From positions 250,501-314,500 of the forward strand of contig OX359202.1 in NCBI GenBank assembly GCA_947172415.1: a DNA stretch of 64,000 nucleotides, in the 5' to 3' direction. Both the position numbers and the translations under genes were made by a program. The notes under the pieces are model-generated. The model did not search any database. It worked only from the letters and a program-made list of their open reading frames with translations, and had not been told where the DNA came from. Numbering within the stretch: position 1 is the first letter of the stretch; each line of letters opens with the position of its first letter. The stretch comes from Chondrosia reniformis. Lineage: Eukaryota; Porifera; Demospongiae; Chondrillida; Chondrillidae. Shown one piece after another: positions 1-64,000 of the stretch.

Positions 1-990
1 AGCTAACCTTCCGTCATTCTTCCCTACTGGTTCATCGTACTGGACTCCTATCCAACAACCTGGTTTGAACTTGGTAGCACCTTATATAAGTATACATTTG
101 ATTGGAATATTAGAAAACACGTTTCAATCAACATGCACATCATTATTACTATGGAAATAGAATCATACAATAGTAAGCCAATCCACTTATGAGCTAGCTA
201 CTAACAATGTGTTGAACATGCATACGTATGGTATAAAGCTTCAGATTCACCTTTGAACCTGATAGTGCCCCGCCTTGGTTCTGCCTCTGGAGTCACTCTG
301 ACCTCACATCTCTGACCAACCTCCATCACATCAGCCAACTCTTGCTGCCTCTTCTCGTTCTCTTCTGCCTTCTGCTCCCCTTCTTGATCCTTCTCCGCAA
401 ACTGGGCCAGCTTCTTCTTCTTCTTCCAGGCATACACCGAGTTCTCCTTCTTCTGGTAATCTTCCTTACTCATCTCATATTTCTCAACTTGAGGCAGCGT
501 GTCAAAGAAATCCTTCTTCCCACTTGACACTATCTCAGTAACCTAGCAACAGAAAAAATGTCAGCTGCAGGGGAGAGCCTATATGGTCACAGGTGGAACC
601 TCACGTGCACTCTCATGCCGTCTCGAATGGGATAGGTGTCCAGTAGAGCATCATCATCCTCTAAGAGACAGACCTTCTTATCTGAGTTGTCATACAACTG
701 TAACTTCATATTGGATGGGGGAATTCCTGTAATTAATTCAAGTCTACCCTACAATTTGAAGAACTGGTTCATATAGGATACACAATATCTTTATTGTGTT
801 ATATGGTACTCTTAATTGAAATGGACAGAAACATACAGACATATTTAATACATTACATTACAGCTCTTTAAATTTAACGTATTGACCAATTAACCTTAAA
901 ATAAAATACTGAGTTTCCTGTAGGAAAACTCTTTTCTGCTCCAAAGTCACTTGAAGAAGTAGTTATTGACAGTTTAGCATAACCAGCCAT
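1..990 (-). CDS. TBCB: Tubulin-folding cofactor B (3' part outside window)
   Basis: TBCB captures alpha-tubulin from the CCT chaperonin and, with TBCE, feeds it into the tubulin heterodimer assembly pathway in the cytoplasm. Exons on the minus strand are 895-990, 605-748, 251-542 and <1-80, with consistent phases. The first two encode a ubiquitin-like fold with the family's LEL-x2-G-x-P and LYD signatures. The third is charged coiled coil and leads into the CAP-Gly domain, which continues in the last exon as KFKPGCWIGVQYDEPVGKND (residues typical of microtubule/EEY-binding CAP-Gly). The start ATG at 990 gives MAGYAKLSIT, a usual short leader before the Ubl domain. The C-terminal end of CAP-Gly and the acidic tail lie left of base 1. 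It is divergently paired with LRR1. Identification is secure from the two-domain order. Confidence 0.93.
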
Positions 991-1064
991 ATTGTAAACC
1001 ACGCCTCCTCTCGTTGCAGCGCTCATTTGGCGGTAAAATCTCTGCTTCTTTGCAATTGGAGGAT
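991..1064. promoter_or_regulatory. 74-bp bidirectional promoter TBCB/LRR1
   Basis: Only 74 bases separate the start codons of TBCB (leftward) and LRR1 (rightward), so both 5' UTRs and the core promoter must overlap here or extend into the other gene. The stretch TTTGGCGGTAAA at about 1026-1037 resembles an E2F site. That is attractive for LRR1, a replication and cell-cycle factor, but it is only a motif match. Confidence 0.6.
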
Positions 1065-2928
1065 ATGCGATTAACTTGCGATCTCGAGATACAGCATGAA
1101 CTACGTCCTTCAGTTTCACAAGAAGGCACCTTCAGTAGACAGCCAAAGTGTAAGGCGACGCTGATCTTGGGCAAGAAGGAGGACAGACTGGAGAGACGGA
1201 AAGGAAACACTAATAGTAAAGTAGAAGAAAACGGAGAGTCAGGCGCGGTCTATCTCGTTATCCAAACGGGAAGGAATCCAAAAGGAGTGGATTATGTGGT
1301 AAGAGTTGGAAACTGAAAGAGATTGTCTCAATTACCTTGCTATTATTTACAGATTCGTGATAATATTAAAAAGATTTATTCCAAGTTTATCAGTAACGGT
1401 AAAGCTACAGTTTGTCTAAAGAATCCTCCCCACACCCTCGCGATTAGCAAGGTCAGTTGTGCGTGGCGCCTTGTACAACATAGTTGGCCGTACTCTCTGC
1501 TAAAGAGAGATAGAATGTGAATAATTTGTTATCATTATCCAGGCGGACCCCTCGAAGCTGAAGACTTTGTTAAACATACTCAAACTGAGTCACACCTCTG
1601 GAGGCATTCGACAGGAGCAGGTCGACCTCCCTCTGCAGTCTGTAGAGGCGGGCAAGTTGAACCTCAAGGAGAAAGACCTCCCAAAGTCAAGATTAGTCAT
1701 ACACAACAAGTCAGCCTACCCCTTGACTGGCTTCCCTCCCACTCTGGAGCAGCTGGAGGCCATTGGGATCAACTTGGGACGGATTGACAATCGCATATGC
1801 CATCTTACTAGGTTGACCTATCTAGATCTTTCAAACAATCAAATAACTGTCATTCCAGATGCCCTCAAGGAGTGTCATCTTAGAGAGCTGAAACTGTCGG
1901 GTAACAAGATTGAAGTCTTTCCGGCTGTTCTCTGCGCTGGCCATTTTGCCACTTCCATCAAACTCATTGATCTGAGTAGAAATGGATTGAAAGTGAGATT
2001 GTCTGAAGTAACCACTTCTTACCAGCTGATGTATGCGTTCTGTTCTTCTAGATACTTCCCAACAATATCAACAATCTGGCCCAACTTGCCCAACTCAAGG
2101 TGGATTGCAACTCTCTGACACGCTTACCCAGAAACTTTGGGAAACTGAAAAATTTGCAATTCTTCTCTGCAAGTCACAACCAGTTAAAGTGTCTCCCCCA
2201 TAGTGTCTCACTTCTGTCCCTTGACTCCCTTGATCTGTTTGGGAATCCTTTCCAGCAGGTGGGAGTGCTCTCTCGGAACGGCAACCTCAATCTACCAACC
2301 TTGAAGGAGATCTGTTCAAAGATAATTAAGAAAAACAAGTAAGAAAACTATAAAGTGTAGGGTGCCACACCCACTTGTAATGTTGTTGTGTAGGGTGCCA
2401 CACCCACTTGTAATGTTGTTGTGTAGGGTGCCACACCCACTTGTAATGTTGTTGTGTAGGGTGCCACACCCACTTGTAATGTTGTTGTGTAGGGTGCCAC
2501 ACCCACTTGTAATGTTGTTGTGTAGGGTGCCACACCCACTTGTAATGTTGTTGTGTAGGGTGCCACACCCACTTGTAATGTTGTTATGTAGGGTGCCACA
2601 CCCACTTGTAATGTTGTTATGTAGGGTGCCACACCCACTTGTAATGTTGTTGTGTAGGGTGCCACACCCACTTGTAATGTTGTTATGTAGGGTGCCCTAT
2701 GATGCCACCACTCTGCCAGTTGTCTTGTGCCACTATCTGGATGGAGCTAAGAAGTGTCTCTGTGGAGCAGCCTGTTTTGATAGCTACCTCCATCACATGG
2801 CAAGTCTGAATCTTCACACTATTGCTGGTACAGTGACGTCTGTAGACAAGCAGGGAGCAATGGCCGCACCTGTTGAGATCTACCTCTGTAGAGCAAAGTG
2901 CCTAAAGCTTTGGAAATGCTCAGCATAA
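1065..2928 (+). CDS. LRR1: Leucine-rich repeat protein 1 (CRL2 substrate receptor)
   Basis: Vertebrate LRR1 (PPIL5) is the substrate receptor of a cullin-2 ubiquitin ligase that unloads the CMG helicase at the end of replication. Exons 1065-1298, 1353-1451, 1543-1992, 2052-2338 and 2691-2928 sum to 1308 nt, or 435 residues (human protein about 414). The N-terminal region contains GKATVCLKNPP (human GKATVRLKEPP). LRRs follow, with LTYLDLSNNQI and LDLFGNPF units. The C-terminal cysteine-containing domain starts VPYDATTLPVVLC and includes the CLCGAACFDSYL and NLHTIAGTV blocks. The start is set by the match of MRLTCDLEI to the human N terminus. Intron 4 is made of a 33-bp minisatellite carrying the acceptor in each unit (see repeat entry). 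It converges with ARL2 over a 105-bp gap. Confidence 0.93.
2356..2690 (+). repeat. 33-bp minisatellite, 10 copies, forms LRR1 intron 4
   Basis: The tag|GGTGCC acceptor core recurs at exact 33-bp spacing from 2358 to the true exon boundary at 2690/2691 (330 bp, 10 units), with only occasional G/A variants. Each unit contains a TAG acceptor, the first six exon-like bases, CACACCCAC and a T/G-rich tract. The forward frame that enters exon 5 is open through all units (repeat RVPHPLVMLLC), so retained units would be translated in frame. Confidence 0.97.
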
Positions 2929-3033
2929 CCTGCAAATGAACCATTATTCCATTTCTTGATTTTAAACTGTACAATTTCACCGTATTATTTCAGTTAATTT
3001 TTTAAATAATGTACAATCATAATAAGCTCAATT

Positions 3034-4239
3034 CTAGTCCAATGTTATTATTCTGGCTGCAATATCTGATATTAGCCAATCAATGCCTTCAAGTAGGTTG
3101 TCCCCAGTAAATGCACTGCATTTGAGAATCTTCCAATGGTGAGTTTTAATAGAGTCCAGTTGAAGGAGCTATAGCAAAAGTGGAGAGATAGCACATGCAA
3201 GAGTTCAGAGAGCTGTACATACCAGAGGAAGATGAAACACAAATAACAAACCTCTCTAATGTCTTCTGCTGACCTGGTACCAGGAAGGTCTTGCTTGTTG
3301 GCAAACACTAAAAGAGATGCTCCTGCTAATCTCTAAAGAGAAATGGTTGAACATGTTGACCTTATATGGAATGTCACCATTAGTTGTCTGTTTGCAGTGA
3401 AGTACACTCTCTATGACTTTATAAACCAAATCTGGTTGAGCCATTCTTTACTAATAATATACAAAATATAGATTTCCAGGGTCATTGATGAAGGGTGCAA
3501 TTCCCAGAAACAGCTGTCTAGCCCAGCCGAGAAGAAGAGAGGGAGAAGGAGAAAACTCTTGTAACCTCATCCAAAGCTTTCACTAGATTTAGTTCCCTAT
3601 AGGCCTTACTCTTAAGTAGATGTAGTATGTAAGAAAATAACGTGCTAGATTATCCATGTTTGTTAATATGGCTGACTTCTTCAAGCAGGAGAGATTGAAG
3701 CTCCTTTTTGCAGTCTTCCATCCTCCACTCATCTGCACTATCCACCACCCATATAAGGCCATCTGTACTCTCAAAATAGTTACGCCAGTACGAACGAAGT
3801 GACCTTTGACCTCCAACATCCCAAAAATTTAGTTTATACCTATTATGTGGTAAAAGTCACAAAGATAACTTTATCAGGGAGGTGAATAATTGTAGGGTCT
3901 TACCCTTTATGCTCAAGTGTTTGAATGTTAAAACCAAGTGTTGGCGATATGGTGTAAATATCCTCTCCACTGAACTTCTTCACTATCGTAGTCTTACCAG
4001 CATTGTCCAAACCTCTGTAATTTATTGTTAAGTAAAATACGTTGAATACAACTGCCAAATGTGGTATGCACAATCTGAAAACCTCGCATGATAGCACTAA
4101 CATAGCCAGCTGCAGACCTGTACGTGGAGAGAGCGGCGGCCATGTTTGAGCACAAACGCTATAGAAGAGGATACAAAATGAGAAGTCTCATTTCTCGTTC
4201 CTTTTGCTTCAACTTCTTCAAAATCGACAATAGACCCAT
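3034..4239 (-). CDS. ARL2: ADP-ribosylation factor-like GTPase 2
   Basis: ARL2 is a small GTPase that works with TBCD/TBCE in tubulin assembly and with ELMOD and BART partners at mitochondria and centrosomes. Exons 4175-4239, 3904-4014, 3677-3839, 3252-3332 and 3034-3168 sum to 555 nt, giving exactly 184 residues, the length of human ARL2. Visible motifs: N-terminal [16 protein letters not shown] (G2 present; ARL2 is usually not myristoylated), P-loop GLDNAGKT, switch I SPTLGFNI, switch [29 protein letters not shown] and CSAFTG guanine-specificity loops. Intron 3 hosts a copy of an interspersed repeat (3481-3660). It is head to head with the kinase-like gene at 4466 and tail to tail with LRR1. 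Confidence 0.96.
3481..3660 (+). mobile_element. Interspersed ~180-bp repeat, copy A (in ARL2 intron)
   Basis: The sequence from 'tgatgaagggt' to 'tagattatccat' is closely matched at 27948-28135 in a TPR-gene intron, and more loosely at 37432-37585, 52660-52800 (inverted) and 56026-56105 (inverted, partial). Shared blocks include the purine run GAGAAGAAGAGAGGGAGAAG and the CCCTATAGGCC block. No coding capacity or clear terminal inverted repeats are visible, so it is a short non-autonomous element (SINE- or MITE-like). Confidence 0.75.
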
Positions 4240-4465
4240 CTTCAAGGGAGTCGGCTAGTAACATGCACAAATACAAATGGGTCCATTTTCTGAGGGCGGG
4301 GCCACAAAAAAGTGTTGGGGACTTCCCTGAAGCCCTATCGAAGTATATTGTTTGTTTGTTTTATCTGATTCTGTTTTGCTGTAACATTCGATCAGGTCTG
4401 GTGGGGATTTTATAGCCACCGTAAAGTCTTTAGCTACTGCAATTCCTCTACAGGTCGGTTGCTAG
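4240..4465. promoter_or_regulatory. 226-bp bidirectional promoter ARL2 / RPS6KC1-like
   Basis: Divergent start codons at 4239 (leftward) and 4466 (rightward) leave 226 bp. No TATA box is evident at the expected distance from either ATG. Pyrimidine-rich and T-rich segments near 4350-4380 are the only compositional feature seen. Confidence 0.5.
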
Positions 4466-7400
4466 ATGGCTGAGCGAACTGATTGGTGGTTGCAGGCGTT
4501 GAGCGAGACAGATGTAGATCTATTTAATATTCCAGACACGCTCGAGGAGCCATCCATCAGTGGTACTGCTACTACTGGTGCTGTCGAGAAGAGAGAGAGC
4601 GAATGTAGCAAAGCTGGAGTACCTCTGCCCTCTGGTCCAGTTAATGTGGATGATAATATTAGTGGACATACGAGTGACTGTGTGGTCACTCCGTTGAGTT
4701 ACTTTGATAAGTTGAGTATTAATGGAGACACTCCATTAATTGATAAACAGTGTCTTGATGATGGAAATAGTGATGGAAAACCTCCTGATGGAGATGGTAA
4801 TGGAAAACCTCCTGATGGAAATGGTGATGGAAAACCTCCTGATGGAAATAGTGGTGGAAAACTTTCTAATGTTGAAGGCAGTAATGGAAAAGAGATGGAT
4901 GATCAAGATGATGATGACGACCAAGTACAGCTTGATGATTTCCTCTCACAGTTGCCCACTCCGCCCTCCACCCTCCCTCTCCTGAGCAGTGACCGAGAGC
5001 AGGATGAAGACGAAGAAGATGAAGATAAGGAAGTGGAGAGTGCTGTGCTGCTGACAGACCTGCCAGATCAGACAAGAGAAGAGCAGAGTGAAGAAGGTGA
5101 TGTATCCGAGGCTCTTGGTCAGAGTGAGATTTCTAAAGATGTTAGTGACCAATCAGATGATGAGGAGGCAGCATTTGACGAGACATTGCTTCAGGTTGGA
5201 GGAGCACCACCAGAAGTGACAGCTGTTGAGCAGGAGGCGGGGTTATGTACACCAACCAAGCCATCTCATCAGGATCCAAAGAGTCCGTCACTGACACCCG
5301 GCTCCGAGCCACAATCCCCGTGGAGTATCAAGTTCCCTCCCAGCCAGCCAGACCTCCTCCCCGACCACACCTCCCCTCACGCCTACATTGAGCAGGCCTC
5401 TCGTCTCATCTCCAAGGCTGTGGCACTCGAGTCTCAAGAAGACTATTTGGAGTCCTTTGAGCTCTTCAAGGCGGGCATAGATCTGCTCTTCAATGGGGTC
5501 AAAGGTCAGCTGTACCTCCTGTGTTGGCATTTTGTGTATATATGTACCTCTGACTGTATATTACCAAATCAATAATAGACATACGTATTATATTATATAC
5601 ATAGCTGCCAATATTAAATGTATAATACTTATTTCTATTTCAATCTGGTACATTTCATATTGTTATTCTTCCTAGAGAGTGGTACATGTTATTAGTCGTG
5701 TGTGTCACAATTTTGTGTGTAAGGGTCGTTTCCTGTTATTAGGTGAAACAGACGTTGAGCGTCATCAAACTGTACGTGCTAAGCTAGAAGGATATTTAAG
5801 CCATGCAGAAGAACTCTACAAGAAATATATAGAACCTTTTAGCAAGGATGCTACTTCAAAGGTTACACTTAATAACATCAAAGAATTATAAATCTGATTT
5901 GTAGAGAAGTGTAGACACAACGTTGAACTGTTTCTCCTCTAGGTACCAGAACAAGCTCCACCTCCTTTTCACTACTTGAAGAGTTTTAAAGTTGTCGGAG
6001 TCAAAGGGAAGGTAATGAATATGATTAGCAGCTTATTTATATAAATGTCTGCTGCAGAAACCACAAGTTCTATATGTGCAGGTTACGATTGTAGAATCAC
6101 TGATTACATCACAAAAGTTTGCTATCAAGGTAATTAATAACTCTCAATATACTATTTATTGTATTTATATGCATTTATATGCATTTATATGTCAATGTTT
6201 GTAGGCTCTGTATCGCTCCAGTAGCACTTCTTCAATGACCAAGAAATCCCAATTTGCAAGAATTAAGAAGTTGTCTCCAGTAAGCCAGCCCCTTCCAGGC
6301 AGCCATTTTATAATTCAGTACTAAGTAGACATAGAGCCAACCTTTTTGACCTCTGACCTCCACATGTACATGTGTATGTAGGATTACATTCCTTATATGG
6401 TGAGGCTGTACCAACACTTTGAGGTGCACAGCGGGTGTGTTCTGCTGATGTTGGAGTATGTTGGAGGAACCAGTTTGGTTGAGTTTACAAAGGAGAGTAG
6501 GACCCAGGTGCAGCATCTAATAAGATCTCGAGATAGCTCACCTGAAAATAGCCTAAGTTCCACAAAAGAGACAACGAAAGATGAAGATTTGGAGAGAAAT
6601 ACTGGCATTCAATTATCATCCTTTGCAGAGGAGACTCCATCTTTGACCTTTGACCCCTCCACCCCCTCACTGGATACCCAGTGCAGTTTGACCTCCTCAA
6701 TAGAGAAGGAGTCGACACTGGAATTAGGCTCTCTCAAGACCACAAGGATTCAGCCACACAAAGGAAGTCAATCAAGCATCCACTTCACGCCTGCCTCCAG
6801 GTCAAACAGTCGACAGGGTTCTCCCAGTATCTCCCCGCTGTCCTGTCGTAGGTATATAAACAGCTTGGAAAGAAAGGTCAAGATCTGGGCAGCTCAAATA
6901 GTTGTCTGTCTGGAGCATCTTCACCAAAATGGCATCATTTGTGGGTAAGCAGACATGTTATCTCTGGGAGGTGTGGCTGTAAGGTGTGTCACATTCCTTG
7001 AACTTGTCTGTTACAGGGACTTACATCCTGAAAATGTTCTTATTACCAAAAATGGTAAGTAACATGCCTCTGTATATAAATGTATAGCATGACCATATTT
7101 GGAAGTGTGCATGGCAAGATTCAAATGTATATTACTAGTAATAACATTTTCATAGGTAATTACAAATTTGTGTTTTAAGTTGTTGAGAATAATCTAATGC
7201 ACTGTGAATTTTGTTTGCAAATTGTTTCATAGGGGAAGTTCGTCTGACCTACTTTGGCAGGTGGGAGGGAATACAGAAATTGGTGCATCCCTCAGCAGCA
7301 GCCAACCTGTACCAAGCACCAGGTTTGTATTGTTACCATGGTAACCAGTGATGGTGCACTTTCTTATACTCTTGTTTCTTAGAGCTCCGAGTACAGAAGG

Positions 7401-7869
7401 CTGCCACTGTTAGCTGTGACTTTTGGAGCATGGGAGCCATTCTCTTTGAAATACTCTGTGGAAAGGTAGGATTAGGCAGGTGGTTTGAAGCTTGTCAATT
7501 TAGAGTGTGTCTTTCTCCTGTTAGACACTCGTCTCCTGTCATCCAGGAGGTCTGCACACTCACTTTCCTCTATCCATTCCCGAGTCATTCTCTCCAGAGA
7601 CGGAGTCACTTTTACAACAGGTTAGTTTACTAGACTGTGACATCAGATAGTAATTTATATCTTTTGTATGTGTATGTGTGTGCAGCTACTTCAGGTCAAC
7701 CCAAAGGAGCGGCTAGGTAAGTGCTTGTTGTTCACAGTCAAGGTTGTCTTGTTACTGTTGACATGTTGTTGTTGTTAAAGGAACTGGCTCTGCTAGAATA
7801 GAGGAAGTGAAGAGTCATTCATTTTTCGTTGGAATAGACTGGAATAAAATTAGAACTACTTTAGGATAG
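4466..7869 (+). CDS. RPS6KC1/RPS6KL1-like MIT-domain pseudokinase
   Basis: Twelve exons (4466-5504, 5743-5861, 5943-6011, 6082-6129, 6205-6279, 6382-6944, 7017-7054, 7233-7322, 7383-7465, 7525-7620, 7686-7716, 7781-7869) sum to 2340 nt, or 779 residues. Order: acidic low-complexity N terminus with a 9-residue DGNGDGKPP repeat; MIT domain from SPHAYIEQASRLISKAVALE to EELYKKYIEP; kinase-like domain beginning HYLKSFKVVGVKGK. The end, KTLVSCHPGG..LLQQLLQVNPKERLG..VKSHSFF, closely follows human RPS6KC1/RPS6KL1 from memory. The VAIK lysine (QKFAIK) and GDLHPEN remain, but HRD has become CGD and the DFG position reads YFG, so loss of Mg-ATP catalysis is predicted. No PX domain precedes MIT, as in RPS6KL1. 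Family members bind sphingosine kinase or endosomal cargo; the role here is inferred. Confidence 0.85.
4754..4866 (+). repeat. 27-bp coding repeat in kinase-like gene
   Basis: About four imperfect copies of a 27-bp unit encode DG(N/D)(G/S)DGKPP in the disordered N terminus of the pseudokinase. The period is a multiple of three and frame is kept. Confidence 0.8.
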
Positions 7870-7921
7870 CTCAAATTTGTACGACTGATCATGAATTGTA
7901 TTATCGAGTTGCCATTTTTTA

Positions 7922-7960
7922 TGACGTCACCCATGTGGGCTAAATAAAGGTATGACGTCA
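7922..7960. promoter_or_regulatory. Two perfect CRE palindromes flanking a poly(A) signal
   Basis: TGACGTCA occurs at 7922-7929 and again at 7953-7960, a spacing of 31 bp (about three helical turns). An AATAAA at 7943-7948 lies between them and is the likely polyadenylation signal of the upstream kinase-like gene. The CREs lie about 190-220 bp upstream of a bZIP gene start, so they look like a promoter element for CREB/ATF-class or C/EBP-ATF dimers. Confidence 0.65.
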
Positions 7961-8147
7961 CTAACAACAACACATTGTCGCTTGTGGGAATTGCGAAAGG
8001 AAGAAACTAATTGTGACAGACTTCTTCTAGATTGCCACATTCAGGCTCGAGATTGCCTAGTCGTTTGATCTACAGTAAGTTAGACTAACATTTCTCAATA
8101 AAGAATGGCGCAACGAGTGAAAAGTAGTTTTTCGTTTGTAGGTAGGT

Positions 8148-8705
8148 ATGGCAGAAGGAGACAGACTCGTGGACGCTCAAGAATCTGGATTGATTGTCGA
8201 GCCCGACACAGCGCCTGCTGAAGTTATTATCGACAATGTCGACGCTACTGCCTCCATCATCCTAGGAGGAAACAGCAGTTTCTCGACCCCAAATAGTTCG
8301 AAGGCAAAGAAGCTTGTTGACAAGAATAGTGATGAGTATCGCAGGAGACGGGAAAGAAATAACATTGCTGTGAAGAAGAGCAGGCAAAAGTCAAAGGTTA
8401 AAATAAACCACACCGAGCAGCGTGTAAAGGACCTTGAGGAGGAGAATAGAGACTTGAAGCAACGGATAGAACTGCTCACCAAAGAACTGACCGTTTTAAA
8501 GAGCCTCTTTATTACTTCTGGAACGGAGATTAACCCAAAGTTGATAAGCGCCGCCGATGTTATAACGAAGGTTATACGCGGGGAGTCCATCCCCGCGGCA
8601 ACAGCTGCGCAGTTTCAAGGACTGCCGACTTCGATCGCGAATACGCTGCAGCAACAGCCAACCGCTATGGAGGATATCCCAGCAGGCAAGCAAGAGGACG
8701 AATGA
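8148..8705 (+). CDS. C/EBP-gamma-like bZIP transcription factor
   Basis: The single coding exon encodes 185 residues. After a short N-terminal region, residues from about 60 give DEYRRRRERNNIAVKKSRQK, the C/EBP basic region (N-x3-A-V-x2-S-R-x-K), followed by a leucine zipper (LEEENRDLKQRIELLTKELTVLKSLF) that resembles C/EBP-gamma, including TKEL-x-VLK-x-LF. There is no long N-terminal activation region, as in C/EBP-gamma, which acts mainly through heterodimers such as with ATF4. A probable 5' UTR intron runs 8075-8141 (ACA|GTAAGT to TTTGTAG), so transcription starts upstream of 8075. The gene follows the kinase-like gene in the same orientation at 278 bp. Confidence 0.88.
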   Translation: MAEGDRLVDAQESGLIVEPDTAPAEVIIDNVDATASIILGGNSSFSTPNSSKAKKLVDKNSDEYRRRRERNNIAVKKSRQKSKVKINHTEQRVKDLEEENRDLKQRIELLTKELTVLKSLFITSGTEINPKLISAADVITKVIRGESIPAATAAQFQGLPTSIANTLQQQPTAMEDIPAGKQEDE

Positions 8706-9061
8706 ACACGTTATAACTTTCTTGTAACTTTTTAAGAGTTTATGCACTAATTTGTGGCCTTTGAATATATTACAGTAATGTTTTATCTACTAGGCAACTT
8801 TGTCAATCTTTTTCTGACTTGCTGTAGTCCTTCTTCTAAATTGTGCTACATAAAGAACAAGTTTGAATGTATCAACTTTCATCAAGCAAGAGATTACTAC
8901 AGTATTAACAGCTTCATAGGTAACCATAGATATTGTTGAGTGGTCTAAATCTGTCAGACAATTGTGCAATAGTTACACAAATAGAAGGAATATATATTAT
9001 TGCATCATTCTCAACTCAAAAGACAGAATACATAAATATTGCATGCATCCTTGCAGCAGTG
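8706..9061. other. Convergent 3' spacer CEBPG-like / KPTN
   Basis: This holds 356 bp of AT-rich sequence between two converging stop codons. It presumably contains both 3' UTRs. I see no further gene or repeat. Confidence 0.6.
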
Positions 9062-11272
9062 CTATTGACTTAGAGAAGTAGTGTCAGAGATGTACTTGTA
9101 TACCTGAAACATGTGAACTCCATTGGTAGATATGACAACCAACTCTCTAAATCCATCCTCTGTGAAGTCAGTATACCTCAATCCATGGATTGGAAATGCC
9201 ACTTCGTAATTACTTATTAATTCAAACTTTGGTTGACTTGAGACCTCACTAGTAATTTTATATATTAAAATGTGCTACAAAGAAACATACCCTATTCATC
9301 AGTTAATTGATAAGAGTGAGCTCTGAAATGGCAGCAATATTTAGATACTGAAGAACACATATATAGACGTACTGACCTTGCCAAAGGTTCCCAAGGCAAC
9401 CTCATTGCGACCATCAAAATCAAAATCTCCTATCTCACAACACAAGATGCTATCATGACTGCTTGCTTGAGGCAAGGGGACCGAGGAGGTAAATCCATTC
9501 AACTTGACATCACTGCAATAATCACCAATCAACATTAGAATTAATTCTGGAAACAAATTTATCACTTTTGAGCAAAATTAATAATCTGTGCACGAAGATC
9601 ACTGTATGTTTTTAAAATGAAATTAATTTTTCATTTCTTTATTTATTTTAACAACACATTAAATACAGTATTATACTCACCAAAACACAACGGCCATTTC
9701 CACTGCTGAACATACCAGCAGGTGTATGGGACAGTCAGTGTTGCCTTTGGCAACAGATGAGCTATCAATGAAGGCGGGGCATGGTGGGGGCGTGGCCTGA
9801 TGATAGAACAGCTTGGTGACAGTAATTGGACCAGTGAGGCTATGGCAGTTCCAAGATCTCAGCAACGCTAACAGAAGAATGTAGAAGGATGCGGTGGACA
9901 CAGGTATGGCACATCTGGTGGGGACTGACTATTGTTCTCTGTATCCACTGTGGCACACTTGACAAAGCCATCTAGGCAGCCCAAGGTAGAGAATCTCTCC
10001 CGCTCTCTAATGTGAAAGTCCATTGCAGTAACACTAAAGAGGAGCATTGGAGATGTATATTGCAGCTGAGGTCCATTCTGTACTACATCATCAAAACTGG
10101 TTGGCATTATTTTGCTTTTTGTATGCCATGCATGGTCACATTAATAATAATATATGCAGCAAAGTATCTCAACTCATCAAGCGAACTTTGGTTCCACCCA
10201 TTTGCTCATTGTGCTCCTCAGGGGACATGAGTGGGCAGGGGTAATATCCAGAGTATAATAATAATGATATCGATGCTTTAAGATTGACTTTTGATCTAAA
10301 AGTTCCCCTATTTTTCCAAAGTATCTCTTCGTAATATATTGTGCATTATCCTAAAAATTATCCAACGCTATGTACTAACCATGAAGGGAGGTCTTGCAGT
10401 TCAGGAAAGTACACAGAGCTGTCTTCCATTTCTTGAATCAGTACCTGTGTAAATTGCAGACAAATGGATGTGCCATCTCAAACATTGCTAGCCAACTACA
10501 TATCTAGTGTTACAGTGCATTCTCAACTGACACTTGTGTCCGCTGTCCTCTGATACATGTGAACCTTATTGTCTGCTCCGCTCAGCAGGAACACTGTCTC
10601 CATCCCAGAACTGGTACTGACGCTACGCCGAAGAATATACATAGATAGAGCTATTACTTGGCGAAGACGAGACTGCGTACTTGATGTGAGTGAGTTTGTA
10701 CGGAAGGCATTTCAACGGAATGGTGACCCAATCTTCCGCCACGTCCGTCCACTGTACCGCTTGGCTCTCGTCTCTCAGTCCGTACACGTTGAGGTACATT
10801 CCCGGCGCTTCGATGTCCTAATAGAACAGCAATAGTAACTAAGTTCTCAGTATTGTCTAAATGGTAGACTACCTCAACGAAATAGCTTACCATACACGAA
10901 GCGACTGCAATAATAATTCCACCGGATGGGCTAGTATACGCGTCAAGAGCAATTATGGTGGATTCGCCTGTAGCAAATCAATCACAAATAACAACCACGA
11001 CGAGATCACATTCTAGCAATAAAGCACAATCTGCCAAATGGCTCTATCGCTTAAAAGACTGATCGATTGACTCACGTACCGGAGAGGTTGGCTAGCTGGA
11101 GAGACGTAAAGACGGGTCGTCGACCTTCCTTGCACTCCACCTTGCACACGCCTCTCTTTAAGGTCGACAAAAGAAAATAGTTTTGTTTCTGAACGTTGTG
11201 AAGAACATCAGAGATGCCGTAAACATTCGTTTGACCTTGTAAAGGTACAAATTGGACTTCGCTAAGGGACAT
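9062..11272 (-). CDS. KPTN: Kaptin (KICSTOR subunit)
   Basis: Kaptin is an actin-associated beta-propeller protein and a subunit of KICSTOR, which holds GATOR1 at lysosomes to restrain mTORC1. Exons with good phase: 11080-11272, 10891-10967, 10681-10817, 10532-10622, 10380-10444, then ~9910-10033, 9681-~9870, 9377-9512 and 9062-9274. Matches to human kaptin include QTNVYG near the start, METVFLLSG, FSTLGCLDGFVK, TGPITVTKLF, HDSILCCEIGDFDFDGRNEVALGTFGK (FG-GAP-like) and FTEDGFRELVVISTNGVHMFQ. The splice between the sixth and seventh exons (around 9880-9925) is not resolved by eye. An in-frame ATG further upstream at 11326 is possible, but the start at 11272 fits the family better. It is head to head with the novel Cys/His gene. 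Confidence 0.88.
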
Positions 11273-11526
11273 TTCAGCTCTCTCAATTCTTGGGAATTCC
11301 CCTAGGGCATCCACATAGGCCCACACGTGATCGCAACAGGGCCAGGCCAGGCAGCTGTGCGTGAGTCAGTGAAGTGACTCATTCAAATTAGAATATAAGT
11401 ACCTCCAGAATAATAATTTCATCCTATATACAACTCATCGAATCGGTAGGTATCATTGTAGGCCTACCATCAGTATTGTAATATTACTGATCGATCACAT
11501 TCTCTTTCTATTGGTTTAGATTTGCG
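11273..11526. promoter_or_regulatory. 254-bp bidirectional promoter KPTN / novel Cys-His gene
   Basis: Divergent starts at 11272 and 11527 leave 254 bp. It contains a CACGTG-like element (CACACGTGATC near 11322) and TGAGTCA/TGACTCA-type AP-1-like motifs near 11361-11380. Functions are unverified. Confidence 0.5.
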
Positions 11527-14500
11527 ATGTCTAGTCCGATCGATTCGGTCGAAGACCTCAATACAAAGTTTAAGTCTCTCCGAGGGAGGATTGTGGAGTT
11601 TTATTCGCAAAACCATGCAAAGCTACTGACACTAGCGCAGCATTTCAAGTACGTGTGGTTACCTCACTTCTCCTTCGGTACTCGTACAGACAACGAAAAT
11701 AGCTTTCTTCTAGAATGCTTAAAAGGATTCGGTTCGATTTACGATATGTCTCTCCTGCGTCAGTTAGCTGGGATGCCAATTAACGGGAAGTTGGAGCGCT
11801 TTCTCCCTGAACTAATCAAAAGAAGAGAGGCAATAGCTGAGAATGTACTTGTCGACCACGCGAATACTGTGGCTGATGTATCCGTAGAACCATCGGCAGA
11901 GATGAACGATCATTTCACTGAAGTTTTCGTCAAACTCCGACTGGACAGACCAGCTTCAATGCAAGTGCTAGATGCGTTTAAGAGGGACCTAGCGCAGTAT
12001 ACGGGTCTTGGCGTCCACTGTCTACAGCTGGTTCGAGCGGCCCAGGATTTGTCGAGTGGCTCAACCTTACTTGAGTTGCATTTTTATATTCCGAAGCTGC
12101 TTTCCGTTCAGTTTCTGAATCAGTGTCACAGCAAATTCCCGTTCGTCTTTGAATATGCTCACCTGGAGCAGCTGCGCATGGACGACATCACCATCGCCAT
12201 CTCGCATGCACTCTGCATCACAGAGTTGGAGAAGGTATGTTCTGCACACAAAATATCTCAATTATGGGGTGGCTAAAGATTAATACGTATACTGAGGAGA
12301 ATGGCTTCCTAAAATGTACAATGTTTGGAATGTGGAGGTGTATGAAATGTATGTGTGCTTCAAGTAATCAATATGACCTTAAAGGATATAATGATATTCA
12401 TATGTGTTCATACCCAAGAGCAACAATGTGTATAAAATTTATGAAAAAACATTTCTGACTTTACAGGTCAAAGAGAATGTTAGAAAAAAGGCAATTTCTT
12501 TTGATGCTAAAAATTATGTAGTCAATTTTGAGGATGCTGAAGGCTTCCTTAACGGAGCTATAGCTAACATTCGATTGGCCTCTTCCGGTTGCTCCCCAAG
12601 TGTGACCTTTACCAACGGTTTTGACCTGTCACACAATGAGCACATACCTTCCCTCGAGGGAAGCGTGAGCAGCAGAGAGGGGATGCAGGCTGGCAGAGAG
12701 GGGATGCAGGCTGGCAGAGAGGGGATGCAGGCTGGCAGAGAGGGGATGCAGGCTGGCAGAGAGGGGATGCAGGCTGGCAGAGAGGGGATGCAGGCTGGCA
12801 GAGAGGGGATGCAGGCTGGCAGAGAGGGGATGCAAAATGGCAGTGAAAAATCCAAAGTTGGTGGAGGAATGCCAGTGTTAGAAGATGACACTAGAACTAA
12901 ACGTAATTAATGCACACAATGATATTAGAATGGTATTTACTGTTTAGTACAATTAGAAAAGAAGAATGGGACAGTCTATATAGCCTTGTATTAAGTTGGT
13001 GTGAAAGGACTGTTTCTGTTTCCTAGGTAATTCTGTGAGGTCTGGTCATGTACAAGCACAGTCAGCACAGTCCAATCAGGAACCAACTTCAAATATGGAT
13101 TTGAACTCTAAGCCAAAACCGGAGTCGGAACAGGATCCATCCCCTACAAAGAATGGCAATATTCGCCTTTTTGCTGCCATTACTGATATTCCGCCGGCCC
13201 TGGTCAAGGATGTCATCCAATCCTATCAGAAGGGAGAACTGATATGTCGCAATTGCTACTATTCAAAAAAGGGAATTGTGACTGCCAAACCAAATTGGAA
13301 ATGTTTTCAATGCAAAGACTCCAACTCAGTTCCCTTTATTCGAGCTAGTCCACTTTGCAATAGCTATGCATCCAAAGTGGCCATCTTGCCGACGCCAAAA
13401 GACGACCCAGACCTTCCCTTCTCAATGTGTGCTGAGGCGGAGCATTACAGTTGTTTTGAGCTCATGGCTAAGCACGACCTGTACTATGCTCACAGTGTCG
13501 AGGAACTGGTCATTTGGAACATGGAGTATCATTACAGTATGTGAAACATGGCTGTAGTGCTGTAGTTTATATCTTGATTATCTGCTTGTTCTGATAAGAG
13601 AATCACCACTAATTAGTAAATGAAAACTAATTACTAGCTTGTACACATTAAATAAAAACATTAAAAAATGAAGTTAAAAGTCGGGATGGCACTATAACAT
13701 TGTATAGGAGGGGAAACATGAGGGAGGTATTGCTGTGGCAATTGAAGTTCAGTGGCAGAGCACTGGTGGTCATAACTACTTGTCCTGGCTTCAATATCCA
13801 GCAATTGCTTCTTTCATGTTTTCTCCTCTGTGATGTTTGAGGATGATTGTAATTACTTGTGGTTTGATTATCACTTTGATCAGTCATATATATTCAATAT
13901 ATTAGACACTTTGCTCTGCCATTGTAGAATGCACTTTTAAAGAGTTTATAAAGTTGTGGAACAATGAAGAGCCTAATTCAGCCAAGTTTGTGGAAGCACA
14001 GACAAAGAAGACTGTCTCCTCAGAAAAAGGAAAAGAGCAGAGCAGTTCTCCCAAGACCTCAAAAAAAGCCATTGGGAGTAAAGGATCAAAGCCTGTATCT
14101 GCTCCAGGTACTTACAAGTTCCAGGTGTCATAATACTTGCTTCAATACACAGATTTCCGTATATGTGCATTATGTAGTAGCCGTCAAGTATGACCCAAAA
14201 AAGACCAAGTTTCCTCACGCGCGTAATATACCAGAGGAACTACTTGATGATGTCATTTCCTGTTTCAATAAAAAGGAAGTTGTCTGTCGAAAGTGCTTTT
14301 ATGAGAATGGCAAACGTTCCATGTTTGTAAAGCATCCTAGAGGAGGAGGGGATGTATGTCAAAACTGCAAGATAATGGTCCCGCCTCTGGTGCCTCTTAT
14401 CGTCATTCCTGCCAGTGAGAGGTGTGTCTCCAACCTCCCCTGCAGTGGATGGGTGGCTCTGCCCCCTCGACCCACCGACCGCTCCACTTACGAGTATTGC

Positions 14501-15539
14501 GGTAAAGGTGGCACTCATAGCCGGTGTTTCAGCTATCTCTACAGAAACCTCTGGTTCACTCACACAGTAGAAGAACTGGTAGTTTGGACCATTGAAAGAG
14601 ATACAGGTAAGTCTCCCTTCAACCCACACTTCCATAAGTAATTGCCGTGGAAATTGTAGCTCAGTGGCAGAGCACTGGTGAAATAAATCAGCTGTCCTGG
14701 ATTCCATTTCCAGCAATTACTACTATTGTGGTTTCTCTCATAATTTATCATTACACACTTCTTGTCAATTTAGGGTTGACCTTCCCACAGTTTGTCCAGC
14801 AGTATAAGGAGCGCAGTTTGGAGTCGCTGATTGAGGGGAGAAAGAACAGAGGTTCCCTTGCAAAAACTGTCCCAAAGGGAAATCCCCCTGAGGTGGATGC
14901 CAAGTATATTCCTGAGGAGATTCACTATAGGAGTATGGCAGACATCCCCATCAAGCTGTTAATGAGTGTCATTGACTGCTATAGAAAATACAAGTTGGCT
15001 TGCAAGAGGTGCTTCTATGTCGACAAGATGATTGTTGAGAGGCAGGCAAGTACAGTTAACAACTTTTACGATCTTGTACACTTCTTCAACATCTCCAGTC
15101 TTATCAGCAGATTCCAATTGTTTTGTCTCACTTTCTTATTCTTCTCTCCCTCCCTCCCTCCCTCTCTCTCATCTGTAGGACGCCGCATGTCCACGCTGCA
15201 AGAAGCCATTTGAACCACTCCACGTCATCCCTTGTAGCAATCTATGTAAGTACTACTTTGGCACTCACATCGCCCTACCCCCCTACCCAAGGGGAGGACC
15301 CGAACATAAGGTGTTTGAGTACTGCCAGAAGGGCGATCATCAGAGGTGCTTCAGGGTGTACTATGAAGAGGGATTCTGGTACAGCCACTCTGTCGAGGAA
15401 GTAGTGGTATGGACAGTGGAGAGAGAGCTGCGTAAGTGGTGATTAATGAGATTTTATGAAAGTCTTGTAGCAGTAAGCAAGTATTAATTCTCTTACAGAG
15501 ATCCCCTTTGATGAGTTTGTGAAGCAGTTTGATGAGTAA
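11527..15539 (+). CDS. Unrecognised protein with three tandem Cys/His modules
   Basis: I do not recognise this gene. Exons 11527-12234, 12467-12902, 13027-13536, 13928-14107, 14178-14606, 14774-15045, 15179-15431 and 15499-15539 sum to 2829 nt, or 942 residues. Residues 1-115 look helical; about 125-235 form an alpha/beta stretch ending in LLELHFYIP, reminiscent of an uncharacterised module in cnidarian and sponge proteins (recollection only). Exon 2 ends with eight REGMQ(A/N)G repeats. Three related modules of about 120 residues follow, with consensus IP-x2-L-x2-V-I-x2-Y-x-K, C-x2-C-(F/Y)-Y, C-x2-C, a lone C after the VIP-like segment, ALPP-x-P, (Y/M)C-x4-5-H-x2-C and (Y/H)S/THSVEE(L/V)V(I/V)W. 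Two zinc sites per module are predicted. Intron 6 is GC-AG and module junction introns are phase 1. No signal peptide or membrane span is seen, so it is probably intracellular. Confidence 0.8.
12672..12840 (+). repeat. 21-bp coding minisatellite (8 copies)
   Basis: Eight near-identical 21-bp units encode REGMQAG, the last as REGMQNG, inside exon 2 of the novel gene. Units are almost identical at the nucleotide level, which implies recent expansion or homogenisation. All changes preserve frame. Confidence 0.95.
13731..13812 (+). repeat. tRNA-like element 1 (intron after module 1)
   Basis: It can fold as a cloverleaf: 7-bp acceptor stem GCAATTG/CAATTGC, D-arm GTTC-loop-GAGC with the AGTGGCA loop, and a T-arm-like CTGG/CCAG hairpin. 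It matches element 2 at 14641-14722 over the whole length, including about 10 bp 5' of the acceptor stem. The decayed anticodon arm argues against a functional tRNA; it reads as a tRNA-derived SINE fragment or tRNA pseudogene. Confidence 0.65.
14641..14722 (+). repeat. tRNA-like element 2 (intron after module 2)
   Basis: It contains an exact box A match (TAGCTCAGTGG against TRGYNNANNNG), a D-arm GCTC/GAGC, a 5-bp anticodon stem CTGGT/ATCAG with a seven-base loop lacking U33, and a perfect T-arm CTGGA-TTCCATT-TCCAG. Box B is degenerate. It has the same orientation as element 1 and sits in the corresponding phase-1 intron of the next module. Confidence 0.68.
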
Positions 15540-16108
15540 CCATGGAAACCACAGTTGTGGGATGTTAATGGCTGAACTATATATGTACTTAAGTTCTGGT
15601 GTATCTAGTTTTGTACTTACATTTTGAGCGCAGTTTAGATTGCACCAATGTAGTGATCTTGTAGAGTTGTTTAAACAGTGGCTGCTAACTCATTCAGTTG
15701 GAACAGCCAAAACTAGTATTTAAACTATAGTCTCATGCAGGTTCCTAACGTGGACAATTGGTGTGCTGTGTGATATATTGTAGAATATATTGTATACAGG
15801 CAGCCGTTAGAAGACCAGTTAAAGAAACTTGCAATTGCACAGATATAGCTATTGTGGCCATATTTTTTCGCACCATCCCTACTTAGAGAATACCGCCATA
15901 CGATGACAATTTCACATAATAAACATTTCAGTAGTTTTTCTTACATTTGTCAACTCTTAGACTATAATACACTGTATAAATTTTCAAAAACTAAAATTAT
16001 GGTTCCTGTACTGAAATTTACTAGTTTCCTGCTTCACTTCTTGTATACTGCTTCACTTCTTGTATACTGCTGCAACAGAGGCTGTCTTCATTGCAGATTT
16101 GCTCTTTG
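15540..16108. other. Convergent spacer, no gene seen
   Basis: This holds 569 bp between the stop codon of the novel gene and the VWA gene. It is AT-rich and presumably both 3' UTRs. A short direct duplication (cttcacttcttgtatactg, twice, near 16033-16068) is the only structure noticed. Confidence 0.6.
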
Positions 16109-18285
16109 TTACATAAGCATTATCTGCACTTGTCTGGCTTCTCTGGGCAACATTACTTTGAAATCTACAGACGGGTTGAACACTTCAAATAAATGTTTTA
16201 CAGAATGTGCAAGTGAAACGTACACATTGGCTGCTTTCTTTGAGCCAATAGCTCGGAAGACATGATCTGATGCATATGACTCTAGGATGTCCTTCAAATC
16301 CTTCAGTAAGAACTAAAGAGAGATACGTAGGTCAAAATAGCATCTAAATACAAATAGACACATCTCATACGGATCACAATTTATATAAGTATACATATAT
16401 GTAAAATAACCTACTGACATATGTCAATATATACATGGCTAGTACCTTGATAAGGTTCTCTTCTGTAAGGCCACCTTTTTCAATGTCAGCAATTGCTTTC
16501 TTAAGAATCTCACGAGCTCTCGCTAAGTCACCTAAAATTATACAATATATATTGCATAATAGAATGAGTAGATTGCTACACACAATGTTTTGTAGGGTAA
16601 AATCTTGTTCAAATCACAATCTGATAAATCACACAATAACATTTAACTACCTTTCTCTCCGAGCTCCTTTGCTTCCTTTAAAGCTTGTACTGCACTTATT
16701 CTAGTTTTCTGGATCAATACTGAAGCATTAGCTTGCTGCACGCCGGCCTGCTCCCTGTGAACCAGTAGTTCGGCAGTGGCCTCCTCCATCATTGAAGTGA
16801 TGACATTGAAGTAATTAAGTTTGGCCAATACTACTTTACAATCTTTGACTGGCTCTCCGCTTGCAGGTAGAGTTAGTTCCATGACAACGTCTCTCTCCTC
16901 CTCTGATTGCAGGTCACCCAGCTCAACTGAACATCTAGCACAAAGAGAAGACACACTTGAATGTAGTGAAAAAGGATACCCCTGCAAAAATGTAATACTT
17001 TGCTTTATCTTGACTCATTTTGGGAGGTTTCTTAGCATGTACTCCAGACAGGATCGCTCCATTGCAGCCCTCCAGAGTGAGCTCTATATTCTGACCTACA
17101 ACACTCAGCAGACCTCCCAGACAGTCAGCAAAGGACTCTGGAATCTAAGCAGATGGAGCTATCAGTTGACACAGTACTGCTGATCAGTGAGAGTGACTCT
17201 GGCTCACCTTTTCAGCATTCTCAATAAAATAGTAGGATCCATCTCCAGCTGTAGCAATAGCCTCCAGCAAACTAGCAGTGTGATCAGCTCCGAATCCAAA
17301 TGTGTATATAGTGCCTTCAAATGGGACTGAAGGTACGTCTCTTTTAGCTGGTGGAGGTGGAGGAGGGACGGCTTGCTGCTGCATTGGTGGAGGTGGAGGA
17401 GGGACGGCTTGCTGCTGCATTGGTGGAGAAGGTCTGGAACTGAAAAGCTGCATAATAATAATGTTTAATAGTAGCTCAATTGAGGATTAACGTGGAAGTC
17501 TAAATGACTCACATTAAAAGGATTAAATCTACTTCTTTGAGGTGCATTAACCTGTTGCTGCTGTATGCGCATAGCTGGACCATGGCTAGCACCTTCAGGA
17601 TCCACTTGAGGAGTCTGCATGGCTGCAAGGATGCCCTCCTTTGTGGAGGGGCCTGAATTAGCTTGTCCATCAGTGAAGAGCAGAACTGAAGCTACTTGAG
17701 CCTTTGTGGCTTCACGATGCAGTATCTGCTGCATTCCTACAAGTAGTGAACGGACATGAGGTGGGTGTGTCGGAAAGGGTGGGCGTGTCAGAAAGGGTGG
17801 GTGTGTCAGAAAGGGTGGGTGTGTACCTTTAATGAGTCCACCACACAATGCTGTGCTACCAGTTGCTTGCAAGAGGTTCACAGTTGTCTTGGTCGATTCC
17901 TTATTCTTCTTGGTCATCTTCGTAAGAGGGATGTCTACTCGCACGTCGCTGGAGTACGACACCAGCGAGAAGCGATCATTTTCCTTTACTATATGCAAAG
18001 TGAGACATATATACTAGCAAGCACGACATGTACTGGCTATCGATAGTGACTACACGTACATTGATCTATTACAAACTCCAGTGTCTCCTTTACGAGTTTA
18101 ATCTTTGAGCCTGACATGGATCCACTTCGGTCTATGACGGCAACCAAATCGATTTCCGCTCTGGTCGTAGGCTCGAAAAACGGTGCTCGCAGTGTTGCTG
18201 TTGCCCAGCACTTCTCCACTCCTCCCGGAGCGTAGCACTTGAATTCTGGAGTCAATGAGAGTTCCACCTTTTGCTGTTCTGCCAT
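16109..18285 (-). CDS. VWA-domain protein with proline-rich insert
   Basis: Eight exons (18060-18285, 17827-17988, 17513-17736, 17208-17447, 16999-17144, 16651-16934, 16446-16531, 16109-16312) sum to 1572 nt, or 523 residues. A von Willebrand A domain has a complete MIDAS: DRSGSMSG near residue 45-52, the threonine in TGSTALCGG and FTDGQANSG. A PPMQQQAVPPPPP repeat interrupts the domain before the IYTFGFGADH strand. A beta-rich region and a helical C-terminal region (ATAELLVHRE, ARAREILKKAIADIEKG) follow. Similar intracellular VWA proteins occur in sponges, amoebae and plants (WAV3-type, but no RING finger is visible here). There is no signal peptide, so it is a cytosolic metal-dependent protein-interaction scaffold by inference. 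Exon 8 is open in a second frame (NVAQRSQTSADNAYVTKSKS), so the extreme C terminus is uncertain. Confidence 0.82.
17755..17826 (+). repeat. ~15-bp GGGTGTGTC repeat in VWA-gene intron
   Basis: About four to five copies of a GGGTGGGTGTGTCAGAAA-type unit fill intron 2 next to the 5' splice site of the minus-strand gene. It shares the CACACCC core seen in other local minisatellites. Confidence 0.75.
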
Positions 18286-18620
18286 GATTTGTGCGATCAG
18301 TGGAACAAGTCAGAAAAGCTCTCCTTTTAAATAGTAGCTGGTATGTCCAGAGTTATTTTTAAAATAGACGTAATTGTGAATGTTACTATAAATAGCACAA
18401 ATGACTCATGTGGACATGCGTTGGCACTTTTTAACAGTTACCACATTATCCTATATATGTATGTACTTATAACACTAGCCATATTACTGTATATATAATA
18501 CATTCTTCATGTAAATGTGAGTTGGTATCCCAGATTTCCAATTTTATAAAATTAAAAATTATTATTGAGACAGTAATATATGTACATATATCATATCTGT
18601 ACAGTGTGCAGTGACGTGTG
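18286..18620. other. Spacer between VWA gene and AREL1-like gene
   Basis: Nothing coding is seen in these 335 bp. It must hold the VWA gene promoter (leftward) and the AREL1-like 3' UTR. An AT-rich segment with repeated TATAT motifs spans 18450-18600. Confidence 0.55.
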
Positions 18621-21600
18621 TTATGCAAGTCCGAATCCCTCTGACCCCTCCGTAATGGCCAGCCTCAGGGAGGCTTCAAACTGCTCGTATGTAGCATGGT
18701 CAGACAAGCAGAGTTCATTAAAACTGTAAGATGGAGCAGATACCGACATGCAGTGCCATCTTACTCACATCATGTGACCATCATGTGACCACCATGTGAC
18801 CACCATGTGACAACCTACCAAGTGTGAGCAGCAGGAAGGCGTCCTGACAGCGGAGTGTGGGAGATTGTAAAGCGGGGACTCAGGGCTGAAAATCCTTCTG
18901 ATGGTAGCTGTGATGAGCCTGTGACAAACTGTAGCAATCTAGAAAGGAAAGGCACAATAAAGCAGTCGGAAATGACTACTAAAGAATAAAGAATGAAAGA
19001 TGTTTCACCTTGCTCTCTCCTCTTGAGTATAGTTGGACAGAGCAGTCCAGAACCAGTTTACCATAATCAGAAAGTGAGATCCAGCGTCACTCACACTCGT
19101 ATTAGCTTTCCAATCATCGACATCCAACTCGCTAATTCCACACATTAGGAGCTAAATAAGAAGCATGCATAGTTAAATAGTAGCCCTAGGCTCTTAAATG
19201 CACACCATTACCTCCAATTCATTTTCATCAAATATAGACAAAAGAGCATCTGGTATTAACATATTGAGCCCTGGAGGAGGAGAAGGAAGAATTGATTATT
19301 GACCATTTATATTAGTAAAAAAAGGAAAAGGAACAATATAGAGATTATTTATTATTTAGCAACTAAAGACAAACATGAAAATGAATAATATTATACCTTT
19401 CAAGAAAGAATCAATTTCATCTTTAACTTGTGCCATTAATCTAAACTGTGCTAACAAGTTGAGGTACTCCATTTTGTTGTCATTGGTAACCTGAATCTTC
19501 TCACCGCCCAACTTTAGAGGAACTACCTACAGACACAGAGAGACTGCCAATCATTTACATTTCAGTTTCTATTTAAAAGTTGTGTACTTCAGGAGGCAAA
19601 CTGGAATCAGTGTAGACTTCCTCAGTAAACGAAAGTCCAAAATCTGTGACATCATTTTCTCTGATATACTTGATTTTAGTTTTAAATAACTCTGGATCAT
19701 CACTTTCAAAATACTACAATCATAGTAATACAAGGATATACAGGGATATACAGGGAAATACAAGGAAATACAAGGATATACAGGGAAATACAAGGAAATA
19801 CAGGGATATACAGGGAAATACAAGGATATACAAGGATATACAAAAGCTCTATGCTTGATATACTCTTACTCTGTAGTCTATTCTTAGACCAATTATTTGT
19901 GCCAAGAAGGATCTAGTAAATTTAGCATTGACCAACATTCTGTTAGCAGCTCCTTGAGATGATTCATATAAGCACTTTCCAACAACCTGACCTGCCAACT
20001 CAAAGTACTTCAGCTTCATTTCTTTAGGTCTGTTTGGGTTGGGATGTACCTATAGGGCCGTCCACATTGGTGGAGGGTGGAGGAGAGGGAACAAGTAGAG
20101 GATGGACAGTGCTAGCTGCCTGCCACACCCACTAACCCACCACACCCACTCACCTGCCACACCCACTCCTGCTACACCCACTCACCTACCACACCCACAA
20201 ACCCACCACACCCACTCACCCACTCACCCGCCACACCCACTCTCCCGCCACATCCACTCACTAGTCCTTGTTTGTCCTCTCCAAACCTAACAAACAGACC
20301 CCTTGTACAATCAAATAGTTGACAACACAAGAGCTGGAAGAACTCCCTCCTCACGCCTCCGTAATCCAGACCTGCAGTCACACACAAAGGAGGGAAATAT
20401 TTAACATTCATCACATTCCTGCATCTGACCATAAACCTCGCCTTCTTCTCCTTTGAATGTTATTTCAAATCTATGCCTCCAATCAGATACTCTCTTGAGT
20501 GCCTTATACGACTAAAAGATGGCAAATGTAGATTTACACACTTCTAGCTAATTCAACGTAACTAACACTTTTCAGAAAGTCTGCTCTATCAATTTTCAGC
20601 TGCACTGCATGTCGAGAGGATTGGTCACACAACAACTGCGAGTCAAAAAAGGCTCTTTTGCTTTGAAAGTTTTCTGATCCACCTGTAACCATGACAACCA
20701 TGATATGTCACCCACACAATCAGCTGGCAGTACCTACCTATATTCTTTAAAAGGTATTTAGTGAATGTTGCACCAATGACCCCTCTGGAGGAAGACATTA
20801 GAGTCAAGGGTTCCTGGTAACCATCTGTGATGGTGAAGTGGTCATGCTTTTCTAAGAATGTAATCTATGCAAATCAAATAATATCCTGTATAGAATGGTA
20901 ACACAGCGAACAGGGTTTTACCCTGCTGAGAATTAATCAGCCAGGGTTATACCCTATGCTCTACACAGGGTTTTACCCCTAGATGTCAACTGATTGGCCT
21001 GTTTCATGTTTCCTTCCTAACCTTTGTGGAAGGCCTCACTCGGCAGGTGAAGAACCTCTTGGGAAAAATCCGCAGGATATATTCACGTACTTGGAATTGC
21101 TGTGTAGAAAGGATTAGACTTGTGACACATTAGCACAGTCCACCTCTCTACCAGCTAACCCTTGGAGTGATATATACGTAGACTTTCTTTCCTTTCTCGC
21201 TTGGTCTACTAGGGGCTATGCGAGCTTCATACCAGACATTCACATCTCTCTTGGCAACCGTTGTCTCTACAGACTTGATTTGAGATTCTGCACAAGATGA
21301 TACAAGATGAATACAGAAAAGTAGCATTTACTATACTGGGGAATCCTTTCTTCCATCCATAAATATACATACAATAAGCATGTATAGGGATTTCAATATC
21401 TCTCTGATCATTGTAATTAATAGGGACTTACCCTCCAAACATATGATAGTAAAGTCTCCTGCACCGACGGTCTTGGAGTTGTACTTGACAGTGCCTCTGT
21501 ATAGTCCGGTGTGCTCCAATTTGAAGTACAATTCACACTCACCAGTCTCATTCTGGTGCTGTACTAGCTCAGTTTCCATGACAACCCTTGGAGATTCGTT

Positions 21601-23992
21601 CTGCATATTATTTAACACACATCTTGTGATGCACATGTAAATTAAGTGACTAACTATATTGTTGTATATGTAAATTGGCAGTCAGATGACTATATACTGT
21701 AATATTATGTGTTACCTTGACAATCACCATGTCAGATGATTATATATGTGTTACCTTGACAACCACCATGTCAGATGATTATATATGTGTTACCTTGACA
21801 ACCACCATGTCCAGGTTCTTTGGTTCCATAGATGCAGAGTTCCCGTAATAGTCCTTTGGTTCAATCAGCACAGTGTTGTATATTCCTCTCTGTGCCACCA
21901 TTGTGTGACTGTTACTAATGACTACGGTCTTGGAGCAGTCAACAGGACCTTTGTTAAGAGACACACCCACAAGTAAGGACAGCTAGTAGACACACCCACA
22001 AGTAGGGACAGCTAGTAGACACACCCACAAGTAGGAGAGACACACCCACATGTAGGGACAGCTAGTAGACACACCCACAAGTAGGGACAGCTAGTAGACA
22101 CACCCACAAGTAGGAGAGACACACCCACATGTAGGGACAGCTAGTAGACACACCCACATGTAGGGACAGCCAGTAGACACACCCACCTGCCAGGTATGTC
22201 CTCTCATGAATCTCATTACTGACCAAAATGCCATTCACTTTGACACAAAGTGAGTATCTCCCCACTGAAGTGGCTGTGAAGGACACAGTCAGTTCACTAG
22301 TCCCGACAATGTCGGCCGGTTCTACCACGTGAGGAAGTGAAGACTGTTCCTCCAACATTTCCACTGAACAACTTAAAGTGTCTGATGCCTGAAGACTGTA
22401 TGGTCTAGCATTGGCACACATCAACTAGAGGTGATGAAATAAATCAACTAGATTGCACAATAACCTAAGTATGAAGCAAGTGTGTGGGTGTACTTTTATA
22501 GTTGCTACGGTAACAATGCCAACAGTCTGATAGTCCTCGTGATTCCAGGTAATGGTGCTCTTGCTGCAGTCCAAATAATTTCTAGTGATTCTGTCCTTTA
22601 GGCCGAGATAGAAGCCACTCCCCCTGGGGGGCTGGGTCAGAAGGGAGATCTATAACTCACCTTCATGCAAGCATTAGGTGTAGTTAGTTGACTTACTGAA
22701 CTGGGTAGGGGTCTTCTTACAGTTGTCCTATTTGTCCGTCGCTGGCGTGGTTGTATAGTAAAGTGTCGAAAGATCCTGGACAGGTGACCTCCAGTAAAGA
22801 CTTCCCAGAAGACTTCAGAAAATGACCTTTCTAAAACTGGATCATTCTGAGGATTGTTAGTTTGTCTCAAAGATTGGACTGGTTTGCCAGTTAGCAGTGC
22901 CAGGGGAATGATCAGAATTGCCGTGAGAACTACTCTCACTACAACCACTAGAGTCACAGTGATCACCTGAATACCCGCTGCTATCACACACGAGAGGACT
23001 GCCCAGGCTGTGGAGGTGGGGACATCAGTCACCTCCCCTAACCTTCTTCACAGACACACACACTAACCTGATAGTAGTACAACGATGATAAGTACTAGAG
23101 TCACAAGCACTCCATACAGCCATGATCTCCCAGGGCCTATCAAACAACAGCCATTGTATAGTGATAAGCAAACCACAAGTACTTGTGACAAGTGAAATAT
23201 GATATGAATAAGTATAGTGATAAGCAAACCACAAGTACTACCACAATCATGCTAGCAGTATATGGGGACTAACTGCCAGGACTGGTCTTCCTCCACCATT
23301 TTGTGTTTGGATCTTCTGTAATTCTTGCTTCAAGTGCATTCAACTCATTTAACAGTTTGTGCACTGCCTCTGATCCGTACTGTGAGACAAGGCTGCTCTG
23401 GAGGGCATCGCTGGACCTTACACTTAGTAAACATTCCATGGTACAGCAATCCTGGGTCACTATAGCATCATACATCTGCTCCAAGTGTTCCTTAACAAGG
23501 AACTCGTACGTTTGAAGACATGGAAGGATTTTGAGCAAAAGAGAGTTCATTTCAGTGTTCATTGTCTTCAAATCAGGTATCCCTTCATCCACCAACTTGC
23601 CAATTTCTACAATAATGAGGCATTATCAATCACACTACCTTCCAAGTCACAAAATACCAGACAATGTCCTGCAATTAAGGTGGCTTAATCATTTAAATCA
23701 ATCAAATTAACAAGTCATTTTTACAGTTGTACTACACTAAATAATATTAGCATTCCCCGTCCATACCTCCGCCCTGGTTTAAATAGTCGCTGAGTGTCGC
23801 CTTCTCCTTGTCCGTCAGTTGTAAGGCTACCAATGGACCGTGTGGCGCCTCAGTCCCTTGGGGCCTCGGCCTGGGCCCGGGTGAGGAGTACCGCCAGAGC
23901 CACACTGCAAACAGACTAAACACAATGGACGCCACCACTCCCCCTCGTCTTATCGGCTCATCTCTGTTGGAACGACCTGCTGGCACTGCCAT
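18621..23992 (-). CDS. AREL1: AREL1-like HECT E3 ubiquitin ligase
   Basis: AREL1 (KIAA0317) is a HECT ligase that ubiquitinates IAP antagonists and other targets. The predicted product starts at MAVPAGRSNRDEPIRR (ATG 23992) with a membrane anchor (VVASIVFSLFAVWLW). A helical exon follows (~23275-23605), then a second long hydrophobic exon (~22885-23005, IQVITVTLVVVVRVVLTAIL), filamin-type immunoglobulin-like repeats (~22200-22420, 21780-21960, 21440-21600, the last ending GLYRGTVKYNSKTVGAGDF) and a HECT domain from about 20640. HECT landmarks are DYGGVRREFFQLLC, the active-site block HTCFNELCL and the C terminus EGFGLA. The catalytic Cys codon is split TG|T by the 95-nt intron 18724-18818. 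Many introns carry short tandem repeats. Not every internal exon was resolved. An ATG at 24055 is an alternative start. Confidence 0.85.
19725..19845 (+). repeat. Short tandem repeat in AREL1-like intron
   Basis: Tandem copies of a degenerate ACAAGGATAT / ACAGGGATAT / ACAGGGAAAT decamer; the period is 10 bp. Confidence 0.85.
20105..20262 (+). repeat. CACACCCACTCAC-type repeat in AREL1-like intron
   Basis: A degenerate array of CCACACCCACTCACC(T/C)GC units of about 16-20 bp. The CACACCCAC core recurs in the LRR1 and 21955-22190 arrays. Confidence 0.8.
21665..21805 (+). repeat. Tandem ~43-bp duplication in AREL1-like intron
   Basis: Three copies of a GTTACCTTGACAAC-CACCATGTCAGATGATTATATATGT segment run up to the exon near 21800; the last copy carries the 5' splice site region of the minus-strand exon. 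Confidence 0.7.
21955..22190 (+). repeat. ~30-bp ACACCCACAAGTAGGG minisatellite
   Basis: Seven or eight imperfect units of ACACACCCACAAGTAGGGACAGCTAGTAG, some truncated to a shorter AGGAG form, fill an AREL1-like intron. The unit contains the CACACCCAC core. Confidence 0.85.
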
Positions 23993-24545
23993 TCTCCCCA
24001 GTCGCCCTTTGAATGAATATAAAAGTGTACGTAAGAAGTCACAAAGTATATACAACGATTCGCCGGAATTCCCCTTCTATAGCGTGTCGATACTGACTGG
24101 CATTTTTTGATTAAAGAATTTCCTAATATTGCGTCATTGTAACCTTCATGGAGTAAAATGTAGGTCATGGGAGTTAAGCAATGTAGAAATCATATGGAAC
24201 TAAATGCAGACTTAACTCGTAAAAGTAGATGTATAAAATAGATGGAAAATTATAGAAAATGTGTAAAAGTCAAATTTGTCATTTTCATTGTTCCCGGGCC
24301 TAAATTAATCTTGATTCATTGATTTGGTGTAATCTAGTGGAAGAGAAAAGGAGAATTTAAAATTCCAAACTTTATACGTACATACATACAGAGGTAACAC
24401 CACAGACTATATAATACTTCTTAGCATCATACATATACGTATACAATTTGAACCTGCTGGTATAAAGAATCATTGAAAATTAGAGTTTATGCTCTAGCAG
24501 TTAGAAATCAAGAGTTAAAGGAGAAGGATAATGACCTCAAAGGAC
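23993..24545. other. Spacer AREL1-like 5' / TPR gene 3'
   Basis: These 553 AT-rich bases hold no recognisable coding segment or repeat. They are expected to contain the AREL1-like promoter and the downstream TPR-gene 3' UTR. Confidence 0.55.
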
Positions 24546-27500
24546 TTACACAATCTCCTTTGGGGCAAGCATCCATCCACTCCAGTCAAGCAGGAGGGAG
24601 AGGTCAGAAGGACCCTCCAGAAGTAGTTTATTAGACTCCAACATCTTATTAATCCTCTTCAACTCTGCCCTGTGTCTGTGGTCGCCAAAGTGATCGTACA
24701 GAAGAGATGAGTCCTGAATGTTGGTCCACGAGAGGCTGCTGGCAGGTCTGTCGTCGCCAAACACATTCAGCTCGCCTATCTCAGTGGCAGATCCACTCCT
24801 TGGTGGGCTCCCATTGGAATCTGTATCAGACACCTACATACATAGATTCACATGATAAATGAGTCAATTGACTAAGATACATAATACTTGACCTTATATA
24901 CGTATACATGTGCATATGCTTTGGACATGTTGGATTGTGTCTAAGATTGATCTTACAATTTTTCTGATGCTATACATGCAATTTAATGATGTTTTGAAAT
25001 GTACAGACATCTATATATTATGTATATGACTATATATCATGTACATGTATACTGCAGTATATCAATGTAGCCATATTTGACCAATACTTATAGCAGTTGT
25101 GGTAGGTACTATAACCAATGCTATACACTTTAGAAAGGAAATGAGTGCTTGAAGAGCTCAGCTATGAATAACTGAATTGTCCAGTATACACAACTCCTCA
25201 ATGGGACAGAGATGAGATACGAGTTGCAATGTGTTTAGCTTTTTAGTGGTAACTGTACACCAGTTGGACACCTCTGGACCAATCGAGCCTAATCCAAGAG
25301 GTGTTGCCAGCCGTAACTAGATACTTATCAATTCATTGATCTGAAATTGAAATTAGTGGGAGTGCCTAACAAGACTAAGTCAGGAAGGTAAGGAGAGCGG
25401 TACGCAAGTGTTGGACTAGCAGAGATACACAGTTCAGGAGAAGTGAATTAGGAAGGAAATATACACATGGGTCCTCATTAGGGAGAGAGGGTCCTCATTA
25501 GGGAAAGAGGGTTCTCATTAGAGAAAGAGGGTCCTCATTAGGGAAAGAGGGTCCTCATTAGGGAAAGAGGGTCCTCATTAGGGAAAGAGGGTTCTCATTA
25601 GAGAAAGAGGGTCCTCATTAGGGAAAGAGGGTCCTCATTAGAGAAAGAGGGTCCTCATTAGGGAAAGAGGGTTCTCATTAGAGAAAGAGGGTCCTCATTA
25701 GGGAAAGAGGGTCCTCATTAGGGAAAGAGGGTCCTCATTAGAGAAAGAGGGTCCTCATTAGGGAAAGAGGGTCCTCATTAGGGAAAGAGGGTTCTCATTA
25801 GAGAAAGAGGGTCCTCATTAGGGAAAGAGGGTCCTCATTAGGGAAAGAGGGTCCTCATTAGAGAAAGAGGGTCCTCATTAGGGAAAGAGGGTTCTCATTA
25901 GAGAAAGAGGGTCCTCATTAGGGAAAGAGGGTCCTCATTAGGGAGAGAGGGTCCTCATTAGGGAAAGAGGGTCCTCATTAGGGAGAGAGGGTCCTCATTA
26001 GAGAAAGAGGGTCCTCATTAGGGAAAGAGGGTCCTCATTAGGGAGAGAGGGTCCTCATTAGGGAAAGAGGGTCCTCATTAGGGAGAGAGGGTCCTCATTA
26101 GAGAAAGAGGGTCCTCATTAGGGAAAGAGGGTCCTCATTAGGGAAAGAGGGTCCTCATTAGGGAAAGAGGGTCCTCATTAGGGAAAGAGGGTCCTCATTA
26201 GGGAAAGAGGGTCCTCATTAGGGAAAGAGGGTCCTCATTAGGGAAAGAGGGTCCTCATTAGAGAAAGAGGGTCCTCATTAGGGAGAGAGGGTCCTCATTA
26301 GGGAGAGAGGGTCCTCATTAGGGAGAGAGGGTCCTCATTAGGGAAAGAGGGTCCTCATTAGGGAGAGAGGGTCCTCATTAGGGAGAGAGGGTCCTCATTA
26401 GGGAGAGAGGGTCCTCATTAGGGAGAGAGGGTCCTCATTAGGGAGAGAGGGTCCTCATTAGGGAGAGAGGGTCCTCATTAGAGAAAGAGGGTACTCAAAA
26501 ACTATCATGACTAACTTTGACTGTGATTAAGTAATTAAAAGGCCTACATGTCCATCTACAACAAATAACTAGGGTTGACATACGTAATTATATTAAGGGC
26601 TTGCGTGGACTATTAAGGGAAGAAAGAAGACTAGTCTATTCAATAGGGATCAGAGTAGCACTGAGTGTACTGCACCTGTTTCTTGTTCCTGGTCCATCCC
26701 TCTCTACAATCAGTCACTTGAGAGCTTGACTGGCTCTTTGACGTGATCTTCTTTCTCTCCTCCTTTGGAGAGGAAGATAAATCCTTTTTATGTAACATTT
26801 CTAAACTGGCACTTTTGCGCTTGTCCTTTTTGTTCAGTCCATCAATCTGCTCTCTTCGATGAGAAAATGGAGAGCGAGATCTGTGTTCTGCCGTGTTCCT
26901 GCTAAGGGTGGGAGTGTTTGGTTGTGAAAAAGATTGTGAGAACAGTTGTTTATCCTTTGAGCTCCCTTCTGAACTGCCTCCTTTTGAAATCTTTCTTTTG
27001 AATCTTCTCAATGATCCCATTATGAAGGAGGTGTTGCTATTATGTCGTCCAATCCTGTTCATCTCTGACAGTCTAGCAACTCGAGTCAATGTCTCAAACA
27101 TTTCCTCCTCCTTTTTGAGATCCCTGTAGATAACTGCCAACTACAAAGAGACACAGAACAGTCTGGATTACAACATACACACAAAGAACTAACTTCCAAT
27201 TGAGTTAATGGTTACTAATCTGTCAACATCAAGGAACAATATACTCAGTCAACACACACTTAATCCTCTCTAATTTATATTATTGTTATATAAATGTTAT
27301 ACTATATATTTAATACATATCCTACCTCTTGCCACAATGCACAAGCCTTGTCTATATGACCTTTGTACTCTGACAGTCGAGCGACATTCTTCAGAGCCAG
27401 TGATTGTCCAATCTTGTCATCCGTCTTTCTCATCAAATCTAGGTGCTACACACAATCAGGATTTCTGATCAATCAAATTATTTTATGTACAGTTTCATCT

Positions 27501-30500
27501 ACGTAGCTATAATAAGTATATTAATGTTACACTGGAACAGCTGATAATATATAATTTAGAATTCCAACCAAATCAACAATATTAATGTGATTAATTGTCA
27601 ATTATTAAGTATTGAAAGACTGCAGTTTCAATATATTACATAGCATAAATCTTTAAGTGAAGCTCTAGACAGACAATTTGTCTGGTACTTGACACTTCTT
27701 CAGGACAGCCTCGCATGCAAGTATATTGAGATAGATCACACACGTACGTACCTGCTGGTGATATTCCAGTGCCTTTTCTATGTTACCCAGGGTTTCGTAA
27801 TTGCTGCCAAGATTAGCACAAACTATCGCCTCTCCAATACTGTCCTTTAGCTCATCAGCTATCAAAAGAGCCTTTAGGGCGAAAGAGAATATCGTGGAAA
27901 CATATTACGACTCTTTGTATCAATTAGTGTTCACACATCATAATATATGTCACTGATGAAGGGTTAAATTCCCTGAAACAGCTGTCTGACCCAGTGGAGA
28001 AGAAGAGAGGGAGAAGGAGAAAACTCTTGTATCCTCATCCAAAGCTCTCACTAGGTTTAGTTCCCTATAGGCCTCTTACTCTAAAGTAGATGTAGCATGT
28101 AAGAAAGGTGTGTTAGATTATCCATATACAGACTATTCCAGAAGGTTGAAAGCACTAATTTTATAGTTCTAACAAGCACTGATCTCATCACTGATAATAA
28201 TTATATATTTCTAACCAGCTGCTGCATACATATGAACACAGGATTGCATACATATATACGTAGGTACTGATACCATTTCAAGGATATTTCTCATGATTCA
28301 TGTTACACTATATCACAGTTTAAGTTCACCTTTCAACAGTTTAAAAATTTGAGGAATTTCACACAAAATTACAATTTACTGACATCACACATTCAACTGT
28401 TGCTAATAAGTGACAATTAAGGGGACATGTGATATTGATTTTAATATGTTTTCTTCTCAAAATGCCATCAGCAGGTCAAAGAGTACCTTGAGAGATATTT
28501 AGGACGTTGTTATGTTGCCCGTATCTACAGTCTCATTTTCAACAGCTCAAAAGTACAATTATTCCCACCAGCCCCCGCATGGGATAACATGAATATAAAT
28601 GGCTTCAAATGACTTGTGATTATCTTAACATAAAGGTGAGGTTAGGGAAACACACGTGAATATATTACATAAAAACATAGCTATACTCCCTACTTATGAC
28701 TATGGATAGTTCTATTGACTTTGAATGAATGAGTAAGTGGAGGTGGACGCTGGTCTATGTATCGGTAGACTGGTAGACTTACCCTCTCGTAACACTCCTG
28801 TGCCCTCTCCAACTCAATGATAGCCCTTAGACAGTTTCCCATGTTGCAGTACATGCGCCCCTCGGTTCCTCTATCATTTTGCTGCGTTGCTATAAACATA
28901 CACTATAAGGGTAGAGCAAACAGCAGGTTCAACTTGCCATACAAATCATTGTAAAGGTCTTAAATCTTTTTAAGCATCTAAAAACACTTAAAATGTTTCA
29001 ACCTCCAAGGTCTCCTTCAGCGACAAAAAGATTGAAAGATGAAACCTTCAAAAATAAGCTTGTCTCAGATAGAGGAAACCATTAATATCATTTTCATCCC
29101 ATACAAAGTTGCTATTGAGGTGCCCCTCCCCCCAGGGTAGTGCCACTCAGCGATTATATACTTCGAATCAAGGGATGGACAATTGGATGGTATACACTCA
29201 ATTATTTCACAATCAGGTCACCATCCCACCAGCTACGGTTACAGGGACTTGTTCAACTGCAATGAACCGAAACTTTGATATACATTTAGTCTATTTTGGT
29301 GTGCGATAAAACTAGGCAGTTATTGTAAAGACAACGCCTTTTCGACTAATTGAATAATTTATGTCTGTTAGTGTATATTCAGACAAGGTGCCAGCTCCCG
29401 GAGTCCCACCTCCTGGCTGATAGCAAGTAAGATATGTTTGATAACTCAGAACCCTATTGATAGCTTAATAAGCTCTCGATCCATTCACAGCATGCTAAGA
29501 TATTAAAGATCCGATTGTGACTACTTCTATCATTATACATACTTGTTGATAGTAGTCCAGCGCCTTATCGTGATCCTTCAGCAGCTCGTACGCCTGCCCT
29601 AGGAAAAATAGAGTCTTTTCTTGGCTAAATCTGTCACAAGAGAGAGAGAGGAATGTGTTAGATCTGCCCTGTCTAATCAAGTTACCCTCTCATACTAAAA
29701 TAATGGTTAATTGCAAAGAAGAATTAATCTAATAAAGATTCAGTTTCCTTTGCACCTTTAGCTTGTTTAGTTCCACATGTATGAACAAAATAAAAAACTA
29801 TTCATCTGAAAATATCAATTCACCATATCAGTGATGAAACATCCTTCCACACAATAAATTATGTAAACCCATTTACAAATATGTGAGACAATGCCAAATC
29901 TTGTAGTCTGCAACAAGACATGTCTCAGTCTATTAATAGAAGCAGTGACTTCAATAATCTTCTGCCATTATCTAATCAGTGTCACCTCCCCCAGTCAACA
30001 AAGTGTGTTATTTCACTGCATACATGACTTCATGGCCACCTTAGGTAACCTTAGGTAATGATCAGAGTACAGCCCTGTTATACTAACAAACAGATGACTC
30101 TCTCCCAAAAGGAATTGTTTGCAGGAATACACAATCAACACTTCACTGTTTGGATAATCCATACACTGCAACCATGGCAATATGATCATGTGAAGAATAA
30201 CATTTAATCAATAAATATTTACAAAAAAAAACAAAATTCAATCTCTCCTAGATCCTTAAGTTATATTTATGAAGATTACTAACTTGGAGGGTTATAAATA
30301 CAAGTATATACATAGTGCTACAATAACAGCCCACAATAACCTTCCATGTGCAACAATGTGGTCAGAAGGAGGCCTAGCTCATGAATATCATTAGCAGCTA
30401 TATTTTGGCTTGTAAACATGTAAACATACCCCCCACTGGATAGCTCGACACTGCTGGGGCTATCGACATTGCATATTACACTCATGCTATCTCTAGTCGA

Positions 30501-31206
30501 CTCACTTTTGGTTCGTTTTTCTAATGTGCCTCAAATGCGACTGCAAATATTCGACCGAGTGTTGCAAGTGGTCCTTCGCTGCCGGTACCTCTGACAACTT
30601 GCCCGCAATGCCCAAGGCCAATCGGCCCAGGAGGAGGTGAACTTCTCCCAGGTTAAAGTAAGCTTTTTGCTTTGAGGGGGTGTCCGCATTCTTCTCTGCA
30701 AGTGTCAGCTGCTTCTGAAAGCAAAGAAATGCTCGCGAAAGTTGGCCCAACTTGCGGAAGACAATTCCGAGATTGCAGTAAGCTTGACTTTGTCCCTTCT
30801 CGTCCTCGCATTGCATGGATATCGACAGGTCGTGGATGTGGCACAGCGAGGCTCTCTCGTACTCTCCAAGGTTGTAGTAGCACCTGCCCAGCAAGCTCCA
30901 GAGGATGCTCAACAACTGGTAATCTTCACTGCCAATCATTACTGCAGCCTCGAGGACGGGGATAGCCTCTGAAAATCCCCCTTCTTTGATGAACCGCTCG
31001 CCTTCCAAGGCCAGATCCCTACAGGTCGGAGTGTCCCGTACTCCGGTACACTCGATATCGTCAGCAATGTCGTGCTCGCTTTTTCTGCTCGATCGCAAGT
31101 CGTCCCTTCGTGTGACTGGACTCCATTTGCTCCACTTCAAGTTCTGCTTGACGAGGTCTCTCTGGTCCTCCTGGGAGGAAGAGGGGGATATGTCCACACT
31201 AGACAT
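24546..31206 (-). CDS. LGN/Pins-type tetratricopeptide repeat protein
   Basis: Exons are 30506-31206, 29543-29630, 28783-28902, 27752-27871, 27326-27445 and 26676-27140, then either a stop at 26640 by read-through or a splice at CAG|GTGCAG (26676/26675) to a last exon 24546-24833. The last join keeps phase 0 and both ends are open. Exons 3-5 are each exactly 120 nt in phase 0, one 40-residue TPR per exon, the repeat length typical of LGN/Pins/Rapsyn rather than the usual 34. TPR signatures include AYCNLGIVFRKLGQ, GRMYCNMGNCLRAI and IVCANLGSNYETLGNIEKAL. The tail is Ser/Lys-rich and basic. I see no GoLoco motif in either C terminus, so LGN function (spindle orientation) should not be assumed. 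Intron 6 contains a 1-kb minisatellite, and a later intron holds interspersed repeat copy B. Confidence 0.78.
25471..26500 (+). repeat. 20-bp minisatellite, ~51 copies
   Basis: GTCCTCATTA (or GTTCTCATTA) recurs every 20 bp from 25471 to 26471, alternating with GGGAAAGAGG, GGGAGAGAGG or GAGAAAGAGG, then decays at 26491. No indel interrupts the 20-bp register over about 1 kb. It lies in the intron between the two possible 3' ends of the TPR gene. Confidence 0.98.
27948..28135 (+). mobile_element. Interspersed ~180-bp repeat, copy B (TPR-gene intron)
   Basis: This is the best-preserved relative of copy A at 3481-3660, with shared order: TGATGAAGGGT, GAAACAGCTGTCT, GAGAAGAAGAGAGGGAGAAG, CTCATCCAAAGCT, CCCTATAGGCC, AGATTATCCAT. 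Confidence 0.78.
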
Positions 31207-31316
31207 GCTCTAAATGATTCCAATCAACAACTAAGGTTGCGGCATCACACGTATTTTAAATAAAACGCAAAATGTCTTTGGGCCTATGAATGTTATTATT
31301 AAAAAAATGGCGGAGC
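31207..31316. promoter_or_regulatory. 110-bp bidirectional promoter TPR gene / TSNAX
   Basis: Start codons at 31206 (leftward) and 31317 (rightward) are 110 bp apart. The interval is AT-rich, with no obvious TATA box at a standard position for either gene. Confidence 0.55.
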
Positions 31317-32117
31317 ATGAGTAACAGGAAGCGAATTAAGCTCTACACAAAGGAGACAGTAGCTAATACTGAAGTGAGAGAATGTTCCAAGTACATTATA
31401 GAAGCTTTTAATGCTTATCGGGAAGAACTAGACGATCTTCACGATCGACACGAGCGGCTGGTCAAGATTAGTAGAGATATTACAATTAAAAGCAAACGAA
31501 TTATATTTTTATTGCATCGCGTTCTAATTAACTCTGACAGGAGCGTTGCTATACTTGGAGAGGCGGAGACTGCTTTGAAAGAAGTCATTCCGTTGCTGAG
31601 AAGGATTTCAGAGGAGCTGGAGGGGCGAGACCTTCACAGACATCACCGAGCCTTCACTCCAGGTTTACAAGAGTTTGTAGAAGCAATGACCTTTTATCAT
31701 TTCCTCAAGTGTGGAGAGCTGATAAGTCCCCAAGAGGTGGAGGACTTTGTGGGAGGCCAAGGGGAAACCCCCTGGAAGGCTAGTCTGTTGCCTAGCGACT
31801 ACATCCTGGGTGTGTCTGACATAGCAGGCGAGCTCATGAGGCTGTGTATCAGCAGCATCAGTGTGGCCCACCAGCTGGTACCGAGAAGGGTCCTCCATTT
31901 CGAACAGAACCTCTACATGAGTTACCTCTCGCTGGGTCCTCCTGACAGAGTGAAGGGGTTGAAACAGAAGGTTAACAACTTGAAGACCTGTCTGGGTAAA
32001 GTTGAATATGCTTGTTATACATTAACTGTGCGAGGATCAGAGGTCCCAAAGGTCATGTTAATATCCGCTCTGGATCAGATGGACGGTCGCAATGTGGACA
32101 AAGACGTACACAATTAA
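31317..32117 (+). CDS. TSNAX: Translin-associated factor X (TRAX), intronless
   Basis: TRAX is the catalytic partner of translin in the C3PO endoribonuclease, which degrades RISC passenger strands and processes tRNA fragments. One exon encodes 266 residues from MSNRKRIKLY. Conserved blocks are DLHDRHERLVKISRDITIKS, KRIIFLLHR, HRAFTPGLQEFVEAMTFYHF, LPSDYILGVSDIAGELMRLC, KVEYACYTLTVRGSEVPK. The acidic residues that form the TRAX active site (the two Glu in QEFVEA and the Asp/Glu in VSDIAGELMR) are all present, so activity is expected. An in-frame ATG at 31290 would add nine residues, but MSN at 31317 matches the human start. Lack of introns is unusual here. An ATTAAA overlaps the stop codon (32113-32118) and DLST converges 66 bp away. 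Confidence 0.95.
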   Translation: MSNRKRIKLYTKETVANTEVRECSKYIIEAFNAYREELDDLHDRHERLVKISRDITIKSKRIIFLLHRVLINSDRSVAILGEAETALKEVIPLLRRISEELEGRDLHRHHRAFTPGLQEFVEAMTFYHFLKCGELISPQEVEDFVGGQGETPWKASLLPSDYILGVSDIAGELMRLCISSISVAHQLVPRRVLHFEQNLYMSYLSLGPPDRVKGLKQKVNNLKTCLGKVEYACYTLTVRGSEVPKVMLISALDQMDGRNVDKDVHN

Positions 32118-32183
32118 AATACTATATCTGAAATCATACATAATACATTATACTTTACTGAACATTATCATCTATATGTAATG

Positions 32184-35100
32184 TTACAAGTCCATGAGGA
32201 TAACCCTGGGATCTTCCACTGCCGATTTGATCTTCCTCAGGAAGGTCACTGCCTCTCTGCCATCAATCAGTCGGTGGTCATATGTCAGGGCAACATACAT
32301 CATAGGCCTTATTTCCACCTAACACATTGAGAGGCGTGGCATGGGTGAGATTCAGTGGGCGTGGCATGGGTAAGATTGAGTGGGCGTGGTATGGGTGAGA
32401 CTGAGTGGGCGTGGCATGGGTGAGATTGAGTGGGCGTGGCATGGGTGAGATTGAGTGGGCGTGGTATGGGTGGGACGGAATGGAGATTGCATGGGTGTGA
32501 GGTTGAGTAGGTGCATGTAGCATTGGTAAGATAGCATTTTTGACTTCATATAGAACATGATACATTCTACACCTACAGTAGATATAGCAGTAAATATAAA
32601 CACATTGCAACTACTGAAAACAATGTCAACTCCTCCCAACTGCTCAAGATATTTGTGTAACATTGGACTGACCTTTCCCTCCCTTGCAACTGGTCGGTCT
32701 TGTATAGCATGCATGCCCAAAATGGCCGACTGAGGTGGGTTGATTATGGGTGTGCCATAGAGGGACCCAAACACACCTCCATTGGATATTGTGAAGGTGC
32801 CTCCGTCCATATCCTCAATGGAGAGGAGACCATCCTTAGCCTCGAGTTAAAGAGAGATAACAATTGTCTGCTTACATCTATACTTATAACTATACTTGTA
32901 CATAAATATGACAATATAACTATATAATAATAATAATAATAATAATAATATAATATGCATATAGCTGGTATATACGTAGTGAAGTAATAATATGTGATTT
33001 ACTCACTTTCACTCCTAAAGAATGGATCTCCTTTTCAATAACAGCAAAGTTCATTTCTTGCACATTTCTCATAACTGGTACCACCAACCCCTAATAATGC
33101 AGGTCAAATGATAACTACCTACCTACATGGGAGGCTGCTGCTGGTATCTCAACTGTGCAGTCACGCTCTACGTGGGTGTGCTGACATCTGATACAGTAAT
33201 AAAAATGTACATCAGTATGACCAAGTACCTTGGGTGTTGCCACGGCAACACTGATATCAACGTAATCTCTATATACAATGTCTGTCCCATCAATAACTAC
33301 AAAAGAAGAGAAATATGATAAATAAGTGGTCTCCTGTGAACAGATCGATCATCCTACCAGCATTCACCACAGGCTGGTCGAGGAGTGCAAAGGAAGACGC
33401 TTTCACAAAGGCAGACATGAAGCCAAGCTTGACTCCATGCTTCTTGAGGAATGTCTCCTTGTGCAGCTTGCGCATCTCAATGAGGTTGCTGCCGGCAGAA
33501 GAGACAGTCAGGAGAGGTAGTGCCACAGCAAGAGATTAGCATCTCATCATCTCACCTCATGTCAATCTCATTAAATGTAGTCAACATGGCATTGACATTC
33601 TGAGCCTCCTTCAACCGTTCTGCAATCCTCAACCGCATTCGACTCATTTTAACCTACACACAAATATAGGCACATGTAGACACACTTAGACACTTAGACA
33701 CCTAGATACACTGATACACTGATACACTGATACACATGAATATGCAATTTAACTGCATGAGTACAGTGATGTATGCTTAACGAAGTGTAGCATAACACAT
33801 CAAATGGATGAGTGAACAGATAAGGATTGGTGAGTAGGTAGGAGCAATCATAAGCAGTCAGCCTGAATATATCAACATTTCAAACATTCCTTTCAAAGAC
33901 CTCCTCAACATACTGAACCTATTATTGTATTATCACCAACCATTACCATATTTGGGAGTACATTAACACAAGTTGCCATGCATCCATGAATGCCTCACAG
34001 CATTAAGTAATTACCACAGGACATTACAGGATCACAGTGTTGCCTTACATAGATGTGACTAGTGTACGTTATCTGACAACAGGTCAAGCTTTGTGCCACA
34101 TTTGAACATTTCAAGGTTGCAAAAAAAGCATTTTAATGATAACGGTTGCCATGGAAATGCTAATCACTAACAGCTACAAATAACATATGTCAAAAGTCAA
34201 CAATAGCATCTGTGCTGTGTACTGATATGTAAAACACAACATCCAGTTCTTATCAGCAGATAAAGTACATCATGCATATAGGACTAGCATACTTGTATAG
34301 TCAAGTACAGCTGTTATATATGTACTAATAAAAATGGTATATACACTAATATAGTGTTATGTAGTTACCATGTCTGTCCTGCTGCACACACAAGTGACTG
34401 ACAAGTTATAAGTGATTACAATGTATGTAATGTAAGAATTGCATGCATATCCTATACATCACATGACATCACATGACATCACATCTGACACTTGAGGAGT
34501 ATCTCTAAGGAGAACTGTGAGGAGAAAGGAGTCAGCAGTGGTCCCGTAACACCCAGTCACTGACCCCCTCTAGTACATCTATACATCATGATCCTAACAG
34601 TTCCTCAAAGCATTTCACATGTCCTCTGACACTCTCCATACCATTCAAGTCAGTTAGATATGCAGTTACCTCACATCTAATGGCATCACTTTACTGATAA
34701 CATTTTAAAGAGTACAGCTAAGAAAAAGGTATTTCAAGTGTACTTCACACCATGGTGTCACACTACCACAGAATTAGTCAAGTTACCATGGCAACAAAAC
34801 CATTCAAAACCTGCAGAAAATACCTCAACTTGGAATTTGAGTACAAACAACAATGCTTGGAATTTCCACTTCTTTAGTACATTTGCTTATAAGCAACCAG
34901 TTGGAACTGTATTCCCATAGCAACAGTAGCTTAGTGCTGCCATATAAGGTATGTAAACAAGTACAATAACCTCCTGCACATCACTCAACTCACTCTGTGC
35001 TCTGTTCTGCCTCCTTTTGCCTCTCTAGTGGGTGTGGCAGTGGGTGTGGCAAGGGGAGGGGCTGGAGGAGGCTTAGGTGCCGTGCTCATTGGTCCAGCTA

Positions 35101-36707
35101 CAAACAAGTAAATACAGTAAAGCTGATAATGGCTGCAGTTCTACTACATGTGACCATAGTCTGTACCCAGTGGGGTCAACCAACAAACTAACTTGGTATT
35201 GGAGGCACTGCGGGAGCTACTGTGGGGATGGGACCGCTTGTGTCAGTGGTCTGGTGGTGTTTGGGTGGAGGAGGTGAAGTGACAGCAGAGGGAGGAGGAG
35301 ACGGGGCAGCATCAGCTGTGTCACCCTTGAGAGCAGTGGCACTTCCTGTAGCAATTGACAGTTGGTGATGAGGTCAATTGTGACTCATTGTGAGTGATTA
35401 CAGAATGCTCAGTTATTAGGAAATATGGTACCTTCGCTGTCAATCTTGCACAAGAGCACTCCAGCCGTCACTTTATCTCCGTCTTGTACCAAGACCTCTT
35501 TGATGACCCCAGAAGTGGGAGCATTGACAGGAATAGAAGTCTGTGAAGGGAAATATTAAAAATGGTCAACAGGGGAACTATGTACCAACAATACAGAAGT
35601 ATGGCAGTTAATTGTTGAGCTTGCCGTAGCAATGAACCTCTATTCTATCAATACAGAAGTATAAATTGAAGAAAACAGGAATTAAATTTGCCTTGCAGAT
35701 GAATCATTACACAGCTGCATTAAGTACAACAGATCGAGGAGGGTCTACTTACCTTATCTGTCTCGATCTCTGCAATCAGCTCGTCTTCCTGTACAGCATC
35801 TCCTACACCTGAACAGAAACGAGAAATGATTACGATATATAGCTGACTAAGACATTTTAAATCAACCTGTTCAACCCTATACCATCTATACTATGGATAC
35901 AATAGAATATAAATAAAATAAAGTCTATGCTCAATGGATCATCACAATCATAACATGTTGTGTACATAATGTATATAAAATGGACGTCACTATACTATTC
36001 CATCTCTCCTACCTTTCTCCCACTTAATATCACCTTCTGTGATGGATTCAGCAAAAGGCGGAGTCTTAACTTCAACCATACCTCCTACAAACATCAAAAT
36101 AAATTACATAACAAGTATCATTCTCACCACATCTGGTGTATCTTACTCAAGTGAAGTGAGGTCGATATCACCCTACTCCACACTGGGGCAACACTGCTAC
36201 ATAGAGAATCCAACATGGACATACAACCATTATTACTCATATAGTGTCACTGTATCATGTATAAAACGTACTGTAAATTTGGCATTACTGGTCCTCCTAA
36301 TGCTATAGAAAGAAATATACAAGAGATACATAGTCTCGCGCAGCCAGACCGCTATCTCGCCTCCATATTTATGAACATAGTACTTATATGTACAATATGT
36401 ACAAATATATTAACTCATGCTAGCACATTTAATTCCTAAAGGTCATTGTAGTCTAGAATGAGTTATAAACTTGAAACTACGCACATCTTACATGCATAAA
36501 ATCATACAATTTTTAACTTATAATGTCCTTCATACCAAGCTTGCCTGTGCTAACATAAAGATGACTGCGGATCGCGTTCGAAGGAAACTAGAGGAAAATT
36601 AGTTAAATTTTGAACAAAATGGATTTGAGAGAAAAATTCTTAGTTGATATACCAACCCGAAAACGTCTCTGCAGGGCTCTTGAACTTCTCCATAGGACTC
36701 GATACAT
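32184..36707 (-). CDS. DLST: Dihydrolipoamide succinyltransferase (2-oxoglutarate dehydrogenase E2)
   Basis: E2 transfers succinyl from thiamine-bound intermediate to CoA in the mitochondrial matrix (TCA cycle). Exon 1 (36657-36707) starts at ATG 36707 and gives an Arg-rich transit peptide, [17 protein letters not shown]. Then come 36536-36587, 36013-36084, 35753-35808 and 35432-35540, with the lipoyl domain ([19 protein letters not shown] with the lipoyl-lysine). A Pro-rich linker follows (~35200-35350 and ~34990-35095), with no E3/E1-binding domain, as usual for E2o. Catalytic-domain exons run from ~33655 to 32184 ([88 protein letters not shown] with the catalytic His and Asp), ending DPRVILMDL. 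Intron ~33656-34988 is unusually long here (1.3 kb). Its 3' end overlaps the TSNAX 3' region. Confidence 0.95.
32325..32480 (+). repeat. ~24-25-bp minisatellite in DLST intron
   Basis: About six copies of GTGGGCGTGGCATGGGTGAGATTGA lie in the last DLST intron, with GGCAT/GGTAT and GAGACTGA variants. Confidence 0.88.
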
Positions 36708-38700
36708 TTTGTATCGTGTTGAAATAAGTACACTAAATTGCGCAATCTTCTGTGTGCCTTGTATTAGGATGGTTTAGTTAGTATATACAGTACTTATATT
36801 AGCAATTAACCTTTTCAAGTCCAAGTTTTAGCCTAACAGCTGTTCATTTGGAAGAGTTTAAGCACTAAAAGTACTCCAAGTTTCATAAAGTCCTTAGCTA
36901 TGACTATGTAGTCAGTGTCCTCTATTAATAAAACTTAATGCAGTTCAAAGTGTAATTGTACATCTATACTTTTGTAATCTAAATAATAATTTGACATTAA
37001 AAAACTTCATTATTAAAGATGAACAGTTGTATATACACAATGAACCATTTACACAAGTAATAATTTTTATATCATTGCTAATATAAATAAAACTGTCAAC
37101 TTCACTTGTAGACTGAGCATCTACTTATCTTACAAGTCTGATACCAATGTCCAATTATTTCTATTTGATTCGTTTCCATGGCAATTAATTGGCTGTTATT
37201 CTGAAAAGTTGTCATGACAGTTGTTGAGTTGTTTTGACCTGAATCCTGCACTATTGTACTTTGTTATTGCCCCATAACTGTTCATAATGATATCAACTGG
37301 AACATTCTAACAAAATGTACAATCAGAAAGACTCAAGACTCTAATATGAGTATCATACAAAGAAAAAGTTAAAACTTTAAGCAAACAATTGGAACTTCTT
37401 AATCACATAATTTCATTGAAAACATTGACACGGCCAGTGGTCAGTGGAGCAGAAGAAGAAAGACAAGAAAAGGCACCTGCATCTTCATCCAAAGCTCTCT
37501 CCTCCATACTATAAACAACATAGCCTTTTTTACAGAGTAGGCATAGCATGTATGAAAATAGTGCATTAGATTTTTCCCGTTAAAATTGCTTTATTTACCC
37601 CACTAATGGAATGGTTGCCAGGGAACTGCCCTTGCTGCTATGGAGACTTTTCTATATAAAATAAAGGTAGACTATACAGAAGTGAACAAGTAACTCTATA
37701 GTTAAGCTAGATAAGTTAATTTATACCTCCCAGATTGGCCAGCACTGTAACCACTCCCCCAAAGGAGTGTAGCCATAACTACTAGGAGCTGGAATGGACC
37801 CTAAATCAGGTATACCAGTTGGACAAATCAATCTAGGTCATTTGATGTATTCCTATATCTAGTTACCATGGATACTCAAGAAGACACATAGATTACTTAT
37901 AGATGTTATACTCATTCAATGCAAATGTCAATCCTTCTTCTTCCTTAATTGGACATGTTGCTACGTATGTAACTGACATTTGATTTCCATGACAACTCTT
38001 CTATAAATAGATGAATATACAGCAAATAAAGTATAGGCTGCACAATAAGCCATATACTTGTGTAATTAAAAGCTAGGATAAATTGTACTTGAATTACAAA
38101 TTACATTTTGAACATAAACTACACTGATTGGTGGGTCATCTTGTTTAGAGAATTAGACAAAGTATATTAACCTCATGTAAGACTTACTTGTGAGAATGGC
38201 ATGTACAACGCCAAAAGTTCCTCAAACTAGGCAATATTGAGCGTCAGTATTATAGCAACGGCCATTTTGGATTTACAAATTGATTGAGCAATATGCAATA
38301 GGACAATTGAGACAAGAAACTCAAAAGTAATACATAATAATACTATTATAGCGAGTTAAAAATAACATACTGTATCATTCTTAAGCAAGAAACTCTATAT
38401 ACCTCGCGAGGCCGTCATACAGAGGGTACTACATATGTCTATGTGCACATAAATATAAAAGATGCACGAAAGTAACATTAGCGTCAGCATTTTCGTTCAA
38501 TAATATCTATACAGATATAATGATAAAGGAACCTGTTGTTAACAACTATATTGATATGTCAATTCATGCACTCGCAAGAGCCTGTGCATATGTTTACAAT
38601 AAATGATTATACTACTGAAACAATTAGAGGTTCTTTGAAATATTGATTGATTGCTTAATTAAGCACTTCTTTTCATATCCATGCATGTTTCGAGTCTGAA
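36708..38700. other. Intergenic region upstream of DLST
   Basis: About 2 kb of AT-rich sequence with no coding stretch that I can support. It contains the DLST promoter (leftward) near 36710-36900 and a degenerate copy of the interspersed repeat (37432-37585). Confidence 0.6.
37432..37585 (+). mobile_element. Interspersed repeat, degenerate copy C
   Basis: It retains the purine run, CTTCATCCAAAGCTCTC, GTAGGCATAGCATGTATGAAAA and GTGCATTAGATTTTTCC in the same order as copies A and B, with many substitutions and small indels. Confidence 0.5.
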
Positions 38701-38889
38701 CTCAATAACAATAACAACTTGCTGAATAGGTCGGGGCATGTACTACATGTTTTCTATTGTTCTCTAACATGACATCGAAAACAATTTGGTTCCACGATTT
38801 TCCGCCAAGTTCACGATGTTTCCCGCCGACAATTTCTAATAAATAGTCGAGAAAATTTCCAGTCGTTGGCCTCCGGGCTATCAACTCTG

Positions 38890-39160
38890 GAGGTCTACTT
38901 TGGTGTGGATCGATGCGTCAACCGTGGTAGGAGCACGACCATGGTACCATGCGACAAAGGGTCATCGGTGTTCGTATAGTGGGGTGGTCTCTCCATCATG
39001 GGTTAGTGCCTGGAGATGTATCTCACTATTAATCCTGCTTGTGTGTTAAATTGGCACTTGCGGGATTCTTGCTATACGACCCGTACCTGGAGGAGCGTGG
39101 GTCCAGTGCCACTACGTAGTCGGTCAGGAACCCCTGTTGTAGGCTGCAGCTTCAGGTTGG
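38890..39160 (+). pseudogene. Possible decayed Tc1/mariner-type transposase HTH fragment
   Basis: From 38949 one frame reads MRQRVIGVRIVGWSLHHG, and after a stop and a +1 shift another reads TWRSVGPVPLRSRSGTPVV (about 39080-39140). That order resembles the two helix-turn-helix halves and the G-x-V..RSGRP linker of Tc1-like transposases, as remembered. The base composition is more GC-rich than its flanks. No DDE domain or terminal inverted repeats were recognised, so the call is weak. Confidence 0.3.
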
Positions 39161-39960
39161 TTTGAAAGGCATTTCTACATTTGATTTTGTATTCAGTTTT
39201 CGTATCCATGCATCAATGCAGTATTTCATTTTATAGCATGTATTTTCAATTCTTTTCTTATAGTTCAGTGAACTGATGGGTCCCTACTCTAAAGCGCCTG
39301 GCCGATCCCAATGAGCTAAAGTCTGTGTGCAGTGTTCCCAAGCTACGTTGTGTGCACATGATGATTCTCATTGGTGGGAGTTTGTGGTCCGCCAGGGTCG
39401 GGCTTGTTCTGTTCGTAGCGTGGCAGAGCAAGACTAGTAACTGGTCAGAGGTCGGTCAGGTACGCCGGATCGCTCCCGTGCAACTTCTCTTACGACGCAA
39501 GTAGTGGAAGTGTCAAACAGAGTTGAGAAACCGGAGGCCATTTGGGGCACGAAGTACTTCTACCTCCTCGTGGTGTGCCCTGGGGTCACCTTTACACTCA
39601 GTAAAGTGATGCGAAGCGAAGTACTACAGCAATTTAAGGAAGAAGGAATGAAGCTAAAAGCATGGCTCTTCACAACCTTGAACACATTTAAGAATTATAT
39701 TATTGTTTTGAACATATTTTTTCTTTTTAAAAATTTGTAAATATGTAGATTGCAAAATAATTAATAAAAGTGAAATGGTTATATTATTTATAAAATCCTA
39801 ACTGATGATAATGATGAATGATGAGATTGCTTTAAAAGATCAATGTTAGAGTATATAACCCTGCTTAATAAATGCATCCATACATCTGGCTAATATAATC
39901 ATTCAGTATACTCTTGTATATTCTTGCATAACAAGGAGAGTTATATATATGAGAATAATT
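39161..39960. other. Unassigned spacer, possible spliced non-coding transcript
   Basis: A GT...AG pair (GCTTCAG|GTTGGT at ~39155 and CTTATAG|TTCAG at ~39262) would make a plausible short intron on the plus strand. The sequence to 39740 is compositionally less AT-rich than its surroundings. The only reading frame here (78 codons from 39504) resembles nothing I know. Confidence 0.25.
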
Positions 39961-39967
39961 ACAAGGA

Positions 39968-40712
39968 AATATTTCAATGAGCACCAGCAAGCCTTGTACT
40001 ATTGGAAAATGCAATCGAGGTGACTTGAAATGAAACCTTGCAGCACCTATAGGCCTCCTTGGTGCTTAGTCCAATTTTTGGCTTAAGCACCGGCAAGTCT
40101 TGTACTATTGGAAAATGCAATCGATGTAACTTGAAATGACACCTTGCAGCTCCTATAGGCCTCCTGGTGCTTATTACACTTTTTGGCTTAAGCACCGGCA
40201 AGCCATGTACAATTGGAAAATGCAAGCAAGGTAACTTGAAATGACACCTGGCAGTTCCTATAGGTCTCCTGGTGCTTAATCCAATTTTTGGCTTAAGCAC
40301 TGGTAAGCCTTGTACTATAAGAAAATGCAATCGAGGTGACTTGATATGACATCTTGCAGTTCCTATAGGTCTCCTGGTGCTTAATCCAATTTTTGGCTTA
40401 AGCACTGGTAAGCCTTGTACTATAAGAAAATGCAATCGAGGTGACTTGATATGACATCTTGCTGCTCCTATAGGCCTCCTGGTGCTTAATCCAATTATTG
40501 GCTTAAGCACCAGCAAGCCTTGTATTCTTGGAAAATGTAATTGAGGTGACTTGAAATGACAACTTGCAGCTCCTATAGGTCTCCTGGTGCTTAATCCACT
40601 ATTTGGTTTAAGCACCGGCAAGCCTTGTACTATTGGAAAATCCAATCGAGGTGACTTAAATGACACAATGCAGCTCCTATAGGTCTCCTGGTGCTTAATC
40701 CACTTTTTGGCA
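39968..40712 (-). repeat. 105-bp satellite, ~7 copies
   Basis: A 105-bp unit (for example 40085-40189) recurs about seven times between 39968 and 40712, with roughly 5-15% divergence. Because 105 is divisible by three, the minus strand stays open for 230 codons with a 35-residue period (LHFLIVQGLPVLKPKIGLST). One 1-bp insertion in the 5'-most plus-strand unit shifts the frame, which argues against a protein. Confidence 0.9.
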
Positions 40713-40932
40713 CTGTACTGATGAATACCATGGTGTATGTATGAACATAGTATTCGTATAACGTCTTTTCAACATGCATATAGACTTGTTCTGTTTGTCA
40801 AATGTCACTTTTACAAAAAAAAACAAATTTTCTAATATACACAATTATTAACAGAAATGTGTTTACAAAATATACCAAATACTGTAAAACACTGCAGATG
40901 TCAAAGTGAGTCAAACACACACACACACACTG

Positions 40933-47819
<6,887 letters not shown>

Positions 47820-48023
47820 CTTTAGTGGTCCTGACCGTTTTACGTGCTTTAGGCAAGAGGCGTGGAAAGAGGAAGCTGACAATGGGCGTGGTTGATATAT
47901 CATATCCGCATACCCTACGTAGGCGCGCCTACATCTACTTTACCTACATGCTATATATGGCTTAGTCTATAGGTTGTTTTTTCACGAGTACCAGGGGGGT
48001 GGTTGTGGCGTGACCGAGTTGGC
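47820..48023. promoter_or_regulatory. 204-bp bidirectional promoter PI3K / ACP7
   Basis: Divergent starts at 47819 and 48024. At 47914-47932 two perfect palindromes overlap: CCTACGTAGG and the 14-mer GTAGGCGCGCCTAC. GGGCGTGG at 47884-47891 resembles a GC/CACCC (Sp/KLF) box. Confidence 0.6.
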
Positions 48024-51000
48024 ATGTGGAAAATGGTTACTCTCCTTCTCCTGTTTCTAGCTATAGGGGTACACATAGTCGAAGGTCGCGGGCCGGTGCA
48101 TGCAAATGGCACTATACCAGAACAGGTCCATATTGCTGCTACAGGTAAGTGTTTCGTATGTATTCGACATGTCACTTTACTTCCACTACATCTCTCCTAT
48201 GCTTAATTTCCCTCTCAACCTTTCCTCTACCTCTCTCGCACTACTACAGAGGACCCTACGTCTATAACGGTAACATGGATAACTTTCGCCTCTACGACAA
48301 GTAGCATCGTAATGTTTGCGCTATCAGGGAAGAGTCTTACCAATTCAGTCAATGGAACAATGAAATCTTTTGAAGATGATAAGACTACACGTTATGTGCA
48401 CACTGTAATTCTTACTAAACTAACGCCCGGACAGGCGTATGGTTAGTCAATGCAGCTGCAGTTGATGAGAGTGAATACTTTAAACTTTGATAAATTTATA
48501 TGACGTGAAATTACAAATAATGATTACAAATAGTATCTAGTGGTCGTCCTGGGGTAGAGATTCTAAGAAGCTTAGACTTTTAAGTGATAAATACACCTTC
48601 TTGGGTAAGCCAATTTATTCATACCTTGTTATACTTTAGAAGCCTTATATAATATGGCCTGTTTATACAGCCCCTGATTGATACTTTTATAGGAAAGGTT
48701 TCAAATTCATAAAATTATTATTCTTATCTTTCAAAATGCAACTTTGAAAATAATGCCAATATTCTATAGATGTATTTCTTTTTAATTCATCATTAATTAA
48801 TAAATGCATATACACTTTGAAGGTGATTCTTCACTGTCTGATAGATTACCAGTGCGGGTCTAAAGATGGATGGAGCAAAGTGTTCACATTACACACACTT
48901 TATGAGGGCCCATATTGGTCTCCGAGGTTCCTGGTATTTGGTGATCTTGGCTACAAGAACGGCCTCTGTCTGCCTAATATGATGAAGGAGACGGCAGCCG
49001 GCCATTTTGATGCAATTCTACATGTTGGTGATATTGCATATGACTTGTATGAAGTGAGTTGCTGAACAGTGGACCTACAAAACATATAGTATAGTACTAT
49101 TGCATAACCTGTAATATAAACATAGAACTATTATGCAATAGTACTAGCATACGTTACACAACCCGTATTTACGTATAGAACTATTGTGTAACCCATGCTG
49201 GTACTATTGTGTAACCTGTAATATAAACATAAAACTATTGTGTAACCCATGCTGGTACTATTGCGTAACCCCATATAGGTGGGTGATGAATACATGAGAC
49301 AAGTTGAACCTATGGTGAGCACTATTCCTTACATGCTGTGTCCTGGCAACCACGAGGAGCATGCGTGAGTGGCATGCATTTAACACAGATAGCATGTAAT
49401 TGTCAAATGTTACTTTACAAATCGTGAATTGGATTCATTAAAAAAAGAGCCAATCAAATGAATCCTATACAAAGTTGACTGTGGTCAGTGACCCATTAAT
49501 GACAGCTGATGTAGCACATATCAGTACAACCTGGATTGGCAGTCAACTTTGTAGGATTCACTTGATCTGCTCTTTTTTCTCTATTTTGCTGCAGGAATTT
49601 TACTCACTACCGTAATAGGTATTCGATGCCCGGTGGACATGAAAATATATTCTACAGGTGAGCATTAATTGGGATATTTAGGACTGATACCTAATTACAA
49701 ATTATGTAGTTGTATATTATTAGTTCTTTGTAAGACCTCTCTCTCTTTCTCTCTTTCTCTCTGTTCAGCTGGAATGTTGGTCCCGTTCACATCATAAGCT
49801 TCTCCACTGAGGTCTACTATTTCCTCCAGTATGGGCCTGAACTACCTAAATGGCAATATGAATGGATCGAAGAAGACTTAAAGGTGTTGTAAAATAATGA
49901 ACTGATAATTTTATTTCTTCCTAGATCCTGCAAATTTGTTCTGTTAGTCATTCTCTCCTTTCTCCTTCACCCCACCTCCTCCTTCCCTCTCCTTCACCCC
50001 ACCTCCTCATTCCCTCTCCTTCCCTCTCCTTCACCCCACCTCCTCCTTCCCTCTCCTTCACCCCACCTCCTCATTCCCTCTCCTTCACCCCACCTCCTCC
50101 TTCCCTCTCCTTCACCCCACCTCCTCCTTCCCTCTCCTTCACCCCACCTCCTCCTTCCCTCTCCTTCACCCCACCTCCTCCTTCCCTCTCCTTCACCCCA
50201 CCTCCTCCTTCCCTTTCTCCTTCATCCCACCTCCTCCTTCCCTCACCCCCTCTTCCTTTATCCCCCTCTTCCTTCACCCCCTCTTCCTTCACTCCCCCTC
50301 CTCCTTCACTCCCCCTCCTCCTTCCCTTTCTCCTCCTTCACTCCCCCTCCTCCTCCTACACTGTTTAGGTTGCTAATTCCCCAGAGAACCGTGCCAAGCA
50401 CCCGTGGATCATCACAATGGGACACAGGCCAATGTATTGTAGTGACTTTGACGGTGATGACTGCAATAGGGCAAGCTGTCTTGTGAGTTACATCACCATG
50501 GGAACGGCCATCCTACCTAAATAACAATAATTTACTCACAGGTTAGAGTTGGCGTCCCGATATTCCATACATATGGACTAGAAGATCTTTTTTACAATTA
50601 TGGTGAGGTTACCTTCATCTCTTACAACTGACCTCTGTCAATATCCACTTCTGTTCTAACAGGAGTTGATGTGGAACTTTGGGGTCACGAACATAATTAT
50701 GAAAGAACGTGGCCTATGTATAACTATACAGTGAGATCTACTGTCATTAGCTGTTCAAGTCGCCCATAATACCCATCCACCCACCCATCCATCCACCCAT
50801 CCATCCACCCATCCATCCGTCCACCCATCCGTCCACCCATCCATCCGTCCATCCATCCATCCACCCACCCATCCATCCACCCATCCATCCACCCATCTGT
50901 CAATCTACTGTTACTTGCACAGATATACAATGGGTCGTACTCCCAACCATACGTCAACCCAAAGGCTCCGGTACATTTAATCACAGGTGCTGCGGTAAGC

Positions 51001-51189
51001 TGGTGCAAATAGAACTTGTGGCAATGTGACCAGTGGTACGTATATGTTGTTACCAGGGCAACCATGAAGGTCATGATCGAGTTAACCCTTCAGCAAACTG
51101 GATGGCATATTCTAGTATGGACTTCACTTATTCTCGTATGACAGTCTTTAACTCCACCCATCTATTGTGGGAACAAGTGGACACTTCAC

Positions 51190-51238
<49 letters not shown>

Positions 51239-51418
51239 CATTTGCTAATTTCATTGCAATACTTGTAGTAAATACTCGCAAATTCCTTAGCTAATATATA
51301 TTACCTTTTTATTATAATTATAATCTTAGCTAATAAATGTTACTTTATTTAGGATGCTAAAGTGATTGATACAATACTGATCGTCAAGGATAAGCATGGT
51401 CCAGAAGCTTGGAAGTGA
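48024..51418 (+). CDS. ACP7: Acid phosphatase type 7 (purple acid phosphatase-like, secreted)
   Basis: Twelve exons (48024-48144, 48250-48441, 48845-49053, 49279-49364, 49595-49657, 49769-49883, 50369-50482, 50542-50602, 50663-50730, 50923-50994, 51057-51191, 51353-51418) sum to 1302 nt, or 433 residues (human ACP7 about 438). The N terminus [21 protein letters not shown] is a signal peptide. A fibronectin-like N domain ([18 protein letters not shown]) precedes the dimetal hydrolase. All five PAP metal-ligand blocks are present: [26 protein letters not shown] and [11 protein letters not shown], followed by GAAGNHEGHD. Expected chemistry is phosphomonoester hydrolysis with an Fe/metal centre in the secretory or lysosomal space. 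The introns hold a foldback element (49441-49578) and a giant CT tract. Confidence 0.95.
49085..49278 (+). repeat. Tandem repeat filling ACP7 intron 3
   Basis: About four to six degenerate units of CTATTGTGTAACCCATGCTGGTA / GTAATATAAACATA occupy the intron right up to the acceptor at 49278. Confidence 0.75.
49438..49580. mobile_element. Foldback (MITE-like) element in ACP7 intron 4
   Basis: The left arm 49441-49481 and right arm about 49539-49578 are inverted repeats of about 40 bp with roughly 85-90% match (AAAAAAGAGC...AAAGTTGACTG against CAGTCAACTTT...GCTCTTTTTT), around a loop of about 57 bp. No coding sequence is present. It is a short non-autonomous inverted-repeat element. Confidence 0.85.
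49950..50366 (+). repeat. 27-bp CT-rich minisatellite / expanded polypyrimidine tract
   Basis: About a dozen units of CTCCTTCACCCCACCTCCTC-CTTCCCT, some with internal deletions, run up to the intron 6 acceptor (ACTGTTTAG|GTTGC at 50368/50369). Confidence 0.93.
50765..50905 (+). repeat. CCATCCACCCAT microsatellite in ACP7 intron 9
   Basis: Array of CCATCCAT/CCACCCAT/CCGTCCAC tetramer-based units between the exon ending 50730 and the acceptor at 50922. The same tetramer family (GGATGGAT) appears at 53130-53292 and 62860-62990. Confidence 0.9.
51192..51238 (+). repeat. (GT)n microsatellite at ACP7 5' splice site
   Basis: About 22 GT dinucleotides begin exactly at the donor of intron 11 (CAG|GTGTGTGT at 51191/51192), giving many alternative GT positions. 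Confidence 0.95.
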
Positions 51419-51689
51419 ACCTAGCTATTTATTTGAACCAGACTGATGGATGCTATGAATACACTTATAAGCTGTAGTCATATATGTGTGTACACATATT
51501 TAATATTCTATTAACAAAGAACCACAGACAGCTGTTACATATTACATACTGTATCTATGGAAACACTGCACTCCACTATATATACACATAAAAGGTTAAT
51601 GACAAAATGACCTTGAAGATCTTAAAAAAAACAAGTTTATTTATAATGAGTTGAATTATGATATATCGTATTAAAAAAGAAAAGTTAAA

Positions 51690-53833
51690 TTATTCAAGTG
51701 GAGATGATTTGGAGGGTAATTTTCTCTTCCGTTTTCCCTTATAATTTTTGAATGTTCCAACCAGTTGCTTTAGATTTGGGTCCTTTAAACTGACAAATCT
51801 GATTGGTTGAAATTGACTTATTGGGATCCATTCTTCTCTTAACCTGTACAAACAATAAAAAAGACCATTGATAATACAAAGCTTTATACAAAAATGTACA
51901 ATAACAATACATCAGAATAGTATTAACCTGTAAAGCAAATCTGGTGTCCACTGAACTAACACCTCATCTTCTTCGGCCTTGAGAAGCCGCCTTCTACCGA
52001 TGACCTAATTTGGGTACAAATATGTAATCAGTTAATTATAATTACCACAGAAATAACTCCAATTATATAGAAAGTAACCTTATAAGCACATACACCAAGC
52101 ATTGTGGAGTTGTAACGTACATTTGCATGCAGTTTAATCAAGAAATCAAACTCCTCTTGTCCACTTTCAAGCCAATTTGTCATAATTGATTGTGAAACTG
52201 TCTTTACAGCATTCATAGTAGTTGGGTGAAGAGAAAAATGGCTGATTACACTGACAGTAGGGGCTGGTAAGGGGAGGATTAGCAGTATATAGCTGTACAT
52301 ACAAGCATTTGGACATTGCAAACCTTTGGCTCTAGGGAACCATAATTTAGGCCCAGAAGGGGAGGGGGTGGAGGGTTTTTTAGCTGGAGGGTCGCTGTGG
52401 CAAGAGAGGTTGTCCCCATCGTTATCCTCCACCGTCTGACACCTGACAAGAATAAAAATTAAAGAGAGCCTCCATTCACTAAAGTAACCATGGCAACAGT
52501 AATAAATAGTTATCCGAGAGAAAGCCATAATTAAAGATTGTAAATCTTCTCACTAACACTTCGCAGACACACACCATTACCATAGTAACTATTAACTGAC
52601 ATAGTATATATACAATAATACTAATACATACTGTATGCTTATACATGCACATGAATAAAAACAGACCATTTTCTTACATGCTACATCTACTTTAGAGTAA
52701 GGCCTATAGGGAACTAAACCTAGTGAGAGCTTTGGATGAGGATACAAGCGTTTTCTCCTTCTCCTTATCTTCTTCTTCACTGAGCCAGACAGCTGTTATT
52801 AATCATCCAATTGATACATATTTGAAAAGTAGAAAGAATTCCTTCAATAACTGCACTGTATATCAATATCTAATTGATATATAACCTGAACCACAAATCT
52901 TCAATATGCAGACACTAATTGCTATAATGGGCCTTAATTAGAGTACTCTCACAATAATTGGTGTTTAATGGCTTTGGGTTTGGAGGGGGCTGATCCAGTA
53001 AAGTGTAACTGCAAGTGTCTGTTCAAGGCAGCCAAGTTCCAAAAGGCTGCCTTACATCCATTCAAGATACACTTGTGAGGTCTGTCCCTTATATGACTCC
53101 TTCAGTATCAGAGAGAGTTAAAGTTGTAAAGATGGAAGGATGGTGGATGGATGGATGGATGGGTGGATTGAAGGATGGATGGGTGGATGGATGGGTGGAT
53201 GGATGGGTGGGTGAATTGAAGGATGGGTGGGTGGATGGATGGATGGGTGGATTGAAGGATGGATGGGTGGGTGGATTGAAGGATGGATGGGCACAATAAA
53301 GAATGATTAGAGGGGTGTATGAATATAAAGTACTTTAAATGAAGGTGAAATTTAGCCTCAGAAGAGTATGGCATATTGAATAGTTTACATCCCTCCCACT
53401 GGCAGAGATATGTCGGTGTACCACTCCCATCTGATTCAGTAGAAGCCTTTGCTTGCTGAAAGTGTTCCTTCTCGACATGTCGTGCTAATTCCTACAGAAA
53501 CAATAAAAATCCTGAAACTATGGTCTCCCACAGCCAGACCCGACTCCTGTATGCCTCAAAGACATCATTATGGCCTTATACCAGGCCATTAAGATATATT
53601 ACTTCTGAGTACACTCCGATAGATTAATACTGTCATGTAATTCAGGAGGTTAAGTCTTTATGACGCTTAGAACCCAACGCCTAAACGAGACAGTGAGTTG
53701 TAAGCAGGAGCGCGCTTACCTGCGTTGTTTTATAGTCTGACTTTTGTAGACATCCTTTCCAGCAACAGAGGAGGTTCGTAGAGGTGGGAGGAGGAACGTG
53801 GCGTTTGGGAGAAATTTTCTTCAAATTTGCCAT
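51690..53833 (-). CDS. AEBP2: AEBP2-like PRC2 accessory zinc-finger protein
   Basis: AEBP2 (fly Jing) is a DNA/nucleosome-binding accessory subunit of Polycomb repressive complex 2. Exons 53720-53833, 53334-53491, 52953-53099, 52324-52442, 52079-52263, 51928-52004 and 51690-51843 sum to 954 nt, or 317 residues. Three C2H2 fingers: [62 protein letters not shown]. These follow human AEBP2 finger by finger (CLWKGCKVYNTPS for the second). The C-terminal domain has [14 protein letters not shown], then [18 protein letters not shown] (human VIAKRK..LLLHWMPEDIL), and ends in a basic [11 protein letters not shown] tail. The long Ser/Gly N terminus of some human isoforms is absent. ATG 53833 starts [12 protein letters not shown]. 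Confidence 0.92.
52660..52800 (-). mobile_element. Interspersed repeat, copy D (AEBP2 intron, inverted)
   Basis: The reverse complement reads through the same blocks as copies A and B (purine run GAAGAAGATAAGGAGAAGG, CATCCAAAGCTCTCACTAGG, CCCTATAGGCC, TACTCTAAAGTAGATGTAGC). Confidence 0.75.
53130..53292 (+). repeat. GGATGGATGGGT repeat in AEBP2 intron
   Basis: Array of GGATGGATGGGTGGATTGAA units of about 20-28 bp, lying between zinc-finger exons 2 and 3. Confidence 0.9.
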
Positions 53834-54293
53834 CTTTCAGGGAAGAGGGAAGAGGGGAAATACCCTCCCACACACGACTATGTATATAGTTGAGGTCCTT
53901 TCTAGACAGTGATATCATGGGATTCGTGACTTTTATTCTCAACCCTGCCGCTATATGTAAACAATGGAGAAATGGAGAAATGGAGAAATGGAGAAATGGA
54001 ACCATCATCCAAAATGTTACTTTATATGTATATAGCTTCATGTGATATGTATTCAGTAGTTTTTGTATTGTATATTAACATTTATATAACATTTCTGGGA
54101 AGTGTATACGTATACTGCACTGTTGCATGCATACAACCTTACAATTTACAAGTATATGTTTTAGCATTATTTACATATAAAACTGAATCTGAAAACAACT
54201 GTAAAATGATTTTAGTTGTTAAGTGGAAATGAATACAATAAATGTTACATAAAGTGACAAGAAAAATTGATAATTTGACTAAAATTTCATGTA
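53834..54293. other. Spacer AEBP2 5' / MAGUK 3'
   Basis: These 460 bp contain the AEBP2 promoter and the 3' UTR of the MAGUK gene (leftward reading). A (GGAGAAAT)n stretch of four units lies at about 53965-54000. No gene was seen. Confidence 0.6.
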
Positions 54294-57200
54294 TTAAATA
54301 GCTCTATCTGTACACCAGCTGGTAGGCACCCACTGGACCTCAGTCTCTATCCTTTTGGCCATCTCCCTCAGAAAGTCTGAGGATACACCTAGATCATCAT
54401 TGACAATTATCCAGTCAAAGAAAGAACTGTAATGAACTTCCAGTTGCTGGCTAGCTCTAGTTAACTCGTCAAGTTCTGCCTCCTACAACACACAACAAAG
54501 AACACTTCAATTAGGGGAATAGGCTAGTATTGAGCAATAAACATTGCATATTATGCAACAAAGAACACTTCAATTAGGGGAATAGGCTAGTATTGAGTAA
54601 TAAACATAGTGTATTATGCAATAAAGAACAGTTCAATTAGGGGAATAGGCTAGTATTCAGCAATAAACATAGCGTACTATTGAACTGCATGCAACAAAGA
54701 TCAGTTTAACAAGTTGTAGTTATTGAGGAAGTCACGTACTGTAAATGAGGAAGGTGTTTTGGCCTTTTTGTTTGGCGAGAGAGGTCTTGTTGCCATCAGT
54801 CTATCCAGTGGAGGAGCCTTGATGAAGACTGTGTATGGCATCATTGCTGATGATCGCAGGAGCTTCAGCGACTGAAAAAGGATCAATATATAATGTATGT
54901 TACTTCAATCCACAACTATTCATGCAAAGGCAAAGGCATACAAAAGATGAGCACAGTTTACTTTGTAATCTTGTAGATCAGTCTTAGTAGTGATCATGTG
55001 ACAGTCACACTTGTGGCTAATGGCAACAGAGATATTGGGGAATTCCCTGTGTACCTATCTACATACGTACCTGTGGATGTAGATCCAGCACTGGGACTTT
55101 CCCTTCCTTCATGAGATTCAAGACTGTCTGAATGGACACTCCATACAGGTTGCCTTTGTGTTCCCCGTGCTCCAGGAAATGACTGTTTCTAATCTCCCTC
55201 TCCATATGCTCTCTACCCACAAAATAATAGTCCTTTCCATTTGTCTCTCCAGCCCTCATTGCCCTGCTGGTGTCTGCACAAAGTGGAAAATCGGACCTCA
55301 AAATTTAATTTTGGATTTGGTCTCTTAAAGTACATATTTGGCATTTTATTCAAATATTGTGCAAGTATTGTATGAAAGTTATGAAATGAGGTAATAATAT
55401 GTATCTGTAAACTTGTATTTATCTAACAGTCAGCCATTACAGGTAAACAACATTGCATACATATGTTTGTATTAGAAGACTCACGGGGAACAACTGTTTT
55501 AAAATGGTCCGGATCGCTCTCAATCAGCATCTTAATTAAAGTCTTCCGACCAACACCTGGTGCTCCTATGGGAAGAGTTTGATCATTCACTAACTCTTAA
55601 AGGGAGATATCAGCTGAGGTTACCTATTATAACAATGGGCCGCCTTCTTTGTGGATCAGGCTGTAACTTCACCACATCCTCATATACTAGTAAGTCATCG
55701 ATTCCTAGATCTAAATGATAAAATAAAAATATCAAAATATCAGCTTAAAATCATGCATACATAATCTATAAGTGTGTACAAGTCTGAGACAGTCTCCTCA
55801 CGAATCAGTACTTGGTAGAACAAATCTGCCAAGACACATGCGCATATACGTACTTCCTGAGACGTGATCTTGAAAATAGTAAGTCTTTTGTTTCTTCTTC
55901 TTTGGCAGGAAGGATTTTAAGCCTGTAAAAGGTCAAGGTACAGGGGTCAAAGTCCACTGGAACTTTCTACTGATACAACACTCCAATGACTGTCATAATA
56001 ATCATTTTTCTTTCAGTCTAAAACACCATGTTTCGACATGTTTCTACTTTAGAGTAAAGTTAGGGAACTAAACCAGTGAGACTTCCTCCACTGGACCCAT
56101 ATCTACTTTTAGTCTATTCTCAAGGCTATAAGATGGCACCCACATCTATAACAGTGTAGTTCACTGGATGACTTATGGACCTAACAAGTGTTATAAACTA
56201 CAGATGGCAGTGCTTGCAGATCTGCTGAACGTGACCCACCCCACTTCCTGGTTCTCCCCTGTCCCATTTCTCCCTGATATGTCCTCCTCAAGGCCATCCT
56301 CCTATAACAGTACCAAAGCACTTGTCAGATCAGTTCAGAGTGATAAACAGAGAGTACCAATCTATCTATCTATTAGTGTATACATACGTACTTCTCCTGC
56401 ATATGTAGAGCCGGTATGAGTCCAGTGACACCCTCGGAAAGTTCGTCATAAATCCTCGCCTATCAGAGGTCAAAGTGCAAGTTTATATAGAACGGATGAG
56501 CAGTTGAATGTTCTCCTCACCTGCCACCAGTTTGGGTCGTCTTGGTTGAGTACCTCCACAATGTCTCCCCTCCGGAACTCCAGACCAACATCCTTACATT
56601 CCAGGTCTTCATCGTGCAAGGGACTGTAGTCGAAGTGGGCTCGCAGGAAATATGGCTACCATGGCAACAGATCATAATAGAGTACATAATGATTAGAATG
56701 GGGGAGGGGGAGGGGGAGGGAGAGGGAGAATGTGGTTCTCACTTCAAATACTGGACTATCCACTTTGGGTAAGTTGGATGGAAGAACAGAGAACAGTACG
56801 TGTGTACCTGCCAATCCATTCTACATCGTGAGAAAGGCCAAAGTATGTACTTGCTGAGTTTAAAATTCTTCCAAAATTGGCTGATTCTAATGCTTTCACA
56901 AAACACTTACCATTATCTTCATTGCTTGAGTAGTTGACATTCCAGATAAGGGAATTCCGCTAACTGAGAGCAATTCATCACCTTCGTGGAATGCTCCTAC
57001 GAGTCCAGAAATGGCAGACACTCATAACTTAAGGTCACTGTTACATTCTCACATCATGCATAAGGCTGCACTCACCAGATCGATGGGCATCACTGCCTAC
57101 AAGAACCTGCCAAATGAGAAGTCCGCTTTCACTCCGCTGTAGTACCACACCCTGTAGTCATGGTAACAGTGGCAATGTGAAGCAACAGACGAGTTAGGCA

Positions 57201-60200
57201 TTGCCAGCCCAGTAAATAATATACAATAGATACATTATTACTAAAGAATGTTTCAAGTGTAGCCAGATACATTTGAAAGGCAATGGAACTAAAAGTGTCC
57301 CGTCTCCATATCTGTCACTGACCAGTGGACGATCTGTCCTCTCCAGATTGATATTAGTAGCTAACTTCAACTGGTCCATGGTGTCTTTGGATAACTGGTC
57401 CAGAGCATCCGAAGGGATGGACACCAGATCGGGGTGGGCGGGGTCAATGAAGGAGGGCGTGTCATTGGGAATGAAAAAGTCCTTAGTTGCCACTCTGTCA
57501 TGACAGAAGAAGATTCCCTGTAACCATGGCAACACAGAACATGATATAAACGAGTCTGAAAAGACGGATAATAGCTGGAGTATAAAGAAATATATTTACT
57601 TGAATGTGAGGACTTCTCATAAGTTGTCTTAGTTCCTCTATCTCGGGAGTTGGCTCGTTGTAACGTTTCATAGCACTGCGAAACTACAGAGAGTTACAGA
57701 AATACAAACTGAACCAGATCTGTAAGAGCTAGTCTCGTTCCCTATGAGATTATGTAAGGGCATTATCACAAAATTGGAAACACATTAATTGCACTCAATC
57801 ACTTCATTCTCATCCAATAATAGCTGACCACACACACACACAATACAGGTCAGTACTACAGCTGCTGTGAGCTCCAACAGGACACTATGCTGTACCTACC
57901 AGGACTGCAGAGGGAATGAGATGCTTGTCAACTGGTCGTGGCCTTCCGCTGTCTCCATGAATCAGTCCTCGCATCATCTCATCGACCTGTGAGTGTTGGA
58001 AGGTTTATTGCTCAAAGGTAGGCATGGGAGATGAATGTTAACAAGAGAATTAGCTAATAAACACACATTAGGATGGAATTACAGGTGGGTAACAAGGTTA
58101 ATAGAAAACAAAGATATCACAATTAACTGCACCGACACAGGTAACCTCCATCACACATATGTACGACATGTACTAGCACTCTAAATATTAATATGAGGAT
58201 ATTATTCTACATTTGTTAAAGAGGGGAGGAGCAGGGATGGGAGGGGCAGGGAGGGGAGGGGAGGAGCAGGGTGGGGAGGGGCAGGGAGGGGAGGGGCAGG
58301 GTGAGGTGGGGCAGGGATGGGAGGGGCAGGGAGGGGAGGGGAGGAGCAGGGTGGGGAGGGGCAGGGAGGGGAGGGGCAGGGTGAGGTGGGGAGGAGCAGG
58401 GTGGGGAGGGGCAGGGAGGGGAGGGGCAGGGTGGGGAGGGGCAGGGTGGGGTGGGGAGGAGCAGGGTGGGGAGGGGCAGGGAGGGGAGGGGAGGGGCAGG
58501 GTGAGGTGGGGAGGGGCAAGGAAAGAGGCGCTGAGCTCAGGAGGACAGAAAGAGTACGTGTAGTAAATGGAGAAATTTGAGATATAATATAGAATCCCTC
58601 TCATCCTTTAAAGGTTCTAATAACAGCATTTGACAAGGTAACAAGCCATGACAATCTCTGCAGACAAGTTAAATTAACTGGGATTATTATAGCATTAGTT
58701 ACAACAATGGCTGGCTATCAACAACTATCCACAGTATATATTGGCTGAATACTTTAGGATAAAGATCTATAAGTGGTCTATTATAACAGCAGACCTGAAG
58801 TAGCCATTGTAGCAGTGTGACACACCCCCAGAGGGCCACATCCCACCCACAGTACCCATCTAGTAGTGCAAGTATCACTTATTAAAGCTAGAAGACTATA
58901 AAGAGCTCTCTTCACTTGGTTATATAATGAAAGAATTTCTTGCCAACTGTTACAGCTAGATCCTTTCACTCATGTCTGTAGGTGTAGCTGTGCTTAATAA
59001 GCTGCTTACCTCTATTGCTTTCTTGGCTTCTGGGCTTTGTATAATGTTCTTGAGTGTTTCAAAGTCGCTCTGATCTTCATCTGTGCCAACTCTGTCATGG
59101 ATAGCATTTATTGCTAAGAGAAGGGCTTCCACTGTACCAGAGGCCATAGAGAGGGAAAGAAGAGAAAGAAGATACTTTACAGGAGTGAAAGCTAAACTCT
59201 CTATTTCCCTCTCCCTTCTACTAGACAGGTAGCAACTTTATCTAAAGAACACTTTCCCAGGACATTTACGGTTTATAGGAGTGCACTTATACGGGTTTGG
59301 TTAGCACTTGCAAGGCTTCACAGATTGGCAGCAGTCCATACAAATGGCTTTCTTTGGCTGCTTAATCAGCCAATCACTTCAGCGGAATGCTAATCCTCCA
59401 CTCCACTGGCTACACCTTATAGTGGGCAGGCTAACAAATGGGGAACCTGCTATCTGTTATTTAATCTGTAAACAGCTTTATGGGACAGGTGCCTCAACAC
59501 AATGCCCACTCAATCTACAGGATAGTAGGTGTGAACTACATTGTGGTATGCTAACTGATAGGATGGGCCGTAACCTTATATGGAAATTGAGTCTCAAGGA
59601 GGACTGAATGAATATACTACAGGAATTGTCTGTAATCTTGTCCCTTTTCAGGTTATAAATTTATAGATGAAGGGTGAACCATTAAAGGGAGAAGTCACAT
59701 GACAGTCTGCTGATTGGTTGAGCAGAAGTCGCATGACAGTCTACTGATTGGTTGAGCAGCTGAAAGACAATTAAAGAGAATTCTTGTGTGAGACCTAAAT
59801 GCATATGTAAAGACTAAACTTTCCAATCATATGACACATTTTTGTGTGCAGACATGAAAAGGAAAGTGTTCCTTTGATGAATATCAGACAGCAGACTTAG
59901 CTAGCAATATCAGGTCTCTATGTCTGTGGTGGACTGCTGGGGATTCCCATGCCCTCTGCTTCACTGGCAGAGAACCCCACATAGTTCAGTCCATCCAACT
60001 TGGAAGCCTCTTAAACTACCTACCGACAAGGCAGAGATAACCTTCCTTTCCCTACTGACACAGTGGTTAATCATCAAAAGAACCAACTATATTATTGTGA
60101 TCTCATCCCTTCACAATGTCATGGGGCATTGTAGGGGAGAGCCACACCATCTCACATAACTAATATGACCATTCAGTAGTGTGTCTAGATATTTGTAAGG

Positions 60201-63130
60201 CATCTGTTGGCTATCCCCATATACGTAGTAATATCCTTTAAGAGGTTGAAGGAAAACCGGCTGATAAGCTTAAGTAAATATTAACATTTCACTTATTACA
60301 TAAAAAGATTAAAATAATATTTCAATTACATAAACCTATATACGTACGTACTGTACACCCAGGAATACATACATACACACATACATAAAATTGTGCAATT
60401 TCTTAATACAATGTTGCAATTCCAGGCCATATATACATGCACATACAAAGTACTCAAACCTACATGACTAAGAGGACGTAATAATCATCTTACGAGCGGA
60501 AATATTATAATTCCATTTAATTACTTACTTCTGCTACCATAACCTTTGAATCTTCTCTGTGAATATCTCTCTGATTTGGAGATGTTGTCACTTTCAGAGG
60601 TTGGATTATCGCTTCCATTATGACTGCCAACACTCAGTGCTTGAGCAACCTTTCCGTCCATTGCACTGCCTTCCTCAGTATAGGGTTCACCTTCAGATTC
60701 AAAAGCAGGAAGCGGTCTTAAACTGATTGACAGTCGTTTGAGAACATCAGTTACTCCAGTGTCCTTCTGCTTTGGCTGGGGCTCCTCCAGGACCTCTGGA
60801 TCATCAAACACACAGTCTGCTGAAGGACTGAGCGTTTGACTCTTTCTTCCAAGTTTCAGCATCTCTGGGGTGGGACTGCTTGGAAGGGAATCACTTTTAC
60901 TCCACTTCTTCACATTCTTGTGAACATTTTGATAAACTTTGGCACTTTCGTCAATTTTCTGTCTCCTTCGTTCCCTCTCCCTGACCCTCCTCTCTCCAGC
61001 CACCTTCTGCTCGGGACTGCTGGAAATGAGTTCAGGGACCTCCTCTTCGGCTACAGGAGGTGAAATAACTAAATCATCACCAATTGACTGCGCTCTTAAC
61101 ACAGCCTCCTTCATAACACTGTCTGTAAAGGATTCTGATTTCCTTCTTCCTGCCTTCAGTTGGCTCTCATCCATACCTCTGATGTCTGCTGAAGTGGTGA
61201 GGCTGGATTCAAGGGAGCGGATACTTTCCACACTTATCTGTTTGGCATCCTCTGTGAAGACTGAGTCGTTGGTCACACTAGTAATAGGGATGATGTCTCC
61301 CTCAGACTCGTAGGACTTGGAGGGGTAGATGACCTTCTTTGCATGTTGCGTAACAGGAACAGCGTCAGACTCCACCCTCACAATGTTCGGCTCATGGGCT
61401 GAACCAATGGATGAAGAAAAAGAGTGGGTGTGGCCATTTATAGCTTGGGCGGGATCAGACACTGTAGCTAACTTTGGGCCAATCATGTCCTTGTCCTGGC
61501 TCTTAGCAGACACTGCTTTGTCACTTTCCACTCTCAACTTGTACTTTGATACCTTCCGTGGCTTTTTTGGAGAGGTAGATTCATTGTTTTGAGTGACAGC
61601 CTTCTTGTTTGGTATGCTCCCATTCGACTTAGGAGATGAAGAGCCTGCTGGACCAGTACTTTCTGCTGGAACAGTACTTCCTGTTAAACTAGTACTTCCT
61701 GTTAAACTAGTACTTCCTGCAGGAGGGGTCTCTTCTGAAGCAGCTATAGGAACTAGTTTCATGCGACGTCTGGTGGACATATCTACTTCTTCAGTGCTAC
61801 CGTTATCTTCTATTTGAGATGTGCTGTTAATCGCTTTTAATAAGGGACTCCCTCTAGTATTGGGAGACTCAGCTGGACGATTCCTCTCTTCTCTGAGAAT
61901 AGAGGGTGCTCTTTGCTGATCAAGCTCTGGTCTGTACTTGCTGGGAGGTGAATTTCCTATAAAATTGGAATCTACCTTTGGCTGAGGGCTCTCTCTTTGT
62001 TGTAGCTGCTGAAGGCGTGACTGTTGTGATATGTGTTTAAGAATAGCTGACTTCTCCTCCTCTTCTTTAATCACTTGGAGACTCTGGCTGTCCAAGGGAG
62101 ACGAAGGAGAGGTATCTGTGGTCCTAGAGCCACTTTCAGGATCTCTAGCAATCTCTTCTCCCTGAGAAGCAAGGACTGGTAGATCTTCCAAAGTATCAAA
62201 GGAGAGACTACGAGGAACAGACTTTATTTTGTTGCTAACTGTTTCTTCTGAACTACCAGGGTTGATCTCTGTTCCTGATAGGAAGGTGAGGGACTCTTTG
62301 CTGGAGTAGGGACTGAAAGATCTAGTGTCAATTATCTGCCCTGCTTCACTGTTTGAGGGACTGACTAGCAGTTCAAGACTCTTGAATCTGGCAAGCCCTG
62401 GGTTGGCTTGTGGTTTCGATACCTTTCTACTAGTAACTTTGATACTGGAGATAGAGGTCCGTCTTGGCTTCTATAGATAATAAAAGGGAGTACCCAATCT
62501 ACAGCGCTCCAATAATAACTTAAAGGGAGATAGCTATAGGTTTACTATATTTGTAGGCTATATTCTGAGGAGCTCAACCCACACAATTCACTTAGCCTAA
62601 CAAAACTAGTATACAAGCGCTTGTACAATGTGTTTATCCATTGGAGAGTATTGCTGCGTGTTGGTGTGTTATGTGAGCTGTTTAGTTGGGCCGTTAGCTC
62701 AACAATGTGCTATAGCAACTGTGTATCTGTAGCAGCTGTATCTGTATAAACATTCCAGGGATGCCAAGACCACCTCCATGGGCCTAAATATACAACCCTA
62801 TTCCATTGAATTGGAGGTGTGGCATGACCACGCCCCTTTTAATAAGACATCATAATGGATGCATAGATGAGTGGATGGGCGGATGGCTGGACGGAGTGAT
62901 GGATGGACAGACAGATGGAACAATGGATGGGATGGATGGATGGACTGACAGACAGGTGGATGGATGGACTGACAGATGGAACAATGGGTAGATGGGTGAA
63001 TGGAAACGCAAGCCCTACTTACACTTTCAGGTGAAATGATACTCCCAAAGGCTGTTAGATTAAGATGAGGACCTGAATATCCCTTCAGAGAAGCAACAGT
63101 TCTCCCAAGCCAGTACAAAGTCACAGCAAC
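54294..63130 (-). CDS. p55/MPP-family MAGUK (L27-PDZ-SH3-GK) with long N-terminal extension
   Basis: MPP scaffolds organise polarity and junction complexes under the plasma membrane. Exons recognised: 63023-63130 (36 codons), 60529-62470 (about 647 codons, Ser/Pro/charged), 59010-59131 (L27: [20 protein letters not shown]), ~57899-57988 and ~57605-57685 (second L27 part), ~57320-57520, then PDZ from [19 protein letters not shown] (carboxylate loop PLGVVL) with [14 protein letters not shown]3 (~56400-56640, [19 protein letters not shown]) and GK. GK has [39 protein letters not shown], ending [15 protein letters not shown] at 54294. Splice phases across 62470-59010 fit exactly. GK loops resemble MPP2/6/7, but I cannot fix the subfamily. 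The 5' end is unresolved: the exon at 63130 begins at an acceptor, so the start lies further right, possibly at 63958 or outside the window. Confidence 0.85.
54515..54680 (+). repeat. ~63-bp tandem triplication in MAGUK intron
   Basis: Three copies of CAACAAAGAACACTTCAATT followed by AGGGGAATAGGCTAGTATT and AATAAACAT, diverging slightly. Confidence 0.88.
56026..56105 (-). mobile_element. Interspersed repeat, partial copy E (MAGUK intron, inverted)
   Basis: Only the part around TCTACTTTAGAGTAAAG-TTAGGGAACTAAACCAGTGAGA is recognisable against copy D. Confidence 0.5.
58217..58520 (+). repeat. G-rich minisatellite with quadruplex potential
   Basis: About 300 bp of GGGGAGGGGCAGGG-(A/T)-GGGGAGG(A/G)GCAGGGTGGGG units in a MAGUK intron. 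Nearly every run is GGG or GGGG with 1-2-base gaps, so many G4 motifs exist on the plus strand (template strand for this gene). Confidence 0.93.
59160..60528. other. MAGUK intron, no feature of its own
   Basis: This 1.4-kb intron separates the long N-terminal exon from the L27 exon. It contains a 35-bp tandem duplication near 59694-59760 (CATGACAGTCTRCTGATTGG) and nothing else that I can call. Confidence 0.55.
62860..62995 (+). repeat. GGATGGATGGAC-type microsatellite in MAGUK intron
   Basis: Irregular GGATGGAT/GGACTGACAGAC array adjoining the 5' splice side of exon 63023-63130. Confidence 0.85.
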
Positions 63131-64000
63131 CTATAAGCAGTAACAAGCAGTTAACCATTCAACTGTTGAGCTAATGTACGTATATAAAAATACATATACA
63201 CATACATATATAAAATATTATTCAAACATGCCTTGATATTGCACATATGTACATCACATACGTAAATGTACATGCATATGTATTTGACAATAATTTGTAT
63301 TGCTGATGCGTTCAACTAACCCCTATTACGTAATTATATAATAGTACTCTCTACCTAGGGATGGCCGAAAAAAACATGGCCACCCTATCCAATGTATTAT
63401 CAATTAACACCTCATAAATCAACAACGATGGGATTTTTGGTTGCATTCGAGTGTTTGCAGTCATTTTTGCATGCTTTTCTATTACTTATACATATATATG
63501 TGCAGTAGACATATACTGTATACTACTCTATACTACTCTATACTACCGTATACTACCATATACTACTGTATATTACTGTATTCTACTGTATACTCAATAT
63601 CAGCCATCCAATCCTGTTGGCACATTCCTTTCTAAACTGTCTCATACACTCGACCCATATCTAATATTCATTGCATTACATCTACAGACTGGACACTTGT
63701 AATTGGATTCCATTCAGCCCATTAGTGCCAATCAATTAGGGTTTCACTCTTTGTAAGTATGTAAACTGATAAGTAAGTACATGTGATATTGGGGCTGCCA
63801 CCAACATTCCAACTTATTAGGAGTGTCTTAATGAAAACTTGAGACGTGTAAAGAATGCAATCTTTGGCATGAAATAGGGAGGACTCTTTAGAAGGCAAAG
63901 GTATAATTAACATGTACTCCACCTTGGAGCTCATTGGCTGGATTATCACAACTACCATTTTAATTACAGACCATGCAAGGTCAGCAATTATACTAATTAC
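63131..64000. other. Right-edge region, upstream part of MAGUK gene
   Basis: This is intron or 5' region of the MAGUK gene. A (TACTACTATA)n-like run lies at 63520-63600. A minus-strand ATG at 63958 followed by MVVVIIQPMSSK and a GTGGAG donor-like site is a possible first exon, but nothing independent supports it. Confidence 0.35.

What the first reader, a model, noticed from the sequence alone, without database searches (positions are those of the whole stretch)
11527..15539. Undescribed triplicated Cys/His module in a 942-residue protein
Three adjacent ~120-residue modules share an order of motifs I cannot place in any known zinc-finger family: IP-x2-L-x2-V-I, C-x2-C-(F/Y)-Y, C-x2-C, a lone Cys, ALPP-x-P (weaker in module 1), C-x4-5-H-x2-C, then HSVEE(L/V)V-W. 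The conserved C/H residues suggest two zinc sites per module (C2-C2 and C-C-H-C). The N terminus adds a helical region and an alpha/beta stretch ending LELHFYIP. The gene shares a promoter with kaptin, so co-regulation with mTORC1 control is possible. The multi-exon structure and intact frame over 2829 nt argue for a real gene.
Basis: partly seen in the sequence, partly recalled or inferred. Interest (0 to 1): 0.88.

Follow-up and report, generated by a model that had tools for sequence, protein, structure and literature searches.

The report
Sponge HELZ2-type zinc modules without helicase
This sponge gene carries three copies of a poorly described zinc-binding unit that also forms the front end of the vertebrate protein HELZ2, but here it stands without HELZ2's helicase and RNA-cutting parts and with an altered zinc site.

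Summary
In detail: an eight-exon gene encodes 942 residues with three Cys/His modules, and each exon aligns with the relative P0001, whose frame lies on one short contig. The 'unplaceable' module can be placed. No Pfam model reaches its cut-off, but the module is homologous to the tandem zinc modules at the N terminus of HELZ2. A sponge-module HMM hits HELZ2 N termini (best domain 27.8 bits, E 1.1e-8; best shuffled 7.4 bits). A HELZ2 HMM built from vertebrate and mollusc modules finds all three window modules (E 4.1e-13). Profile-profile comparison gives 97.55%, E 4.9e-12, against at most 6.3% in 50 controls. Longer relatives (P0002, P0003, P0005) add HELZ2's next unit. The second zinc site is probably not C-C-H-C: the third CCCH Cys is gone (0 of 15), while a new His and the His of HSVEE are kept (19 of 19 full modules), which suggests C-H-C-H. 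Most likely it is a recognition or adaptor arm without the enzyme; this is inferred. Kaptin is confirmed as neighbour; an mTORC1 link is not. The N-terminal 236 residues remain unidentified.

The parts
11527..12234 (+). Exon 1: N-terminal 236 residues; predicted helices (8-110) then a beta-alpha-beta-beta-alpha-beta stretch (130-212); unidentified
   Evidence: 31% identity to P0001 over 192 columns; model pLDDT 42.4, low confidence
12467..12902 (+). Exon 2: linker with minisatellite-coded (GMQAGRE)n, repeat at 12672-12834
13027..13536 (+). Exon 3: linker and module 1 (C455 C458 C474 C477 / C492 / C516 H521 C524 H537)
13928..14107 (+). Exon 4: end of module 1 (TFKEFIKLW) and linker
14178..14606 (+). 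Exon 5: module 2 (C648 C651 C672 C675 / C694 / C719 H725 C728 H740)
   Evidence: (model pLDDT 78.8, pTM 0.74)
14774..15045 (+). Exon 6: end of module 2, linker, first half of module 3 (C831 C834); followed by a GC-AG intron
15179..15431 (+). Exon 7: rest of module 3 (C849 C852 / C868 / C894 H899 C902 H915)
15499..15539 (+). Exon 8: C terminus of module 3 and stop

Best explanation
Supported by the calls: the gene is a member of a helicase-less family made of HELZ2-type N-terminal zinc modules. Each module is a zinc-ribbon-like half (C-x2-C-(F/Y) ... C and usually a fourth Cys), a linker with a PPxP-like turn, and a CCCH-like finger closed by H(S/T)VEE..VW. In this family the third Cys of that finger is lost and a new His appears. 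Inferred: the module binds two zincs (C4 or C3H, and C-H-C-H). As is plausible for HELZ2, the array is a recognition arm for RNA or an RNA-protein complex. Without helicase and RNB it cannot degrade RNA itself, so it would act as an adaptor or competitor. The N-terminal domain would supply a partner or oligomer contact, and three modules would give avidity. My confidence is 0.95 for the family and about 0.4 for the mechanism.
For: Module HMM (14 modules) against the 100 proteins listed for a HELZ2-like query from this genome: 23 pass inclusion, E 1.9e-10 to 1.5e-4. By my count's table 35 of the 100 carry RNB; all 23 are among these and none among the other 65. The domain rows printed for them lie in the N-terminal part. 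Best domain: model 19-131 on residues 151-253 of a bird HELZ2, 27.8 bits; the best of 20 shuffles of each protein plus one reversal is 7.4 bits. Reverse test: an HMM of 48 vertebrate and mollusc HELZ2 modules gives the window protein E 4.1e-13 among nine proteins, with all three modules. hhalign gives 97.55%, E 4.9e-12, score 70.6; 50 column-shuffled controls reach at most 6.3% and score 20.9. The C-terminal unit of P0002, P0003 and P0005 matches the HELZ2/HELZ C2H2-CCCH unit at E down to 1e-19. The genome's HELZ2-like gene on C6 has exons of this type in front of helicase 1. Recognition role: human HELZ2 acts on LINE-1 5'UTR RNA, and the authors write that it is unclear which of its domains recognises it (PMC9839780, passages).
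Against: No direct evidence of RNA or zinc binding. The CCCH-like finger of this family has lost a canonical ligand. In HELZ2 itself the finger His is kept in only 26 of 62 HMM-found modules (R 17, W 12), so RNA binding by this half may not be kept. 12 of the 35 RNB proteins do not pass with the stand-alone profile: P0037, P0040, P0038, P0034, P0007, P0008, P0020, P0026, P0011, P0033, P0006 (E 0.087 to 100) and P0024 (not listed). Among them P0006-P0008 are the query's nearest relatives; P0006 matches only the HELZ2 profile (17.6 bits). Many of the 23 hits are near relatives (birds, frogs), not independent. The first profile search found no HELZ2 at E <= 10. Model coordinates could not be read, so the zinc geometry is unseen.
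Confidence: 0.65

Rival explanations
1. The modules are protein-docking domains, not RNA binders: the protein is a scaffold that binds other silencing or decay factors, or HELZ2 itself, and regulates them.
For: Third CCCH Cys in 0 of 15 modules; a long conserved stretch (HSVEELVIWTVERE) beyond the zinc ligands; HELZ2 was first found as a PPAR coactivator (stated in PMC9839780, passage).
Against: No partner is known from any call. The kept ligand positions fit a kept fold and do not tell protein from RNA.
Confidence: 0.35
2. An independent zinc module that resembles HELZ2 by convergence around Cys/His spacing.
For: Zinc modules are short and Cys-driven; identity in the profile alignment is 15%.
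Against: Both HMM directions match over most of the module. Column-shuffled profiles that keep the Cys content fail. Three longer relatives have the same next unit as HELZ2, C2H2 + CCCH.
Confidence: 0.03
3. Gene-model artefact: wrong joins or a fusion of neighbours.
For: No transcript of this species was available; one intron has a GC donor.
Against: P0001 carries the same order from N terminus to module 3 in one contig barely longer than its frame, and each exon aligns.
Confidence: 0.03

Closest known systems
HELZ2 (3'-5' exoribonuclease, helicase with zinc finger 2), N-terminal zinc modules
   Same: Module order and length: CxxC(F), a C/H pair, a strand, (I/V)RPxP against IPPxP, C...C...(C)...HSxxExxVWxxE; tandem arrangement.
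   Different: The window protein has no helicase, RNB or C2H2-CCCH unit (7.3 bits over module 1). The third finger Cys is 0 of 15 against 50 of 50, and an extra His stands between the first two Cys in 15 of 15.
Helicase-less relatives P0002 (Em0023g129a; Ephydatia muelleri by my recall of the prefix), P0003 (Amphimedon queenslandica), P0004, P0005
   Same: Full modules of the same rewired type: four, three, two and four.
   Different: P0002, P0003 and P0005 go on with the HELZ2/HELZ C2H2-CCCH and beta unit; the window protein and P0001 have a different N-terminal region and end after module 3.
HELZ
   Same: HELZ proteins such as P0045, P0019 and P0053 match the C2H2-CCCH unit of P0002, P0003 and P0005.
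   Different: None of the 65 non-RNB proteins, HELZ included, passes with the module HMM.
eL40 ribosomal zinc ribbon; Pfam zf-4CXXC_R1 and Zn_ribbon_10
   Same: Helix followed by C-x2-C-(F/Y); best PDB sequence match E 0.024; zf-4CXXC_R1 E 0.00057 on P0001.
   Different: Only the first half of the module is covered; the Pfam scores are below the curated cut-offs.

Membership tests
HELZ2 N-terminal zinc module | profile match over the module in both directions | tested here: met
HELZ2 N-terminal zinc module | first site C-x2-C plus a second C/H pair | tested here: met
   first three Cys 19 of 19 full modules; fourth position Cys 12 of 15. HELZ2: C-x2-C 61 of 62, then His 55 of 62 and Cys 33 of 62
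HELZ2 N-terminal zinc module | CCCH finger with C, C, C, H | tested here: not met
   third Cys 0 of 15; first and second Cys and His 19 of 19, extra His 19 of 19
HELZ2 (whole protein) | helicase - RNB - helicase | tested here: not met
   no such Pfam domain in the protein at E <= 10; no RNB or AAA_12 match listed by the genome searches lies in the window stretch C14:250501-314500
HELZ2 (whole protein) | C2H2 + CCCH unit after the modules | tested here: not met
   present in P0002, P0003, P0005; window only 7.3 bits, over module 1
zf-CCCH (PF00642) | C-x8-C-x5-C-x3-H | tested here: not met
   no PF00642 row at E <= 10; third Cys absent
HELZ2 N-terminal zinc module | same three-dimensional fold and zinc geometry | not testable with these tools
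   PDB sequence search with a bird HELZ2 N terminus found only a ZC3H7A finger for the later unit; model coordinates not readable

The most novel reading that the evidence does not exclude
Sponges separated the recognition arm of HELZ2 from its nuclease and helicase, rewired its second zinc site to C-H-C-H, and joined it to a new N-terminal partner domain. The product would be a stand-alone RNA-recognition adaptor that works in trans with the genome's several full HELZ2-like enzymes, and a natural isolate of the module for asking what the HELZ2 N terminus recognises.
Probability: 0.25. Interest if true: 0.7.

Novelty: new variant of a known kind. Interest (0 to 1): 0.5.

Why it matters
HELZ2 is an interferon-stimulated protein that inhibits LINE-1, and the domain with which it recognises RNA is stated to be unclear (PMC9839780, passages). 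Its human N-terminal extension has been noted as 'two zinc finger motifs' that complete a structural domain, conserved in Bilateria (PMC11317171, passage). This work gives that region a defined repeating module for which no Pfam model was found, extends it to sponges, shows a family built largely of it, and points to a compact one-exon module core (exon 5) that can be expressed to test what it binds. The ligand swap gives exact residues to mutate.

Tried and rejected
Pfam on the whole protein, modules and relatives: no hit over a cut-off. PDB by sequence: weak eL40 zinc-ribbon similarity, E 0.024, first half only. Foldseek and VIA on the module-2 model: nothing. The profile of three long relatives found only proteins of the same kind, no HELZ2, at E <= 10, so I reached HELZ2 through the genome's own RNB and helicase loci. 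Module paralogues elsewhere in this genome: none found, but these searches scored only 4 and 5 candidates. The N-terminal 236 residues: no Pfam or PDB match worth naming, only themselves in the genome (one candidate), and a fold too uncertain to search. The idea of a domain shared with NLR proteins: a pattern found it only in this gene among the window and 18 HELZ2-locus stretches, and by eye nothing similar was seen in the stretches before 5 of the 101 NACHT matches; not claimed. The bacterial-type promoter scan between the two genes is not informative. Paper searches in which I saw no description of the module or of the sponge family (listings and the passages named elsewhere only).

Pattern bias: the 50 HELZ2 modules were cut from 33 proteins that I named, with a pattern that demands C-x2-C and limits the His position to a few letters. 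Two of the 50 are from P0006, and one further piece (P0037_279, the C2H2-CCCH unit) was dropped. One search recounts without such patterns. It gives the same picture for the sponge modules and 62 domains in 28 of 35 RNB proteins.

Full report
The gene. Joining the eight exons at 11527-12234, 12467-12902, 13027-13536, 13928-14107, 14178-14606, 14774-15045, 15179-15431 and 15499-15539 gives an open frame of 2829 nt, 942 residues and a stop. The closest relative, P0001, has the same order in 872 residues on a single 2773-bp contig, too short to hold introns of ordinary size. A pairwise alignment covers all eight exons (846 residues aligned, 324 identical); exon 2, with the linker, is the least alike, 19 of 103. 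The model is therefore sound, although no transcript of this species was seen.

Placing it. Pfam gives nothing over a cut-off. A first homology search found four proteins, one of them named Amphimedon queenslandica; a second, with three of them as profile, added P0005 and no HELZ2. The C-terminal unit of P0002 and P0003 reminded me of HELZ, from memory, which led to a test. The genome search lists 15 RNB matches, of which by my count 8 are flanked on the same strand within about 12 kb by AAA_12 helicase matches, the HELZ2 arrangement. Before helicase 1 of the C6 locus there are exons with CPKCF, RPLPP and a CCCH finger ending in FAHGETELQAW, then a second FPHSELEEKVW. With that protein as query 100 relatives were listed, among them HELZ2 of a turtle, birds, frogs, fish, mammals and a sea slug.

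Statistics. The sponge module HMM passes inclusion in 23 of the 100 proteins, E 1.9e-10 to 1.5e-4. By my count's table 35 of the 100 carry RNB; all 23 are among them and none among the other 65, which include HELZ and MOV10/Armitage. The 12 RNB proteins that do not pass have E from 0.087 to 100, and one is not listed. They include P0006, P0007 and P0008, the query's nearest relatives; P0034, P0037, P0038 and P0040 do carry modules by pattern but are too far off. Twenty shuffles of each protein and one reversal gave at most 7.4 bits, against 27.8 for the best real domain. The reverse test, an HMM of 48 vertebrate and mollusc HELZ2 modules, gives E 4.1e-13 for the window protein among nine proteins, with domains at 450-552, 646-757 and 826-931. 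Among 5644 six-frame fragments of the window and 18 HELZ2-locus stretches its top five are two exons of the C6 gene and the three window modules; domain E runs from 9.8e-7 to 0.018, and the third window module, split by an intron, has a sequence E of only 0.14. Profile against profile (15 against 50 modules, two of the 50 from P0006) gives 97.55%, E 4.9e-12, score 70.6 over 99 columns at 15% identity; 50 controls with shuffled columns reach at most 6.3% and score 20.9. The next unit in the longer sponge proteins matches HELZ2 and HELZ at E down to 1e-19.

What differs. In the joint alignment 50 HELZ2 modules have the finger Cys 49, 50 and 50 times and the His 21 times (R 17, W 11). The 15 sponge modules have the first two Cys 15 times, the third 0 times and the final His 15 times. 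At a place where HELZ2 has Gly (43 of 50) they have His (15 of 15). Without patterns, 62 HELZ2 domains give Cys 60, 61 and 61 and His 26, R 17, W 12. The simplest reading is a change of ligand from C-C-C-H to C-H-C-H. This is inference from conservation; coordinates of the model could not be read.

Function. HELZ2 is the product of an interferon-stimulated gene and reduces LINE-1 RNA through the 5'UTR; the authors say that the recognising domain is unclear (PMC9839780, passages). The human N-terminal extension with two zinc finger motifs is described as conserved in Bilateria (PMC11317171, passage). Two HELZ2 genes of the sponge Dysidea avara show reduced expression in a symbiont treatment (PMC11229196, passage). 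From this I infer a recognition or adaptor role without catalysis. I cannot exclude a protein-docking role.

Surroundings. Kaptin lies head to head upstream, with about 250 bp between the likely start codons (from the frames). No RNB or AAA_12 match listed by the genome searches lies in the window. Introns 3 and 5 hold a 97-nt repeat, 77% alike.

Noticed in passing
13729-13825 and 14641-14737: Two copies (77% alike) of a 97-nt element in introns 3 and 5 with a tRNA-like stretch (GCTCAGTGGCAGAGC in the second copy, one mismatch in the first); it looks like a tRNA-derived SINE (recalled), though ARAGORN finds no tRNA.
   Followed up: partly
12672-12834: Perfect 21-bp minisatellite, 7.8 copies, in frame and coding for GMQAGRE repeats.
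   Followed up: partly
about 10523-11365, minus strand: Kaptin gene (KICSTOR subunit); joined exon pieces match solved kaptin at E 2.5e-11.
   Followed up: yes
G000 C10:4.19-4.21 Mb, C10:4.70-4.72 Mb, C6:6.51 Mb, C2:7.60 Mb, C5:7.98-8.08 Mb: Eight RNB matches flanked by AAA_12 helicase matches: several HELZ2-like genes in this genome, some clustered on C5.
   Followed up: partly
G000, most on C7, C9 and C1: At least 101 NACHT matches, many clustered on C7; open frames that look caspase-like to me lie before two of the five looked at (L040:1955-2788, L041:1420-2256; by eye).
   Followed up: no
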